A DNA stretch of 64,000 bases from an uncultured Gilliamella sp. (GTDB lineage Bacteria > Pseudomonadota > Gammaproteobacteria > Enterobacterales > Orbaceae), in the NCBI GenBank assembly GCA_946480175.1, contig CAMLIK010000004.1, positions 1 through 64,000 on the forward strand, given 5' to 3'. Under the pieces are notes generated by a model. The model saw nothing but the letters and a program-made list of their open reading frames with translations. It was not told the DNA's origin and did not search any database. The position numbers were made by a program, and so were the translations under genes. Positions 1-64,000 of this stretch are shown in pieces; positions within the stretch are counted from its first letter, which is position 1; the number at the start of each line of letters is the position of its first letter.

Positions 1-59
1 GTGGTAAAGCACTTGATATGGTAGATATGCATGGTGGTGATCTCTTTAGTGAAGAGTAA
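1..59 (+). CDS. mreB: MreB, C-terminal end (partial)
   Basis: The window opens inside a gene whose last 18 residues read GKALDMVDMHGGDLFSEE followed by TAA. This is the conserved C-terminus of MreB, the bacterial actin that organises lateral wall synthesis. The rest lies outside the window. It is followed by mreC and mreD on the same strand, the standard mreBCD order, which supports the call. Confidence 0.9.
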   Translation, partial: GKALDMVDMHGGDLFSEE

Positions 60-114
60 CATGCGCAATATTTATGTACAATATTACTAATAAGTAACAA
101 ATATTCCATTTTTC

Positions 115-133
115 CCGCCGACGTTGTCGGCGG
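115..133. promoter_or_regulatory. GC-rich hairpin between mreB and mreC
   Basis: A perfect 8-bp stem, CCGCCGAC pairing with GTCGGCGG around a GTT loop, stands out in AT-rich surroundings. No T-run follows, so a simple intrinsic terminator is unlikely. It may be an attenuator or an mRNA-stability element that lowers mreCD expression relative to mreB. The function is inference. Confidence 0.5.
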
Positions 134-187
134 AGTCATATCTTAAAATAGTTAAATTCTAGGTATATAACAGGTAAATATTGAACA

Positions 188-1030
188 ATGAAATTAATTT
201 TTTCTAAACGTTCGCCTCTGAGTGTTCAATTATTTATATCACTAGCACTCGCCTTGACGTTAATAGTGCTAGACATTAATTATCGTCCTTTTAAAGAAAT
301 TCGTTATTATTTAGATACTATAATTTCACCACTTTATTATGTTTCAAATGTACCAAAATCATCATTTGATTCACTCTATGAGATGACGAAATCGCAAGAA
401 GCATTAATTAAAGAAAATACAAAACTGCAAGAAAAATTAATGCAACAAAAAAATGATTTACTATTACTTGAATATTTAAAACATGAAAACTCACGCTTGA
501 GAGGGTTATTAGATTCACCTTTAAGACACGATGAACATAAAATGGCTGCACAAGTACTATTAGCTGATACCGATCCTTATGTTTACCAAGTGGTAATTAA
601 TAAAGGTAAAAATGATGGAGTATATGTTGGTCAGCCAGTAGTAGATGAAAAAGGGATTGTTGGGCAAATTTATCAAACCGCTCAAGCGACCAGTCGAGCG
701 ATATTAGTTTGCGATTATCAGCATGCAATCCCTGTACAAGTACTAAGAAATGATATTTCCATGGTGGCTGTGGGTAATGGATGCAGTAACGATTTAACGC
801 TTGATTTTTTACCTAATAATGTTGATATCAAAGTTGGTGATATTTTAGTCACCTCTGGACTTGATGGCCGTTTCCCAGAAGGGTATCCAGTGGCTGTTGT
901 AAGCTCAGTTAAACTTGATATTAGCGATTCCACTCCTATTATTTCTGCTACACCAACTGCAGATTTGAAACGATTACGTTATTTATTGTTATTATGGGGC
1001 GATCAAGGAGTAAAACATGAGGGGGAGTAA
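188..1030 (+). CDS. mreC: Rod-shape protein MreC
   Basis: MreC is a bitopic inner-membrane protein that links cytoplasmic MreB to the periplasmic elongation enzymes (PBP2, RodA). The 280 residues show a short basic N-terminus, one membrane segment at about 12-29, a coiled coil rich in Lys/Glu/Leu at about 60-105, and then the periplasmic beta-barrel domains. The family motif around VTSGLDGRFPEGYPVAVV is present near 230-250. The length is normal for enterobacterial-type MreC. The gene overlaps mreD by 14 bases, indicating translational coupling. Confidence 0.95.
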   Translation: MKLIFSKRSPLSVQLFISLALALTLIVLDINYRPFKEIRYYLDTIISPLYYVSNVPKSSFDSLYEMTKSQEALIKENTKLQEKLMQQKNDLLLLEYLKHENSRLRGLLDSPLRHDEHKMAAQVLLADTDPYVYQVVINKGKNDGVYVGQPVVDEKGIVGQIYQTAQATSRAILVCDYQHAIPVQVLRNDISMVAVGNGCSNDLTLDFLPNNVDIKVGDILVTSGLDGRFPEGYPVAVVSSVKLDISDSTPIISATPTADLKRLRYLLLLWGDQGVKHEGE

Positions 1031-1508
1031 TCGAATTAGTCTACTGGTTATTTGGTTAACATTGCTAATTGGCTTATGTGTACAAATCATACCTTGGTCG
1101 CCTGAATATAATATATTTAAGCCACATTTATTAATGTTAATTATGGCTTATTGGTTAATTGCGCTGCCGCACCGAATTGGTATGGGGGTGGCATTTTTAT
1201 TAGGTATCGTTCTAGACCTATTTTCAGGATCGCTTTTAGGCGTTCACGCTTTTATATTCTCATGCGTGGCTTATTTGCTAATATTTAAATTTCAATTGAT
1301 TCGCAATTTAGCTTTATGGCAACAATCAATTATCATTTTTGCCGTTTCACTTTGTTATAATTTATTAGTATTTTTATTTCAAGTTAGCATTTATCATACC
1401 ATAACGATTTCACCTTTAATTTTAGTATCTAGTTTAATTGATGGGTTATTATGGATAGTGATTTATTTATCCTTACGACTAATAAGACGGAACTTTGCTG
1501 TCAATTAA
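1017..1508 (+). CDS. mreD: Rod-shape protein MreD
   Basis: MreD is a small polytopic inner-membrane protein of the elongasome. The 163-residue product is almost entirely hydrophobic, with about five or six membrane segments, and has the family-typical stretch FLLGIVLDLFSGSLLGVHAF near 61-80. It starts inside the 3' end of mreC, completing mreBCD. RNase G starts 12 bases after its stop, so rng is probably cotranscribed. In E. coli a maf-type gene sits between mreD and rng; here it is absent. Confidence 0.93.
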   Translation: MRGSNRISLLVIWLTLLIGLCVQIIPWSPEYNIFKPHLLMLIMAYWLIALPHRIGMGVAFLLGIVLDLFSGSLLGVHAFIFSCVAYLLIFKFQLIRNLALWQQSIIIFAVSLCYNLLVFLFQVSIYHTITISPLILVSSLIDGLLWIVIYLSLRLIRRNFAVN

Positions 1509-1520
1509 TAAGGAATCATT

Positions 1521-2996
1521 ATGTCTGTTGAATTATTAATGAATGTTACGCCATCTGAAACGCGGGTGGCATATATTGAAGATGGAATATTACAAGAAAT
1601 CCACGTAGACCGCGAATCACGCCGTGGTATTGTGGGTAATATCTACAAAGGTAAAGTGATTCGAATCTTACCGGGTATGCAGGCGGCATTTGTAGATATC
1701 GGTCTTGAAAAAGCTGCTTTTTTGCACGCCTCGGACATCATGCCGCATACTGAGTGTGTATCAGATACCGAACAAGAACAGTTCCAAGTTAAAGACATTT
1801 CTGAATTGGTCCGCCAAGGTCAAGATTTAATGGTGCAAGTCGTCAAAGATCCTTTAGGGACTAAAGGTGCCAGACTGACTACAGATATAACATTACCATC
1901 ACGCTATTTAGTATTAATGCCCGGCCCAAATTCTGCTCATGTTGCAACTTCCCAACGAATTGAATCGGAGGAAGAGCGTGAACGACTTAAAAGAATCGTT
2001 GAACAATATGTCACCGATGAAAGTGGTTTTATTGTCAGAACCGCAGCCGAAGGCGCAAATGCTCATGAACTTGAGCAAGATGCTAATTTTTTAAAACGGT
2101 TATGGGCAAAAATTCAAGAACGCATGGCGCGTCCTATTAGCAAATATTTAATTTATGGTGAACTTGCTTTATCTCAGCGTGTATTACGAGATTTTGTTGG
2201 TGACCCTATCGAACGGATTTTAGTTGACTCCAAACTTACTTATGATTTATTGATCGAGTTTACGCAGGAGTTTATGCCGGAAGTTACCAACAAACTATCC
2301 CATTATCGCGGTAATATCCCAATTTTCGATTTGTATGATATTGAAAACGAAATTCAACGCGCACTAGATCGTAAAGTTAAATTAAAATCGGGTGGCTATT
2401 TAATTATCGATCAAACCGAAGCCATGACAACCATTGATATTAATACTGGTGCATTTGTTGGTCATCGTAACTTAGAAGAAACTATTTTCAACACTAATAT
2501 AGAAGCAACCATTGCAATTGCTCGCCAATTACGATTACGTAATTTAGGTGGCATTATCATTATCGATTTTATCGATATGCAAGAAGATATCCATCGGGAA
2601 CGTGTATTGCAATCATTACAAGATTTTGTAGCTAAAGACCGAGCACGAACATCAGTGAATAATTTCTCTGGCTTAGGATTAGTTGAAATGACACGTAAGC
2701 GTACTCGTGAAAGTATTGGTCATATTCTTTGTGAAGAATGTCCATCTTGTAAAGGTCGTGGAATTGTTAAATCGGTTGAAACAGTTTGTAACGAAATACT
2801 CCGTGAAATCGTACGTATATACAAAGCTCATCGCTCGGAATACTTCTTGGTTTATGCCTCAGCGGCAGTGGCTAATGCATTAACTATTGACGAATCTCAT
2901 GCCTTAGCTGAAGTTGAAGTGTTTGTTGGTAAACGTGTCGAAGTTAAAGTTGAACCGCTTTATATACAAGAACAGTATGATGTAGTACTTATGTAA
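1521..2996 (+). CDS. rng: Ribonuclease G
   Basis: RNase E/G-family endoribonuclease that matures the 5' end of 16S rRNA and cleaves some mRNAs. The 491 residues carry an S1 RNA-binding domain at about 38-125, then the DNase-I-like catalytic region. Aspartates at about 306 (in TTIDINTG) and 349 (in IIIIDFIDM) match the metal-binding pair of RNase E. The zinc-link cysteines C404 and C407 lie in CEECPSC. There is no long C-terminal scaffold, so this is RNase G rather than RNase E. It has a reasonable ribosome site (AAGGA) eight bases before ATG. Its neighbours match the mre-rng-tldD order of enterobacteria, with maf and yhdP missing. Confidence 0.95.
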   Translation: MSVELLMNVTPSETRVAYIEDGILQEIHVDRESRRGIVGNIYKGKVIRILPGMQAAFVDIGLEKAAFLHASDIMPHTECVSDTEQEQFQVKDISELVRQGQDLMVQVVKDPLGTKGARLTTDITLPSRYLVLMPGPNSAHVATSQRIESEEERERLKRIVEQYVTDESGFIVRTAAEGANAHELEQDANFLKRLWAKIQERMARPISKYLIYGELALSQRVLRDFVGDPIERILVDSKLTYDLLIEFTQEFMPEVTNKLSHYRGNIPIFDLYDIENEIQRALDRKVKLKSGGYLIIDQTEAMTTIDINTGAFVGHRNLEETIFNTNIEATIAIARQLRLRNLGGIIIIDFIDMQEDIHRERVLQSLQDFVAKDRARTSVNNFSGLGLVEMTRKRTRESIGHILCEECPSCKGRGIVKSVETVCNEILREIVRIYKAHRSEYFLVYASAAVANALTIDESHALAEVEVFVGKRVEVKVEPLYIQEQYDVVLM

Positions 2997-3060
2997 TAAA
3001 AACTAATTAATTAAAAATAATAACTCTTTTTATATTTATCATCATTAGATTAAGGAATTT

Positions 3061-4518
3061 ATGAACGTAGCTCAAGTAGGTGAACGGTTACTCAATCCAA
3101 ATAACTTAAATCAACAAGATATAGCAAATTTGCTTGATATGCTTAGTTCAAGGCAAATTGATTTTGGTGATTTATACTTTTTATCAGGTTATTACGAAAG
3201 CTGGTCACTTGAAGATAGTATTATTAAAAATGCCTCTTTTCATCGTGATCAAGGTGTTGGCGTAAGGGCAATTATTGGTGAAAAAACTGGATTTGCCTAT
3301 ACCGACCAGCTTTCATTGGCTAGATTAGAACAAAGTGTACTTGCAGCAAACTCAATCACTAAACAGCAAACACCAGTTGCAGTTACGCCATTTAAATCGG
3401 CTAACAATATCATGATGTATCCTTCAATTAACCCGATAAACAGTTTTGCGCAGGAGCAAAAAATTGCCTTATTACATCAAGTCGATAAGTTAGCACGCTC
3501 AATTGATCCAAGAGTGATTGAAGTATCAGCAAGTTTAACTGGTAGTTATGAAGATATTCTAATTGCCGGCACTGATGGCACCTTATGTGCTGATGTTCGA
3601 CCTTTGGTTCGCTTATCGGTATCCGTCCTTGTTGAACAAGATGGTAAACGAGAACGAGGTGGCAGTGGTGGCGGTGGTCGTTTTGGTTATGATTACTTTT
3701 TAATGACGAATTCCAAAACAGGGGAAAGTCATGTAGATAGTTATACTCGAGATGCAGTGCGTCAAGCGTTAGTCTTACTCTCAGCTAAAGCAGCTCCAGC
3801 CGGCACCATGCCAGTTGTTCTAGGCGCAGGTTGGCCGGGAGTACTGCTGCATGAAGCAGTGGGGCATGGATTAGAAGGGGACTTCAATCGTAAAAATAGT
3901 TCAGTATTTTCAGGAAAAATTGGCGAACAAGTTACTTCAGAACTATGTACTATTGTTGATGATGGAACAATTGAAAATCGTCGTGGTTCACTCTCTATTG
4001 ATGATGAAGGTACGCCAAGTCAAAAAACGGTATTAATTGAAAACGGCATTTTAAAAGGCTATATGTTTGACAAGCTTAATGCAAAATTAATGAATTGCCA
4101 TTCGACTGGCAATGGTCGTCGTGAAGGATATGCTTGTTTACCAATGCCTAGGATGACTAATACCTATATGCTAGCGGGAACATCGACATTTGATGAGATC
4201 ATTCAAAGTGTAGATTACGGACTATATGCCCCTAACTTTGCCGGTGGGCAAGTTGATATAACTTCAGGTAAATTTGTCTTTTCAACCTCTGAAGCTTATT
4301 TAATTGAAAAAGGTAAAATTATTACACCGGTTAAAGGTGCAACACTCATTGGCTCGGGCATTGAAACCATGCAACAGATTTCAATGGTAGGGAATGATTT
4401 AGAATTAGATTCAGGTGTTGGCGTTTGTGGTAAAGCAGGGCAAAGCATCCCGGTTGGTGTTGGACAACCGACTTTAAAAGTGAATAATTTAACGGTAGGT
4501 GGTACTATTAGCCACTAA
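3061..4518 (+). CDS. tldD: Metalloprotease TldD
   Basis: TldD with TldE (PmbA) forms a hetero-oligomeric zinc protease that unfolds and degrades peptides, including microcin B17 precursor and CcdA. The 485-residue product has the HEAVGH zinc motif at 264-269 and a C-terminal [10 protein letters not shown] stretch typical of the family. Length and motifs are complete. The tldE partner is not in the window. It follows rng after a 64-base gap with an AAGGA-like ribosome site just before ATG. Confidence 0.95.
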
Positions 4519-4541
4519 TAATACATTAATGGGAAAGCTAA

Positions 4542-5213
4542 ATGGATACAATCATTACACTTTATCAAGCATTTGTTCATATGGATATTGATACACTCTC
4601 GAACCCGAATGTGTTATGGATACTATATGGAATGCTATTTGTTATCATCTTATTAGAAAATGGGGTTTTACCTGCTGCCTTCTTACCGGGGGATAGTTTA
4701 CTATTTCTAACAGGGGTATTAATTAGTCTTGATGTTTTTCATTTTGGTCTTATTAACTTAATTCTTATAGCTGGTGCGGCATTCGGTACTTGGCTTGGTT
4801 ATGCCCAAGGTCGCTGGCTGGGTAATACCAAAATTGTGCAAAATTGGATGGCACATTTACCCGAAAAATATCATCGTAAATCAGAAGTGCTATTCCATAA
4901 ATATGGCTTACAAGCGCTATTTATTGGTCGATTTATTGCATTTGTTCGCACATTATTACCAATGATGGCGGGATTATCCGGTTTACATAACCGTAAGTTC
5001 CATATCTATAATTGGATCAGCGCAACATTATGGATATTCTTAATCGTCACATTAGGTTATTTATTTGGATTATCACCGATCTTCAAAACCTATGAAAAAC
5101 AGATCATGTCGTTATTGATGTTAATACCGGTATTTTTATTGGTGTTAGGCTTAATCTTTTCGATTTGGCTAGCGATAAAACGTTGGTTAAGTAATAAAAA
5201 GCAAGCAAAGTGA
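4542..5213 (+). CDS. yghB: DedA-family membrane protein, YghB-like
   Basis: DedA proteins are inner-membrane transporters or scramblases needed for envelope homeostasis; E. coli YghB and YqjA are redundant members. The 223 residues contain the DedA signature (ENGVLPAAFLPGDSLL near 38-53) and the G-R-F-x-x-x-x-R-T segment (GRFIAFVRTLLPMMAG near 129-144), with about five hydrophobic segments and a basic tail. Sequence similarity, recalled from memory, is closest to YghB. The neighbourhood differs from E. coli, so the YghB-versus-YqjA choice is less certain than the family. Confidence 0.82.
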   Translation: MDTIITLYQAFVHMDIDTLSNPNVLWILYGMLFVIILLENGVLPAAFLPGDSLLFLTGVLISLDVFHFGLINLILIAGAAFGTWLGYAQGRWLGNTKIVQNWMAHLPEKYHRKSEVLFHKYGLQALFIGRFIAFVRTLLPMMAGLSGLHNRKFHIYNWISATLWIFLIVTLGYLFGLSPIFKTYEKQIMSLLMLIPVFLLVLGLIFSIWLAIKRWLSNKKQAK

Positions 5214-5232
5214 GTCTATAAAAAAGTAAAAA

Positions 5233-5619
<387 letters not shown>

Positions 5620-5626
5620 GGCATAA

Positions 5627-5654
5627 AGTATAACCTAATCGTTATTTTTGTCTA
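5627..5654 (-). promoter_or_regulatory. Promoter of rnpB
   Basis: On the minus strand, TAGACA and TATACT are separated by 16 bases. The predicted start, six or seven bases downstream, coincides with the expected 5' end of the RNase P RNA. Confidence 0.7.
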
Positions 5655-5693
5655 GAACAGAATAGGATATATGGATGGAATCTGAACAAAAAT

Positions 5694-5717
5694 AAACCAT
5701 CTAAGGATAGATGGTTT
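5694..5717. other. Hairpin upstream of rnpB
   Basis: AAACCATCT and AGATGGTTT form a 9-bp stem around AAGGAT. It lies between the rnpB promoter and the terminator of the neighbouring lipoprotein gene. It may be a second, weaker transcription stop. Confidence 0.4.
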
Positions 5718-5753
5718 AACGAGAAGAAATGCCATTAACCAAATAAATAAAAT

Positions 5754-5774
5754 AGCACATCTAATTGATGTGCT
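5754..5774 (-). terminator. Terminator after the lipoprotein gene
   Basis: An 8-bp stem (AGCACATC/GATGTGCT) with a 5-base loop lies 18 bases past the stop of the minus-strand lipoprotein gene and is followed on that strand by a T-rich stretch. Confidence 0.65.
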
Positions 5775-5791
5775 TAAAAATTAACTGCTGA

Positions 5792-6154
5792 TCACCACTT
5801 CTTTTGTTTATTGTTTTGGGAATAGTTAAACCAAGTCACAACACCTTGTTTGATTACCACTTCTAAAGTACCTTCGACAATATCGTATTGCGTTTCGCCA
5901 AATATTGTATTATTCGTTGAACTCTTTCTCAAATAGGTATAAGTCCATTTTGATTCATTTGCATTGAGAACGACCTTACTTGCGGGTTCACCAAAAATAT
6001 GCAAAAGTTGGACTTCAGTAGTTGAACCTTCAACAATTTTATCTACCTTCTCATGACTAAGTGGTGTACCTTGCTCTAAAAAATTTTTTTGTGAACATGC
6101 AGATAATGCTAATATAGAAAACAAAAGCACCAAAATTTTACTAAGATTTTTCAT
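5792..6154 (-). CDS. Small lipoprotein, SmpA/BamE-like
   Basis: A 120-residue protein with a lipoprotein signal: basic start, hydrophobic core and an LSAC lipobox with Cys20. The mature part contains a VEGSTTEVQLLHIFGEPASKV stretch like the motif of SmpA/OmlA (BamE-fold) proteins, where small repeats guard outer-membrane assembly or bind partners. It is probably too divergent to be BamE itself. It stands alone between rnpB and a regulator pair. The role is unknown. Confidence 0.7.
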   Translation of the reverse strand: MKNLSKILVLLFSILALSACSQKNFLEQGTPLSHEKVDKIVEGSTTEVQLLHIFGEPASKVVLNANESKWTYTYLRKSSTNNTIFGETQYDIVEGTLEVVIKQGVVTWFNYSQNNKQKKW

Positions 6155-6363
6155 GTGTTATTGCCTGTTAAATTATGAATAATATCAAGAGATGTCTAAT
6201 CATAGCATAGGATCAACATTGATGAAAATAAACAAATCAAGCAAATAAAAAATGAACCAAATTAATAATAAAGATAAAAATAAAGGGAATATATAGAAAC
6301 AAAACCAAAAGTTTCTATATGTTTCCATATGTTTGTTAATAGCATTGGTTCGATTATTATCGT

Positions 6364-6645
6364 TCAACAATTTGTTGATGTAGTATCTGAATTTTTTCGC
6401 AAAACGCGCTTAATTGGCTGTCTTGTTACTGAATTAATATAGCGACTTGGCCAAATTTGCGAAGGTTTTAAATTAAGCGCCTCAGCGATAATTGATTCTC
6501 CTTTTGTCCAAGGTCTAACAAGTGCGTTACTAAGTGTAGAGGAACTTAGTCCAGATTGGCGAGATAATTCAGCAAGAGTAGTTCCTTTCTTTTTTAATGC
6601 GGCAATAATATCTGCTTTATGCCAGTCATTAGATTTAATATCCAT
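6364..6645 (-). CDS. Ner-like DNA-binding protein (Nlp/SfsB type)
   Basis: The 93-residue product has a lambda-repressor-like helix-turn-helix: WHKADIIAALKKKGTTLAEL then SRQSGLSSSTLSNAL, followed by WTKGESIIAEALNLKPSQIWPSRY. This matches phage Mu Ner and its chromosomal homologue Nlp/SfsB. Ner represses the Mu early promoter. Here it is divergent from a protein with a Mu-type DNA-binding domain across about 180 bases of AT-rich DNA that must hold both promoters. No other phage genes are present, so this is probably a domesticated pair of phage regulators. Its targets are unknown. Confidence 0.8.
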   Translation of the reverse strand: MDIKSNDWHKADIIAALKKKGTTLAELSRQSGLSSSTLSNALVRPWTKGESIIAEALNLKPSQIWPSRYINSVTRQPIKRVLRKNSDTTSTNC

Positions 6646-6824
6646 TTTTTTCTTCCTTCTTAGTTTATAACCTTAAATATCTATGTTATGCTTCCTAGTT
6701 ATCTAAACTAGTAAGTTAATAATTTAACTTTAAATACGAATGGTAAGCAGTTTCTTATTATTGTATCAAAGTTTCTTTAATTTCTATAACTTTTTTCTTG
6801 TTTCTTAAAAATAGGACTATTAGA

Positions 6825-7175
6825 ATGAAAGAGTGGTTCTCACCAAAAGAACTATTAAACATTGCAGGGATGCCATCAACAACACAAGGTATAAATCGTA
6901 AAGCGAGATTAGAAAACTGGACTTCTCGTAAGCGTTCTGGTGTTCGTGGTAAAGCAATTGAATATCATATAAGTAGCTTATCAATAGATGTTAAAAAAGC
7001 GTTGTACCTAGAGGAAGAAAGTGCTACTTATGTTGTTTCGCCAATCGATCCACTGCAACTATGGATGACTGCATTTGAACAATTATCTACAGAAGAACAA
7101 GCAATTGTTAGTTCATGGTTGATGCGAAACGGTATCAAGGATTTTATTTCTTTTATTCAGAAAAAAGATAATTAG
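6825..7175 (+). CDS. Mu-type DNA-binding domain protein
   Basis: About 116 residues. The first 60 (KEWFSPKELLNIAGMPSTTQ onward, including WTSRKRSGVRGKAIEYH) resemble the winged-helix domain shared by the Mu repressor and the N-terminus of MuA transposase. The rest is a short helical tail (PIDPLQLWMTAFEQLSTEEQ). There is no transposase catalytic core, so it is a regulator rather than a transposase. ATG at 6825 is preferred over an upstream TTG because AGGA lies eight bases before it. It is divergent from the Ner-like gene and lies 63 bases upstream of proQ. Confidence 0.75.
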   Translation: MKEWFSPKELLNIAGMPSTTQGINRKARLENWTSRKRSGVRGKAIEYHISSLSIDVKKALYLEEESATYVVSPIDPLQLWMTAFEQLSTEEQAIVSSWLMRNGIKDFISFIQKKDN

Positions 7176-7238
7176 TGTTATTGTACAAGCTGATATATAC
7201 TTTATCGTCAGAAAATTTTAGTAGCAATGGATTAATCA

Positions 7239-7775
7239 ATGGAAAATCAGTTTCAATTAACAAATACTAAAGAGATTATTAATTTTTTAGCCCAACAATT
7301 TCCGAATTGTTTCACTATTGAAGGGGAGGCCAAGCCTTTAAAAATTGGTATCTTTCAAGATATTATTTCCCGCCTTGATAATAGTGAGTTATTGAGCAAA
7401 ACCAAACTTCGTATCGCGCTTAGGGCCTATACTATGGGATGGCGTTACCTATATTCCATAAAAGAGGGTGCAAATCGTGTCGACTTAGACGGTAACGCAA
7501 CTGAGGTAATCACCAAAGAGCAGATGGAACATGCTCAGCAACAATTAAAAGAAAGTAAAGAACAAGCTAAACAAAGAGCTAAACTCAAACGTAAGGCGGC
7601 CTCTAAACCTTTTCGAAAACCTCGAGCTTTGAAAATAGGTGATTTTGTTAGAGTCATTGTAGGTAAAAGACCAGTAAAAGGACAAATTATCACAATCGAA
7701 AAAGAACAAATCAAAGTTAAAGTGGGAACAGGAATGGAACTAACGGTCAAACCTGAGCATATTATTAATCGATAG
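7239..7775 (+). CDS. proQ: RNA chaperone ProQ
   Basis: ProQ is a FinO-domain RNA chaperone that binds many sRNAs and mRNA 3' ends. The 178-residue protein has the FinO domain at about 5-115 (including KPLKIGIFQDI and LRIALRAYTMGWRYL), a lysine-rich linker at about 115-128, and a C-terminal Tudor-like domain (KIGDFVRVIVGKRPVKGQI). It is followed after 9 bases by prc, the same proQ-prc arrangement as in enterobacteria. Confidence 0.95.
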   Translation: MENQFQLTNTKEIINFLAQQFPNCFTIEGEAKPLKIGIFQDIISRLDNSELLSKTKLRIALRAYTMGWRYLYSIKEGANRVDLDGNATEVITKEQMEHAQQQLKESKEQAKQRAKLKRKAASKPFRKPRALKIGDFVRVIVGKRPVKGQIITIEKEQIKVKVGTGMELTVKPEHIINR

Positions 7776-7784
7776 AGAATTTAT

Positions 7785-9857
7785 ATGAATAAGTTACTGA
7801 AAGGTTTTATTAAACTCGGTCTCCTTTTATGTATTGTTAGTACAACGGCTCAGGCTAAAGCACCGGTAACAGAACAAATTCCAATTTTAAAACAAGATGA
7901 AGTCCATCAAGTTGTTGCTAAACGCGTAACTAACTTTTTTACTCAATCACATTATCGCGATTTTTCCTTAGATGGTGCATTCTCGGCTAAAATTTTTGAT
8001 CGCTATTTCAAATTATTAGATGGTAGTAAAACCATCTTTCTACAAGATGATGTAAACAAATTTCGTATTCATCAAGAACAATTAGGCCAAGAACTAAGTG
8101 ATGGTGATTTAAAAACAGCTTACGATATTTATAACCTGTTTCTCCAAAAACGTTATAACCGATATCAATACGCACTTGAAGTATTACAGCGTCCAATGGA
8201 TTTTACGGCTAAAGATGAAATCAACTTCAAACGTGAAGATTTAGCATGGCCAACTACCGAAAAACAGCTTGATGATTATTGGGATAAACGGGTTAAATAT
8301 GATGAACTAAACTTAGCATTAACTGGTAAAAACGAAACTCAAATTCGTGAAGTGTTAACCAAACGTTATAAACGCGTCTTAAAAACAATTGTACAATCAA
8401 ATAACGAAGATTGTTTCCAAGTCTTTATGAACGCATTTGCTCGCGAAATTGATCCGCATACAAGCTATTTAGCGCCGCGTAAAAAACGCGATTTCGATTC
8501 TGAAATGAGTCTATCTTTTGAAGGAATAGGAGCCACACTTAGCCAACAAGATGACTATACTGTGATCATGTCATTTGTAACGGGTGGCCCAGCTGAAAAA
8601 AGCAAATTATTAGCCGTCGGCGATAAAATCATTGGGGTAGGGCAAAGCAATTCTCCTATTGAAGATGTAATTGGCTGGCGATTAGACGACATTGTTGACA
8701 AAATCCGCGGTCCTAAAAATACTGTAGTAAAATTAGAGATTTTACCCGCCGGTAACAACAGCAAACCAAAAGTTATTGAACTCAAACGTGACAAAATTCA
8801 TTTTGAAGATCGTGAAGCAAAATTAAAAGTTATCAACAATAGCCGTGGTAAAGTTGGTATTATTGAAATACCAAGCTTTTATATAGGTTTAAGCAAAAAA
8901 GTTCAATCATTACTAGTAGAAGCCAACAGCGAAAAATTACAAGGTTTAGTTATTGATTTGCGCGATAATGGTGGTGGTTCATTAGCTGAAGTTATTGAGT
9001 TAACCGGATTATTTATTGACAATGGTCCAGTGGTACAAGTACGTGATAACCTTCAAAAAATCACTACCTATGACGACAAAAATAAAGGCATTGATTATAC
9101 AGGCCCAATTGTTGTGATGATAAATCGTTATAGTGCTTCGGCATCAGAAATCTTCTCGGCAGCGATGCAAGATTATGGCCGCGCAGTAATAGTTGGTGAA
9201 ACCACCTACGGTAAAGGAACTGTACAAACATCACGCGGTATCTCATATCCAGTTGATGCACGCTTACACCCAAGCTGGCCTGAACTTGGTGGTGCTCAAT
9301 ACACTGTCCAAAAATTCTATCGTATCAATGGTGGTAGTACCCAATTAAAAGGTGTTGATCCTGATATTGAAATGACCAAAAGCCAATATATTGATGAAAC
9401 TGGTGAACGATTCTTAGATAATGCTATGCCGTGGGACAAAATTCGCTCGGCGGATTATTTAACTGTTGCCAACATCAAACCATTATTAGCCAACTTAAAA
9501 TCGCAACATGAAGCGCGGATTGCTAACAATCCTGAATTCAATTATATCGAAGAAGATATCAAAGAATTTAATAGTAAAAAAGTTGATAAATATACTGTCT
9601 CATTAAACAAAAAAGCGCGTGAAACCGAACAAAAAACTAACGATGAACGTGATCTAAAACGTATGAACGAACGCTTAAGTCGTGCTGGTTTAGCGCCAAT
9701 TGCAAATATAAAAGATCTACCTAAAGATTATAAACTGCCAGATCCATTTTTAGATGAATCGGTAGAAATCCTACTTGACTTAATACCAAATTATCCAAGT
9801 ATTGAAGCAAGCAAAACTCTAAACGGATTTCTTTCTTTAGATAAACCAATAGAATAA
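7785..9857 (+). CDS. prc: Tail-specific periplasmic protease Prc (Tsp)
   Basis: Prc degrades periplasmic substrates with nonpolar C-termini (SsrA-tagged proteins, FtsI processing, MepS turnover with NlpI). The 690 residues start with a signal peptide ending near AQAKA (about residue 25). A PDZ domain covers about 240-330 and the S41 peptidase core about 350-540. The catalytic Ser452 (NRYSASASE) and Lys477 (TTYGKGTV) fall at the same precursor positions as in E. coli. Start and length are normal. It is probably transcribed with proQ. Confidence 0.96.
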   Translation: MNKLLKGFIKLGLLLCIVSTTAQAKAPVTEQIPILKQDEVHQVVAKRVTNFFTQSHYRDFSLDGAFSAKIFDRYFKLLDGSKTIFLQDDVNKFRIHQEQLGQELSDGDLKTAYDIYNLFLQKRYNRYQYALEVLQRPMDFTAKDEINFKREDLAWPTTEKQLDDYWDKRVKYDELNLALTGKNETQIREVLTKRYKRVLKTIVQSNNEDCFQVFMNAFAREIDPHTSYLAPRKKRDFDSEMSLSFEGIGATLSQQDDYTVIMSFVTGGPAEKSKLLAVGDKIIGVGQSNSPIEDVIGWRLDDIVDKIRGPKNTVVKLEILPAGNNSKPKVIELKRDKIHFEDREAKLKVINNSRGKVGIIEIPSFYIGLSKKVQSLLVEANSEKLQGLVIDLRDNGGGSLAEVIELTGLFIDNGPVVQVRDNLQKITTYDDKNKGIDYTGPIVVMINRYSASASEIFSAAMQDYGRAVIVGETTYGKGTVQTSRGISYPVDARLHPSWPELGGAQYTVQKFYRINGGSTQLKGVDPDIEMTKSQYIDETGERFLDNAMPWDKIRSADYLTVANIKPLLANLKSQHEARIANNPEFNYIEEDIKEFNSKKVDKYTVSLNKKARETEQKTNDERDLKRMNERLSRAGLAPIANIKDLPKDYKLPDPFLDESVEILLDLIPNYPSIEASKTLNGFLSLDKPIE

Positions 9858-9887
9858 CAATAAAATCACAAGTAAGGAGTAAAAACT

Positions 9888-9977
9888 ATGTGTACTGACT
9901 TAAAATATGCTTTAGTTGCAACTGTTCTAATCTTATCTGTATTTATTACGTTTGGTACTATCGTTTTTATGAATTAA
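9888..9977 (+). CDS. ynhF: YnhF-like 29-residue membrane peptide
   Basis: A short ORF behind a strong AAGGAG site (seven bases before ATG) encodes MCTDLKYALVATVLILSVFI followed by TFGTIVFMN. It has a polar start with one membrane segment. Length and start (M-x-TDLK-y-x-LV) match the E. coli small membrane protein YnhF as I remember it. It lies 30 bases after prc and 68 before tRNA-Ser. The function of YnhF is not known. Confidence 0.75.
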   Translation: MCTDLKYALVATVLILSVFITFGTIVFMN

Positions 9978-9980
9978 GAC

Positions 9981-10009
9981 TTGATTAATTAAGTCCAGAT
10001 AATTATAGT
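9981..10009 (+). promoter_or_regulatory. Promoter of tRNA-Ser
   Basis: TTGATT and TATAGT are spaced by 17 bases. Transcription would begin about seven bases downstream, just ahead of the hairpin and tRNA-Ser. Confidence 0.65.
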
Positions 10010-10014
10010 ATGCA

Positions 10015-10035
10015 CCCTGCTTTCAAAAAGCAGGG
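10015..10035 (+). terminator. Hairpin between ynhF and tRNA-Ser
   Basis: A 9-bp stem, CCCTGCTTT/AAAGCAGGG, with a CAA loop. It lacks a T-run, so it may act as a weak terminator for prc-ynhF or as a leader hairpin of the tRNA transcript. Confidence 0.45.
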
Positions 10036-10044
10036 CTAAATTAA

Positions 10045-10132
10045 GGTGAGGTGTCCGAGTGGTTGAAGGAGCACGCCTGGAAAGTGTGTATACGGCAACG
10101 TATCAAGGGTTCGAATCCCTTCCTCACCGCCA
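10045..10132 (+). tRNA. tRNA-Ser (anticodon GGA)
   Basis: 88 nt including an encoded CCA. The acceptor stem GGTGAGG pairs with CCTCACC, the anticodon loop reads CTGGAAA (anticodon GGA), there is a long variable arm typical of serine tRNA, and the T-loop is TTCGAAT. It is almost identical to E. coli tRNA-Ser(GGA). Confidence 0.97.
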
Positions 10133-10282
10133 TGAATATTTATTCAGTCATCGAAGGAAAGAGCCATTAGGTTCTTTAGCATTGCCAACAAAATCTATTA
10201 ATATGGTCTTGGCATTTACCTCAGCTTTAATGACCTGACGTGACGATTAATCTCTTCCTCTCCTCGATCTTTCGGAGTTACT

Positions 10283-11176
10283 ATGGAAAACTTACGCACT
10301 GTTCAGGATTATATACGCTGGACCACTTCGCAACTTAGTCAATCAGACATCTTTTTAGGCCATGGCACCGATAACCCTATCGATGAAGCCAAACAACTTA
10401 TCTTAGCTACGCTCGGCTTATCACTATTTATTCCTCCAGAATTTTATGCTGCAAATCTGACTAATGATGAAAAACAACAACTAAATGAGATCATCAACAA
10501 ACGTATTAATGATCGCTTACCTACACCTTACCTAACTAATCAAGCGTGGTTCTGTGGTCATAGTTTTTACGTTGATGAACGGGTCTTAATCCCACGTTCT
10601 CCTATTGGTGAACTGATTAATAATCAGTTTAAAGATATAATCAGTAGTGAACCAAAAAATATTTTAGATCTCTGCACCGGTAGTGGGTGTATTGGTATTG
10701 CTTGTGCTTATGCATTTCCTGATGCTCAAGTTGATATTACCGATATTTCATTAGAAGCGTTAGATGTCGCTCAAACTAATATTGAATTGCATGATATGCA
10801 ATATCAAGTTACACCAATTTTATCCGATCTATTTAATCAATTAGAGAATAAAAAATACGACCTAATTGTGACTAATCCTCCTTATGTCGATGATGAAGAT
10901 ATGAATGATCTTCCTGACGAGTTTTTATATGAGCCAAAATTAGCACTCGAAGCAGGATTTGATGGATTAGACTTAGCAAAAAGAATTTTACACGATGCTT
11001 GTGACTATCTAACACCTGATGGAGTATTAGTCTGTGAAGTTGGTAATAGCTGGGTGTCTTTACAACAACAATATCCAGATGTACCCTTTAACTGGATCAG
11101 TTTTGAGCATGGTGGATTTGGCGTATTTGCAATCACTCAGGCTGACTTGAAGACTTATCAGCACTATTTTAAATAA
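10283..11176 (+). CDS. prmB: uL3 glutamine N5-methyltransferase PrmB
   Basis: PrmB methylates Gln150 of ribosomal protein L3 with S-adenosylmethionine. The 297-residue protein has an N-terminal helical domain (1-90), the SAM-binding motif DLCTGSGCIGI (129-139) and the substrate-glutamine motif NPPY (198-201). The related release-factor enzyme PrmC is distinguished by neighbourhood: prmB lies directly before aroC, as in E. coli. It starts after a CGGAG site. Confidence 0.93.
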   Translation: MENLRTVQDYIRWTTSQLSQSDIFLGHGTDNPIDEAKQLILATLGLSLFIPPEFYAANLTNDEKQQLNEIINKRINDRLPTPYLTNQAWFCGHSFYVDERVLIPRSPIGELINNQFKDIISSEPKNILDLCTGSGCIGIACAYAFPDAQVDITDISLEALDVAQTNIELHDMQYQVTPILSDLFNQLENKKYDLIVTNPPYVDDEDMNDLPDEFLYEPKLALEAGFDGLDLAKRILHDACDYLTPDGVLVCEVGNSWVSLQQQYPDVPFNWISFEHGGFGVFAITQADLKTYQHYFK

Positions 11177-11210
11177 ATTAACTATAAAATAAAAAATTGG
11201 AATAAGAACT

Positions 11211-12278
11211 ATGGCAGGAAATTCAATCGGTAAATTATTTAAAGTCACAACCTTTGGTGAATCACATGGTACTGCATTAGGTTGCATTGTTGATGGCGTG
11301 CCACCAGGAATGAATTTAAGCGAATCCGACATGCAACACGATCTTGATCGCCGTCGTCCTGGTTCATCTCGTTACACTACGCAACGTCGAGAAGCTGATC
11401 AAGTAAAAATCCTATCCGGGGTATTTGAAGGTGTGACTACTGGTACTAGTATTGGATTATTAATTGAAAACACCGACCAACGTTCACAAGATTACAGCAA
11501 AATAAAAGATATTTTTAGACCGAGCCATGCCGATTATACCTACCAAAAAAAATATGGTATTCGGGATTATCGCGGTGGTGGTCGATCATCGGCACGCGAA
11601 ACTGCCATGCGTGTAGCGGCCGGTGCTATTGCTAAAAAATATTTACATGAAAAGTTAGGTATTACCATTCGTGGTTATTTAGCGCAAATGGGTGATATCG
11701 AGTGCCAATTAAATGATTGGCAACAAGTTGATCAAAATCCTTTTTTCTGTCCAGATGAAAGTAAACTAGAGGCTCTTGATCAACTATTAAGACAGCTCAA
11801 AAAAGAGGGCGATTCAGTTGGCGCTAAAGTCTGCATTGTTGCTGAAAATGTTCCGGTAGGTTTAGGTGAGCCAGTCTTTGATAAATTAGATGCTGATCTT
11901 GCCCATGCATTAATGAGCATTAATGCAGTAAAAGGGGTTGAAATTGGTGATGGTTTTGCTGCAGTTAATAAACGTGGCAGTGAAAATCGTGACGAAATAA
12001 CCCCGCAAGGATTTTTATCAAATCATGCTGGTGGTATTTTGGGGGGAATTAGCTCGGGTCAAACTATCATTAGCAGCATAGCATTAAAACCAACCCCAAG
12101 TATTGAAATTGCTGGACAATCAATTAATATTAATGGCGAAAGTGTCGAAGTTTCAACCCATGGCAGACATGATCCTTGTGTCGGTATTCGAGCAGTACCT
12201 ATTGCTGAAGCAATGGTCGCTATCGTATTAATGGATCATTATCTTCGCTATCGGGCCCAATGTAGTGATGTAAAATAA
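11211..12278 (+). CDS. aroC: Chorismate synthase
   Basis: AroC converts 5-enolpyruvylshikimate-3-phosphate to chorismate, the last shikimate-pathway step, using reduced FMN. The 355 residues contain the family signatures [18 protein letters not shown] at the N-terminus, [19 protein letters not shown] near 123-141 and [17 protein letters not shown] near the C-terminus. It is full length. It is followed after two bases by yfcA. Confidence 0.97.
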
Positions 12279-12280
12279 TC

Positions 12281-13033
12281 ATGAGCTACGAATTACTGGC
12301 TTTACTTTTTTTAATTGCGACGTTAGCAGGCTTTATTGATTCAATTGCTGGTGGCGGTGGACTATTAACGGTACCGGCACTACTAGCTGTAGGATTACCA
12401 CCAGCGAGTGCGTTAGCTACTAATAAATTACAAAGTTGTGGCGGTTCGTTTTCTGCTAGTTTCTATTTTATTCGCCAGCGTATGGTTGATTTAAAACAGC
12501 AAAAATGGGCGATTGCTTGTGCATTCATTGGGTCCGCTCTTGGCACATTATCAGTCATGCATATACAAGCGGATTTCTTAAAATTATTATTACCAATATT
12601 AACCATCAGCGTAGGACTTTATTTTCTACTATCACCAACAATCGGAGATAGTGATCGTAATAGTCGGCTTTCGGTTTTACAGTTTGCTTTGATTCCTGCG
12701 CTGGTTATCGGTTTTTATGATGGATTTTTTGGCCCCGGTGCAGGATCATTCTATGCACTCGCATATATTACTCTGGCTGGATTTAATTTAACTAAAGCAA
12801 CCGCCCATACCAAAGTACTTAACTTTACCTCTAATCTAGCAGGATTAATCTTCTTTATTGCTGGTGGCGAAGTGGTATGGTCAATTGGTTTAGTTATGTT
12901 AGTTGGCCAATTTATCGGCGCAAGATTAGGTGCAAAAATGGTTATAGCTAAAGGACGAAAATTAATAAGACCAATGTTAATCACCGTTTCAACCATTATG
13001 AGCATCAAATTAATCTATGAAAACTTCTTTTAA
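12281..13033 (+). CDS. yfcA: TSUP-family membrane protein YfcA
   Basis: A TauE/SafE (TSUP) family transporter of 250 residues with about eight membrane segments and two glycine-rich half-repeats (SIAGGGGLLTVPALLAVGLP near 22-41; FFGPGAGSFYALAY near 149-162). Family members move sulfite, sulfoacetate or other organosulfur anions; the YfcA substrate is unknown. The gene follows aroC as in E. coli (where mepA intervenes). Its terminator marks the left edge of the CRISPR-Cas locus. Confidence 0.88.
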   Translation: MSYELLALLFLIATLAGFIDSIAGGGGLLTVPALLAVGLPPASALATNKLQSCGGSFSASFYFIRQRMVDLKQQKWAIACAFIGSALGTLSVMHIQADFLKLLLPILTISVGLYFLLSPTIGDSDRNSRLSVLQFALIPALVIGFYDGFFGPGAGSFYALAYITLAGFNLTKATAHTKVLNFTSNLAGLIFFIAGGEVVWSIGLVMLVGQFIGARLGAKMVIAKGRKLIRPMLITVSTIMSIKLIYENFF

Positions 13034-13112
13034 TCATAGCTAATAAAATTTATAACCAGTTTTAGTAAAATCAATAAGCTAACAACCAAGAATTCATTAG
13101 CCAATTAAAAAT

Positions 13113-13146
13113 CCCGTTCCCCAGAATTTTGAGGAACGGGGTTTTT
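13113..13146 (+). terminator. Terminator after yfcA
   Basis: CCCGTTCC and GGAACGGG form an 8-bp stem followed by GTTTTT. The 3' arm is also one copy of a 19-bp direct repeat that recurs on the far side of the cas genes. Confidence 0.8.
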
Positions 13147-13147
13147 G
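13129..13147 (+). repeat. Left copy of direct repeat flanking the CRISPR-Cas locus
   Basis: TTGAGGAACGGGGTTTTTG. It is identical to 22847-22865, just past cas6f. The left copy is the 3' half of the yfcA terminator; the right copy has no matching 5' arm. Confidence 0.75.
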
Positions 13148-13180
13148 CATTTCTCAAAGTCTATATTTTAAATCAATAAT

Positions 13181-13253
13181 AAACCCTTTTTTTACGCAAA
13201 AAAATAATTTCATAAAAATCAATTAGTTGAAATTAACCGTAAAAAAAGGGTTT
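13181..13253. promoter_or_regulatory. CRISPR leader: 16-bp inverted repeat enclosing an IHF site
   Basis: The leader holds a perfect inverted repeat, AAACCCTTTTTTTACG (13181-13196) and CGTAAAAAAAGGGTTT (13238-13253). In the 41-base loop lies AATCAATTAGTTG (13217-13229), an exact match to the IHF consensus WATCAANNNNTTR. IHF bending of the leader is required for spacer integration in type I-E and I-F systems. The first repeat starts 84 bases after the IHF site. The role of the inverted arms is inference. Confidence 0.75.
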
Positions 13254-13312
13254 TTATATTAAAATTGTCATTTACCTTTATCTGAACTATGATTATATTA
13301 TATTGGTTTCTA

Positions 13313-13580
13313 GTTTAACGCCGTATAGGTGGTTTAGAAATTTGCCATATTTCAGATCATGAATTTGCAATTGTTTAACGCCGTATAGGTGGTTTAGAAA
13401 TGAAAAGTTTTTAGTAAAAAAAGAGGATGGGTGTTTAACGCCGTATAGGTGGTTTAGAAAACAAAATAAAAGAACATTAACAATAAACAATGGTTTAACG
13501 CCGTATAGGTGGTTTAGAAAAAGTGCATTTAATATTGCAGTTCGCCCAGTTAGTTTAACGCCGCATAGGCGATAACACCA
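13313..13580 (+). CRISPR. Type I-F CRISPR array, 4 spacers
   Basis: Five 28-bp repeats (starts 13313, 13373, 13433, 13493, 13553) separate four 32-bp spacers, a 60-bp period. The first four repeats are identical, with the core CGCCGTATAGGTGG and the 8-nt handle TTTAGAAA. The fifth keeps the first 11 bases, then diverges (CATAGGCGATAACACCA), marking the old end. The leader is therefore on the left and transcription runs toward cas1. The array is short, suggesting low acquisition or recent loss. I recognise no spacer target. Confidence 0.98.
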
Positions 13581-13681
13581 TTTATTAAATCTCTTAAATA
13601 ATTATTTAAAAAACTCGCTTTTTACCTGAAACAGTGTTAGTTTGTCATAATTTAAAAAATTGAATTTATTTTCTCATAATC

Positions 13682-14635
13682 ATGGATTTGATTCATTCGT
13701 CTGATCTTAAAACGATTCTACATTCCAAGCGTGCAAATATCTATTATTTGGAGCATTGTCGAGTTTTAGTCAATGGTGGTCGAGTTGAATATGTGACCGA
13801 TCAAGGGCAGCAGTCATTATATTGGAATATTCCAATAGCCAATACCAGCTGTATTTTACTTGGTACAGGTACTTCATTAACTCAAGCTGCGGTGCGTGAA
13901 CTTTCTCGAGCAGGAGTTATGATTGGTTTTTGTGGGGGAGGGGGAACGCCTCTATTTTCCTCGACAGAATCGGAATTTGCTTGCCAATTTTTTTCGCCAC
14001 AAAGTGAATATCGTGCAACCGAATATCTGCAAAGTTGGTGTCAATTTTGGTTTGACGATAATCTCCGCCTACAAGCCGCTAAAACCCTTCAACAACAGCG
14101 ACTCAAAATCATTCAGCAATGTTGGCCGAAATTTGATTGGCAAGTTGACGATAAGCAACTCATTACGCTGTTAAACGATGCTGAAAAACAGTTCAATGAT
14201 GCTACAACAAGTCAAGCATTGTTAGCTGCAGAAGGACGTATTAGTAAACGTCTTTATGGCATGGCAAATCAACTTACTTTACAAGATGATAATTTTAAAA
14301 GGGAGCAAGGTTCACGTGGTAAGCATTATGATCCTGCTAATCAATTTTTAGATCATGGTAATTATTTAGCTTATGGATTAGGTGCAACAGCTTGTTGGGT
14401 ATTAGGCTTACCACATGGTTTGGCTATATTACATGGCAAAACCAGACGTGGGGGGCTAGTATTTGATGCTGCTGATATTATTAAAGATGGTATTGTGTTA
14501 CCACAAGCTTTTATATCAGCTAAACAAGGTGATAGTGAAAAAGAGTTCCGACAGGCATGTATTTCTCAATTTGCACAGTTAGGTGCACTGGATATGATTA
14601 TTGATACATTGAAGCAGATAGCAGATAGAACATGA
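13682..14635 (+). CDS. cas1: CRISPR integrase Cas1, type I-F
   Basis: Cas1 with the Cas2 domain of Cas2-3 integrates new spacers. The 317 residues match I-F Cas1: SSDLKTILHSKRANIYYLEH at the start, the GFCGGGGTPLFSS loop (82-94) and likely metal ligands Glu184 (AAEGR), His251 (ILHGKTRRGG) and Asp262/Asp265 (FDAAD). It starts 102 bases after the last repeat; no clear ribosome site precedes the ATG, so the start rests on similarity. The stop overlaps cas2-3 by four bases. Confidence 0.95.
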   Translation: MDLIHSSDLKTILHSKRANIYYLEHCRVLVNGGRVEYVTDQGQQSLYWNIPIANTSCILLGTGTSLTQAAVRELSRAGVMIGFCGGGGTPLFSSTESEFACQFFSPQSEYRATEYLQSWCQFWFDDNLRLQAAKTLQQQRLKIIQQCWPKFDWQVDDKQLITLLNDAEKQFNDATTSQALLAAEGRISKRLYGMANQLTLQDDNFKREQGSRGKHYDPANQFLDHGNYLAYGLGATACWVLGLPHGLAILHGKTRRGGLVFDAADIIKDGIVLPQAFISAKQGDSEKEFRQACISQFAQLGALDMIIDTLKQIADRT

Positions 14636-17600
14636 ATATTTTACTGGTTAGCCAATGCAAGAAAAATGCATTAACTCAGACACGTCGTATTATCGATCAG
14701 TTTGCTGAACGTTGTGGTGAACGAACTTGGCAAACGCCGATGACTGCCGATGGTTTACAGACACTGTATAAATTATTACGTAAAACAGCACGAAAAAATA
14801 CTGCTGTTGCTTGTTACTGGACGCATGGAAAAAATCTAACCGATCTACTCTGGATTGTTGGCGATAAAAGTCAATTTAATCAACAAGGCCGAGTGCCAAC
14901 TAATCGTACTAAGCGCAATATATTACGCAATGATAGTGAAAATAGTTGGCAATATGCCACATCTATCCAACTTATCGCAACCATTGCTGCGCTATTGCAT
15001 GATTTGGGCAAAGCGACAGTCGGTTTTCAAGATAAATTACGGCAAAGTCGACCGGCAGGTGATCCGTATCGCCATGAGTGGATTTCATTACAGTTATTCT
15101 TATTGATGATTCGTGATTGTAATACTAATCAAGAGGTTTTAACCCGTTTAGCTAATTTTGCCGATTATCAACAAATTAAACCAGATTGGCATCATGATCT
15201 TACTAGCACAGAGAATAATGACCTCTCTCAATTACCATTATTAGCCCAATGGATTGGCTGGTTAATTGTGTCACACCATCGTATGCCGTTTTTAACATCT
15301 GTTAGTAAGGAAGATATAGAAAATAAAGATCCAAAAAACGACATAAAAAATCAAGAAATGGATATTTCGGGATTAACTATAGATGACTTCTTTAGTACTT
15401 TTACTGCGGTTGAAAACTGGGTTAGAAATAGTAATATTGAAGACAGCGCCGATTTTTGGCAACTTAAAAGTGATATAACTTTAAGCCAATCTTGGCTTAA
15501 AAAATTAAGTCGCTATGCAAGCAGGGCAATTCATCACACTCCTTTAATGCAACTAACCAATGTTGATTCATTATTATTACATCTATCACGATTAAGCCTT
15601 ATGGTTGCTGACCATAACTATTCCAGCATATCAATCAATGACAAAGAAGCCCAAAGGGTTAAAGATATTCTTATCGCCAATACCAATAAAAGCCAGCAAG
15701 CCAATCAACGATTAGATGATCATCTATTAGGTGTTGCTAATTTTACCGCTCGTTTTGCTCGCTTGCTTCCTAAAATCAACACTGAATTACCAGCAATTAA
15801 TCAGCATAAGCCATTTACGCAACGCACTATCATTAAACGCTTTCAATGGCAAAACCATGCTTTTGATTTAGCTAAAAGTTATCAACAATTAAGTGATGAT
15901 AATGGCTTTTTTGGCGTTAATATGGCATCGACCGGCTGTGGTAAAACCTTAGCTAATGGGAGAATTATGTATGCATTATCAAATCCACAGCGTGGGGTTC
16001 GATTTACGATTGCTTTAGGATTACGAGTATTAACCTTACAAACAGGTAAAGCATTACGTGAAAGATTGCATTTGACCGATGAACATTTGGCTATTTTGGT
16101 TGGTGGTCGGGCAACAAAGACCCTATTTGAGTTAGAAAATCAACCGCAAATTACTAAAAATGAAAATGAGATAAATCCAGAAACGCTTGGTTGTGAATCG
16201 ACAGGATCATTAGTCGATGAATATATTGATGTGGCAGAAAGTGGTATTGCTGACTGTGAACTTGGTACCATTATCGAAAATAGTAAGGCTCGTCAATTAA
16301 TCTATGCGCCGATTGTGACATGTACCGTTGATCACTTAATGCAAGCTAGCGAATGTCTCAGAGGTGGCAAATATATTGCCCCTACCTTAAGGTTGCTTAC
16401 CGCAGATTTAATTTTAGATGAACCGGATGATTTTGATCAGCGAGATTTACCTGCTTTGGCAAGGTTAGTTCATTTAGCCGGACTTTATGGCAGTAAAGTG
16501 TTACTTTCTTCAGCCACCTTAACGCCAGATCTGATTGCTGGTTTGTTTGATGCTTATCAAGCCGGTCGAAAAATTTGGAATCAGAATACAGGAAGGTCTA
16601 ATCAGGGGATTATTTGTGGATGGTTTGATGAATATCAGCAGTCAGTCGAACAAATAGCTGATACTGTTAATTTTAAACATCATCATACGAAGTTTATCAA
16701 AAAAAGAATAGATAAGTTGCAACAAGGGGCAATTCGTCGTCGAGGACAAATTTTAGAATTATTAAATTACTCATTACATAAAAAAGAAAATTCAGATCTC
16801 GGCTATGCTCTATTGGCGCAACAGTTATTAGATCAAGCTTATCATTTTCATTTACAGCATCATCAACAAGATCCACAAACCAACAAAAAAATTAGTGTCG
16901 GTTTAATGCGCTTTGCGCACATTGATGATGTGATGTCGCTCACTAAGCAAATCTACCAGCAAACTGAGTTACCGGCAAATGTTCAATTTCATCTGGTGGT
17001 TTATCATGCCAGACAACTGCTACTATTGCGCAGTCAATTAGAAGAAAAATTGGATAGAATTCTAAACCGTGGTGATGCTAATAAATTATTTGAACACCCT
17101 GAAATCCGTGCAGCAATAAAAGACAGTGATAAACAACATCATATTTTTATCGTCATCGGCACACCGGTTACTGAAGTTGGGCGTGACCATGATTATGATT
17201 GGGCTATTGTTGAGCCATCTTCAATGCGTTCAATTATTCAGTTAGTGGGACGAGTTTGGCGGCATAGACCGGAAAAAATAGCCGAAAGTGCCAATGTGGC
17301 GATTCTTGGCAGTAATTTAGAAGCGATGAAAAACGGCAACAATTTAGGTGTCAATAGCGCTTGTTTTACTAAACCGGGGTTTGAGCAAAAACCATTATTT
17401 TTATTAAAAACGCATAAGACTGAACAACTGATAACGTCAAAACAATTAAAAAATATTAATGCGACTCCTCGCATTATGACTGATTCGCAAGCAGGCTTAA
17501 CATTAGCAGAACTAGAACATAAGGTTATGGCAAATTTATTTCCAATCAATGTACGCAAAAGTAATTATGTTACCAGTTATTGGCAAACTGATTTAGCACA

Positions 17601-17973
17601 TCACCATTGTGTTCATCTACAGTTAATCTCGCCTTTTAGGCTGCAAGAGCAACCACAAGATGAGTATATTTGCCAACTTGATGACAACGGTGAATACCGA
17701 TTTAGTTATGCCGAAATTGCTTGGCAAAAACCAAACGAACAGTGTGAGGATACACAAAATTACAATTTTAAATATGATAATTGGCAATTTACCAATCCAC
17801 TGATACAGCCATGGCTTACCAATACCGTTGAGCAAGCGATTATTCAAATCGCAGAATATTTTCCAGATAAAAATCATTATCGACTAGCTAATGATTTTTG
17901 TACTATTAATGTGAATAGCGAAACACGCTGGTGCTTTCATCCCTATTTTGGTTTTTATAAAGATAGAGGTTAA
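14632..17973 (+). CDS. cas3: Cas2-Cas3 fusion nuclease-helicase, type I-F
   Basis: This 1113-residue fusion is diagnostic of type I-F. Residues 1-95 form a Cas2-like ferredoxin domain (MNILLVSQCKKNALTQTRRI). The HD nuclease follows, with His123-Asp124 in LLHDLGKA. The SF2 helicase has Walker A STGCGKT near 432-438, a DEPD box near 597 and motif VI QLVGRVWRHR near 870. It is recruited by the Csy complex to degrade target DNA and takes part in adaptation with Cas1. No frameshift is seen. csy1 normally follows within a few bases; here 808 bases intervene. Confidence 0.96.
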   Translation: MNILLVSQCKKNALTQTRRIIDQFAERCGERTWQTPMTADGLQTLYKLLRKTARKNTAVACYWTHGKNLTDLLWIVGDKSQFNQQGRVPTNRTKRNILRNDSENSWQYATSIQLIATIAALLHDLGKATVGFQDKLRQSRPAGDPYRHEWISLQLFLLMIRDCNTNQEVLTRLANFADYQQIKPDWHHDLTSTENNDLSQLPLLAQWIGWLIVSHHRMPFLTSVSKEDIENKDPKNDIKNQEMDISGLTIDDFFSTFTAVENWVRNSNIEDSADFWQLKSDITLSQSWLKKLSRYASRAIHHTPLMQLTNVDSLLLHLSRLSLMVADHNYSSISINDKEAQRVKDILIANTNKSQQANQRLDDHLLGVANFTARFARLLPKINTELPAINQHKPFTQRTIIKRFQWQNHAFDLAKSYQQLSDDNGFFGVNMASTGCGKTLANGRIMYALSNPQRGVRFTIALGLRVLTLQTGKALRERLHLTDEHLAILVGGRATKTLFELENQPQITKNENEINPETLGCESTGSLVDEYIDVAESGIADCELGTIIENSKARQLIYAPIVTCTVDHLMQASECLRGGKYIAPTLRLLTADLILDEPDDFDQRDLPALARLVHLAGLYGSKVLLSSATLTPDLIAGLFDAYQAGRKIWNQNTGRSNQGIICGWFDEYQQSVEQIADTVNFKHHHTKFIKKRIDKLQQGAIRRRGQILELLNYSLHKKENSDLGYALLAQQLLDQAYHFHLQHHQQDPQTNKKISVGLMRFAHIDDVMSLTKQIYQQTELPANVQFHLVVYHARQLLLLRSQLEEKLDRILNRGDANKLFEHPEIRAAIKDSDKQHHIFIVIGTPVTEVGRDHDYDWAIVEPSSMRSIIQLVGRVWRHRPEKIAESANVAILGSNLEAMKNGNNLGVNSACFTKPGFEQKPLFLLKTHKTEQLITSKQLKNINATPRIMTDSQAGLTLAELEHKVMANLFPINVRKSNYVTSYWQTDLAHHHCVHLQLISPFRLQEQPQDEYICQLDDNGEYRFSYAEIAWQKPNEQCEDTQNYNFKYDNWQFTNPLIQPWLTNTVEQAIIQIAEYFPDKNHYRLANDFCTINVNSETRWCFHPYFGFYKDRG

Positions 17974-18095
17974 AAGGAGAGGTTATTTATTATTTTTTAT
18001 AAAAATTTTATATTTAAAAAAGGTGTTTCCTCAAATATTTTTATAGAAAATAATCAGCTGAGTAGTGCATGCTAGTAATGCTTGAATAATTACTC

Positions 18096-18101
18096 TATAC
18101 T
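18096..18101 (+). promoter_or_regulatory. Candidate -10 box of the mini-CRISPR
   Basis: TATACT lies so that transcription would start at about 18108, inside the first mini-repeat and ahead of its stem. The -35 region (near 18073-18078) is weak, so this is tentative. Confidence 0.4.
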
Positions 18102-18104
18102 TAA

Positions 18105-18186
18105 CTGCACTGCCGTATAGGTAGTTTAGAAACATGAAATTTTGTTTATATTTAATATTTTTACCGCCGTATAGGCGGTTTTTATT
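18105..18186 (+). CRISPR. Mini-CRISPR / CreR-like guide RNA gene inside the cas operon
   Basis: Two degenerate type I-F repeats (18105-18132 and 18159-18186) enclose one 26-base spacer (18133-18158). Repeat 1 keeps the stem-loop CTGCC-GTATA-GGTAG and an intact 8-nt handle TTTAGAAA identical to the array. Repeat 2 has a perfect Cas6f-type hairpin CCGCC-GTATA-GGCGG followed by TTTTT, which could also terminate transcription, but its own handle is lost. The parts needed to make one mature guide RNA are therefore kept and the rest has decayed. The spacer is six bases shorter than array spacers. It closely matches a site at 18235 (see that entry). Confidence 0.85.
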
Positions 18187-18199
18187 CCCATGAAATTTT
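18187..18199 (+). promoter_or_regulatory. Seed-match site for the mini-CRISPR guide, with CC PAM
   Basis: CC (18187-18188) is followed by CATGAAATTTT, identical to the first 11 bases of the mini-CRISPR spacer; 18 of 26 positions match overall. It directly abuts repeat 2. It could be a second, weaker binding site for the Csy complex, or the remains of a duplicated spacer. Confidence 0.55.
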
Positions 18200-18232
18200 T
18201 TATATTCATACACTAAGTAGACAGTTATCTTT

Positions 18233-18260
18233 CCCATGATATTTAGTTTATTTTTAAAAT
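18233..18260 (+). promoter_or_regulatory. Near-complete protospacer for the mini-CRISPR guide, with CC PAM
   Basis: The type I-F PAM CC (18233-18234) is followed by 26 bases that match the guide at 22 positions. Mismatches are at 6, 11, 18 and 24. In type I effectors every sixth base (6, 12, 18, 24) is flipped out and not read, so only position 11 should matter. The site ends five bases before the -35 box at 18265. A bound Csy complex would sit against or over the promoter. Sequence match is observed; repression is inference. Confidence 0.8.
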
Positions 18261-18264
18261 AAAT

Positions 18265-18293
18265 TTGACTAACCTTTTTTAATTCGTTATATT
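18265..18293 (+). promoter_or_regulatory. Strong promoter downstream of the protospacer
   Basis: TTGACT and TATATT are separated by 17 bases, near consensus for sigma-70. It reads toward the small ORF at 18384 and, beyond a terminator, csy1. No comparably good promoter is seen between the terminator and csy1. Confidence 0.8.
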
Positions 18294-18300
18294 CTAATTC

Positions 18301-18313
18301 GTGATTCTATCAC
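18301..18313. promoter_or_regulatory. Dyad at the predicted transcription start
   Basis: GTGAT-TCT-ATCAC is a perfect 5-bp dyad at about +1 to +13 of the promoter. It could be an operator, perhaps for the winged-helix-like product encoded just downstream. Confidence 0.45.
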
Positions 18314-18320
18314 TGTAAGA

Positions 18321-18352
18321 TTTTCCTCAGATGGTACCACATCCAAGGAAAA
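18321..18352 (+). promoter_or_regulatory. Leader hairpin with a 9-codon ORF
   Basis: TTTTCC pairs with GGAAAA and GATG with CATC across a 3x3 internal loop, with GTACCA at the tip. The stem buries an AAGGA motif. A tiny ORF (ATG at 18331, 9 codons, TAA ending at 18360) begins within it. It could be a translational control element or a small toxin-type ORF; this is not established. Confidence 0.4.
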
Positions 18353-18383
18353 GTGTTTAAACCTAATTAGAATGGAAAAAACA

Positions 18384-18707
18384 ATGAATAATTCTAAACA
18401 TTTAATACTTCGGTGTCAAATTAGCTTTGGTAAAGAAGACTTAGTTAAATTGCAAAAATTTATGGTTAATATAAAAGCTGCTAATGATGAAATTATTATT
18501 TTTGATTCAATAGATCGATCTAAAGATTATAGTGTCAAAGATATTATGATAATGTTTAATATTTCAACTAGAAAAGAAGTTGAAATATTGATTAAAAACC
18601 TAGAATTGAATCAAACTACATACTGTCGTATTAAGAACAATGAGTGGTTTTATAATATGGATGCAATCAATAGATTAAGTTCATATTTGAAATTTAGAGT
18701 AGCATAA
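18384..18707 (+). CDS. Unrecognised small protein in the cas operon, winged-helix-like
   Basis: A 107-residue basic protein I do not recognise. Residues 50-74 (SVKDIMIMFNISTRKEVEIL) look like a helix-turn-helix and 76-90 like a wing, so DNA binding is plausible. ATG at 18384 is chosen because GGAAAA lies seven bases before it; an in-frame ATG at 18372 has no ribosome site. The codons are AT-rich like the rest of the insertion. It has its own promoter under a guide-matched protospacer and its own terminator. It could be a regulator of the csy genes, or a cargo/toxin gene kept silent by the Csy complex. Neither is shown by the sequence. Confidence 0.7.
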   Translation: MNNSKHLILRCQISFGKEDLVKLQKFMVNIKAANDEIIIFDSIDRSKDYSVKDIMIMFNISTRKEVEILIKNLELNQTTYCRIKNNEWFYNMDAINRLSSYLKFRVA

Positions 18708-18716
18708 AAACGAAAC

Positions 18717-18750
18717 AAAAGGCTTATACTTAATTGTATAAGCCTTTTTT
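18717..18750 (+). terminator. Strong terminator between the small ORF and csy1
   Basis: AAAAGGCTTATAC and GTATAAGCCTTTT form a 13-bp stem with a 6-base loop, ending in six Ts. It lies ten bases after the ORF stop and only 31 before csy1, so csy expression must come from read-through, attenuation, or a promoter hidden in this short gap. Confidence 0.85.
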
Positions 18751-18781
18751 GTTTAGTATTTGGAATATATAAGGAGGGCCA

Positions 18782-20164
18782 ATGAATCATATTTCTTGGC
18801 AAGATATAAGAAAGGTTATTGTCGACTTTCTTCAGCAACGGCTTGCTAATAACAGCAGTTATAAAAGTGAACTGACCAAATTAGAAAAAGCCAAACAGGC
18901 AGGCGATCAAAAGACTGTTAATGAATCTCAACAAAGGATTTTAGAACTTAGTAATAGATTTGATTTTGAAACTTGGATGGAAGATGCCGCTACACGTCGT
19001 TATTCTTGGATCCTCATTGCGACCCACCTGTCAAAAGGTATTCACCCAAGCTCTAAAGGAAGTAATGCGAACTACAATACTCAAATAAAACCTGATGTTT
19101 TTAATAATTTTATCTCATCTGCAACAATTGATAAGCTACCCTTTGATGCAACAGGTGGTGCATCGGCATTAGATATTTTTGGTCTACTGAAACAGGTTGT
19201 TAAAGATGATATAACTATTCTACAGTTAATTATTAACCGTCATCCAGAAGTTAAAAAAGCTTTATCAGATGATGAAAATAAAGCAACTATTTATTTAGAA
19301 AATTTCAGTAAATTTCTTAATGATAATTGGAGTAAACCGCAAGCTTCTGAGCTTAATAAACAATTATATTGGCCGAATAGTGAAGAAAGTTATTTATCAC
19401 AAAAGGAGGATAATTATCGCTTATTGATTCCATTGCATCCATCATCTTTATGCCATCTAGTTTACCAAAAAGTACAGGCTAGATTTTCGGAAGAAAATAA
19501 ACAAGTACGCGAACAAAGACGAATAAAGAATATTGAACACAAATCTTATATATCTTTTCATGATCTTGCTGTCGTTAAATTGGGTGGAAGTAATGCGCAA
19601 AATGCTAGCCAACTTATAGGTAGCCAAATGGGACGTAATTTCTTATTGCCTTCTTTGCCTCCTCAATTTAGTAAAACTTCTTATCCATCATTTTCAAATG
19701 AACAAGAAACTATTTTTAACAGATCTTTACAATATTATTGTCGATTTGGCTTCAAATTATTATTTGAAACCATTAATGCTGAAAAAAATGATTTTTCTCG
19801 AAGAAGCAACAGAAGAGAATCTTTTTTTCTGATTTTAACGATGATTTTTAAGTATGTTAAACATCTTCAAACGTCTAAATATGCAGGTTGGAGTCGTGAA
19901 TCTTCATTAAAATTAGAACAGCAACTTTGGCTTGATCCGAATAGAGCAAATCTAGATGGAGAAGAAAAATTTAAACAAGAATATAATCGAGCTGATTGGC
20001 ACGTTAATTTAGAAAAAGATTTTGCTTTCTGGATACAAACAATTCTAAAAGACAAGTTCGGTCACATTTCAGAACAATTTTCAGACCCAGAATTTGAAAA
20101 ATGGCGCAGAGAGTTTCGGTTTGTATTAAAATCCAATAAACCACGAGGTAGGAGGATAAATTAA
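18782..20164 (+). CDS. csy1: Csy1 (Cas8f), large subunit of the Csy complex
   Basis: Cas8f forms with Cas5f the tail of the type I-F effector; it reads the CC PAM and recruits Cas2-3. The 460-residue length is normal. Recognisable stretches are the N-terminal RRYSWILIATHLSKGIHPSS, the middle FHDLAVVKLGGSNAQNASQL and the C-terminal WRREFRFVLKSNKPRGRR. It has a very strong AAGGAGG site. Its stop overlaps the csy2 start by one base. It opens the four-gene effector operon. Confidence 0.94.
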   Translation: MNHISWQDIRKVIVDFLQQRLANNSSYKSELTKLEKAKQAGDQKTVNESQQRILELSNRFDFETWMEDAATRRYSWILIATHLSKGIHPSSKGSNANYNTQIKPDVFNNFISSATIDKLPFDATGGASALDIFGLLKQVVKDDITILQLIINRHPEVKKALSDDENKATIYLENFSKFLNDNWSKPQASELNKQLYWPNSEESYLSQKEDNYRLLIPLHPSSLCHLVYQKVQARFSEENKQVREQRRIKNIEHKSYISFHDLAVVKLGGSNAQNASQLIGSQMGRNFLLPSLPPQFSKTSYPSFSNEQETIFNRSLQYYCRFGFKLLFETINAEKNDFSRRSNRRESFFLILTMIFKYVKHLQTSKYAGWSRESSLKLEQQLWLDPNRANLDGEEKFKQEYNRADWHVNLEKDFAFWIQTILKDKFGHISEQFSDPEFEKWRREFRFVLKSNKPRGRRIN

Positions 20165-21087
20165 TGGCATCTTTAAAATACTATCTTCTATTTGACCATA
20201 TTAAAGTTCACAACGCCAATGCAATCTCCAGTCCATTAACTTATGGTTTTCCGGCTATCTCGGGCTTTTTAGGGGCGATCCATGCCTTAAATCGAAAAAT
20301 TGAGTCGGATCATCCTATTTATTTAGATGGCGTATTAATCGCTTGTCATGAGTGTGATGTACAAGTTTATCGACCTAATAATTATACTGATTATACATTT
20401 CGACTCACTCGCAACCCACTAGCTAAAAATGGTGATACCCGCTCGATTATCGAAGAAGGACGGGTTGATCTTGATGTTTCTTTAATTGTTGAAGTGAAAA
20501 TTGAAGGACGTAGGGCATTATTTAGTAAGGAGCTACAGCAACAATTCGTCAAACAAGTTGAGCAAAAAATTTACCAACAACGTATTGCTGGTGGTTATAT
20601 TACTGAAATTGCTTCAATAGAGTTATATTCTTCTTCTAGCGCAGAAGATCGAGATATATTAATTAAAGCTTTATTACCAGCCTTTGTCTTGGTTGAAGCA
20701 CAGCAAGAGTTACAGGAAATCACCGCCGAGCTACAACAAAAAGATCCGAATGCTACTGCACTTGATGCGTTAGTTGAAACTGCCATGTTGCATCATCATC
20801 CGCAAGAAAAAGATCAATGGCAAACCACCTCGGTCAAGCAGGGGCGAGGTTGGTTAGTGCCGATACCACTTGGTTATCAAGCTATTTCACCACTGTTTGA
20901 CGCAGGAATGGTTGAACATGCCCGTAGTAATCAATATCCAACACAATTTGTCGAATGTATTTATGGATTAGGTAAGTGGGTATTTCCACTAAGGTTACAA
21001 GACAATTTATCACAAGCATTTTGGCGTTATAAATGCAGCGAACTGCAATCGAATGACGCAGATATTTATATTATTAATCAAGATTAA
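20164..21087 (+). CDS. csy2: Csy2 (Cas5f)
   Basis: Cas5f caps the 5' handle of the crRNA and pairs with Cas8f. The 307 residues begin with the family pattern of a RAMP beta strand (LKYYLLFDHIKVHNANAISS) and TYGFPAISGFLGAIHAL, and have the conserved GRGWLVPIPLGYQAISPLFD near 228-247. The stop-start overlap with csy1 indicates coupling. Confidence 0.94.
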   Translation: MASLKYYLLFDHIKVHNANAISSPLTYGFPAISGFLGAIHALNRKIESDHPIYLDGVLIACHECDVQVYRPNNYTDYTFRLTRNPLAKNGDTRSIIEEGRVDLDVSLIVEVKIEGRRALFSKELQQQFVKQVEQKIYQQRIAGGYITEIASIELYSSSSAEDRDILIKALLPAFVLVEAQQELQEITAELQQKDPNATALDALVETAMLHHHPQEKDQWQTTSVKQGRGWLVPIPLGYQAISPLFDAGMVEHARSNQYPTQFVECIYGLGKWVFPLRLQDNLSQAFWRYKCSELQSNDADIYIINQD

Positions 21088-21122
21088 TTAAACAAGTTTA
21101 GCATTGAAAAAAGGAATGAATT

Positions 21123-22136
21123 ATGAGTAAAGATAAAATCACTACCGCATCAGTATTAGCCTTTGAACGTAGTTTTGATATTTCTGATGCCATTTTTGCC
21201 CAGCAAAAGAGCCATGATGATCAAAAATTAACACCAGTTTTATTATCTGAAAAATCTGTTCGCGGTACCATTTCGAATCGGCTTAAAAATGCTTTAGCAA
21301 ATGATCCGGCTAAATTAGACGCTGAAATTCAAAAAGCTAATTTACAAACAGTCGATGTGGCAGCGCTTGATGCCGATAAAGATACCTTAGTGGTTAAATG
21401 GAGCTGTAAAGTACTACCTTTCTTAGGTTCGCCATCAGTCTGTAATGATATTGATTACCAAGAAGAGTTAACCAAAACGACTCAAAGCTATATTAAGGCT
21501 GAAGGGATGCAAGCACTAGCTAAACGTTATGCAATTAATATATTAAATGGTCGTTGGTTATGGCGTAATCGTATGACTGCTGAACAAATCAGTATTAGCA
21601 TTACTCGTAAAAAAGATGGCAAAATAGCAACGATTGAAGTGAGTGATGTTAAGCAATATCAATTAAATTCATTTGATTATGATGACAAATCGCTGAATGA
21701 CCTTGCCGCCTTGATTGAAGCTGGCTTATTAGGCAAAGAGTTTGTTATTTTCGATATTCAAGCCAAATTAAAAATGGGATTGGGGCAAGAGGTCTATCCA
21801 TCACAAGAATTGATTTTGGATACTGGCAAAGAAAAAAGTAAAGTCCTGTATGAAAAAAATGGTCAAGCTGCAATGCACTCGCAAAAAATCAGCAATGCCA
21901 TTCGAACTATTGATACTTGGTATGATGAAAAAGCCGAATTTCCGATTGCCATTGAACCTTATGGTGCAGTTACTACTATGGGACATGCTTTTAGACAACC
22001 TAAACAAAAACAGGATTTTTATACCTTATTTGATAATTGGGTACTGAAAGGAGAAAAACCAACGCTTGAACAACAACATTATGTTATCGCTGTTTTGATT
22101 CGTGGTGGTGTATTTGGTGCTAGTGGTAAGGAGTAA
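21123..22136 (+). CDS. csy3: Csy3 (Cas7f), backbone subunit
   Basis: Cas7f polymerises along the guide, each copy covering six bases and flipping out the sixth. The 337-residue protein shows ASVLAFERSFDISDAIF near the start, ILNGRWLWRNRMTAEQI in the middle and VTTMGHAFRQPKQKQDFYTL near the end, all typical of I-F Cas7. It follows csy2 by 35 bases with an AAGGA site. Confidence 0.95.
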   Translation: MSKDKITTASVLAFERSFDISDAIFAQQKSHDDQKLTPVLLSEKSVRGTISNRLKNALANDPAKLDAEIQKANLQTVDVAALDADKDTLVVKWSCKVLPFLGSPSVCNDIDYQEELTKTTQSYIKAEGMQALAKRYAINILNGRWLWRNRMTAEQISISITRKKDGKIATIEVSDVKQYQLNSFDYDDKSLNDLAALIEAGLLGKEFVIFDIQAKLKMGLGQEVYPSQELILDTGKEKSKVLYEKNGQAAMHSQKISNAIRTIDTWYDEKAEFPIAIEPYGAVTTMGHAFRQPKQKQDFYTLFDNWVLKGEKPTLEQQHYVIAVLIRGGVFGASGKE

Positions 22137-22140
22137 TATT

Positions 22141-22704
22141 ATGCTTACTCACTATTTTGAACTACGGGCAATTCCACAACTGGAGATAACTGAAACTGAA
22201 GTGATTAATCAAGTTATGCAATCACTGCATCAGGTATTAGTTAACCATCAAGGCAATATTGCAGTTAGCTTCCCTTGTTATAATGTACATCGTACCTTAG
22301 GTGGTATTATTCGAATATTTGGCGATGAAACGCATTTACAACTGTTTAAAACTGCCTTGCAAGCGGTGGTTAGCGACTACACAATTGCCCTGCCAACTAC
22401 CCCTATACCGACAAGCGTTAAAGGTTATTTACGGTTAATTCGCGTTAATCCTAAAGGGCAAAGCGCTTTAAGGCGAGCCGAAAAGCGTTTAACCGTACAA
22501 GGTAAATGGTCAACCGAAGTAAAAAATAAGATGCTTGAAAAATGGGGCAGCGTTCATTTGAACTATCCACACATCCATTTTGCCAGCAAAAGTACAGGGC
22601 GACACTTTATTATGTGGCTAAAACAACAAAAATGTGCAACGGCTGTTGAAGGAACATTTAATAGCTACGGACTTAGCAAAACAGCTACCGTTCCTGATTT
22701 TTAA
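22141..22704 (+). CDS. cas6f: Cas6f (Csy4) crRNA endoribonuclease
   Basis: Cas6f cuts the CRISPR transcript 3' of each repeat stem and stays bound to it. The 187-residue product begins LTHYFELRAIPQLEITETEV; His30 is a likely catalytic residue, in the place of His29 of Pseudomonas Csy4. The C-terminal KSTGRHFIMWLKQQ and the SYGLSKTATVPDF end are typical. ATG at 22141 follows AAGGAG closely; an upstream in-frame start inside csy3 is not needed. It should process both the main array and the mini-CRISPR, whose stems share the GTATA loop. Confidence 0.93.
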   Translation: MLTHYFELRAIPQLEITETEVINQVMQSLHQVLVNHQGNIAVSFPCYNVHRTLGGIIRIFGDETHLQLFKTALQAVVSDYTIALPTTPIPTSVKGYLRLIRVNPKGQSALRRAEKRLTVQGKWSTEVKNKMLEKWGSVHLNYPHIHFASKSTGRHFIMWLKQQKCATAVEGTFNSYGLSKTATVPDF

Positions 22705-22846
22705 TTGGAAATTAAGGGTATTATCACAATACCCTTAACTATTCCAGCTATTTAGCAATATAAACGATCAAAATTTTTGAGGAGCGCACTTTTTGAAGCT
22801 CAAAATCCTTCCTAAAAAACAATCTTTAGGTTTCTAAGTAAAAAAG

Positions 22847-22865
22847 TTGAGGAACGGGGTTTTTG
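22847..22865 (+). repeat. Right copy of direct repeat flanking the CRISPR-Cas locus
   Basis: Identical 19 bases to 13129-13147. A looser relative (TTTTTGAGGAGCGCACTTTT, starting at 22774) lies some 70 bases upstream. The copies bracket 9.7 kb that holds only CRISPR-Cas genes. Confidence 0.75.
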
Positions 22866-22876
22866 AAACCTAAAAA

Positions 22877-23671
22877 TCATGAAATTATAAGCTTTACGGC
22901 GATTAATAATAGGAAAGTACCAAAGTAATTAATCAGTTTATTTATTGTTAACCGTTGTGCAATTTGCACTCCAACTTTCGCCATAGGTATACTCGCTAGC
23001 ATAATTGATATGACTGCTGGTAAGTAAATAAAACCCAAGCTGTATTGTGGTAACGCTTTAATATTCCATCCTGCAATGATATAGCCAATGGTACCGCCGA
23101 GCGCAACTGGTAAGGTAAATGCAGCAGAAGTGCCAATAGCTTTTCGTATATCTACACCGCATTTTTTTAAGAAGGGAACCACTAACACACCTCCCCCCAC
23201 CCCCACCAAGGCAGCAAATATGCCAATTAGCCCACCAATAATGATATAAACTACGTTATGTAATGATGTAGTGTTTTTGGTGACACTTTCTGTTTTAAGA
23301 ATGAATTTGCTACCTGTGTAGATAAGGAAAGCGATAAAAATCCATTTTAGCCAAACACCGGGAATATAAGGTGTCATATACGATCCGCCAATGGTTCCAA
23401 TAATGCATCCTAATACCATTTTCCTTAAAATAGACCACTCAATATTATGATTTTTATTATGAACCCAACTGGAAGATAAGCTCGTACCAATAATGGTCGC
23501 GAGTGATGAGGCGACAGCGATATGGTTTATCCATTGCCCGCCATGACCAAAGTGATCAAGTATCATTATTAATGCTGGCACAATTAAAGCTCCACCACCT
23601 ATGCCAAATATACCTGCTAGCAATCCAGCAAATGCGCCTACACTCAATAAGATTATAAATTCGACAATCAT
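22877..23671 (-). CDS. TSUP-family (TauE/SafE) transporter
   Basis: A 264-residue inner-membrane protein with about eight segments and the two glycine-rich TSUP motifs (GIFGIGGGALIVPALIMI near 21-38 and VGVGGGVLVVPFLKKCGV). Such proteins export or import sulfite and other small sulfur compounds. ATG at 23671 has AAGGA eight bases upstream; an in-frame start 33 bases earlier lacks one. It is only distantly related to YfcA on the other side of the cas locus. The substrate is unknown. Confidence 0.85.
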   Translation of the reverse strand: MIVEFIILLSVGAFAGLLAGIFGIGGGALIVPALIMILDHFGHGGQWINHIAVASSLATIIGTSLSSSWVHNKNHNIEWSILRKMVLGCIIGTIGGSYMTPYIPGVWLKWIFIAFLIYTGSKFILKTESVTKNTTSLHNVVYIIIGGLIGIFAALVGVGGGVLVVPFLKKCGVDIRKAIGTSAAFTLPVALGGTIGYIIAGWNIKALPQYSLGFIYLPAVISIMLASIPMAKVGVQIAQRLTINKLINYFGTFLLLIAVKLIIS

Positions 23672-23833
23672 CGGGCTTCCTTGTGCTTTTAAATTTAGTA
23701 CCAATCAATTTGTTTAAGCGGTTTGCATATCATAACCGTTTTTTTTAAGTGCGTAATCATCCATTTTAATAATGATACAAATATCAATAATTTTGTATAA
23801 TGCCTATTTTCATTTTTTAGGATTTTAGGTTAA

Positions 23834-24457
23834 ATGCTGACCGAAATTTTACGTGGAGCGATGATCTCGGCGAGTTTAATCATTGCTATTGGGGCACAAA
23901 ATTTGTTTGTGCTCAAACAAGGGTTATTGAAAAACCATATCTTTTTTGTGGCGGCCATCTGTTTTATTTGTGATTTTAGTTTGATGACAATTGGTATTTG
24001 GGGGGTAGGTTCTTTTATTGAACGTAATCCTTTAATTACCGACACCCTTGCTATTTTCGGTGCACTGTTTTTGCTTTGGTATGGGTTTAATGCATTTAAA
24101 AGCGCAGTGCGGGGCAATAGTAGTATACAAGTGGATTCGGCAAAGCAGCAAAATAACTCCTTAGCTAAAGTGGTGCTATCGACGCTAGCGGTGACTTTAC
24201 TTAATCCTCATGTTTACTTGGATACGGTGGTAATTGTTGGCGGAATTGCGGGTACCTTGTCGTTTGAGCAAAAATGGGCATTTTTAATCGGTGCAGTTTG
24301 TGTGTCGTTTATTTGGTTTTTTAGTATTGGTTATGGAGCTAGATTGCTTACACCACTATTTAAACAAAAACGAATGTGGATCACATTGGATTCAGTTGTT
24401 GGACTGGTGATGTTTTATATTGCTTACCGACTTATTTTTTATGTAATTTATGGTTAA
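23834..24457 (+). CDS. argO: LysE/ArgO-family amino-acid exporter
   Basis: The 207-residue protein has six membrane segments and LysE-family motifs: GAQNLFVLKQGL near 21-32 and TLLNPHVYLDTVV near 122-134. ArgO and LysE export arginine, lysine and toxic analogues. Similarity is closest to E. coli ArgO as I recall it. It is divergent from the TSUP gene across about 160 bases. Family is firm; the arginine assignment is moderate. Confidence 0.8.
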   Translation: MLTEILRGAMISASLIIAIGAQNLFVLKQGLLKNHIFFVAAICFICDFSLMTIGIWGVGSFIERNPLITDTLAIFGALFLLWYGFNAFKSAVRGNSSIQVDSAKQQNNSLAKVVLSTLAVTLLNPHVYLDTVVIVGGIAGTLSFEQKWAFLIGAVCVSFIWFFSIGYGARLLTPLFKQKRMWITLDSVVGLVMFYIAYRLIFYVIYG

Positions 24458-24650
24458 TAAATATGAGGTTTTTGGCGTCACATTTTTTTATTAATCTACT
24501 TTGTTTTTCTTCATTAACCATTCACATAATGTGATATCCATCACAATTATTAAACTTCTATGTTATACGATATTTAAATTGGTGTTAATTTATCGGTAAT
24601 AATTTGGATTGTTACTGTAGACGGCGTATTTATAGCTGGCTAATCAGGCA

Positions 24651-24689
24651 AAACCTAAGCATTTTTTAGTAAAGTGTTTAGGTTTTTTT
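24651..24689 (+). terminator. Terminator in the argO-GH3 gap
   Basis: AAACCTAAGCA and TGTTTAGGTTT form an 11-bp stem (one G-U pair) followed by TTTT. It lies about 190 bases after argO. The rest of the 319-base gap is AT-rich; a short RNA ending here is possible but no clear promoter was found. Confidence 0.65.
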
Positions 24690-24776
24690 GTTTTAAATTT
24701 GCCGAAAATAAATTATGGCGGAATTGGTTTATCGCTTGTTAAAAGTTGATTGGATATGATTAGATAAGGAGTTCAT

Positions 24777-26738
24777 ATGACAAATAAGATCGTTAAATTG
24801 GCATTATTAATTAGTGCAACATTGGCTGCGGGTCAGGTGCTGGCTATTAAGCAAGCGGAGCTTAAAAGCTATCAATTAAAGAATATTGTGGTTGATAATC
24901 TGAAATTTAAGGACTTTGATCGGGATGGCAAATTATCTCCTTTTGAAGATTGGCGTTTGTCTCCTGAAGTGCGCGCCCAAGATTTACTGACAAAGTTGTC
25001 TTTAGAAGAAAAAGCCGGATTGATGATGCATGGTAATGCCAAAAGTATAGGTGATGAGCTTGGTCATGGTGATAAATATAATCTAGATGAAATTAAACAG
25101 CTAGTACTTGATGATAAGGTAAATAGTTTAATTACTCGTTTAGAGGTAAATCCTAAGAATTTCGCTGAGCAAAATAATCAATTACAACAAATTGCTGAGT
25201 CATCACGTTTGGGGATTCCTTTAACGATAAGTGTTGATCCTAGAAACACCTTCTTTTATGGCAATAAAGTGACAAGTAAAGCAGGTTTTAGCCAATGGCC
25301 CGGTACTTTAGGTATGGCCGCGATTGGTAATGAGCTTGCGATTAATGAGTATGGTAATATTATTCGACAAGAGTATCGTTCATTAGGCGTTACCCAAGCG
25401 TTATCTCCAATGGCTGATTTAGGAACTGAGCCACGTTGGTCTCGTTTTGAAGGAACATTTGGCGAAGATCCAATGTTAAGTAAAAAAATGGTTCGTGGTT
25501 ATATATCAGGCGTACAAAATGGTAAGCTTGGTTTAAACTCACAAAGTGTGGCTGCGGTAGTTAAGCATTGGGTGGGTTATGGTGCGGCCGAAAATGGGTT
25601 TGATAGCCATAGTTCTTATGGTAAATATGCACTTTATACGCAAAAAGACAGTTTAGAACAACATATTATTCCATTTACTGGTGCATTCGAAGTTAATGTA
25701 GCAGCTGTTATGCCGACTTATTCCATTTTAAAAAATGCTGAGTTAAATGGTCACAAAATCGAGCAGGTTGGCGGTGGCTTTAATAGCTATTTATTGAAAG
25801 ATCTGCTACGCGATACGTATAAATTTAATGGTGTGATTATTAGTGATTGGAATATCACTAAAGACTGTAATGAGATGTGTATCAATGGTAATCCGCCAGA
25901 TGTGCCACTTAAAGCTGAAGGAATGTCTTGGGGGGTAGAAGATCTGACTGTTGAGCAACGCTTTATCAAAGCAATCCAAGCTGGGGTTCAACAATTTGGT
26001 GGTGTGAGTGATAGTTCGGTTATCGTGTCAGCCGTAAAAAATAATAAATTGGACGAAAAAGCAATTGATAGTGCCGTTTTAGCTATTTTGACGCAAAAAT
26101 TTGCCTTAGGTCAATTTGAAAATCCTTATACCGATCCAAATCAAGCCAGTCGTTTTGTAGGCAATAAGGATTTCCAAAAAGTTGCCGATGAAGCACAATT
26201 TAACTCACTAGTATTGTTAGAAAATAAAGATAAAGTTTTACCATTGAAAGCGAAAAGTAAAGTCTATTTATATGGTTTTGCTGATGACGCTAAAAATGCC
26301 CTTAAAGGCAAAGTCACCATTGTTGAAAAACTAGAACAAGCTGATGTGGTTGTCGCTCGTGTAAATGCGCCTTATGAACAAAATCATAAAAACTACTTTT
26401 TTGGCGCAAGATATCATGAAGGTTCTCTAGATTTTGTGGCAGATGATAAAGACATCAAATTCATCAATAAAACGAGCAAAAAGCATCCTGTTATTGTAAC
26501 GGTCTATCTCGATAGACCAGCCGTTTTAACACAAGTTAAACAAAATGCTAATGCCTTGATTGCTAATTTTGGTGTTAAAGATGACGTACTATTTAAACGA
26601 TTATTCGATAGCAAACCTTACAAAGCCAAATTACCATTTGCATTACCAGACTCAATGGATAGTGTCTTAAAACAATCTTCTGATTTACCAAATGACATGA
26701 AAGCGCTTTATCCGTTAGGTTATGGTTTGACTCTTTAA
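24777..26738 (+). CDS. Secreted glycoside hydrolase family 3
   Basis: A 653-residue GH3 beta-glycosidase (beta-glucosidase or beta-xylosidase type) with a signal peptide ending near GQVLA (residue 23). An EF-hand-like loop (DFDRDGKLSPFEDW, about 47-60) precedes the TIM barrel. Substrate-site motifs are GTFGEDP near 230, KHWVGYGA near 265 and the nucleophile region GVIISDWN with Asp near 357. The C-terminal alpha/beta domain is short. It would act in the periplasm on plant-derived oligosaccharides, fitting a gut symbiont. It stands alone behind a strong AAGGAG site. The exact sugar is unknown. Confidence 0.88.
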   Translation: MTNKIVKLALLISATLAAGQVLAIKQAELKSYQLKNIVVDNLKFKDFDRDGKLSPFEDWRLSPEVRAQDLLTKLSLEEKAGLMMHGNAKSIGDELGHGDKYNLDEIKQLVLDDKVNSLITRLEVNPKNFAEQNNQLQQIAESSRLGIPLTISVDPRNTFFYGNKVTSKAGFSQWPGTLGMAAIGNELAINEYGNIIRQEYRSLGVTQALSPMADLGTEPRWSRFEGTFGEDPMLSKKMVRGYISGVQNGKLGLNSQSVAAVVKHWVGYGAAENGFDSHSSYGKYALYTQKDSLEQHIIPFTGAFEVNVAAVMPTYSILKNAELNGHKIEQVGGGFNSYLLKDLLRDTYKFNGVIISDWNITKDCNEMCINGNPPDVPLKAEGMSWGVEDLTVEQRFIKAIQAGVQQFGGVSDSSVIVSAVKNNKLDEKAIDSAVLAILTQKFALGQFENPYTDPNQASRFVGNKDFQKVADEAQFNSLVLLENKDKVLPLKAKSKVYLYGFADDAKNALKGKVTIVEKLEQADVVVARVNAPYEQNHKNYFFGARYHEGSLDFVADDKDIKFINKTSKKHPVIVTVYLDRPAVLTQVKQNANALIANFGVKDDVLFKRLFDSKPYKAKLPFALPDSMDSVLKQSSDLPNDMKALYPLGYGLTL

Positions 26739-26753
26739 CGCTGTATTTGTTTT

Positions 26754-26789
26754 ACTCAATGCTATTGCCTTAGGGCAATAGCATTGAGT
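26754..26789. terminator. Perfect 16-bp hairpin after the GH3 gene
   Basis: ACTCAATGCTATTGCC and its exact complement flank a 4-base loop 15 bases after the stop. No T-run follows directly. It is a likely transcription end or 3' protection element. Confidence 0.6.
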
Positions 26790-26800
26790 TGTAATCAACT

Positions 26801-27082
26801 CAATTTTTCCTATCAACTACACCCGCAATCAACCGTACCTTAAAAGAACAAAAATTTGGGAGAGGTTTAAATACTCAATATCCACCAGAATATTCTCCCG
26901 ATGAAGAAATACTGGCAACCGAAGTGTTAAAGAAAAATAAAATTGTTATTGAAACCCAAGAGCATTCCGTCATGGAAGATCGCTATCGTTATACACTTCA
27001 CTATAAAAATAAAGGGTGGCGAATCGACAAAAAAGAAGTCTATAGACGCAGAAACGATAAATGGGAAAAATATCCATTATAG
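26801..27082 (+). pseudogene. C-terminal fragment of a gene, possibly an immunity protein
   Basis: An open frame with no start codon ends at TAG (27080-27082) and encodes about 93 residues, including YPPEYSPDEEILATEVL and the basic, aromatic end RYRYTLHYKNKGWRIDKKEV. This style resembles small NTF2-like immunity proteins of polymorphic toxins, but I cannot name the family. It lies in a region with Rhs remnants. The following 212 bases to the next gene hold only AT-rich sequence with a putative promoter. Confidence 0.4.
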
Positions 27083-27174
27083 TGGATTTAAATTAAGGCT
27101 TAATGATTTTAATTTGCAGTAAGTGCAGTATGTTTTTAAGTAGTAGTTTTAAATATAGTTCACTCTTAATATGC

Positions 27175-28230
27175 ATCGACTCGATCATCCTTTATGATTT
27201 TACATAAAAATAGTAAACTTGACTACATGACTTATATGCCTAATAATCAAGTACATAAAAAATGAGTTATATTTATAATTAAAAAGGATGATATATGAAA
27301 TTCTTTAAAAATTTATTAAGAAAAAATCAAGAGGTTGTTCGAACTGGAGAACGTCAAGAAAAACATTCATTTGAAGCACTTACCGAACAATATGTTGGAC
27401 TTGCTTTTGAAAAACAAATGGATTTAGATGGTGTTATTGACAATAAGCCTTGGCAAATTGATATGGACAAACAGCAACTTATTTTTGGCAATGATGTATA
27501 TTGTTCTTTTCAGCTATTAGGAACCTTTTCGCATTCGACTAAGACTTGGCTTTGGGCTTGGGCAAATGAACAATCGGGTCTTCCTAAAGATGTCATTGAG
27601 CAGTCTCTTGAGCTTAAAAAATGTGGTGAACAGAACAATATTGATTTATTTAAATTTCCTAAGTTTGATGCCACCCAAGACGATCTACATCTATTTGGAA
27701 TTATCGCTAGTGGTATGTTTAATTCAAGTGGTTATTATGTTGCTGATTATGGTCAAGGTACACTTGTGTTAACTTTTAATAATGAACGTATTGACCAAAT
27801 TCATCAAGAGAACAATACTCATTACCGCGTTGCTAGCGTAATCTCGCAATATATTGCCAATTTTGAAGTGAATCACTATGCTGCGATAAAATACTATTTG
27901 CTGGCTAAAGATTATCAAATAACGTTTGATGATGGTTTAAAGCTGATCGCAACCAAAGGTGAAAAACAAATTAGCGCAGAATTTGACGACTCATTGCGCT
28001 TACGTAATCTTGATACATCTTGTGATGATTCAGATTTTATCAAAACCAAAGAAGAAAACTAAATCAGTGCAGAATTTGGTGATTTATCGTGCATAATTAA
28101 ACCAATGGCCAAAAGGAATTATTAGTAATAACACATGTAAAACTCTATTAACAGGATATTAATCGGACATGAAATATAGAAAACGCTAGTTAAATTACAT
28201 AAATGACTGATTAGATAAAAAAGAGAAAGT
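27175..28230 (+). repeat. First copy of a diverged tandem duplication
   Basis: Upstream sequence, gene body and downstream sequence here recur at about 28560-29990. Shared marks include TAAACTTGACT-like upstream DNA, an almost identical central coding block, and the AAATGACTGATTAGATAAAA string after both genes (28199 and 29969). Immediately after the first gene's stop lies a second, out-of-place copy of the gene tail (28063-28150). Confidence 0.7.
27295..28062 (+). CDS. DUF6882-like protein, cytoplasmic copy
   Basis: A 255-residue acidic protein without a signal peptide. Its core (FGNDVYCSFQLLGTFSHSTK, then TWLWAWANEQSGLP) resembles DUF6882 proteins, which I recall only by name; function unknown. 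The core is about 85 percent identical by eye to the product of 29014-29886, but the N-terminal 35 residues and the last 25 differ. It starts after AAGGATG. The pairing with a secreted paralogue next to Rhs debris suggests an immunity or accessory role in toxin exchange; that is inference. Confidence 0.6.
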   Translation: MKFFKNLLRKNQEVVRTGERQEKHSFEALTEQYVGLAFEKQMDLDGVIDNKPWQIDMDKQQLIFGNDVYCSFQLLGTFSHSTKTWLWAWANEQSGLPKDVIEQSLELKKCGEQNNIDLFKFPKFDATQDDLHLFGIIASGMFNSSGYYVADYGQGTLVLTFNNERIDQIHQENNTHYRVASVISQYIANFEVNHYAAIKYYLLAKDYQITFDDGLKLIATKGEKQISAEFDDSLRLRNLDTSCDDSDFIKTKEEN

Positions 28231-28295
28231 AGCCGAATATTTTATATTACACCATCAAAATACTCTTATCGGTATATATGTTCTGAGCAGTGACC

Positions 28296-28320
28296 GCCGG
28301 ATACCCATCCGGCTTTTTCT
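28296..28320 (+). terminator. Intrinsic terminator
   Basis: GCCGGAT-ACCC-ATCCGGC followed by TTTTTCT. It is a classic shape, about 230 bases after the DUF6882-like gene and probably its terminator. Confidence 0.8.
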
Positions 28321-28324
28321 AATA

Positions 28325-28423
28325 TTAATCGTTAGCTGCATAACCGTATTCCCCCACTGTTTTTAGTATCCAGTCAAACATTTCATTGATCAAATCAGGT
28401 AGACCATTATTTCCTGCATTCAT
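28325..28423 (-). pseudogene. Short remnant, 32 codons on the minus strand
   Basis: Reads MNAGNNGLPDLINEMFDWIL then KTVGEYGYAAND. It ends right against the terminator and has no recognisable upstream part. It looks like the tail of a larger decayed gene; I cannot assign a family. The rest of 28424-28815 is AT-rich DNA that repeats the upstream region of the first DUF6882-like gene. Confidence 0.3.
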
Positions 28424-28815
28424 TTCCAACTTATCCTAACCGCAGCAACCGATGTGCCTAATAAACTAAGTAAGCATTATAATAAGTTTGATATCTTATA
28501 AAGCGAAAATTAAACCAGATTTAATAACGGAAACCCATCAATAGGTAACGATAGTAGATTTTATCTATCTTCATCTCTATGATTTTGAATAAAAAAAGTT
28601 AACTTGACTGTACAACTTACTTGCTTAATAATTGAGCGCATAAAGTGGGAAATGAATTATAATAAAAAGGGGTTAGGTTATTTCTCCTACTTAAACGCTG
28701 AAATAACAGGTAGCAAATTGACAACATTCTCTTAAAAATTTCACTGGATGAATTTATAAAAATTAAATTATTAAAAATATTGAGTAATATTTAAATCTAA
28801 AAATAAGGACGATAT

Positions 28816-28977
28816 ATGAAATTCTGGAAAATATTATTATCAAAAAGCAAAGAACTTGACCAATTTGTTACTTCGCAAGCGAAACAAGAGCCCAATATTC
28901 AAAAATACTTAACTGATACTACAATTCGCAAAGTAATTTGTGTACCAGGAAAGTTATTAAATCTAGTTGTAAGTTAA
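28816..28977 (+). CDS. Truncated paralogue / 53-residue ORF
   Basis: ATG behind AAGGACG encodes MKFWKILLSKSKELDQFVTS and continues to VPGKLLNLVVS. Its start copies that of the DUF6882-like gene (MKFFKNLLRKNQE), with the same ribosome site context, but the core is gone. It is most likely the 5' end of the second duplicate, cut off when the secreted version took over the core. Whether it is expressed is unknown. Confidence 0.45.
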   Translation: MKFWKILLSKSKELDQFVTSQAKQEPNIQKYLTDTTIRKVICVPGKLLNLVVS

Positions 28978-29013
28978 TATTGTTGGATAATTGAAATATA
29001 GGCGGTAATACCA

Positions 29014-29886
29014 ATGAAAAAATATTTAGCTTTAGTGATGTTATTGACAATATCACTAACTGGTTATGGCGCTCATTTGCAGCATGAAGCAGAAGTTCCA
29101 GCTCAATTTAAAACACCCTTTTATATTAATAGTGATCCTTATGGCCGTTTGACTAGAGACATTAAAGCGTTACAACACGACAATAGCGTAATTCTACCTA
29201 ATCTTAATGCTAAACAACATCAAGAAAAACATCCATTACAACCACTTATTGAACAATATGGAGGGATTGGTTTTGAAAAGCAAATTGATTTAGAAGATGT
29301 CATTGTCGATAAGCCTTGGGAAATTGACATGGATGAACTGCAACTTGTTTTTGGTGATGATTTACACTGTTCTTTTCAGCTATTAGGAACCTTTTCGCAT
29401 TCGACCAAGACTTGGCTTTGGGCTTGGGCAAATGAACAATCGGATCTTCCTGAAGATGTTATTGAGCAGTCTCTTGAGCTTAAAAAATATGGTGAAGAGA
29501 ATAATATTGATTTATTTAAAACGCCTAAATTTGATGCCACCGAAGACGATCTACATCTATTTGGACTTATTGCTAGTGGTATGTTTAAATCAAGTGGTTA
29601 TTATATTGCTGATTTTGGTCAAGGTACACTTGTGTTAACTTTTAATAATGATTATATTGACCAAATTCATAAAGAGAACGACACCCATTACCGCGTTGCT
29701 AGCGTAATCCCACAATTAATTGCCGATTATGAAGTGAATCACTATGCTGCGATAAAACACTATTTGCTGGCTAAAGATTATCAAATAATATTTGATGATG
29801 GTTTAAAGCTAATCGCAACTAAAGGTGGAAAACAAATCACCGCGGAATTTGATAATTCATCGCGCATAATTGGACTAAAAAGCTAA
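29014..29886 (+). CDS. DUF6882-like protein, secreted copy
   Basis: 290 residues with a signal peptide (MKKYLALVMLLTISLTGYGA, cleavage near residue 20), then about 55 residues unique to this copy, then the same core as the upstream paralogue (FGDDLHCSFQLLGTFSHSTK). The core is probably periplasmic here and cytoplasmic in the paralogue. This fusion of a new exported N-terminus onto a duplicated domain is unusual. It is followed by Rhs debris. Function unknown. Confidence 0.6.
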   Translation: MKKYLALVMLLTISLTGYGAHLQHEAEVPAQFKTPFYINSDPYGRLTRDIKALQHDNSVILPNLNAKQHQEKHPLQPLIEQYGGIGFEKQIDLEDVIVDKPWEIDMDELQLVFGDDLHCSFQLLGTFSHSTKTWLWAWANEQSDLPEDVIEQSLELKKYGEENNIDLFKTPKFDATEDDLHLFGLIASGMFKSSGYYIADFGQGTLVLTFNNDYIDQIHKENDTHYRVASVIPQLIADYEVNHYAAIKHYLLAKDYQIIFDDGLKLIATKGGKQITAEFDNSSRIIGLKS

Positions 29887-30089
29887 AAGGGATTATTAGT
29901 GATAACACAGGTTAAACTCTATTTATCTATTGAGTATAAACTAAAAAAATTCTGTTTTTTAAATTATATAAATGACTGATTAGATAAAAAAAGAAAACTG
30001 ATAAGCTCGACCTTGGTTTAGTTTATTGCGATTAGTCTGTAAAAATAATTGAGGAGTCTATACCGTCTCGCTAATTTACCCGTGCATGG

Positions 30090-30697
30090 CGTCATAAGAC
30101 GCAATATTAGTGCAATGAAGATGGACAGTGTATTGCGATTATCTCCCGGATGGTACTTAACCCAAGCCAACTGCTAACAGCATCATGCGGAAAAAGTAGA
30201 GCTGTTTAGTTATGATACCACCGGCAATAAAATCAGTGAGAAACAATCTTTAGCACAGCTTGAAGCAAAAGTGAACCGTGGCAATCGGCTACTGTTTTTT
30301 AGTGATAAACATTTTGAGTATGACCGTTTTGGTAATTTAATTGCCGAAAAGCGCGGTAAAAACCAAAGGACGCATTATGAGTATGATTGCCGACATCGTC
30401 TAATCAAGGTGATTAAACAAAGTGGTCAAACCATTACCTACAGCTATGACCCGTTTAACTGCCGTACCAGTAAATGGTAAAACCACGGAATTTATCTGGC
30501 AAGGTCATAAACTGATTGCTGAAGCCGATAATGACAAACACTGGCAAAGTTACTTCTATGAGCCGGACTCCTACCGTTCACTGGCCTTGGAACATTATTA
30601 TAAACCACCACAAGAATATATAGATTCTGTGATGGCATTAGATTTAACGCTCAAGATTTTTTTGAATTTGTTAAAGAATCGAATCAAGTCAAGTTAA
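30090..30697 (+). pseudogene. Rhs/YD-repeat protein fragment
   Basis: The reading HFEYDRFGNLIAEKRGKNQR, then HYEYDCRHRLIKVIKQSGQT and ITYSYDPFNCRTSKW, is the YD-repeat shell of an Rhs polymorphic toxin. A stop lies in frame near 30170 (after WYLTQANC). A frameshift at RTSKW moves the continuation NGKTTEFIWQGHKLIAE to another frame. The hallmark PxxxxxxDHLGTP end of the Rhs core and any toxin tip are missing. It is a dead fragment of a contact-dependent or type VI toxin gene. Confidence 0.85.
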
Positions 30698-31203
30698 GAT
30701 GAAAACTCAACCAAGTATAGTTCTAAGATTATAGTAAACAATAGAATTAAAGCTTAACTTTACATCTTGCTAAAATTTTAAAGGTAAAATAATGCAGTCT
30801 ATAAAAATTGGAGGTTTTAGCTTTAAATCTATTTTTGTAGATGAAGTTATCGATAAAAAACGATGTTAATATGCTGTTCTTTTTAATTATTAGGCCATGA
30901 GTTGGTAATTAATTGGAATAAAACAAAAAAGAGAGCATATGCTATTTCATGCCGATTAAGTGATAAAAGATGCCTTTACGATATTGCGATAGCTACAACT
31001 AAATTTAGAATAATCAAAATGTAATCTGTAAAAAATATTGTCAACTACGGCAACGTTTTTTATACGCATGTTAATATAATAATAAAAGGTTATTCTAAGC
31101 GTTAGATTATTTAACGCCGATTACTCTAAATAAAACTTATCTCTCAAGATATGCTATATGCGAGAAGTAGACATTTCAATTTTAGATTTTTGAAATAAAA
31201 AAA
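30698..31203. other. Gap after the Rhs remnant
   Basis: AT-rich DNA with no convincing gene. A 25-codon ORF (30792-30869, MQSIKIGGFSFKSIFVDEVI) follows an AAGG and could be the start of a lost immunity gene. A T-run directly past the tRNA-Lys gene on the minus strand (near 31197-31203) may end the tRNA transcript. Confidence 0.4.
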
Positions 31204-31279
31204 TGGTGGGTCGTGAGCGATTCGAACGCTCGACAAACGGATTAAAAGTCCGCTGCTCTACCGACTGAGCTAACAACCC
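31204..31279 (-). tRNA. tRNA-Lys (anticodon TTT)
   Basis: 76 nt with encoded CCA. The acceptor GGGTTGT pairs with ACGACCC apart from one G-U pair, the anticodon loop is CTTTTAA, and the T-loop is TTCGAAT. It is last of three tRNAs in one minus-strand operon. Confidence 0.96.
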
Positions 31280-31295
31280 ATTAAGAAAGTAAAAG

Positions 31296-31371
31296 TGGTG
31301 GGTGATACCGGGTTCGAACCAGTGACCCCCTCCTTGTAAGGGAGGTGCTCTCCCAACTGAGCTAATCACCC
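31296..31371 (-). tRNA. tRNA-Val (anticodon TAC), copy 2
   Basis: 76 nt with encoded CCA. Acceptor GGGTGAT/ATCACCC, anticodon loop CTTACAA. It is identical to the copy upstream, as in enterobacterial valT/lysT-type operons. Confidence 0.96.
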
Positions 31372-31410
31372 CAAAATTCAAAAATGAATTTAGAATTACA
31401 CGGTTAGAAT

Positions 31411-31486
31411 TGGTGGGTGATACCGGGTTCGAACCAGTGACCCCCTCCTTGTAAGGGAGGTGCTCTCCCAACTGAGCTAATCACCC
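31411..31486 (-). tRNA. tRNA-Val (anticodon TAC), copy 1
   Basis: First gene of the Val-Val-Lys operon, 76 nt with encoded CCA and the same sequence as copy 2. A consensus promoter lies just upstream. Confidence 0.96.
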
Positions 31487-31503
31487 TTACCGTGTGGATG
31501 TGC

Positions 31504-31531
31504 ATTATAAGGCGTGTCTTATTTCAGTCAA
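31504..31531 (-). promoter_or_regulatory. Promoter of the Val-Val-Lys tRNA operon
   Basis: On the minus strand TTGACT and a perfect TATAAT are 16 bases apart, with the start about 10 bases before the first tRNA-Val. Confidence 0.85.
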
Positions 31532-31686
31532 CCTTTTTTTTCACTTTTCCCAAAAATTAGCCTTATTCGGTGTAATTTTAGTCATTTTTTGGATGATGCT
31601 TCGCAAAAATAGATTTTATCGGTTTATTTCTTAATATTTGTGTTTAAGATTTCGCGATATTGTTTATCAACCTATGTAAACAGAAT

Positions 31687-32622
31687 ATGAAGGTTTTTAA
31701 TAAAAGTCGGGTGGTAATTTATGTTGAGCCAACGCAATTGCGCTATCAAATAATAGAAACTAAAACGTATGGAGATGAGAATAAAGAGTTTATTGAGCTT
31801 GTTTACCAAGATTGGACTGATATTGACCGTTTTATTCAAAACTTAAAACAGCAAGCTCCTAGATTAACTGCGATTGAATTGAATTTAGGTGATGATTATA
31901 TACAGTATCAGAAAATTGCGTATCCTGAGGTAAAATTAACGCCAACCGAATTAGTCACATATGTTGAAGCATCTTTATATAAACTCTTTCAACAGTTGGG
32001 CGATCAGCTTTTTTTTGATTTTGTGTCCATTTCACCTAAAACGTTGATGATTGCTGTCTGTGAGCGAGATACGGTTAATAATTGGTTAGAATTACTCCAA
32101 AAATATGGTTTTAGTTTGTTGTTTGTGGGTAGTCATTTTGAAAGTAATTTATTTAACTTCTTACCATGGCGCAAGCAAAAAACAAAACAACACCAATTCC
32201 AGTTGCTTCTTTTTGCTGTTAGTTTGATTGGAGTGATGACTTGTTATTTTTTTTATCTTCTGATCAGTGTCCAGTCAGACTTAGATCAATATTCCCAACT
32301 ATTATCCGATCAGCAAGCATCACAACAGCGGTTGATAGCTGAATTGTCAGGTTATATACCCCATCCGTCATTAAGCCAAAAACAGATCCAACAATCGCTA
32401 CAGATGTTTTCAGAAAAACTACCGACAACGATTTGGTTGAATCTGTATGAATATGAATCTCAAAAAATAAAAATTATCGGTCGAAGTGTTAATTATGTAG
32501 ATATTATCAATTTTAACCAGCAAGTTTCTTCGAATCATGATGTGAAGAACAGCCAAGTAAAAAATATCGAAAATAGTCATGATAGTTTGTTGTTTCAAAT
32601 GGATATTGAGTTAAATGAATAA
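31687..32622 (+). CDS. HofM-HofN fusion (PilM/PilN-like pilus assembly protein)
   Basis: A 311-residue protein. Residues 1-150 look like a shortened PilM/HofM actin-like domain. At 157-162 comes NFLPWR, the motif that normally opens HofN/PilN, followed by a membrane segment (171-193), a coiled coil and the PilN periplasmic domain. In E. coli these are two genes (about 259 and 179 residues). PilM-N-O-P form the inner-membrane alignment complex for type IV pilus/DNA uptake. The hofO, hofP and hofQ homologues follow with overlaps. ATG at 31687 is preferred over an upstream TTG. Confidence 0.75.
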   Translation: MKVFNKSRVVIYVEPTQLRYQIIETKTYGDENKEFIELVYQDWTDIDRFIQNLKQQAPRLTAIELNLGDDYIQYQKIAYPEVKLTPTELVTYVEASLYKLFQQLGDQLFFDFVSISPKTLMIAVCERDTVNNWLELLQKYGFSLLFVGSHFESNLFNFLPWRKQKTKQHQFQLLLFAVSLIGVMTCYFFYLLISVQSDLDQYSQLLSDQQASQQRLIAELSGYIPHPSLSQKQIQQSLQMFSEKLPTTIWLNLYEYESQKIKIIGRSVNYVDIINFNQQVSSNHDVKNSQVKNIENSHDSLLFQMDIELNE

Positions 32623-33088
32623 TGATTTTTTAGAGAGACCAATTTGGCAACAATACTTAATTTGCATTTTGTTACCGTCAACACTGTTTTTTATTGGTTA
32701 TCAATTTTTTATCAAAGATTTAAAGCTGCAGATTGATCAGCAAATGACCTTATATAAAGAAAAGCGAATTGAAACAGAATCCCTTCAAGCAAGAATTGAA
32801 CGTTATCAAGCCGCTCAAAATAGTTCGCTAACGTTGATAACTGAGCATGAACTTGCTAAAGCCATTGAGCGTAATCATTTAAGCTTAACGTTATTCAAAC
32901 ATGATCAAAATGATTCGGGAATTTATTGGGATGTCGAATTATATGGGCAGTTTGCTGATTTTATGCAATTTATTAGTGATTTTAATGACGATTTTTACTA
33001 TTTGAATTTTCAAAACCTTTCTATTAGTAAGCAAGATGGTTATTTGCAAATTAGATTTAGTTTGTTGTTTAAAGAGGATTCACCATGA
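32615..33088 (+). CDS. hofO: HofO/PilO-like pilus assembly protein
   Basis: 157 residues: one N-terminal membrane segment (about 13-30), a coiled coil rich in Glu/Gln (about 40-75) and a small ferredoxin-like periplasmic domain. This is the PilO layout. It overlaps the preceding PilN part by eight bases and the next gene by four. Identification rests on topology and position more than on sequence motifs. Confidence 0.72.
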   Translation: MNNDFLERPIWQQYLICILLPSTLFFIGYQFFIKDLKLQIDQQMTLYKEKRIETESLQARIERYQAAQNSSLTLITEHELAKAIERNHLSLTLFKHDQNDSGIYWDVELYGQFADFMQFISDFNDDFYYLNFQNLSISKQDGYLQIRFSLLFKEDSP

Positions 33089-33438
33089 GACACCATTTAT
33101 TCGCATGTGCATTGATGAGCTACTGTTTTACAATTTATGCTGATGATAGACGAGATCCATTTTTGCAAACAATTGAGCTTGGTTGTCAAGAACAAACCGA
33201 TCTTTTGAATAAACAGATCCAAGCTTGGCAGTTTAGAGGGTCTATTCAATGTGCTAATTATCAGCAAGTATGGCTTTTGCTCGATAGTGATTGGCTAGCG
33301 ATTACCAATAATAATGTGCCGCATATTTTGTTTCCGTGGACGATTCAAGCAGTAATGAGCGATAAAATTCTATGGCAAGCAAATTTACCTGAGTATTGCA
33401 ACCATAAGGTGTTATGGACAATGCCGTTAACTAAATAA
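33085..33438 (+). CDS. hofP: HofP/PilP-like protein
   Basis: A 117-residue exported protein with a signal peptide ending near YADD and the RRDPFLQ motif that in PilP-type proteins precedes the secretin-contact domain. It would link the PilNO complex to the secretin HofQ. The start overlaps hofO (ATGA). Two cysteine pairs are possible (CQE, CAN, CNH). Confidence 0.72.
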   Translation: MRHHLFACALMSYCFTIYADDRRDPFLQTIELGCQEQTDLLNKQIQAWQFRGSIQCANYQQVWLLLDSDWLAITNNNVPHILFPWTIQAVMSDKILWQANLPEYCNHKVLWTMPLTK

Positions 33439-33467
33439 GATAAGATTTTTATTTGAGGTTGTAATTA

Positions 33468-34778
33468 ATGAATCAAACTAATCAACCATTTCGTCAATTA
33501 GTTAGCCAATTGGCAAAAAATTCAAGGCAGCTATGTTTAATAATTTTGCTAATGATTTTTGTGATGTCATGTTTGGCAGATCCTATAGCTTTGGAAAAGA
33601 GTGAATCAAGAGAGCTTATTTCAATAAATTTTCATCAAACGGATATTGCGATTATTTTACAGGCATTGGCTGATAATAAGCAGATGAATTTGGTAATGAT
33701 GGATGATATATCAGCTAAGCAAACCATTAAACTTCACAATGTCGATTGGCAAAAAGCATTAGAAGTTGTGTTAAATTCAGCAAATTTACAGGTCAAAATT
33801 GAAGACAATATTTTGTTTGTCTCTAAATCCATTGAGCCGGATGTGTTAGCGCAAAGGGAGTTGTTAGAGCAGAAAGGGCAGGAGTTAAACCAGCCGTTAA
33901 ATTTATTAACTATTGCGATTAATCATGCCGATCCTAATAATTTAGTTGAAACCATTCAACAGCAAGGGTTGTTATCTGAGCGCGGAAAGGTGATGGTGGA
34001 TAAGCGAACCAATTCCATACTTATTACCGACGTGACGAAACAATTTGCTGATATTAAAAAATTAGTTAAAATCTTGGATCAACCTATTCCACAAGTTCAT
34101 ATTTCTGCCCATATTGTGACGATGAGTGATGAGAGTATGGAAGAGTTAGGGATTAAATGGGGATATTCAGGCAAATCTTCACAATTTTTTAATCAGCTAG
34201 ATATTGACTTAGGTGTGACTCATCCGTCGTCTTCTGTCGGTTTTAATTTAGCTAAACTGTCGGGTGGTTTGTTAAATTTGGAGCTTTCCGCATTAGAATC
34301 GGAAAATCAGCTAGAAATTATTGCCAGCCCAAATTTGTTAACTGCAAATCAAAATATGGCGTCAATTAAGCAAGGAACGGAAATTCCTTACGAGGTGTCG
34401 AATGGTGGTAATAATTCGACATCCATTGAATTTAAACAAGCAGTGCTAGGTTTAGAAGTCACTCCGAAAATTGTTGCTGAAAATCAAATGATATTGGATC
34501 TATATATCACCCAAAACACTACCGGTCAATCAATCAAACGCCGTGATGGGGGGGAAGCATTAGCTATTGAAACACAAGAAATTAAAACTCAAGTAAAAGT
34601 TAAAAGTGGTGAAACTGTGGTATTGGGTGGAATTTTTCAGCAAGTAAATAGTAAAGGTAAGAAGAAAGTACCAGCTATTGCAGATGTGCCAATTATTGGT
34701 AATGCGTTTAAATATAATGATAAAAAATATCAAAAACGTGAACTAGTGATTTTTATTACTCCACAATTAGTTGAGTAA
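33468..34778 (+). CDS. hofQ: Secretin HofQ/ComE/PilQ
   Basis: A 436-residue outer-membrane secretin with an N-terminal signal (hydrophobic 20-37). An STN-like domain at about 48-100 (INFHQTDIAIILQALADNKQ) is followed by N-domains and the secretin barrel. Family marks include VMVDKRTNSILITD, ASPNLLTANQNMASIKQGTE and VVLGGIFQQ near 390. Secretins form the pore for DNA uptake or pili. It ends the hofM-Q operon. In E. coli aroK follows; here it does not. Confidence 0.9.
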   Translation: MNQTNQPFRQLVSQLAKNSRQLCLIILLMIFVMSCLADPIALEKSESRELISINFHQTDIAIILQALADNKQMNLVMMDDISAKQTIKLHNVDWQKALEVVLNSANLQVKIEDNILFVSKSIEPDVLAQRELLEQKGQELNQPLNLLTIAINHADPNNLVETIQQQGLLSERGKVMVDKRTNSILITDVTKQFADIKKLVKILDQPIPQVHISAHIVTMSDESMEELGIKWGYSGKSSQFFNQLDIDLGVTHPSSSVGFNLAKLSGGLLNLELSALESENQLEIIASPNLLTANQNMASIKQGTEIPYEVSNGGNNSTSIEFKQAVLGLEVTPKIVAENQMILDLYITQNTTGQSIKRRDGGEALAIETQEIKTQVKVKSGETVVLGGIFQQVNSKGKKKVPAIADVPIIGNAFKYNDKKYQKRELVIFITPQLVE

Positions 34779-34894
34779 ATATCGATGGAGTTGTATCATA
34801 CGCTATCATATTTTATTGCTTTGTATTGAGCTAATTGACTCTTTGCAAACTATATCCACTTAAATCAAAAATTATTATTAAAGTTGAGAATATC

Positions 34895-35701
34895 ATGTTT
34901 CATTTTGTCGCGTCAGATCTAGATGGTACTTTGTTAAATACTGAACATAGCTTATCACCATTCACTAAAAAAATTCTTCAAGCATTACGTGAAATGGGTA
35001 TCCATTTTGCTTTTGCGACTGGTCGACATCATATCGATGTTACTCAAATGCGCGAAAATATGGAAATTGATGCTTTTATGATTACTTCAAATGGCGCAAG
35101 AATTCACGATAGTCGAGGTAATTTAGTGTTTAGTCGTAGTTTTGCGCCTAATACGGCTAGTGAGTTGGCGCAAATTTGTAAAGATAGTCCATATATTTAT
35201 ACGCATGTGTATCGTGGTGATGATTGGTTAATTAATAAACCAGATGCTTATTCGTTAAGCTTTTTCGTTGATACACAATTTAAATATCAATTTTTCGATC
35301 CGAGTAACTTTGAAACAAATGACATTGCGAAAATTTATTTTACAACCTCTGATGTTGGACACAATCATTATTTAGTGGAATTGAAACATAAAATTGAAAA
35401 GCAATTTGGTAATCGTGTTAGTATCGCGTTTTCAACACCAAATTGCCTTGAAGTTATGGCCGAAAATGTGACTAAAGGAAGTGCATTAAAATTAGTTGTT
35501 GAAAGCTTGGGGTGTCAACTTAAAGACAGTATTGCTTTCGGCGATGGTATGAATGATTATGAGATGTTAAAAATGGCAGGTAAGGGTTGTATTATGAAAG
35601 AAGCAAGCCCTGAACTTAAGGCATTACTTCCTGAGCTGGAAGTTATTGGTTCTAATGCTGATGATGCAGTATCCCACTATTTAGCTAATCTTCTACTTTA
35701 A
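34895..35701 (+). CDS. yigL: HAD phosphatase YigL
   Basis: A Cof-type HAD-IIB phosphatase of 268 residues, very similar to E. coli YigL, which dephosphorylates sugar phosphates and pyridoxal phosphate. Motif I is DLDGT with nucleophile Asp8 and Asp10; motif II is ITSNGA; motif IV is [15 protein letters not shown] at 34895 matches the YigL start; an upstream in-frame start would add 20 basic residues. tusA follows 14 bases later. Confidence 0.92.
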
Positions 35702-35715
35702 TTATTTTATTAATT

Positions 35716-35949
35716 ATGATTGTTGATAAAGAATTAAATACGTTAGGTTTACGTTGCCCAGAACCGATTATGCTTGTTCGTAAAGAAATTAGGGAATTAT
35801 CTATTGGTCAAATATTACACGTTATTGCTGATGATTTGGCCACAACTCGTGATATTCCTAGCTTTTGTCGGCATATGGACCACGAATTAGTTAACTCACG
35901 GATTGAATCCATCCCATTTGAGTATTGGATTAAAAAATCGCATTCATAA
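35716..35949 (+). CDS. tusA: Sulfur carrier TusA
   Basis: TusA accepts persulfide sulfur from IscS and passes it on for tRNA 2-thiouridine synthesis. The 77 residues include the [10 protein letters not shown] motif with the active Cys14 and the conserved end [20 protein letters not shown]. It is probably cotranscribed with yigL. Confidence 0.93.
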
Positions 35950-35974
35950 AGATGTATTTGGTCATCTTTAATTC

Positions 35975-36430
35975 TTATATAGGTAAGTCAATATTTTTAA
36001 AATGGTAACGAAGTGTGCGCCAATCATTAGGCGCAAGGTTATCGATCATTAAAAATAATACTCTTCGTTTACTATTTCGCCGTGATCTTAAATTGATAAT
36101 CATTATATAACGTAAAAGTAGCGGTTTTCGCATTAAATACCAACGTTGTTTGTGCCAATAAATTTGGTATATGTTTTCAAATAGCGCAAATTCACCCTGA
36201 ATGGTTTTGAAATAACAAATACTTCGCCACCATTCAATTATCAATATTAAAATTAAAATAAAGGTATAACTATTCAACTCGGTATGAGCTAATTGAACTA
36301 AGCAAGCAATAATCAAAATAACATAAAAGCAGGTCGCACTTAAATATTGTAATAACGAAGGGGTCAGTTTTGTGCTCCACATAGCAATATCATTCAAATT
36401 GTATAAATCACAATTATTTATTCGCTTCAT
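35975..36430 (-). CDS. YgfX/CptA-like membrane protein
   Basis: 151 residues with two membrane segments (about 30-65), then a basic, aromatic cytoplasmic part: YWHKQRWYLMRKPLLLRY and a RSRRNSKRRVLFLMIDNLAP-type stretch ending NDWRTLRYHF. This layout resembles the YgfX (CptA) family. YgfX usually lies next to sdhE (cptB), which is not here. It is convergent with tusA. The assignment is tentative. Confidence 0.55.
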   Translation of the reverse strand: MKRINNCDLYNLNDIAMWSTKLTPSLLQYLSATCFYVILIIACLVQLAHTELNSYTFILILILIIEWWRSICYFKTIQGEFALFENIYQIYWHKQRWYLMRKPLLLRYIMIINLRSRRNSKRRVLFLMIDNLAPNDWRTLRYHFKNIDLPI

Positions 36431-36834
36431 CAGTTATATTTAGAAATATAAAAATATTGTGAGATAATGCACAAAATTATTTGAGAATTTACTGACTTTG
36501 AAAAACTGTCAATCAAACGTTTAACCTTTATTAAACTAATGTGGTATTTATTTTATAACTTATTCATCAAGTTTTGTGCAAAAGCTAAGATATAAAATAA
36601 TTAGTAATGGAATATGAAATTATAAGTGATATAAAAAGTAAATCTACTTTAAATTTAATAGGTTAATAATTGTTTGATGGATTTTAATAATTTTAAAAAA
36701 ATAGATTAAAGCCGCTTTTTATTTTGAGTCTTTTCGAGTAAGTAGTATACTCATCGGCTAAAAATGGATTGGAATCAATATATACAGTTTTATTATCTTA
36801 CTTTGATTTAAAATCAATTGGATAGGAATGATTT
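36431..36834 (+). promoter_or_regulatory. mrcA upstream region with promoter
   Basis: This 404-base gap has no gene. TTGAGT (36724-36729) and TATACT (36746-36751), 16 bases apart, form a good promoter for mrcA. The rest is AT-rich and must include the promoter of the divergent YgfX-like gene. Confidence 0.65.
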
Positions 36835-39375
36835 GTGATAATATTAAAAATATTAAAATTTTGTCTTAAACTTTTCATCGGTTTAGTACTTATGGGTTTA
36901 GTGATTGGGATCGCCGGTTACAGCCATTATTCTAAAGATTTGCCAGATGTTGCGACACTAAAAGATGTTCGTTTACAAACACCAATGCAAGTATTAAGTA
37001 GAGAGGGTGAATTAATTGCTGTTTTTGGTGAACGTCACCGAATTCCACTAAAATATGATGAAATTCCACCAATTATTGTCAATGCGGTTATCGCTACCGA
37101 AGATGCACGTTTCCATGAACATTTCGGTATCGATCCAATTGGTATTGTGCGTGCTATGTATATCGGGTTGAAGGACAAGAACTTTTCACAAGGTGGTAGT
37201 ACGATCACCCAGCAAGTGGCAAAAAACTTCTTCTTAACGCCAGAAAAGAGTATTTCTCGTAAAGTAAAAGAGATGATTATTGCAATCCGTATGGAGCGAG
37301 AATTATCTAAAGACGAGATAATGGCGTTATATCTAAATATGATTAACTTTGGTTCGCGTGCTTATGGCGTGGCTGCCGCGTCATATACTTTTTTTGGTAA
37401 AACGCCAGATCAGTTAACCATTGATGAAGCCGCATTACTTGCCGGTTTACCAAATGCGCCATCTGCCTATAATCCAATGTCGCATCCAGAAAAAGCGTTA
37501 ACAAGACGTAATTGGGTTTTAGGACGTATGTTAGATCAAAATTATATTACCCAAGCTCAGTACAATGAAGCGATTAAAAAACCGCTAAACGCAAGTTATC
37601 ATACGCCAAAAATTGAATTTTCGGCACCATATGTTGCTGAGATGGCAAGACAGTTTATGTACGATAAATTTGGTGAAAACGCCTATACCGATGGTTATAA
37701 AGTTTATACTACAATCTCTAAAACGGATCAGGTGGCAGCAACCGAAGCTGTACAAAAACATATTATTGATTATGATATGCGACACGGCTATCGTGGCCCT
37801 GAAAAAGTATTATGGCAACATAATGAGCCGCCATTGAGTGAGGAACAAATTCAAGAAGCTTTACATAAATATATTTGCTATAGCGGTATGTGTCCTGCTG
37901 TGGTTATAGAATCTTCAGATAAAAAAGCAAAAGCAGTATTATCCGATAAAAGTAATATTACCATTGCCTTTCAAGACATGAAATGGGCAAGAAAATTTAT
38001 TACTGATAATCAACAAGGGGCTTCACCAAGAAAGGTTAATGATACTTTAAAACCAGGTCAGCTGATTTGGGTTAAAAAATCTGGTGAAAATTGGGCTTTA
38101 GCACAGATTCCAGCCGTTAATGCTGCACTAGTTTCTCTTGATTCTAATAATGGAGCCATTAAAGCGATTGTTGGTGGTTATGATTTCAATTTAAGTAAAT
38201 TTAATCGCGCAACACAAGCTTTACGTCAATTAGGTTCGAATATTAAACCATTTGTTTATACGGCGACTTTAGAGAAAGGTCTAACTATGGCAACACTACT
38301 TAATGATGCACCGATTGTGCGCACCACAGGTAGTGTAACTTGGCGTCCAAAAAATTCCCCACCGACTTACGCTGGTCCATTAAGAATGCGAATCGGTTTA
38401 GGGATGTCTAAAAACGTGATGATGGTGCGGGCACTACGTGCAATTGGTATTGACTATGCAGCTACTTATTTAGAACGTTTTGGATTCCCAAAAGAGAATA
38501 TCTCACACAATGAATCACTTGCTTTAGGTTCGGCTTCATTCACACCATTGCAGGTGGCCCGTGCTTATTCGGTGATTGTTAATGGTGGTTATTTAATTAC
38601 TCCATATTTAATTGAAAAAATCGAATATGACAATGATAGTGGCGTAATTTATCAACACCAACCATTGGTTGCTTGTCAAAACTGTAAAGGTGAAGTGGTG
38701 AAATTTGATTCTGTTTCAGTCTCGTTAGATAATGTTGAGAACGAGTCGAATGAGACTGGTAATGAAGAGCCGGAAGCGGCGAATCTTAAATCAGAAGATA
38801 ACTTAATTTTACCCGATATTGATAAAGACAGCAAAACTACTGATCTAACACCTAAATATGCACCACATACTGTTGATAGCGGTATTGCCTTTATTATGAA
38901 AGATGGATTACGTAGTATTGTCTTTGGTGGTTCGGATTGGCAAGGTACTGCTTGGCGTGTAAAAGCACTAGGTCGAAAAGACGTGGGAGGTAAAACCGGT
39001 ACGACTAACCAATCGAAAGACGTTTGGTTTTCAGGATTCGGTGGTAATATTGTGACCTCGGTCTGGATGGGCTTTGATGACCATCGTCGCGCTCTAGGAC
39101 GAGCTTTCCGTGCCGAAGCAGGGGCAGTTACAGCTAATCCTGTTTGGGTTGACTATATGAAAGTTGCTCTTAAAGATGTACCAGAGAAACAAGATGTGAA
39201 ACCAGATAATGTTATTTCTGTCACTATCGATCAGAGAACCGGTATGTTACCAGGTTCAGGCGCGAGAACTATGTCGGAATACTTTATCAAAGGAACAGAG
39301 CCAACTACATATGGATCGCAAGAAGTTGGTACCAGCGTGACGGATTCACAAGGTAACACACAAGAACTATTCTAA
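36835..39375 (+). CDS. mrcA: Penicillin-binding protein 1A
   Basis: A bifunctional class A PBP of 846 residues. Membrane anchor at about 8-30; glycosyltransferase domain with EDARFHEHFGIDPIG and GGSTITQQVAKN; transpeptidase domain with the serine motif SNIK, the SKN motif (GMSKN) and KTGTT. The GTG start has AGGA seven bases before it. A low-complexity acidic insert lies near 630-665. In E. coli mrcA is next to hofM; here yigL, tusA and the YgfX-like gene intervene, a local rearrangement. Confidence 0.95.
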   Translation: MIILKILKFCLKLFIGLVLMGLVIGIAGYSHYSKDLPDVATLKDVRLQTPMQVLSREGELIAVFGERHRIPLKYDEIPPIIVNAVIATEDARFHEHFGIDPIGIVRAMYIGLKDKNFSQGGSTITQQVAKNFFLTPEKSISRKVKEMIIAIRMERELSKDEIMALYLNMINFGSRAYGVAAASYTFFGKTPDQLTIDEAALLAGLPNAPSAYNPMSHPEKALTRRNWVLGRMLDQNYITQAQYNEAIKKPLNASYHTPKIEFSAPYVAEMARQFMYDKFGENAYTDGYKVYTTISKTDQVAATEAVQKHIIDYDMRHGYRGPEKVLWQHNEPPLSEEQIQEALHKYICYSGMCPAVVIESSDKKAKAVLSDKSNITIAFQDMKWARKFITDNQQGASPRKVNDTLKPGQLIWVKKSGENWALAQIPAVNAALVSLDSNNGAIKAIVGGYDFNLSKFNRATQALRQLGSNIKPFVYTATLEKGLTMATLLNDAPIVRTTGSVTWRPKNSPPTYAGPLRMRIGLGMSKNVMMVRALRAIGIDYAATYLERFGFPKENISHNESLALGSASFTPLQVARAYSVIVNGGYLITPYLIEKIEYDNDSGVIYQHQPLVACQNCKGEVVKFDSVSVSLDNVENESNETGNEEPEAANLKSEDNLILPDIDKDSKTTDLTPKYAPHTVDSGIAFIMKDGLRSIVFGGSDWQGTAWRVKALGRKDVGGKTGTTNQSKDVWFSGFGGNIVTSVWMGFDDHRRALGRAFRAEAGAVTANPVWVDYMKVALKDVPEKQDVKPDNVISVTIDQRTGMLPGSGARTMSEYFIKGTEPTTYGSQEVGTSVTDSQGNTQELF

Positions 39376-39389
39376 CTAAGGTTTTTTAT

Positions 39390-39953
39390 ATGAATGGTTC
39401 TATAAGAATTATTGGTGGTAAATGGCGCGGACGAAAGTTATCAGTACTCGACAAACAAGGTTTGCGTCCAACTACAGATAGAGTAAAGGAGACTCTATAT
39501 AACTGGTTAATGCCAGTTATCCAAAGTAGTGTTTGTCTAGATTGTTTTTCTGGTAGTGGATCATTAGGTTTTGAAGCCGCATCACGCGGTGCTCAAAATG
39601 TCACATTATTAGAGAAAGACAAACAAGTTGCTAACCAGCTAAAGAAAAATAAGCAATTAATTGCATGCGATAATGTCGAAATTTATTCAACAGATACTTT
39701 TCAATGGCTTGATAAACCTGCCCAAAAGCAATTTGATATTGTGTTTATCGATCCGCCTTTTCATCATTCATTAGTCGAAAAGACGGTAAAACTTCTTGAA
39801 AATAACCATTGGTTAAGTTCATCAGCTTATGTTTATATTGAATCTGAGTTGGGACATGATTTATGCAGTTATATTCCATCAAATTGGTACTTACATCGAG
39901 AAAAAACAGCAGGGCAAGTTCATAGCTACCTATTTATAAGAGAAGAGAGATAA
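39390..39953 (+). CDS. rsmD: 16S rRNA m2G966 methyltransferase RsmD
   Basis: The 187-residue enzyme methylates G966 of 16S rRNA in the 30S subunit. It shows the start IRIIGGKWRGRKL, the SAM loop DCFSGSGSLGFEA (51-63) and the catalytic DPPF (121-124). It overlaps yhhL by one base, as in the E. coli rsmD-yhhL pair. Confidence 0.94.
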   Translation: MNGSIRIIGGKWRGRKLSVLDKQGLRPTTDRVKETLYNWLMPVIQSSVCLDCFSGSGSLGFEAASRGAQNVTLLEKDKQVANQLKKNKQLIACDNVEIYSTDTFQWLDKPAQKQFDIVFIDPPFHHSLVEKTVKLLENNHWLSSSAYVYIESELGHDLCSYIPSNWYLHREKTAGQVHSYLFIREER

Positions 39954-40210
39954 TGTTCATATTTTTAGGTAAATTAATTTATTCATTCATCTGGTTATTT
40001 TTATTATTTAACCTTGTTCATCCTTTCCCTAGACCAGCAAACATTGTCGCTTATGTTGGATTAGCTGCTTTTGTCCTTACTCACGGGTTACAAGCATGGA
40101 TGCTACAATCAACGATGACCAATCAAGAAAAAGAGCAGGATAAATTTAAAGCACTTAGACTTTTTATTTTTGGTGTTTTTGAAACACTTAGCTGGAAGAA
40201 CAAAAAATAA
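39953..40210 (+). CDS. yhhL: DUF1145 membrane protein YhhL
   Basis: An 85-residue inner-membrane protein with two or three hydrophobic segments and the NLVHPFPRPANIVAYVGLAA stretch of DUF1145. Function unknown. The coupling to rsmD supports the name. Confidence 0.85.
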   Translation: MFIFLGKLIYSFIWLFLLFNLVHPFPRPANIVAYVGLAAFVLTHGLQAWMLQSTMTNQEKEQDKFKALRLFIFGVFETLSWKNKK

Positions 40211-40223
40211 CGGTTAAAAAAGG

Positions 40224-40251
40224 TTGCCATAGACTAATATTTTTGTATAAT
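40224..40251 (+). promoter_or_regulatory. Promoter of tRNA-Gly
   Basis: TTGCCA and TGTATAAT (-10 TATAAT) are 16 bases apart and followed by a GC-rich GCTCTCC start region, typical of stringently controlled stable RNA genes. Confidence 0.8.
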
Positions 40252-40281
40252 GCTCTCCACTTCTTTCGAAGCAATCAATAT

Positions 40282-40357
40282 GCGGGAATAGCTCAGTTGG
40301 TAGAGCGCAACCTTGCCAAGGTTGAGGTCGCGAGTTCGAACCTCGTTTCCCGCTCCA
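40282..40357 (+). tRNA. tRNA-Gly (anticodon GCC), island attachment site
   Basis: 76 nt with encoded CCA (sequence end CGCTCCA). Acceptor GCGGGAA pairs with TTCCCGC; anticodon loop TTGCCAA. Its last 14 bases plus one are duplicated at 48240-48254, so it is the insertion site of the following island and was restored on integration. Confidence 0.97.
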
Positions 40358-40358
40358 A
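40344..40358 (+). repeat. attL, 15-bp direct repeat
   Basis: CGTTTCCCGCTCCAA at the 3' end of tRNA-Gly; the identical partner is at 48240-48254. Confidence 0.88.
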
Positions 40359-40507
40359 TTAAAAAAAATTATTCAAATCAATTAGTTGTAATATCGGTTC
40401 GAGTTGTATAAATATTTTTCTTTTGTATTTAAAATATTGATATTACTAATAAATATAGCTTACCCCCTCTTTTCATACCTACTCGAACCAAGCATAAGTG
40501 GCACCTA

Positions 40508-40537
40508 ATTTAGTACATCAGAAACTGGGTAGTACTT
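40508..40537 (+). repeat. 30-bp direct repeat, copy 1 (next to attL)
   Basis: TTTAGTACATCAGAAACTGG continuing to GTAGTACTT. It recurs with a few changes at 40683. Each copy has GTAC near both ends. Its place near attL would suit integrase arm or excisionase sites; no other role is visible. Confidence 0.55.
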
Positions 40538-40682
40538 CAGATAAAGACCTGTAATATTATGATTTTATTTATTATATAAAGCTTATCCCATAAGCCCTTG
40601 TGAAATTCATGTTTTAGGTTAAAAACTTACTTTATTACAATCGTTTGCAACGTAAGATATCATATGAGTACTGTGTACTTGA

Positions 40683-40713
40683 TTTAGTACCTCGGAAGCC
40701 AGGTAGTACATTG
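40683..40713 (+). repeat. 30-bp direct repeat, copy 2
   Basis: TTTAGTACCTCGGAAGCCAG continuing to GTAGTACATT, about 80 percent identical to copy 1. The remaining sequence of the 762-base gap after the tRNA shows only AT-rich DNA and the fragment at 40850. Confidence 0.55.
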
Positions 40714-40849
40714 GCTTTAAACTTCAGTGTATAATTATTTCATTGAAATAATGAGTCTTTATCTCTATGGAATTAATAAATTTAATGGTCTAATGATTAA
40801 AGCCTGAGAAAAAAACTACTCAATTCTTGATGATGTCAAATATTGTTGA

Positions 40850-40999
40850 AAAGTACAACACGAATCTAAAAATATTCAGGTGCAGGAAAGTAATCCTAAA
40901 TATAAGCAAATGGACAATCCAGAGGTTGGTTTTGTTGAACCTTCTTTGAAGAGATTTAGCAAGATTGACCACAATTTTATTCGCTGTGGAATGAGCTAG
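40850..40999 (+). pseudogene. Unrecognised coding remnant
   Basis: An open frame without a start encodes about 49 residues including NPKYKQMDNPEVGFVEPSLK, ends at TAG and stays open for nine more codons. The composition looks coding, but I cannot name the family. The minus-strand frame over the same bases appears to be its shadow. Confidence 0.3.
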
Positions 41000-41066
41000 A
41001 TTATCAATCAACTCATCAAGAAAATATAACTAGATGTTTAGAAAAAATATTTAATTCTTTTTAAAA

Positions 41067-41085
41067 ACCTAATTAGGTATATAAT
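41067..41085 (+). promoter_or_regulatory. Promoter/operator of toxin-antitoxin pair 1
   Basis: A 12-bp palindrome ACCTAATTAGGT sits against a TATAAT box about 35 bases before the antitoxin start. Phd-type antitoxins autorepress through such palindromes. Confidence 0.6.
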
Positions 41086-41119
41086 TAAATCATTAAAAAG
41101 CATCATTAAAGGGCCTATT

Positions 41120-41395
41120 ATGAATTTAAGCGGACAAGTAAAATCTATTACCTACTTAAAAAACAATACGGGTGAAGTCATGAGCAAATTAGCTGAAGAT
41201 AGACAGCCGTTAGTTATTACCCAAAACGGTGAAGCTACAGCTGTTTTAGTGGAAGTGAGTGAGTATGATAGGCAAATGGATACGATTGCTATGTTAAAGC
41301 GACTTGTTATCTCAAGTCAACAACGACAAAAAGGCCAAAGTCGTTCAGTCGATGAGGTATTTGATGAGATTCTAAGTAAAGATAGCGAAAGTTAA
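41120..41395 (+). CDS. Phd/YefM-type antitoxin 1
   Basis: A 91-residue antitoxin: the N-terminal Phd fold reads VKSITYLKNNTGEVMSKLAE then RQPLVITQNGEATAVLVEV, and the acidic C-terminal tail (SVDEVFDEILSKDSES) would wrap the toxin. It is followed after two bases by the toxin gene and preceded by a palindromic operator. It may now be an orphan antitoxin, because the toxin is truncated. Confidence 0.88.
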   Translation: MNLSGQVKSITYLKNNTGEVMSKLAEDRQPLVITQNGEATAVLVEVSEYDRQMDTIAMLKRLVISSQQRQKGQSRSVDEVFDEILSKDSES

Positions 41396-41397
41396 TC

Positions 41398-41625
41398 ATG
41401 ACGGTTAAATATAGAGTTGAAATCGTTGATATTGCCAGTAAAGATATCAACCAGATTTACCAATATATTAAAAAATATGATTGTATTGAAAATGCTAGAT
41501 ATGTATTTAATCAGCTTAGAGAGACTATTAAAAAACTTGAGATACTTCCCCAACGTGGTTCTCATCCTTATGAACTTTATGAGTGGAATGTCTATACTTT
41601 TTCATACGACAAAGTTAAAGGGTAA
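41398..41625 (+). pseudogene. RelE/ParE toxin 1, truncated by an IS
   Basis: The first 63 or so residues (YRVEIVDIASKDINQIYQYI and onward to GSHPYELYEW) are a RelE/ParE toxin N-terminus, homologous to toxin 2 of this island. The frame then runs into the end of an IS3-type remnant and stops after NVYTFSYDKVKG. The C-terminal third with the catalytic residues is missing, so it should be inactive. Confidence 0.75.
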
Positions 41626-41937
41626 CTGTTTATAAAATGCCATCGGCATCAAATAACCTAATGATAAATGCAGTCGATTGTTGTTGTACCAATATGCATA
41701 AGCAGAAAATTTTGTCTTAGTTCATTGTCTAAGTTCATATCTAACGTTGATGACGTTAATTCTTACGGTAAAACTCATTTATTGTAGGTTTTACCTTGTT
41801 GATATAGCGTTACCATCCGCTGTTTAAAATCATCTGTATAGGTTCGTCTGTCTTGTCATTTTATTTTTATCGTATTTTCATATTTTATGGTAATTTATCT
41901 TAACTCTTAAAAGTTGTACAAATTAGTGTAGCCTATC
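41588..41937 (-). mobile_element. Internally deleted IS3-family remnant
   Basis: The right end (minus-strand reading) starts ATAGGCTACACTAATTTGTA. Next come pieces of orfA (FKQRMVTLYQQGKTYNK near 41780-41840). The left part gives the transposase end AYWYNNNRLHLSLGYLMPMA at 41640-41710. The left end TGTCTATACTTTTTCATAC resembles the right end in inverted orientation. Only about 350 of 1200-1500 bases remain. It disrupts the RelE toxin gene. Confidence 0.7.
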
Positions 41938-41942
41938 CATCT

Positions 41943-42485
41943 ATGAGATTTTTAGTTTTAATTTTATTGATTTTCCCTAAATTACTATTAGCGCAAGAGT
42001 TATTTATTGACTCTGCAAATAAAGAATATTTATATTTAGGAGGCAAACAAGATAATAAACAGAGTTTTATGGATTTAAAAACAGGAGCGATAGATTGGAT
42101 AGATAATGCCAAATTAGAACAAATGCAACAGATAGGTATGCTATCACCAACAGAATTTTGGAATAAACTTACCAATAATTCAATCGGGTTTTATGCCAGT
42201 GGCTATGAACCATTTTGGGATGCCAAAATAACTAAAAATAGATTACAGTTTACTAATTCGAAAAAAGAGAACATAGCAATAAAAATCGATATAAAAAACT
42301 CTAATGTAACATATGATTTTGTCGCTTTTTTTTACTCAAAAAATGGTGTGTTTGGATTAATCCGAAATCTTGATAAAGAGTCTAAATGTGAACTCAATAT
42401 TGATGAACCTTATTCAATATATGAAATTTTTATAAACTATAACGGTAAAATTTTTGAAGGCTGTGCTTATTTGGATAAATTATGA
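41943..42485 (+). CDS. Exported protein, COG3650-like
   Basis: 180 residues with a signal peptide (MRFLVLILLIFPKLLLAQ). The mature part includes YASGYEPFWDAKI and a late cysteine pair, with an end reading YNGKIFEGCAYLDKL. This resembles the EPFW-type domain of small envelope lipoproteins (COG3650) found near copper or lysozyme-inhibitor proteins; I recall the family only loosely. It lies between two IS remnants, so it may be island cargo. Function unknown. Confidence 0.6.
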   Translation: MRFLVLILLIFPKLLLAQELFIDSANKEYLYLGGKQDNKQSFMDLKTGAIDWIDNAKLEQMQQIGMLSPTEFWNKLTNNSIGFYASGYEPFWDAKITKNRLQFTNSKKENIAIKIDIKNSNVTYDFVAFFYSKNGVFGLIRNLDKESKCELNIDEPYSIYEIFINYNGKIFEGCAYLDKL

Positions 42486-42509
42486 GCAATATACTAAATA
42501 TCATCTGGC

Positions 42510-42690
42510 TAGGCTACACTAATTCGTAGAACTGTTAAAAATATTTCTATAACACTGTTCAGTTTTACTACCAGTGATTTAATTGAAAGTCTGGCAAGTT
42601 TGTCGATTAAAAATCATGAAGTTATGTTATTTGAAAAGTTTAACACCGATGGCATTTAATAAACAGTTACCTCTTAATTTTGTTGTATAA
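42510..42690 (+). mobile_element. Second IS3-family remnant
   Basis: TAGGCTACACTAATTCGTAG here, on the plus strand, matches the end of the remnant at 41937 in inverted orientation. A transposase-like end (SLTPMAFNKQLPLNF) follows near 42640-42680. It is internally deleted like the first. Confidence 0.55.
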
Positions 42691-43100
42691 AAAAGGGTAG
42701 ACATTTCAAGTGAAGTAGCCGTACAAAGCTGTCAATCCTTGAAAATATGGCAAAGCGTACTTAATAACAGTGCAATTTCCATCAAGGTTGTGTTTGACAC
42801 TAAAGGCAGTAGACCGCAACAAGTCCATATCATCATCCGACAATAAGCACTCACCATCATCAACAAAGCCTGACATAATAGCCCAACAAAACGGCTAACT
42901 TATCAACAAACCTAATCTAAAACAAGCCATGAGCTACTGGCGTAACCAAACAAAGGCATTTGGCTTAACCGGCAAAATCTCACCCCATAGTCTGATAGGG
43001 CATAACTTAATACTGCATCGAACAAAGTTTTATCAAAAAAAACTATGGATTTGGGCGTGGGATAGTAAGGGAAAGAATGTAAAATAAGTCTATGGTCAAG
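42691..43100 (+). pseudogene. Tyrosine-recombinase integrase, decayed
   Basis: The first frame gives VDISSEVAVQSCQSLKIWQS and VVFDTKGSRPQQVHIIIRQ, then TAA. Later frames give LINKPNLKQAMSYWRNQTKA and FGLTGKISPHSL, followed by MDLGVG. These match a phage-type integrase (catalytic-domain KTKGSRPR, SPHSLR and MDLGHG regions as I recall the family), but several stops and frameshifts break it. It probably once moved the tRNA-Gly island. Confidence 0.75.
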
Positions 43101-43257
43101 ATAACTACAAAAACTAGAATAATATTATTTATATACTTTATATTGAAAAGATGGTTTATACTAATTCATATAAATTTACTGAATATTAAAAAAGTATTTT
43201 TTGTTTTGTAATGTAAATAAAACTATTTATATTAAATTAAGAGGATATAAATGAAAT

Positions 43258-45417
43258 ATGGACAGTACAAACTATTCTTCTGACTCACCTGTTTTTGCAA
43301 AAGAGCAAGACAGATTTTCTCGTTGGGCATTTTCAGAGCGAGTTGCTCAAGTTATATCTAAAAGAACCGACCCGAGCAGTATAGTTATTGGACTTTATGG
43401 AATATGGGGAGATGGTAAAACATCTGTACTCAACTTTATTGAGAAATCTCTTGAAAAAAATGACAATGTTATTTGTATAAAATTTAACCCATGGAGATTT
43501 GGAACGGAAGAAGAGTTATTAACCGGATTCTTTTTTACTATTGCCGATGCATTAGATACTGAACTAGTTACAACAGGCGATAAATTTAAGGCTTTTGTAA
43601 AAAGAACAGCATCAGATGTTACTTCATTAGCTGGTGTTGAAGGTGTTGGCAACATTGTGAGTTCATTTATATCTACTATAGATATAAATGAACTTAGAAA
43701 AAGAGTTGAAAATGAACTTCAAAATGCAAAAAAAAGAATATTAGTTTTAATAGACGATGTAGATCGTCTTGAAAAAACAGAAATTCATACTCTTTTTAGA
43801 ATCGTTAAATTGACTGCAGATTTTAAATACACTTCATATATTTTAGCTTTTGATAAAGACGTAGTGGCTACATCGTTGCAAGATAGATATTCCAGCACTA
43901 TGCATAATGCAGGAGAAGCATTTTTAGAAAAAATTATTCAAATTCCGCTTCATTTACCAAGTATTGAAAAACAAGTATTACGTGAATTTTGCTTTCAAGG
44001 TATAGATGAAGCAGTAAGACTCGCAGAGATTGATCTCTCACAAGTACAAATACAAGATTTCGTAAATAGTTTTAGCTATGCTTTTGATGATTGTCTGACT
44101 ACCTCAAGAAAAGCTAAACTTTATGGAAATATTTTATTATTTGCACTTCCGATTCTAAAAGATGAAGTTAATCCAGTTGATTTAATGTTAATAGAGGGTA
44201 TTAGAGTATTTTGTCCATTACTATATGAGTTATTGAGAACAAATAAGAAACTTTTTACTGGAACATTCACGAGTAATATTTATAGTAATAATGAACAGGA
44301 AAAAGACCATATTAAAAAAATTATTGATAGGACACTTGATAAAGCACAAAATATAAATAAGGAAAGTTTTATATATTTACTAAAAAAACTATTTCCTAAA
44401 TTAGAAGCTGTTTATGGAAATAGGAATTATGGTTCTGATTGGTACGAAAATTGGAATAATGCTCAACGGATTTGTTCAGAACACTATTTTTCTAGGTATT
44501 TTACTTATTCTATTCCTAGAAATGATGTTTCTGATAAGTTAATAGACAAATTGATATATAAATGTGAAAATTTTAATTTGTCTTTTGATGAAAGTGAAAA
44601 CCCTTTCAATGATATTCTAAATACTGATAATGCTGGAACATTAATAAGAAAGTTGAGACAAAGAGATGTAGATTTAAATGAGGCTTCATCCTACTCACTA
44701 GCTATTGCTATAGCCCAGAAAAATCAGTTATTTCCTAATCCAAACACTTTATACAGTTTTTTAAATCCTTTTGCTCAAGCAGCTATGCTTATTAGTAGTT
44801 TAATTCAAAATCAATCAATTAATAATCGAGAAAAATTAGCTTGTGATTGTATTGATAATTCACCGTCTCTTGATTTTAAACTTGAAATTTTCCGATGGCT
44901 AAAAAGAAAGGATGACGATAAACCAGAGCAAGAAGCGTTTTCAGATGAATCTATTAATATAATAGGAAAGCATTTAGGGAATAGCATTATAAAAGAACTT
45001 GGAGATACAGATATTACATTAGTTTATCCTAATTTAGTTTCTTATATATTTTATATTTTGAATAAGTATGTTAATCATAATTTTGCTAATGATTATATAA
45101 CAAAACAAATTTTAAAAGATGACTTGGTGCTTGTTCGCATCCTTGAGTCTTACGTACCCACATCATGGGGAATGGAGTCAGGACTTCCCCATAAATCAAA
45201 TTTTGAGAGAGAACAGTATAATCATTTAGCTGAGGTATTAGATACAAAAATTATCATAGAAAATCTGGAGAAATATTTTCCTTCTTTCTTCGAGTCAATT
45301 GAAGATGATTTTCCCCGAGATTATGATGATATTAAAGAAAAAAGTACTCTTTTTATTAAGCAATTTATATGGTTACATAAATATATTACAAAAGAGGCTG
45401 AAATAATAAGTGAATAA
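43258..45417 (+). CDS. KAP-family P-loop NTPase
   Basis: A 719-residue KAP NTPase (STAND-like AAA relatives, some in defence). Walker A is GIWGDGKT (48-55), FNPWRF follows at 76-81 as usual for KAP proteins, and Walker B is ILVLIDDVDRL (D166-D167). No membrane insert is evident in the P-loop domain. The C-terminal 400 residues are helical and unrecognised. An optimally placed GAGGA serves an ATG at 43251 in another frame (10 codons), while the gene's own ATG is seven bases further on. It is convergent with the Shedu gene, one base apart. Confidence 0.8.
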   Translation: MDSTNYSSDSPVFAKEQDRFSRWAFSERVAQVISKRTDPSSIVIGLYGIWGDGKTSVLNFIEKSLEKNDNVICIKFNPWRFGTEEELLTGFFFTIADALDTELVTTGDKFKAFVKRTASDVTSLAGVEGVGNIVSSFISTIDINELRKRVENELQNAKKRILVLIDDVDRLEKTEIHTLFRIVKLTADFKYTSYILAFDKDVVATSLQDRYSSTMHNAGEAFLEKIIQIPLHLPSIEKQVLREFCFQGIDEAVRLAEIDLSQVQIQDFVNSFSYAFDDCLTTSRKAKLYGNILLFALPILKDEVNPVDLMLIEGIRVFCPLLYELLRTNKKLFTGTFTSNIYSNNEQEKDHIKKIIDRTLDKAQNINKESFIYLLKKLFPKLEAVYGNRNYGSDWYENWNNAQRICSEHYFSRYFTYSIPRNDVSDKLIDKLIYKCENFNLSFDESENPFNDILNTDNAGTLIRKLRQRDVDLNEASSYSLAIAIAQKNQLFPNPNTLYSFLNPFAQAAMLISSLIQNQSINNREKLACDCIDNSPSLDFKLEIFRWLKRKDDDKPEQEAFSDESINIIGKHLGNSIIKELGDTDITLVYPNLVSYIFYILNKYVNHNFANDYITKQILKDDLVLVRILESYVPTSWGMESGLPHKSNFEREQYNHLAEVLDTKIIIENLEKYFPSFFESIEDDFPRDYDDIKEKSTLFIKQFIWLHKYITKEAEIISE

Positions 45418-45418
45418 A

Positions 45419-46579
45419 TTATTCACTTGTTGCAATAATGTATTTTGCCCGTTCGTATAGTTCATCAAAAGTTATTATTTCTGGTTGAAAAATATTTTGA
45501 CGATATAACTCAAAACTTCGGATATGCTCTTGATTTATTCCGTATTCACCATTAAATTGCTCAAGGTTACCAATAACAATAAAAGCTCTAGGTCGAAAAT
45601 TAAATACATCTTCTTTAGTAGGAAAACCATTTTGATCTGTTAAGGTCAGTTTTCCAAAAATAGATTCTTGTGCATAGGAAATCGTTCCTTGTATTTGTGC
45701 GATAGCTCCTGTTAATTCGTTTGATGGAGCCCAACAACCCGAACGATAAGGTATATTGTGAAGCAGTTGTGTTCTATGTGTTTTGATTTCAACAAAACAT
45801 AAAGTAGAAATGAATGCCCTTGTTTTTAATAATGCATCAACCCTTTTCCCATGTTGTGAAACTTGATAGCCATGTACAACTTGTTCAAGGCGCTTATCAT
45901 CTAAATTAGAGGTGTAAATATAATCTAAACCATATCCAAATATCCATGGGTTTTTTTCAAAAAACATTTGCCAAAGCGCTTCATCTTTACAATTTTTCCT
46001 AATTTTAACGTTATTAAAGTACTCTTGATCTTCCAGTAGTTTTCTAAACGTTTCTAATTGTTTTTTCCTATATGCAATGGTAACGATATCTTTTTTAGTT
46101 ATGGCATGGCGAATTACTTCTGCAAATAGTTCTTCATTGTCTGAAATTAAATTTTCTGCTTGACTAGAAGTTAACGTTAATTTTCTTAATTCTTCGTCTG
46201 AAATATTAATAGAATTATTTGTTTTAAGTTTTATTGATTGAATATGATGCAAGAACTCGCAAAATTTATCTATTTCATCTCCAACAAAAGAAAATCCTGA
46301 GCCATAAGGAGTACCTGTATCTTCATCATTAATTATAAATTTCTGTATTGTGAGTACAAATGTTTGCCTATTATCCTCTAAAAATTTTGCTTTTATACAA
46401 GTTGCAGCATCAGTTTTTTTACGTAATATGATTTCATCATGCTCTTTTGCATATTCCCAACCTCCTGTTGACAATAAGGCTTTAGTAGCAATTCTGATCT
46501 TTTTTTCTTTATTATGGAAGTCTGATAACGCAGGGCTAATATAAGTTTTACCTATCTTAGGATTTTGGTAACTATCCAT
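45419..46579 (-). CDS. sduA: Shedu anti-phage nuclease (DUF4263)
   Basis: The 386-residue protein has the Shedu C-terminal nuclease: WQMFFEKNPWIFGYGLDYIY (203-222), GKRVDALLKT with Asp248 and CFVEIKTH with Glu264 and Lys266, the PD-(D/E)XK triad, then CWAPSNELTGAIAQIQGTI. The N-terminal 190 residues are a family-variable sensing domain. Shedu (SduA) proteins cut DNA and protect against phages. ATG at 46579 is chosen because AGGAG lies six bases before it. Its mRNA 3' end must overlap the convergent KAP gene. Confidence 0.85.
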   Translation of the reverse strand: MDSYQNPKIGKTYISPALSDFHNKEKKIRIATKALLSTGGWEYAKEHDEIILRKKTDAATCIKAKFLEDNRQTFVLTIQKFIINDEDTGTPYGSGFSFVGDEIDKFCEFLHHIQSIKLKTNNSINISDEELRKLTLTSSQAENLISDNEELFAEVIRHAITKKDIVTIAYRKKQLETFRKLLEDQEYFNNVKIRKNCKDEALWQMFFEKNPWIFGYGLDYIYTSNLDDKRLEQVVHGYQVSQHGKRVDALLKTRAFISTLCFVEIKTHRTQLLHNIPYRSGCWAPSNELTGAIAQIQGTISYAQESIFGKLTLTDQNGFPTKEDVFNFRPRAFIVIGNLEQFNGEYGINQEHIRSFELYRQNIFQPEIITFDELYERAKYIIATSE

Positions 46580-46642
46580 TATTACTCCTATAAATTGAGT
46601 CAAAATTCTCCTGATTACAAGGAATCATTAATTAATATTTTC

Positions 46643-47293
46643 TTATTGCATATTAATAATTTTACTGACTTGCTTGGGAGTAACCTCTAATATTTTAGCA
46701 ATATTTTCAATAGAAACTTGTTTTTCTAATAAAGCATTTATAAGTACTTTCTTTTCAGCATTAGCTTTATCTTTTACTGTTTTAGTTTTATCCCTAGCAA
46801 TCCTCTGCTCTTCCTTCCTAATCTGCTCAACCACCTGATAAGTAGGCACATATTTAAGGCTTTTTTCCAACTCATCCATTAAACCAATCGACCTAAAACT
46901 AGTATAAGACAAAGGGGATATTATCAAATGGTCTACAAATTCTATATTTAAGATTCGTCCCACTTGGATTAATCGATCTGTGATATCTTTATCAGTTACG
47001 GAGGGTGACAATCTTCCTGATGGATGATTATGTACAGCAATCACTCGTGAAGCATTTTTCATGACTGCTACACGAAACACATTCATTGGCTCAACATCTA
47101 CCGATTTATAAGACCCTAAGGCAATGAGTTCAATATATAGAATGTAACCCGCTAGATTCATACCAACAATCCAGAAATGTTCTTTTTCTTGGTCTATTTT
47201 GTTGTCACGTAATAGCACATTCTTCATGATATTATAGACATCATCCGTGCCTTCTATATAACGTTTATCGTTTTTAGCGAGTTTTATATCCAT
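46643..47293 (-). CDS. RadC-like JAB-domain protein with HTH tail
   Basis: 216 residues. The JAB/MPN domain carries the zinc motif VHNHPSGRLSPSVTDKD (His88, His90, Asp101). Unlike housekeeping RadC it lacks the N-terminal HhH region, and adds a lysine-rich stretch and a C-terminal helix-turn-helix (EKQVSIENIAKILEVTPKQV). RadC-like JAB proteins are common in mobile elements; their activity is unresolved. ATG at 47293 is used instead of a GTG four codons earlier; neither has a clear ribosome site. Confidence 0.8.
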   Translation of the reverse strand: MDIKLAKNDKRYIEGTDDVYNIMKNVLLRDNKIDQEKEHFWIVGMNLAGYILYIELIALGSYKSVDVEPMNVFRVAVMKNASRVIAVHNHPSGRLSPSVTDKDITDRLIQVGRILNIEFVDHLIISPLSYTSFRSIGLMDELEKSLKYVPTYQVVEQIRKEEQRIARDKTKTVKDKANAEKKVLINALLEKQVSIENIAKILEVTPKQVSKIINMQ

Positions 47294-47426
47294 TATGATG
47301 TACACTGTGTAAGAATGAGTTTGTTAATGTTATCAATATAACATAATTCCATAGAATAAAAAGTCATTGATAGTATAGCAATAACGGCTAATTATTAGCC
47401 TTATAGCCCCTAATTTGTAATACACG

Positions 47427-47753
47427 CTACCTTAATAAACGCCGCGCTAATAATGCTTGCATATCACGTCTGCCATCGGTAATTAAAAAAATAACGACCT
47501 GTTGGTCGATGATTTTGTAGATAAGCCGGTAGGATTTAAACAAGGTTTGACGATAATCACGATTGCCTAAATCTAGTAACTCTTTAGGAATACTGCCTTT
47601 TTCATTAAAATGGCTTAAACTCTCAGCAATTTTTAGCAGTTCATCCAATACGTAATCGGCATTTTCAGGGCAGTCATACTCTGCTATATAGTCATAAATG
47701 GCTGCTAAGTTTGCCTATGCATCTTGCGTTAGGACGACTTTATACGTAAGCAT
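47427..47753 (-). pseudogene. RelE/ParE toxin 2 with an internal stop
   Basis: Read from the ATG at 47753, the frame gives MLTYKVVLTQDA, then TAG (47717-47715), then ANLAAIYDYIAEYDCPENAD and a complete RelE/ParE end (YRLIYKIIDQQVVIFLITDG then RRDMQALLARRLLR). A single nonsense codon therefore splits an otherwise intact toxin. A sequencing error is possible. It overlaps the antitoxin stop by one base. Confidence 0.8.
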
Positions 47754-47968
47754 TAAGCTATTTTCCTTTTATTTTTTAGACGGTTAATCACCTCATTTAC
47801 ATCGGTAATTTGTCCTGCCTCTACCTGTTTTTGACCTAATGCCAGAATTTTAAGTAATGCTAGTGTTTCTTGCGTTTCTTCATAGTAGGCAATATTTTGA
47901 ATGACTGCTTTGGCTTCGCCATTTTGAGTGATAATTAATGGCTCTCTTGATCTAGTAAAATTGTTCAT
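47753..47968 (-). CDS. Phd/YefM-type antitoxin 2
   Basis: 71 residues: SREPLIITQNGEAKAVIQNI then a helical tail. The Phd N-terminus (KPISYLKANAAEV) is encoded upstream in frame, but the expected ATG at 48010 is ATA, so initiation probably uses the internal ATG at 47968 behind GAGG, or ATA. Losing the first 14 residues removes part of the DNA-binding fold. With the toxin's stop codon, this pair appears to be decaying. Confidence 0.7.
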   Translation of the reverse strand: MNNFTRSREPLIITQNGEAKAVIQNIAYYEETQETLALLKILALGQKQVEAGQITDVNEVINRLKNKRKIA

Positions 47969-48239
47969 TACCTCGGCGGCGTTAGCTTTTAAGTAACTGA
48001 TTGGTTTTATCTGCTGAGAATAGCGTATGTAAACCTCACATTATTAAGACTAAATAAAGTCTAAAAAAAGACTTAATCTATTCTAAGAAGTTAAATAAAA
48101 AAAAGCAATTTGAGTCTAAAAACAGCTACTAAAAACTATGGCATAACACCCAAAACAAGGACATAATTAAGGACAGAAAACATCAATGTACAGTTATGAT
48201 ATGTGTGTTTCTAATAGGTTAGCTCTTTTATTTGAGATA

Positions 48240-48254
48240 CGTTTCCCGCTCCAA
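48240..48254 (+). repeat. attR, 15-bp direct repeat of the tRNA-Gly 3' end
   Basis: CGTTTCCCGCTCCAA, an exact copy of 40344-40358 with no tRNA body attached. It marks the right edge of the island. Confidence 0.88.
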
Positions 48255-48479
48255 GTCTCCTTCTAAAGATTTCGATTATAATTCATAATTTCTCGAAATT
48301 ACAATGTTAATTGTATACTTACCTTTGTTAAAACCATTATCGTGCGTTTCCTTATTCTCATTCATTTTTTGACATGAAAAAAATTTGAACAACAAACGAG
48401 AGAATATAGTGTGATGGAATGTCTACGCTTTTTTATACTTAACGGCTTATTAAAAGCTATCGGTGCCAAATATGATGAA

Positions 48480-48540
48480 TGTAGCTGATTATTCTTATAC
48501 CAATATGTATAAGCAGAAGAACGTTAGTATGAAAAAGTAT
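48480..48540 (+). mobile_element. IS3-end fragment
   Basis: TACCAATATGTATAAGCAGA and GTATGAAAAAGTATGGACAT correspond to the transposase end and terminal repeat of the remnant at 41588-41700 (inverted). It is a third scrap of the same IS type, outside attR. Confidence 0.55.
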
Positions 48541-48704
48541 GGACATTGCATTTAATTAAAGGGAATAAAATTATTAAATTATAAAAATAATTTTTATGAG
48601 ATCAAATATAAAAAATATAAGATAATTAAAAAATAGCTTTACTGTTCTGCTATTGATGCTTGTATTTCTGATTAATAAAACGAATCACAAACTGATACGA
48701 TAAA

Positions 48705-48871
48705 ACCTATAAAATTAAAGTTGCATTTACTTGAGGGAGTGCCGTATGAACGTACCTATAAAATAGGTTTTAACGTTATTACCTTTCAAAGTAAAAGCGT
48801 TTTAGGAAGAGTATTTAAAAGATGAATTGGTCTTTAGTATTCCATTAAAGCCAGCTGATTGTAATGAATAA
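48705..48871 (+). pseudogene. Unrecognised frameshifted coding remnant
   Basis: Frame one gives KLKLHLLEGVPYERTYKIGF and VITFQSKSV; after a shift the end reads EEYLKDELVFSIPLKPADCN and E, then TAA. There is no start codon. The family is unknown; it could be the end of an effector or immunity gene. Confidence 0.3.
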
Positions 48872-48897
48872 TTATAATGTAACTAGACTTAATACTG

Positions 48898-48923
48898 AAA
48901 CAGGGCATTTAACCCTGTTTTTT
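48898..48923. terminator. Terminator beside the MFS gene
   Basis: AAACAGGG and CCCTGTTT flank CATTTAA, with TTTT on the plus side. It lies just past the MFS stop on the minus strand and can serve either direction. Confidence 0.65.
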
Positions 48924-48929
48924 ATATCG

Positions 48930-50147
48930 CTATTGTAACGCTTTGCCTTTGGTTTCTGGAATTAAGAATATAAAGGCTGCTGCGGATAATAGGTAAGCCC
49001 CTGACAATAATGCTAACGCATAACTGATTGAGTAGATCGTTGCTAAATAGGCAATAAGTACTTGCGATAAGCCTGCAATGCCACGACCGACGTTAAAGAT
49101 GATGTTTTCAGCACTTGAGCGTGCATCGGTGGTGTAGTGTTCTGCTAGTAGTGCACCATACCCACCCATCATGCCGTTAACGAAAAAGCCAATCACTGAG
49201 CCAAAGATGATTAATATTGCGACTTCTTTTTGTTGAAAATAGAACCATATTGATATGGCTGATACTAATAAAAATACAATATAAGAAGGACGCCGCCCGA
49301 ATTTGTCACATAACCAACCAAATATTAATATGCCTAATGACATGCCGATAGTGGTTGATATAGTCCAAAGCATAGTGTTTTTGAAAGGTAGATGATACTC
49401 AGATGCAATCATATTTGGCATCCAAACCATTATTCCATAAAAGCCAAAGTTTTGGACTGCACAGGCAATAGTTAAGCCGATGGTGGTTGCGGTGATTCTT
49501 GGGTTTTTAAAGAGTTTGCTGATGGCAATTTTGTTTTTGTTTTGGTCTTTTAGATTTTGCCAAATTTCGGGTTCTTTTAGTCCTTTACGTGTCCATGCGA
49601 CAAATAATGCGGGTAATACACCCATGGCAAATGCCCAACGCCATCCATGAACTTCGCCAATAAAATTAACAGTTAATGCAGCAAGAATGATACCGACTTG
49701 GAAACCAAGTGCCACAATTGAGGTTGCTCTTGAACGTTTATGTTTTGGCCAGCTTTCAGATACTAACGTCATGCCAATGCCAAATTCACCACCAAGACCT
49801 AATCCACTTAGAAAACGGAAAATAAGGAAGCATTCATAATTCGGTGATATCGCACAAAGCCCAGTAAATAACGAGAAGATTAAGATTGTCCATGAAAATA
49901 CTCTAACTCGCCCATATTTGTCGGCAAGGATACCAAAAAAGATTCCGCCTAATACTGCCCCTAATAATGTGGCTGAGGTTAAAGTACCAAGATCGGCTTT
50001 GGTTAGGTTGAAACTAGTGGCAATTAGGCTGAAACAGACGCCTAAAATCATCATATCTAAGCCATCTAATGCATAACCTACGGTAGATGCAAATAGGGTG
50101 CGCTTTTGATAGGGTGTAGTTTGTTCACTTTGCACGTCAATGTTCAT
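48930..50147 (-). CDS. MFS transporter, aromatic-acid:H+ symporter type
   Basis: 405 residues with 12 predicted membrane segments. The MFS loop 2-3 motif is GILADKYGRVRVF near 71-83 and its repeat is GWLCDKFGRRPSY near 275. The start GYALDGLDMMILGVCFSLIA carries the D-G-x-D pattern of AAHS-family carriers (benzoate, 4-hydroxybenzoate, sialate). The true substrate is unknown. It has a 258-base upstream region without a gene, which should hold its promoter. Confidence 0.85.
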   Translation of the reverse strand: MNIDVQSEQTTPYQKRTLFASTVGYALDGLDMMILGVCFSLIATSFNLTKADLGTLTSATLLGAVLGGIFFGILADKYGRVRVFSWTILIFSLFTGLCAISPNYECFLIFRFLSGLGLGGEFGIGMTLVSESWPKHKRSRATSIVALGFQVGIILAALTVNFIGEVHGWRWAFAMGVLPALFVAWTRKGLKEPEIWQNLKDQNKNKIAISKLFKNPRITATTIGLTIACAVQNFGFYGIMVWMPNMIASEYHLPFKNTMLWTISTTIGMSLGILIFGWLCDKFGRRPSYIVFLLVSAISIWFYFQQKEVAILIIFGSVIGFFVNGMMGGYGALLAEHYTTDARSSAENIIFNVGRGIAGLSQVLIAYLATIYSISYALALLSGAYLLSAAAFIFLIPETKGKALQ

Positions 50148-50405
50148 GTTTACCTCAAGTCATTTATAGTGGATCAGTATTTTTTATTTAACATATTTTT
50201 TATAAAACGAGGGAGGGGATTAAAGTGGGGGCAAGTATATACTTAAAAGTGAGAAAAATCCAAATGAAAAGGCGAAATTAGTGAGTTTTATTTTATTTTT
50301 TGTGGATTTGGCAAAATTATTCGACTAATCTTGATAAATATCTCATTTTTGAGACAAATTAGCCGACAATTTCGCCATTTTGCAGCTGTTTGTGACAGAG
50401 TTTTT

Positions 50406-51518
50406 TTAATCAATATACCAATAACCAAGATTAACGAATTCTAACAGGACATTTAGAGTTTGTTCGTCTTTTAATTGTTCGTAGTAAAGTACTTCCGATT
50501 CACATAACATGTCGATGGTTTCCATTGGTAATGGTATTTTTTTACCGTTGATGTAAGCCGTATCGGCTATTTTTACAATGCGAATACTTGGCACGCGTTT
50601 GAGTTCTTCGCCGTATTCTAAAGCTTCTTTAAGTTCATCTAAGTCGTAAAGGCAATCAGGGTCAATGGGAACGATGTTGGGTTCATGCATCGGTATGGTT
50701 ATGTGTTTACCAAACCAATCATTGAATAGAGCGGGGTTTTTAATGAGGTCGATCATTTGTCCTTTTAACTTTTCAAGTTCATATGGTTGGATTCGATACG
50801 GATCGCTAGGTAACTTTAAGTCAGGGTCTTGATAGAAAATGCCATTAGGTAAGTTATCAATTACATAATCAGCAAAGCTACTAAGTAGTTCTTGTGATGT
50901 TTGGGTTCTAAAGCCAACAGAATAACTAAGCGATTCACCAATGGATACCCCATTATGCGGGAAGCCTATTGGAATATATAAAATATCACCTGCGGTGATT
51001 TCTTCATCGATAATCGGCCGATAGTCTTCTACATGCAGTAGCGCTTTGTGAGCACTAAATTGTTTGTAATTAGGATTACGATCGCCAACTTGCCAACGTC
51101 GGCAACCTTTGCCTTGAATAATGAATACATCGTAATTATCAATATGTGGCCCAACGCCTGCACCATGAGTAGCGTAAGAGATCATAAGATCTTCAAATTG
51201 CCATAAGGGAAGGCATTTAAATGGTTCCACTAAGGTTGCAGCTTGTTCATGCCAATGGTCCACTGCTTGTACAAGAAGAGTCCAATTTTCCTCACCTAGA
51301 TGGCTGAAATCAGTAAAAGGTCCGTAATTAGCATCCCATATCCCATTTTTGTTGGTAACGATTCGGCTTTCGAATATTTCTTCCATGGCAAGACCAGCCA
51401 GTTTTTCTGGGGAGATAGGGTCGATAAAGTTGCTAAAAGCATTACGTAAGATGACGGGTTTTTTTTGCCAATAATTGGCTAAAAAATCATCCCAATCGAT
51501 GGATAATTTATTATTCAT
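50406..51518 (-). CDS. roxA: Ribosomal protein uL16 arginine hydroxylase RoxA (YcfD)
   Basis: A JmjC-type 2-oxoglutarate/Fe(II) oxygenase that hydroxylates Arg81 of ribosomal protein L16. 370 residues. The iron ligands are His125-x-Asp127 (PHIDNYDVF) and His188 (GFPHNG). The C-terminal dimerisation and wHTH parts are present. ATG at 51518 is chosen because AAGGAG lies seven bases before it. It overlaps the end of ycfH by eight bases. Confidence 0.92.
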   Translation of the reverse strand: MNNKLSIDWDDFLANYWQKKPVILRNAFSNFIDPISPEKLAGLAMEEIFESRIVTNKNGIWDANYGPFTDFSHLGEENWTLLVQAVDHWHEQAATLVEPFKCLPLWQFEDLMISYATHGAGVGPHIDNYDVFIIQGKGCRRWQVGDRNPNYKQFSAHKALLHVEDYRPIIDEEITAGDILYIPIGFPHNGVSIGESLSYSVGFRTQTSQELLSSFADYVIDNLPNGIFYQDPDLKLPSDPYRIQPYELEKLKGQMIDLIKNPALFNDWFGKHITIPMHEPNIVPIDPDCLYDLDELKEALEYGEELKRVPSIRIVKIADTAYINGKKIPLPMETIDMLCESEVLYYEQLKDEQTLNVLLEFVNLGYWYID

Positions 51519-52293
51519 TGAACTCTCCTTGTAAATTAAATAATTGACAAAAGTTGGTTGTTGTTTGCTTTGCAATGGTGTCTAAAGAGACGCCTTTTAA
51601 TGCGGCTAAGTAATTAGCTACTTCGCGAACATAAGCTGGTTGGTTTTCTTTTCCGCGATAAGGTACCGGTGCTAAATAAGGTGAGTCAGTTTCAATCAGC
51701 ATGCGATCTAAAGGTATATATTTTGCTACTTCTCGTAAAGATTCGGCATTTTTAAATGTAATAATGCCGGAAAATGAGATATAAAAACCGATATCTAATA
51801 ATGCTTTAGCAGTATCAATATCTTCAGTGAAGCAGTGCAATACACCACAATAGGCTTGCTGTTCTTTTAATAGTTTTAATGTGTCTTCTTTCGCATTGCG
51901 GGTGTGTACAATGATCGGTTTTTTTAATTGTTTGCCTAATTTTATGTGCTCAATAAAGTTGGCTTGTTGTAATTCAATGTTGTCTTTTTGATAGTAATAA
52001 TCAAGTCCTGTTTCACCTAGGGCAATAACGTTGTCTTCTTGAGCAAGGCGAGCAAACCGGTCGGCATCATAGGGTTCATCATCCAAATTAAGTGGATGAA
52101 TTCCACAAGAAAATGAGCATTGTTTTTGGTATGGCATTAACATGTTTTTCATAGATTCATAGCCAGAGAGTGTGGTTGCTACGCTTAAGCAATGTTTTAC
52201 CTCGTTGTTTAATGCTTCTTGCAATACGATATCAATCGATTTGTTAGTATAGTCCAAGCTGTCTAAATGACAGTGCGAATCAATTAGAAACAT
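51511..52293 (-). CDS. ycfH: TatD-family metal-dependent hydrolase YcfH
   Basis: A 260-residue TIM-barrel hydrolase of the TatD DNase family. Metal ligands are in DSHCHLD (His7, His9), ALGETGLDYYY (Glu near 93), IIVHTRNA, HCFTED and ETDSPYLAP. The family has 3'-5' exonuclease or D-aminoacyl hydrolase reports; the YcfH role is unclear. Translationally coupled to roxA. Confidence 0.88.
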   Translation of the reverse strand: MFLIDSHCHLDSLDYTNKSIDIVLQEALNNEVKHCLSVATTLSGYESMKNMLMPYQKQCSFSCGIHPLNLDDEPYDADRFARLAQEDNVIALGETGLDYYYQKDNIELQQANFIEHIKLGKQLKKPIIVHTRNAKEDTLKLLKEQQAYCGVLHCFTEDIDTAKALLDIGFYISFSGIITFKNAESLREVAKYIPLDRMLIETDSPYLAPVPYRGKENQPAYVREVANYLAALKGVSLDTIAKQTTTNFCQLFNLQGEFNE

Positions 52294-52314
52294 ATTTTTC
52301 TCTTTTTAATTATC

Positions 52315-53484
52315 TCAATGATGTTCAAAATCACGAACTGGTTTTATGGTTGACCATGAGCGACAGCCTGGGCACAACCAGTAGAGGGTATTAACTGTAA
52401 ATCCACATTTTTGGCAGCGGTAATTAGGAACGGATTTTATTTGTTCACCAACCATATTGCGAAGTAGTAATAAGCTCTCTTTGGCTTTTCCTTGTTCGGC
52501 ATCAGCAACATGGTAATCCATTAAGCGATAGAATCCTTTTAGATTTGGGTGTTTTAGTAATTCACGATAAAGGTAATATTGCGCTGCATCAAGTCCATTG
52601 TCTTTTTCAATAATATCAGCAAGCATAAGTTCAGCAACATTTCCAGTGTCTTGTTTGACACAAATTTCAAGGAATTGTTTAAATAGTTGCGGTTGGTTGA
52701 GTTTTGCGTAACATGTTTTTAATAATGGTAACACCTCACCAATAAAGGCTTTGTCCTGATTTAATATTTGTTGTAAAGATTCAATTGCTTGTTCGGTTTT
52801 GTTTTGTGCAATAAATACTCGTCCAAGCATTAACGATGTACGGGCGCAATTAACATCAGCAGCCGCTGATTTTTTTAATAAGTTGTAAGCTTGATCTAAA
52901 TCATTATTAGCAATAGCGGTGGTAGCTAGTTCACAATGAAATTGGGCAATTTCAATTTTAAATTTTACATTGCCGAGCTTGACCAATTTTGTGGCGGCGT
53001 TAATCGCATTGTTCCATTCGCTAGTTGATTGATAAATGATTAGTAATTGTTGTAAAGCATGTTGTTGAAACTCTTCTTCGTCGATTAACTGTAAAAACAT
53101 CTCTTCTGCACGATCGTAAAAACCAGCTACCATGTAATCTCGCCCAAGCTGTTGAATGGCTAATAGACGTTGTTCAAAGGTTAAAGATGAACTTTCCATC
53201 AATGCTTGGTGAATACGTATTGCGCGGTCTACCTCGCCTCGTGAACGGAATAAGTTGCCCAAAGTAAGATGGGCTTCTAGCGTGCCGTCATCTTCTTTTA
53301 ACATGTCAAGGAAGAGATCAACCGCTTTATCTTTTTGATTGGACAAAAGGAAGTTTAGACCATCAACATATTCCCGAGATAGTCGGTTAGATTCATTTAA
53401 ATATTTTTGCCTGGCATTTCTATTACCCATATACCAGCCATATCCGGCGGCTATTGGAAGTAATAGAAATAACAATTCAAACAT
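52315..53484 (-). CDS. lapB: LPS assembly regulator LapB (YciM)
   Basis: LapB directs FtsH to degrade LpxC and so balances LPS synthesis. The 389 residues have an N-terminal membrane anchor (2-17), about nine TPR motifs (for example LEAHLTLGNLFRSRGEVDRA) and a C-terminal rubredoxin-like metal site with two Cys-x2-Cys pairs (CQKC and CPGC). It lies just downstream of lapA, the conserved lapAB pair. Confidence 0.94.
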   Translation of the reverse strand: MFELLFLLLPIAAGYGWYMGNRNARQKYLNESNRLSREYVDGLNFLLSNQKDKAVDLFLDMLKEDDGTLEAHLTLGNLFRSRGEVDRAIRIHQALMESSSLTFEQRLLAIQQLGRDYMVAGFYDRAEEMFLQLIDEEEFQQHALQQLLIIYQSTSEWNNAINAATKLVKLGNVKFKIEIAQFHCELATTAIANNDLDQAYNLLKKSAAADVNCARTSLMLGRVFIAQNKTEQAIESLQQILNQDKAFIGEVLPLLKTCYAKLNQPQLFKQFLEICVKQDTGNVAELMLADIIEKDNGLDAAQYYLYRELLKHPNLKGFYRLMDYHVADAEQGKAKESLLLLRNMVGEQIKSVPNYRCQKCGFTVNTLYWLCPGCRSWSTIKPVRDFEHH

Positions 53485-53498
53485 AATGACCTATTTTT

Positions 53499-53786
53499 TT
53501 AATTGGTTAAATTTTGACGATTATCTACATTATATTTTTTCTGCAATTTGTTTAGTTTACGTTTTGTCGATGAGTGTTGGAATTTGGATTTTAGGAAGTA
53601 TATCCCCGTTAATATCCAACCAATTAAAAAACCAGAACCAAATAAAATAGCAAGCAGTACCGATAACCTAATTTCGATTTTAGCAATTAAATAGTTAAAT
53701 GTGACTAATTGATTATTAGCTGAACCTATTGTTATCGATATGGCGAAAATGAGAATTATCAATAAAATTGATATTACTAATTTCAT
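53499..53786 (-). CDS. lapA: LPS assembly protein LapA (YciS)
   Basis: A 95-residue inner-membrane protein with two membrane segments (3-22 and 43-65), the NNQLVTFNYLIAKIEIRLSV stretch of DUF1049 and a basic coiled tail. It works with LapB in LPS control. It precedes lapB by 14 bases. Confidence 0.9.
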   Translation of the reverse strand: MKLVISILLIILIFAISITIGSANNQLVTFNYLIAKIEIRLSVLLAILFGSGFLIGWILTGIYFLKSKFQHSSTKRKLNKLQKKYNVDNRQNLTN

Positions 53787-53860
53787 AATTTTAACCTTTT
53801 TATTTTATTAAAAATCTCTAATTAACTATAATTTTTTTACAAAACTTGTTAATTATAAAA

Positions 53861-54580
53861 TCATCTGACTACTATATGCCATTTTCTAGCATAAAAACAG
53901 CAGATTAATGTAATTAACCAAGCAAGCATAATACCTAATAGTAGATCGTAAGCAGAATGCATGCCTAGTAATAATCGGCTTGTTTCAATTAGTGATGACC
54001 AAATCATAATGGCGGTAACAATTAAAAAATGTCGCCTAAAGCTGAGTAGTGCTATCGCAAAAAATGCCCAAGTTGCTGCAAATAATGTATGTCCAGAAGG
54101 AAAAGCATAGCCGGTTTCATGTTGCCAATGCTTACTTAACCAAGATGGTATAGCCGTTGAATTAGCAAGTAGTTGTTCTATGTTGGCTTTTCGTTCTGCT
54201 CTTGTTTGTGAATAAAATTGTTTGTCGCTAAATTGATATTCTTTTGCTAACCATAATACGTATGGTCTAGATTCAGCTGTTTGTTGTTTGATAAGGCCTT
54301 TAATGATTTGCCCGCCTAACATTGCACTAATAAATATTAGCAATAATATTGAGATTGTTTTTTTGGTTTTATTGGCTAATAGTAAACAAAATAATAGAAA
54401 CATCAGCCCCGATGTAATTATTGCCCAAGGAAAACTTGCTGTTTCAGTTAACCAAAAAAAATATTTAGATGTATTATTTATTGACGATGGTTGCCACTGC
54501 CAATTTACGACTATTACAGATAACGGTATAATTAGAAATAAAACTAATACCGCTATTGTTTTTTTTATTACTAACCCCAT
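53861..54580 (-). CDS. pgpB: PAP2-family phosphatase PgpB
   Basis: 239 residues, six membrane segments. The lipid-phosphatase motifs are KQQTAESRP near 94-102, PSGH near 158 (YAFPSGHTLF) and SRLLLGMHSAYDLLLG near 200-215. PgpB dephosphorylates phosphatidylglycerol phosphate and undecaprenyl pyrophosphate. It is divergent from ribA and upstream of lapA, as in E. coli. Confidence 0.9.
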   Translation of the reverse strand: MGLVIKKTIAVLVLFLIIPLSVIVVNWQWQPSSINNTSKYFFWLTETASFPWAIITSGLMFLLFCLLLANKTKKTISILLLIFISAMLGGQIIKGLIKQQTAESRPYVLWLAKEYQFSDKQFYSQTRAERKANIEQLLANSTAIPSWLSKHWQHETGYAFPSGHTLFAATWAFFAIALLSFRRHFLIVTAIMIWSSLIETSRLLLGMHSAYDLLLGIMLAWLITLICCFYARKWHIVVR

Positions 54581-54676
54581 TTAAAAACTCAATTAAGCAT
54601 AAAATTTGACTTATTTTAACATGGATGCATGATTAAAAAAATCTTATCTATGTTGTTATTAAACTTGGAGATAATA

Positions 54677-55282
54677 ATGCAATTAAAACATGTTGCACAA
54701 GCCAAACTGCCAACACCATGGGGATGTTTTACCATTGTTGGTTTTGAAGAAATTGCAACAGGTAAGGATCATGTGGCATTAGTGTTTGGTGATATCAATA
54801 ATCAAACCCCCATTTTGACACGTGTTCATTCAGAGTGTTTAACCGGCGATGCGTTATTTAGTTTGCGTTGTGATTGTGGTTTTCAGTTGGAAGCTGCGTT
54901 AAAGCAAATCGCTAAAGAAGGTAAAGGGATTTTAATTTATCATCGCCAAGAGGGGCGTAATATTGGGTTGTTAAATAAAATTAGAGCTTATGCCCTTCAA
55001 GATCAGGGTTTAGACACGGTTGAAGCAAATGAGCAATTAGGTTTTGCGCCAGATGAGCGTGATTTCACTTTATGTGCTGATATGTTGACGTTGTTGGGAG
55101 TGTCACAAATTCGTTTGTTAACTAATAACCCAGAGAAGATTAAAGTGCTTGAGCAAGCCGGGATTAAGGTAACCGAGCGCGTTCCTTTAGAAGTAGGGGA
55201 AAATCCAAATAATGAGTATTATTTAGCGACTAAGGCGAATAAATTAGGACATTTATTGCATTTGCATCATTGTAATCGCTAA
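54677..55282 (+). CDS. ribA: GTP cyclohydrolase II
   Basis: RibA opens GTP to the first riboflavin intermediate. 201 residues. The zinc ligands Cys54, Cys65 and Cys67 ([16 protein letters not shown]) match E. coli numbering, and the [14 protein letters not shown]-binding segment is present. ATG at 54677 follows GGAG; an in-frame ATG 48 bases earlier would add a hydrophobic leader not seen in the family. I see no FMN riboswitch upstream. Confidence 0.94.
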
Positions 55283-55311
55283 TTTTTTAAACTTGAATTG
55301 TTTAACTTAGC

Positions 55312-55345
55312 CAACCTCAGTAGTTTATATTGAGGTTGATTTTTA
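55312..55345 (+). terminator. Terminator after ribA
   Basis: CAACCTCA and TGAGGTTG form an 8-bp stem followed by ATTTTTAT, 30 bases past the ribA stop. Confidence 0.7.
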
Positions 55346-55358
55346 TGTGTTAATTAAA

Positions 55359-55547
55359 TTAATCTTTATCGCAACGAAGTACGCCACCATTGGCAATTTG
55401 GTCTTTAGAGACTTCGTGCATGATAATTTGTACGGCCTCTGGTTTGCAGTTGAGTGTTTGGACAATTGCATCGGTTACTCGTTTAGCCATTTCGCGTTTT
55501 TGTTCAATGGTTCGTCCTTCTAAAAAGTCTATAACTACATTGGGCAT
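55359..55547 (-). CDS. 4-oxalocrotonate tautomerase family protein
   Basis: A 62-residue 4-OT-like tautomerase. Pro2 (after Met removal) is the expected catalytic base, in MPNVVIDFLEGRTIEQKREM, and the family end KDQIANGGVLRCDKD is present. The substrate is not known; similar small tautomerases act on dienols such as phenylpyruvate. It lies nine bases after luxS and may be cotranscribed. Confidence 0.85.
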   Translation of the reverse strand: MPNVVIDFLEGRTIEQKREMAKRVTDAIVQTLNCKPEAVQIIMHEVSKDQIANGGVLRCDKD

Positions 55548-55556
55548 AAATATCTC

Positions 55557-56072
55557 CTAGTGATTAATAGTGGCAAGTTGTGCATCCGTTAGTGCAATGT
55601 CTTGATTTTGACAAATTCCAATACCAGATTGGATGATTTTTTCAGCAATCACTTTGGCTTCTTCTAATGAGTGCATAGTATAGGTTCCGCATTGGTATTT
55701 GTTTAGTTCAGGAATTTCAGATTGTGATTTTACATTTAGTACATCATGCATAGATTTTAACCAAGCGTCAACCACTAACGACTCATTAGGTTTACCAATT
55801 AAGCTCATATAAAATCCAGTACGGCATCCCATTGGTGAAATATCTATAATTTCAACTTTATTACTGTTTAAGTGATCACGCATAAAGCCGGCAAATAGAT
55901 GTTCTAATGTATGAATACCTTTTTCAGGTAAAAGTGCTTTATTAGGGATGGTATAGCGAAGATCAAATACGGTAATGTCATCCCCCTTAGGGGTTTTCAT
56001 GATTTTAGCTATTCGCACAAAAGGTGCGTTCATTTTAGTATGATCGACTTTAAAACTGTCTAATAAAGGCAT
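55557..56072 (-). CDS. luxS: S-ribosylhomocysteine lyase LuxS
   Basis: LuxS makes homocysteine and the autoinducer-2 precursor DPD. The 171 residues have the metal ligands His54 and His58 ([15 protein letters not shown]) and Cys128 ([10 protein letters not shown]) and the catalytic Cys83 ([10 protein letters not shown]). Start after AAGGAG. It indicates an intact activated-methyl cycle and potential AI-2 signalling. Confidence 0.95.
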
Positions 56073-56092
56073 AGTATTCTCCTTAGTTTGTG

Positions 56093-56121
56093 ATCAAGCT
56101 ATTTTGATAAATTAGCTTGAT
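56093..56121. other. Dyad between ligA and luxS
   Basis: ATCAAGCTA and TAGCTTGAT form a 9-bp stem with an 11-base loop 20 bases past the ligA stop. It may end ligA transcripts or control luxS. No T-run is seen on the minus strand. Confidence 0.4.
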
Positions 56122-56140
56122 TTATTCCACTATTTTTTAT

Positions 56141-58213
<2,073 letters not shown>

Positions 58214-58316
58214 TTAATTAAAACAAAAGTTACAGAATTAGCAATAACATAGTACTTAACTAGATTTTGTACAATAGGTATTGTTAAAATTGTTTATAAA
58301 ACGGTATAAGCTTGCT

Positions 58317-58342
58317 ATTCCACTAACTTTAATTAGTGGAAT
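58317..58342 (-). terminator. Hairpin after zipA
   Basis: ATTCCACTAA and TTAGTGGAAT form a 10-bp stem with a 6-base loop 27 bases past the zipA stop, so zipA and ligA may be partly separate transcripts. Confidence 0.6.
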
Positions 58343-58368
58343 AGTCTTTAAAAAAAGAGTTATTATGA

Positions 58369-59241
58369 TTAAATTTCGTTACAAGCTTTCTTAATACGTT
58401 CTTTATAGCTATCAATTTTTTGTGGTGTCATCATGTGGTGTTCATCATCTAGTACTACACCATGCACATCATCAGCAATACGTTGTGCAGTTTGCAACAT
58501 AAGTTTGAAGTTTTGTTGGTTATTACCATGAGTAGGTGCCACCATGAATATTGATATACCCGGGGTGGTAAATTCGTGCATGGTTTCAGGATCTAAGTAA
58601 CCCGGACTGATCATGTTTGCTAGGCTAAAAAGTATTGGGCCATTGCCCGCAGGGTCAACATGACGGTGAAAAATTTGCATATCACCAAATTGGAATCCTG
58701 ATTGGATGATGCTAGCTAAAAGTACATCACCTTGTAATGATTTGCCATTTATACCGGTTACATTTAAAACAATGATTTCAGTTTGACTGTTTTCACTGAT
58801 ATCAAATTTTTGATTGCTTTGACCTTTCGATTCTGATGGCGTTGTTTTTGAAGCCTTTTTTTGCGGCTCATCAGCAAAAATATCGTCTTGTAAATTAATA
58901 ATTGGCTCTTTAGCCATTTCATTGTCAATTTCTTTTCTATCTTCATGTAGAAATAGATCTTTTTGAAGAGGTAAATGCTGTTCTTCTTTATCTTCTTCAA
59001 TGACAATAGCTTCAACCGGATTATTACTCTCTTCTTGCTTATTTTTAGGTTTAAGTAAAATCACATCATCTTCTACATTGTAGATGTTTTTATCTTGCTG
59101 AGTATTTAATGTTGATTTATTTTTTTTGCCTGACTTGAATAAAGCAGAACGTTCCTTTTTATTGATCCAGAGCCCATGAATCAATAATGCAATAATGACT
59201 AAGGACGCAACAACAATTAGAACAATACGTAAATTATCCAT
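58369..59241 (-). CDS. zipA: Cell division protein ZipA
   Basis: ZipA anchors FtsZ to the membrane. The 290-residue product has the N-terminal anchor ([20 protein letters not shown]), a charged linker at about 30-155 and the FtsZ-binding domain (about 160-290; [34 protein letters not shown]). ATG at 59241 aligns with E. coli ZipA; an ATG three codons earlier is also possible. Confidence 0.92.
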
Positions 59242-59262
59242 GATACCCATCTCAGAATTAAA

Positions 59263-59298
59263 TTAAATATAGAGTTAAATATAGAATTAAATATAGAT
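59263..59298. repeat. Three tandem 12-bp repeats upstream of zipA
   Basis: TTAAATATAGAG, TTAAATATAGAA, TTAAATATAGAT in a row, 22 bases upstream of zipA. Tandem repeats here could vary by slippage and alter expression. The rest of this 398-base divergent gap to acrA is AT-rich and must hold both promoters; no operator was recognised. Confidence 0.7.
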
Positions 59299-59648
59299 TT
59301 AAAGTATTCAATAATATAATTGAAAAAAAAAGGATTAATAAATACTAGAATTAAATTTCTTTACTTTTTATTTGCAAACTAAGTCTTATATACTTACTTA
59401 TTACACTACTAAAAATCAATTTACATATATTACTTTATTTCTGCGAATAATCATAATTATCAATCTATTTTTTTTATGATTCTCGTTTTGACTCCGATAA
59501 CTTAGCAATTTTTTAGAACTCTGTGCTATTAAGGTGTTAAGATACTTACAATCTATGCATATTTTTTGTAAAATCACCGATCACTTTGAATAATATTCGT
59601 TGTTTTTTATTAAAAAAAATAATTATTAAGTTACCGAGGTCTTTTTCT

Positions 59649-60869
59649 ATGAGATTTAATAAGCTATTACTTACGCTACCAATGGCATTATCTGGTCTAT
59701 TGTTGTTAACAAGTTGTGATAATAATCAATCACAAAATGGTAAAGACCAATTACCGAAGGTAACTGTTTTTAAGGTCAAGCCTTTAGATTACACATTAAA
59801 AATAAGTTTGCCAGGGCGGGTTGTTGCCTCACAAATAGCAGAAATAAGGCCACAAGTTAGTGGAATTATTTTGAATCGTGAATTTGAAGAAAGTTCAAAT
59901 GTTAAAGCGGGCCAATCACTTTATCAGATCGATCCTGCTATTTATCAAGCTAATTATGATAGTGCGGTAGCGAGTGTAGCAAGCGCAAAAGCGAATGCTA
60001 ATATTGCGCAACTTACATTAAAGCGTTATGCAGGTTTATTAAACACTAAATCCATCAGTCAACAAGAATACGATAAAGCAGCCGCCGATGCTAAACAAGC
60101 TGAGGCAAGCGTTTTAGTTGCTCAAGCAGCAGAACATACAGCTAAAGTTAACTTAGATTATACAAAGGTATATTCGCCAATTGATGGTTATATTGGTAAA
60201 TCAAGCGTGACGGAAGGTGCATTAGTATCAGCAGGGCAAGCTGCGCCACTTGCTTTAGTTCAACAACTTGATCCGATTTATGTTGATATGACTGAAGCAG
60301 CTACACGCTATAACAAATACCTTCAAGATGAAAATATTATTTATGAACCCGCTAAAGGTGATAATGTTGAACTCTTTTTTAATGATGGTTCCAAATATGC
60401 GCTACCTGGTAGTATTAAGTTTTCTGATATGACGGTTAATGAGACTACGGGTACTGTGACGTTACGTTCTCAATTTTCAAATAGTGAAGGTAAAATTTTA
60501 CCGGGTATGTTTGTTAAACCTCAAATGACATTAGGTACGATTAAAAATGCGGTGTTAGTTCCGCAACAAGGCATTACTAGTAACCAAAAAGGTCAATATA
60601 CTGCAAAAATCTTGACATCAGATGGTACGGTTGAGTATCGCCAAGACATTAAAGTCTATACTGGGGTCAGTGGTTATTGGGTTGTAACTAGTGGTATTAA
60701 TATTGGTGATGAAGTTATTATTACCGGTTTGCTTAATTTGACTTCGGTTGAAAGAGAAGCAGAAAAACCGAAATCAGAACAAAAAAGCATTAAGGCAACC
60801 GCAATTGGTGAGCCAGAATTGCTTTCTCAAGAAAAGTTAGATAATCTCATCAAAAACAGTGTGAAATAA
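59649..60869 (+). CDS. acrA: RND efflux adaptor lipoprotein AcrA
   Basis: The periplasmic adaptor of a tripartite multidrug pump. 406 residues with a lipobox (LLLTSC, Cys23), a beta-barrel, lipoyl halves (VSGIILNREFEESSNVKAGQ ... VYSPIDGYIGKSSVTEGALV) and an alpha-hairpin at about 100-165. ATG at 59649 is chosen because GAGG precedes it and the signal starts there; an upstream in-frame start adds 21 residues. acrB follows after 13 bases. No acrR-type regulator is adjacent. Confidence 0.92.
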   Translation: MRFNKLLLTLPMALSGLLLLTSCDNNQSQNGKDQLPKVTVFKVKPLDYTLKISLPGRVVASQIAEIRPQVSGIILNREFEESSNVKAGQSLYQIDPAIYQANYDSAVASVASAKANANIAQLTLKRYAGLLNTKSISQQEYDKAAADAKQAEASVLVAQAAEHTAKVNLDYTKVYSPIDGYIGKSSVTEGALVSAGQAAPLALVQQLDPIYVDMTEAATRYNKYLQDENIIYEPAKGDNVELFFNDGSKYALPGSIKFSDMTVNETTGTVTLRSQFSNSEGKILPGMFVKPQMTLGTIKNAVLVPQQGITSNQKGQYTAKILTSDGTVEYRQDIKVYTGVSGYWVVTSGINIGDEVIITGLLNLTSVEREAEKPKSEQKSIKATAIGEPELLSQEKLDNLIKNSVK

Positions 60870-60882
60870 GGTAGATTTAATT

Positions 60883-63800
60883 ATGGCTAAGTTTTTTATT
60901 GATAGACCTGTTTTTGCATGGGTAATTGCTATCATGATGATGCTATGCGGTGCTTTATGTATTAAGCTACTCGCCGTAGAACAGTATCCTGATATAGCAC
61001 CGCCTGCTGTGACAGTTTCTGCTGTTTACCCAGGTGCTGATGCGCAAACCATTGAAAATACCGTTACGCAATTAATTGAGCAAAACTTAACGGGTTTAGA
61101 TAATTTGATTTACATGAAATCAACCAGTAGTGCTCAGGGTGTAGCAGAAACAACGTTGACTTTTGCGCCGGGTACAAGTCCAGATTTTGCTCAAGTACAA
61201 GTATTAAATAAAGTCGAGAGTATTAAATCGCGTTTACCTGAAAGTGTTCAAAAAAATGGGGTATCGGTTGCTAAGAAAAACACTAGCTTTCTAAAAGTTA
61301 TTGGTTTTTATTCTACTAACCCCCAAAAAACGCAAGCGGATATAGCTGACTTTATTTATTCAACCGTACAAGATCAGATTCGGCGTGTTCAAGGGGTGGG
61401 AGATACGCAGTTATTCGGTTCTGAATATGCAATGCGCATTTGGTTAGATCCCAACAAACTTAACTATTTTAATCTATCTATTGAAGAGATTATTGGTGCA
61501 ATTCAAGCACAAAATGCACAGGTTACAGCAGGGCAACTTGGTGCTTTACCAAAAACTGAAGGGCAAGAGCTTAATGCTACTATTACTGCACAGTCGCGTT
61601 TAAAAACACCTGAGCAATTTCAAAATATTACAGTGCGAGTTAATACTGATGGTTCAAACGTTTTGTTAAGAGATGTGGCCAGGGTTGAAATCGGTGCTGA
61701 TGACTATAACTTTATTTCGCGCTATAACGGTAACCCATCAGCAGGTTTGGCTATCTATTTAGCAACAGGCGCAAACCAACTTGAAACATCGGAAAAAGTT
61801 GACAAAAAAATCGAAGAGTTATCTCATATCTTCCCTGAAGATATTAAATTTGCCTATCCTTATGATACAACACCGTTTGTTAAATTATCGATTAATAACG
61901 TGGTACATACTTTAATTGAAGCAATCATTTTGGTTGTTATTGTTATGTATGTATTTTTACAAAATCTACGCTCTACACTTATTCCAACCATTACCGTACC
62001 AGTAGTATTGTTAGGAACGTTTGCGGTTTTATATATCTGTGGATTTACCATTAATACGCTATCAATGTTTGCAATGGTACTTGCTATCGGTCTTCTGGTC
62101 GATGATGCCATTGTAGTAATTGAGAACGTTGAACGTATTATGCATGATGAAGGGTTATCCCCGTATGATGCAACCGTTAAATCGATGGAACAAATCACTT
62201 CTGCATTAGTTGGTATTGCCGTAGTGCTTTCAGCGGTATTTGTACCAATGGCATTTTATGGCGGTGCAGCAGGGGGTATTTATCGTCAATTTTCAATCAC
62301 AATTGTAACGTCGATGGGGTTATCCGTATTGATGGCAATTGTGTTAACGCCGGCACTTTGTGCGCAAATTTTAAAAGCACCATCAAAAAACAAGATTAAG
62401 AAAACTACAATTGGTGAAAAATTAGAAAGTGTACCACCATTTAGTTGGCTTTCAGCTGGGACTAAGTGGTTCTTTAATAAGTTTAATAACTTATATAACA
62501 AAAGTTTGCATGCCTATGAAAAAGGTGTGATTAAATTTATTCGTTATCCACTTATTTCATTTGTTTGCTATGTCTTGATTGTTGTTGGCTTAATCTTTGG
62601 CTTTAATCGCTTACCGACTGGTTTCTTACCAAATGAAGATCAGGGGGTATTGATTGTAATGGTTGAGTTACCTCCCGGCGCGACATTAGAACAAACCATG
62701 GGTGTATTGAACAAAACCTCCCAATTTTATATGAATGAAAAAGCTGATTCAGTAAAAGAGATCTTTACTGTTGCTGGTTTCAGTATGGTTGGTCGTGGAC
62801 AAAACATGGGGCTTGGCTTTATTCGATTAAAAGATTGGGATGAACGTAAACGCCCAGATCAAAAATTGGATGCTTTGGTGGGTAGTGGTTTCGGATTTGC
62901 TTCAACGATAACTGAAGGTCGTGTCATTATTACCAATTTGCCAGCAGTACCGTCACTTGGTATAGCTAATGGTTTCTCTTATATGTTGAAAGATACCGCT
63001 GGTCTTGGACATGATGCCTTAATGGGAGCTTTTTACCAACTGTTGGAGCAAGCTGCACGCAATCCTAACTTACAACAAGTTCGCCCAGATAGTATGTTAG
63101 ATGTCCCACAATATAAGATTAATGTGGATTTTGAAACTGCTCAAGCACTTGGTGTTGCAGTAAGTAGTGTTAATACTGTACTTTCAACCGCTTTAGGTTC
63201 AGCTTATATCGATGACTTTGTTTATAACAACCGTATTAAAAAGGTCTATTTACAATCTGATGCGGCTTATCGAATGTTACCTGATGACTTTAGTTTCTGG
63301 CATGTAAAAAATCAAAAAGGTGAAATGGTTCCTTATGATGCATTTGCTACCACAACGAAAAGTTATGGTTCACCATCGTTAGTTCGTTATGATGGTGTAG
63401 CAGCAATGGGTATTAGAGGTTTAGCTGCACCTGGTATGAGTTCTGGTCAAGCTATGGCAATGATGGAAGAACTCTCTAAAAACTTACCAAAAGGATTCTC
63501 GTATGACTGGACAGATATTTCTTATCAAGAACGTCAAACAGGTTCGCAGACAACAACACTTTATATTATCTCCCTTATCGTTGTGTTCTTGTCATTAGCT
63601 GCATTATATGAAAGCTGGACTGTTCCTATTTCGATCTTGTTTGTGATCCCGTTAGGTATTATTGGTACCGTATATGCAACTATGTTTAGAGGTCTTGATA
63701 ACGATATTTACTTTATCGTTGGTCTATTAACCACGATGGGGCTATCAGCTAAGAATGCAATTTTGATCGTAGAATTTGCTAAAGATGCACTAGAAAAAGA

Positions 63801-64000
63801 AGGTAAATCATTAATTGATGCAACATTAGAAGCTTGTCGTTTACGTTTACGTCCAATCTTAATGACATCATTCGCCTTTATTCTAGGTGTGTATCCACTA
63901 GCGACAAGTAGTGGTGCAGGTTCTGTAAGTCAAAATGCGGTAGGTACTGGTGTAATCGGCGGTATGTTAACTGCAACATTCTTGGCAATATTTTATGTTC
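60883..64000 (+). CDS. acrB: RND multidrug efflux pump AcrB (partial at window end)
   Basis: The inner-membrane proton-driven pump. About 1039 residues are visible with no stop. The start MAKFFIDRPVFAWVIAIMMM and segment AVEQYPDIAPPAVTVSAVYP are typical. The proton-relay aspartates are in TM4 (AIGLLVDDAIVVIENVERIM, near 400-420). The second half has the expected repeat (PLGIIGTVYATMFRGLDNDI; NAILIVEFAKDALEKEGKSL). Only the last few residues should be missing. It forms an operon with acrA. Confidence 0.95.
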   Translation, partial: MAKFFIDRPVFAWVIAIMMMLCGALCIKLLAVEQYPDIAPPAVTVSAVYPGADAQTIENTVTQLIEQNLTGLDNLIYMKSTSSAQGVAETTLTFAPGTSPDFAQVQVLNKVESIKSRLPESVQKNGVSVAKKNTSFLKVIGFYSTNPQKTQADIADFIYSTVQDQIRRVQGVGDTQLFGSEYAMRIWLDPNKLNYFNLSIEEIIGAIQAQNAQVTAGQLGALPKTEGQELNATITAQSRLKTPEQFQNITVRVNTDGSNVLLRDVARVEIGADDYNFISRYNGNPSAGLAIYLATGANQLETSEKVDKKIEELSHIFPEDIKFAYPYDTTPFVKLSINNVVHTLIEAIILVVIVMYVFLQNLRSTLIPTITVPVVLLGTFAVLYICGFTINTLSMFAMVLAIGLLVDDAIVVIENVERIMHDEGLSPYDATVKSMEQITSALVGIAVVLSAVFVPMAFYGGAAGGIYRQFSITIVTSMGLSVLMAIVLTPALCAQILKAPSKNKIKKTTIGEKLESVPPFSWLSAGTKWFFNKFNNLYNKSLHAYEKGVIKFIRYPLISFVCYVLIVVGLIFGFNRLPTGFLPNEDQGVLIVMVELPPGATLEQTMGVLNKTSQFYMNEKADSVKEIFTVAGFSMVGRGQNMGLGFIRLKDWDERKRPDQKLDALVGSGFGFASTITEGRVIITNLPAVPSLGIANGFSYMLKDTAGLGHDALMGAFYQLLEQAARNPNLQQVRPDSMLDVPQYKINVDFETAQALGVAVSSVNTVLSTALGSAYIDDFVYNNRIKKVYLQSDAAYRMLPDDFSFWHVKNQKGEMVPYDAFATTTKSYGSPSLVRYDGVAAMGIRGLAAPGMSSGQAMAMMEELSKNLPKGFSYDWTDISYQERQTGSQTTTLYIISLIVVFLSLAALYESWTVPISILFVIPLGIIGTVYATMFRGLDNDIYFIVGLLTTMGLSAKNAILIVEFAKDALEKEGKSLIDATLEACRLRLRPILMTSFAFILGVYPLATSSGAGSVSQNAVGTGVIGGMLTATFLAIFYV

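Follow-up and report, generated by a model that had tools for sequence, protein, structure and literature searches.

A mini-CRISPR between cas3f and csy1 of a Gilliamella type I-F locus is predicted to guide repression of a putative csy operon promoter

The autorepression of SpyCas9 is a type II phenomenon that employs a natural single guide. Several related arrangements have been described, in which a CRISPR effector controls expression. SpyCas9 keeps down its own expression, a repression that is lifted by anti-CRISPRs (PMC13131331); CreR, an RNA-guided autorepressor, is reported for types I-B, I-E, and V-A (PMC13131331) and, in another account, for type I and V-A (PMC12737573). In the type I-F CreTA system of Acinetobacter, the target governs the expression of a small bactericidal RNA that contains a 33-bp ORF and is divergent from creA (PMC10097628), and in CrePA, a protein toxin, CreP, typically with a KilA-N domain, is controlled (PMC12737573). 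Neither a CreR of type I-F nor the Gilliamella region analyzed here was found among the literature matches listed (subscription papers, for the most part, and supplements were outside the scope). From its sequence, the system described below is predicted to work like CreR, as a type I-F variant.

The window, that is, the whole 64-kb stretch of DNA that was analyzed, comes from Gilliamella, a bee-gut bacterium, and encompasses a type I-F CRISPR-Cas locus with the gene order array, cas1f, cas3f, mini-CRISPR, target sites T1 and T2, promoter-like element, a small gene denoted orf111, terminator-like hairpin, and csy1-4. The array and the cas genes are the following:

13313..13580, + strand, main CRISPR array (type I-F), comprising four GTTTAACGCCGTATAGGTGGTTTAGAAA repeats plus a fifth, degenerate one, with 32-nt spacers
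13682..14635, + strand, cas1f (TIGR03637, E 2e-143)
14632..17973, + strand, cas3f (TIGR02562, E 0)
18782..20164, + strand, csy1 (cas8f; TIGR02564, E 2.2e-101)
20164..21087, + strand, csy2 (cas5f; TIGR02565, E 2.1e-103)
21123..22136, + strand, csy3 (cas7f; TIGR02566, E 1.2e-127)
22102..22704, + strand, csy4 (cas6f; TIGR02563, E 9.3e-40)

Outside this locus, at 27295-29886, the window contains two adjacent gene copies (88% over 300 nt), the first of which encodes a DUF6882 protein.

The mini-CRISPR consists of two repeat-like elements, R1 and R2, flanking a short guide:

18096..18101, + strand, predicted mini-CRISPR -10 element, TATACT, directly before R1 (by sequence)
18105..18132, + strand, R1: 5-bp Csy4-type stem-loop (18110-18124) followed by the handle TTTAGAAA
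18133..18158, + strand, guide, 26 nt
18159..18186, + strand, R2: hairpin ACCGCC-GTATA-GGCGGT (18163-18179) and T-rich tail

The handle of R1 is identical to that of the array, and its loop is GTATA. Comparison of the 19 Orbaceae loci with a guide-site pair, the window included (see below), shows that TATACT is present at the equivalent place in 17. Over the 13 of these 19 loci that were included in the stem comparison, all cells of the R1 stems (100%) are paired, seven cells being changed on both sides, and the covariation score of the stem was matched by none of 500 shuffles; in the same 13 loci, neither the pairs changed on both sides (242/500) nor the further pair types (441/500) were above the shuffles. 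The Csy4-type stem of R2 is stronger than that of R1, and the conversion of its handle into a T-rich tail makes R2 score as an intrinsic terminator as well; a GC-rich 5-bp stem occupies the R2 position in all 19 loci. R2 appears to be a Csy4 hairpin and an intrinsic terminator in one. The region contains three terminator-like sites, compared with a shuffle mean of 0.2. Viewed by eye, most of the 19 loci have a T-rich tail at R2 where a handle would be.

Two CC-preceded sites directly downstream of the mini-CRISPR match the guide:

18187..18214, + strand, target T1: CC (18187-18188) and site 18189-18214, 18/26 matches to the guide
18233..18260, + strand, target T2: CC (18233-18234) and site 18235-18260, 22/26 matches to the guide

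The original prediction had singled out T2, and both the alignment of the guide (18133-18158) with this site at 22 of 26 positions, with mismatches at 6, 11, 18, and 24, and the CC in front of it were reproduced upon realignment; the distance from T2 to TTGACT, which had been given as five bases, is actually four. T2 is the top match among all 4,230 sites preceded by CC in the whole window (both strands), the runners-up being those at 18189 (T1) and 40550, with 18/26 each, and a match of 22/26 at a CC site between the guide and orf111 was attained by one of 20,000 shuffled guides. T1, which the original prediction had overlooked, matches guide positions 1-11 throughout, and its CC directly follows R2. 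A tandem target pair like T1/T2 is also seen in one relative (G021, locus L045).

T2 is adjoined by a promoter-like element, behind which lie a leader hairpin, orf111, and a terminator-like hairpin:

18265..18293, + strand, promoter-like TTGACT-N17-TATATT, adjoining T2 (consensus match, 10/12)
18324..18349, + strand, leader hairpin before orf111
18372..18707, + strand, orf111, 107 aa if the start is ATG 18384, as indicated by relatives
18717..18748, + strand, intrinsic-terminator-like hairpin between orf111 and csy1, scored in the window alone

TTGACT-N17-TATATT, originally described as a strong promoter next to T2, is indeed present, but the promoter call is weak by itself because positions 17900-18900 contain 9 promoter-like matches, and shuffled versions of this stretch average 6.6 (sd 2.4). 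A leader hairpin of the AAACCCC...GGTTT type was found in 7 of the 14 orf111 loci that were folded, the hairpin in the window being different; the leader hairpin is perhaps an additional control point. In the predicted structural model of the orf111 product, the C-terminal part is a MerR/ParB-like winged helix, and, going by this model, orf111 is predicted to encode a small DNA-binding protein, not a known type of toxin. PADLOC produced no hit for orf111, and when orf111 and 14 relatives were scanned against Pfam, no KilA-N domain was listed at E 0.1. The gene is present in 15 of the 23 genomes with csy1 and in none of the 21 genomes without csy1. All 15 orf111-csy1 gaps viewed, including that of G013, contain a hairpin recognizable by eye.

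Related loci provide the principal evidence on the connection between the guide and its site. In the family search, csy1 was identified in 23 of the 44 genomes, and the region upstream of csy1 was read in all 23 Orbaceae loci; the relatives (20 loci) include Gilliamella species, Frischella japonica, an Orbaceae bacterium, and Candidatus Schmidhempelia bombi. In 19 of the 23 loci, the cas3-csy1 gap holds a mini-CRISPR, along with a matching downstream site; no guide-site pair was found in the other four, in which the gap is short (G012), the contig ends (G013), or the layout is different (G029 and G041). The 19 guides carry 14 distinct 11-nt seeds, each of which has a fitting site further downstream in the locus that it comes from; this includes more GC-rich seeds (for example, ACATTACGATT and ATATTACGGTT). 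The dinucleotide at the place of the PAM is CC in 17 of the 19 loci and CT in two; the best targets preceded by CT, in L052 (G017), L046 (G031), and the Pasteurellaceae-type locus L145, match well otherwise.

The specificity of this fit was assessed by a permutation test (20,000 permutations), in which the best downstream CC site for each guide was identified in the guide's own locus and contrasted with the best sites in the remaining loci. The sum of mismatches over 11 nt was 20 for the own loci versus a permuted mean of 84 (smallest, 50), and over 18 nt, it was 68 versus 154.5 (smallest, 112), and neither sum was reached by any of the 20,000 permutations; these permutation values, as well as the Fisher test values given below, overstate independence, given that the best-fitting sites were chosen as targets and that the loci share ancestry. 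When the search is limited to CC sites, the guides of G031 and G017 fail to beat shuffled guides (fractions of 0.14 and 0.65-0.80, respectively). The check for compensatory changes in relatives that accompanied the original prediction was thereby run across species, and guide and target were found to co-vary over 19 loci and 14 seeds. Several loci deviate in layout. In G019 (L054) and G014 (L055), the unit consisting of the R1-like sequence, guide, target, promoter-like element, and leader is duplicated in tandem, and the guide of the first unit also fits the second, promoter-proximal site; G017 carries an extra mini-CRISPR unit in front; and in G018 (L061), csy1 is split over two frames, which may be a sequencing error, with the guide, site, and orf111 apparently intact.

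The distribution of mismatches along the guide was examined in the 19 pairs, the target in each being the site with the fewest mismatches over 18 nt, with positions unweighted; the tie between T1 and T2 in the window was settled for T2 (with T1, position 12 is mismatched in 15/19 pairs and position 6 in 6/19). There are no mismatches at positions 1-5, 7, and 8, two each at 9, 10, and 11, and one at 13, compared with 7 at position 6, 14 at position 12, and 9 at position 18. Positions 6 and 12 combined are mismatched in 21 of 38 cases versus 3 of 76 for positions 5, 7, 11, and 13 (Fisher 7.6e-10, a value inflated by kinship); for the 13 loci that remain when G019, G009, G025, G022, G008, and G001 are left out, the respective fractions are 15/26 and 3/52 (Fisher 8e-7, again inflated by kinship). 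Position 18 is not distinct from position 19 (mismatched in 9/19 and 10/19 pairs, respectively). In tests, I-F complexes proved tolerant of mismatches that recur at each sixth position (PMC7305327), and the gathering of mismatches at positions 6 and 12 is what would be expected for unread bases, in agreement with this tolerance. The 6-nt mismatch rhythm originally proposed from the window alone is thus clear across the 19-locus set but mild in the window's single pair, where it is suggestive: three of the four mismatches fall on multiples of six (chance about 0.006, by simple arithmetic), and the mismatch at 11 misfits, the flipped-out position being 12, and so lies outside the pattern.

The identity of the gene behind the targeted site varies among the loci. 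In 14 of the 19 Orbaceae loci, including the window, orf111 comes first; the other five (G008, G022, G024, G025, and G026) lack orf111, and csy1 starts 131-141 bases past the site start. In G008, G025, and G026, the best promoter-like element is found 65-75 bases past the start of the site, and the promoter-like call in G022 is weak; in G024, a hairpin-like remnant before csy1 can be discerned by eye. The promoter-like elements beside the targets, identified by consensus only, are oriented like the guide and read towards orf111 or csy1. Six Pasteurellaceae-type loci carry similar guide-site pairs, and in five of these, the distance from the start of the site is 33-42 bases to the beginning of a -35-like element and 95-105 bases to a start codon. 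This codon, the first to follow the targeted promoter-like element, belongs to the csy1 frame in three of the six (L085, L136, and L145) and, in L133 and L134, to an ORF of 63 aa, hydrophobic at one end, that takes the slot of orf111, just upstream of csy1, and has an identical copy in Pasteurella canis. In L114, the CC site overlaps the guide's own R1, not a downstream promoter, some 60-80 bases ahead of the csy1 open frame, and mismatches within the first 19 bases are limited to positions 6 and 12.

Because csy1 comes first in 5/19 Orbaceae and 3/6 Pasteurellaceae-type loci, the common output is likely to be the csy operon, with a small gene sometimes interposed. Of the two options originally put forward, csy autorepression of the CreR kind is accordingly better supported than control of a cargo gene. 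In the other 14 of the 19 loci, csy output would depend on read-through because orf111 and the terminator-like hairpin precede csy1.

The explanation that we favor, with a probability of roughly 0.8, is that the mini-CRISPR and the Csy complex repress the promoter of orf111 and csy1-4, which would amount to CreR autorepression in a type I-F version. The mini-CRISPR (18105-18186) would yield a crRNA-like RNA that loads into the Csy complex: transcription would begin at R1, just downstream of TATACT, and stop at R2, and Csy4 would trim both hairpins to produce an RNA of ~54 nt (8-nt handle, 26-nt guide, and 20-nt 3' hairpin). Carried by the guide to T1 (18189) and T2 (18235), Csy would block the promoter at 18265, probably sitting on both sites without cutting; we infer the lack of Cas3 cutting at T1/T2 because complementarity fades in the PAM-distal half, as in CreA and CreR systems. 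Transcription would extend into csy1-4 by reading through the hairpin behind orf111, given that just 33 bases lie between this hairpin and csy1. When array crRNAs or phage anti-CRISPRs occupy or block Csy, repression would lift, and more Csy would be produced. The predicted small DNA-binding protein encoded by orf111 would be a co-regulated accessory. A more elaborate scheme, which we put forward tentatively and consider rather doubtful, is that one RNA-guided promoter restrains both the csy operon and a swappable, lineage-specific small gene, such that anti-CRISPR attack would increase Csy and, at the same time, trigger a second response based on a protein; the swappable slot would harbor a winged-helix regulator in Gilliamella and Frischella and the 63-aa protein in Pasteurella.

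An unlikely alternative, yet the most serious one, is that the guide mainly silences orf111, in the manner of CrePA or CreTA, with orf111 freed when Csy fails and csy1-4 expressed otherwise or secondarily. The position of orf111 as the first gene behind the target in most Orbaceae loci, with the terminator-like hairpin after it, its confinement to genomes with csy1, the occupation of its slot by a different small ORF in two Pasteurella-type loci, and the location of the Acinetobacter I-F CreTA in the same cas3-csy1 gap (PMC10097628) are all compatible with such a guard. However, 5/19 Orbaceae and 3/6 Pasteurellaceae-type loci retain both guide and site with csy1 directly behind; in addition, the orf111 product resembles a DNA-binding protein and not a known toxin, PADLOC gives no hit for it, and G018 retains orf111 next to a frame-split csy1 (this split possibly being a sequencing error).

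The remaining two explanations dispense with regulation altogether. That the mini-CRISPR is a decayed remnant of an array, with an old self-matching spacer and no current role, would account for the degeneration of R2 and of the last array repeat and for the guide lengths, which range from 20 to 38 across loci; it is nevertheless highly improbable, considering that the guide-site fit is maintained through 14 distinct seeds, that conservation extends to the stem, the handle, and the TATACT preceding R1, and that the mismatches track the read and unread positions. Chance similarity between AT-rich sequences is the least credible of all: both the guide and the region are AT-rich, and the best CC sites of G031 and G017 are no better than those of shuffled guides, but the match in the window was equaled by a single shuffled guide among 20,000, none of the 20,000 cross-locus permutations reached the observed fit, and the G/C-richer seeds fit their sites too.

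If autorepression by the mini-CRISPR is borne out, RNA-guided self-control of CRISPR would extend to type I-F, a subtype much used for anti-CRISPR study, and Csy production would be turned down by its own complex and likely released when phages block Csy. It can be predicted that I-F anti-CRISPRs raise csy expression in these hosts. The guide-site pairs would provide a natural evolutionary readout of the guide bases that are read by the Csy complex, along with ready test pieces for partial-match repression without cutting.

Compared with the known systems, the predicted mode of action in the window resembles SpyCas9 autorepression in that the effector would lower its own expression, with relief by anti-CRISPRs (PMC13131331), and CrePA in that a crRNA-like RNA and the effector would restrain a protein-coding gene (PMC12737573); unlike in CrePA, KilA-N is absent among the Pfam hits listed for orf111. 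With the I-F CreTA of Acinetobacter, the window shares the location in the cas3-csy1 gap, the two repeat-like hairpins, the short guide, the CC-flanked partial target, and, as predicted here, Csy as the repressor (PMC10097628), whereas the target in the window precedes orf111 and csy1 and is co-directional with the guide. The closest resemblance is to CreR, with which the window shares a mini-CRISPR beside the cas genes, a crRNA-like guide, a partial match to a putative cas promoter, and predicted release by anti-CRISPRs or crRNA abundance. In contrast to CreR, however, the window system belongs to type I-F, and the motif is CC or, in rare cases, CT; R2 also acts as a terminator-like hairpin by its sequence; the targets in the window and in G021 are in tandem; and a small ORF is often located between the promoter and csy1.
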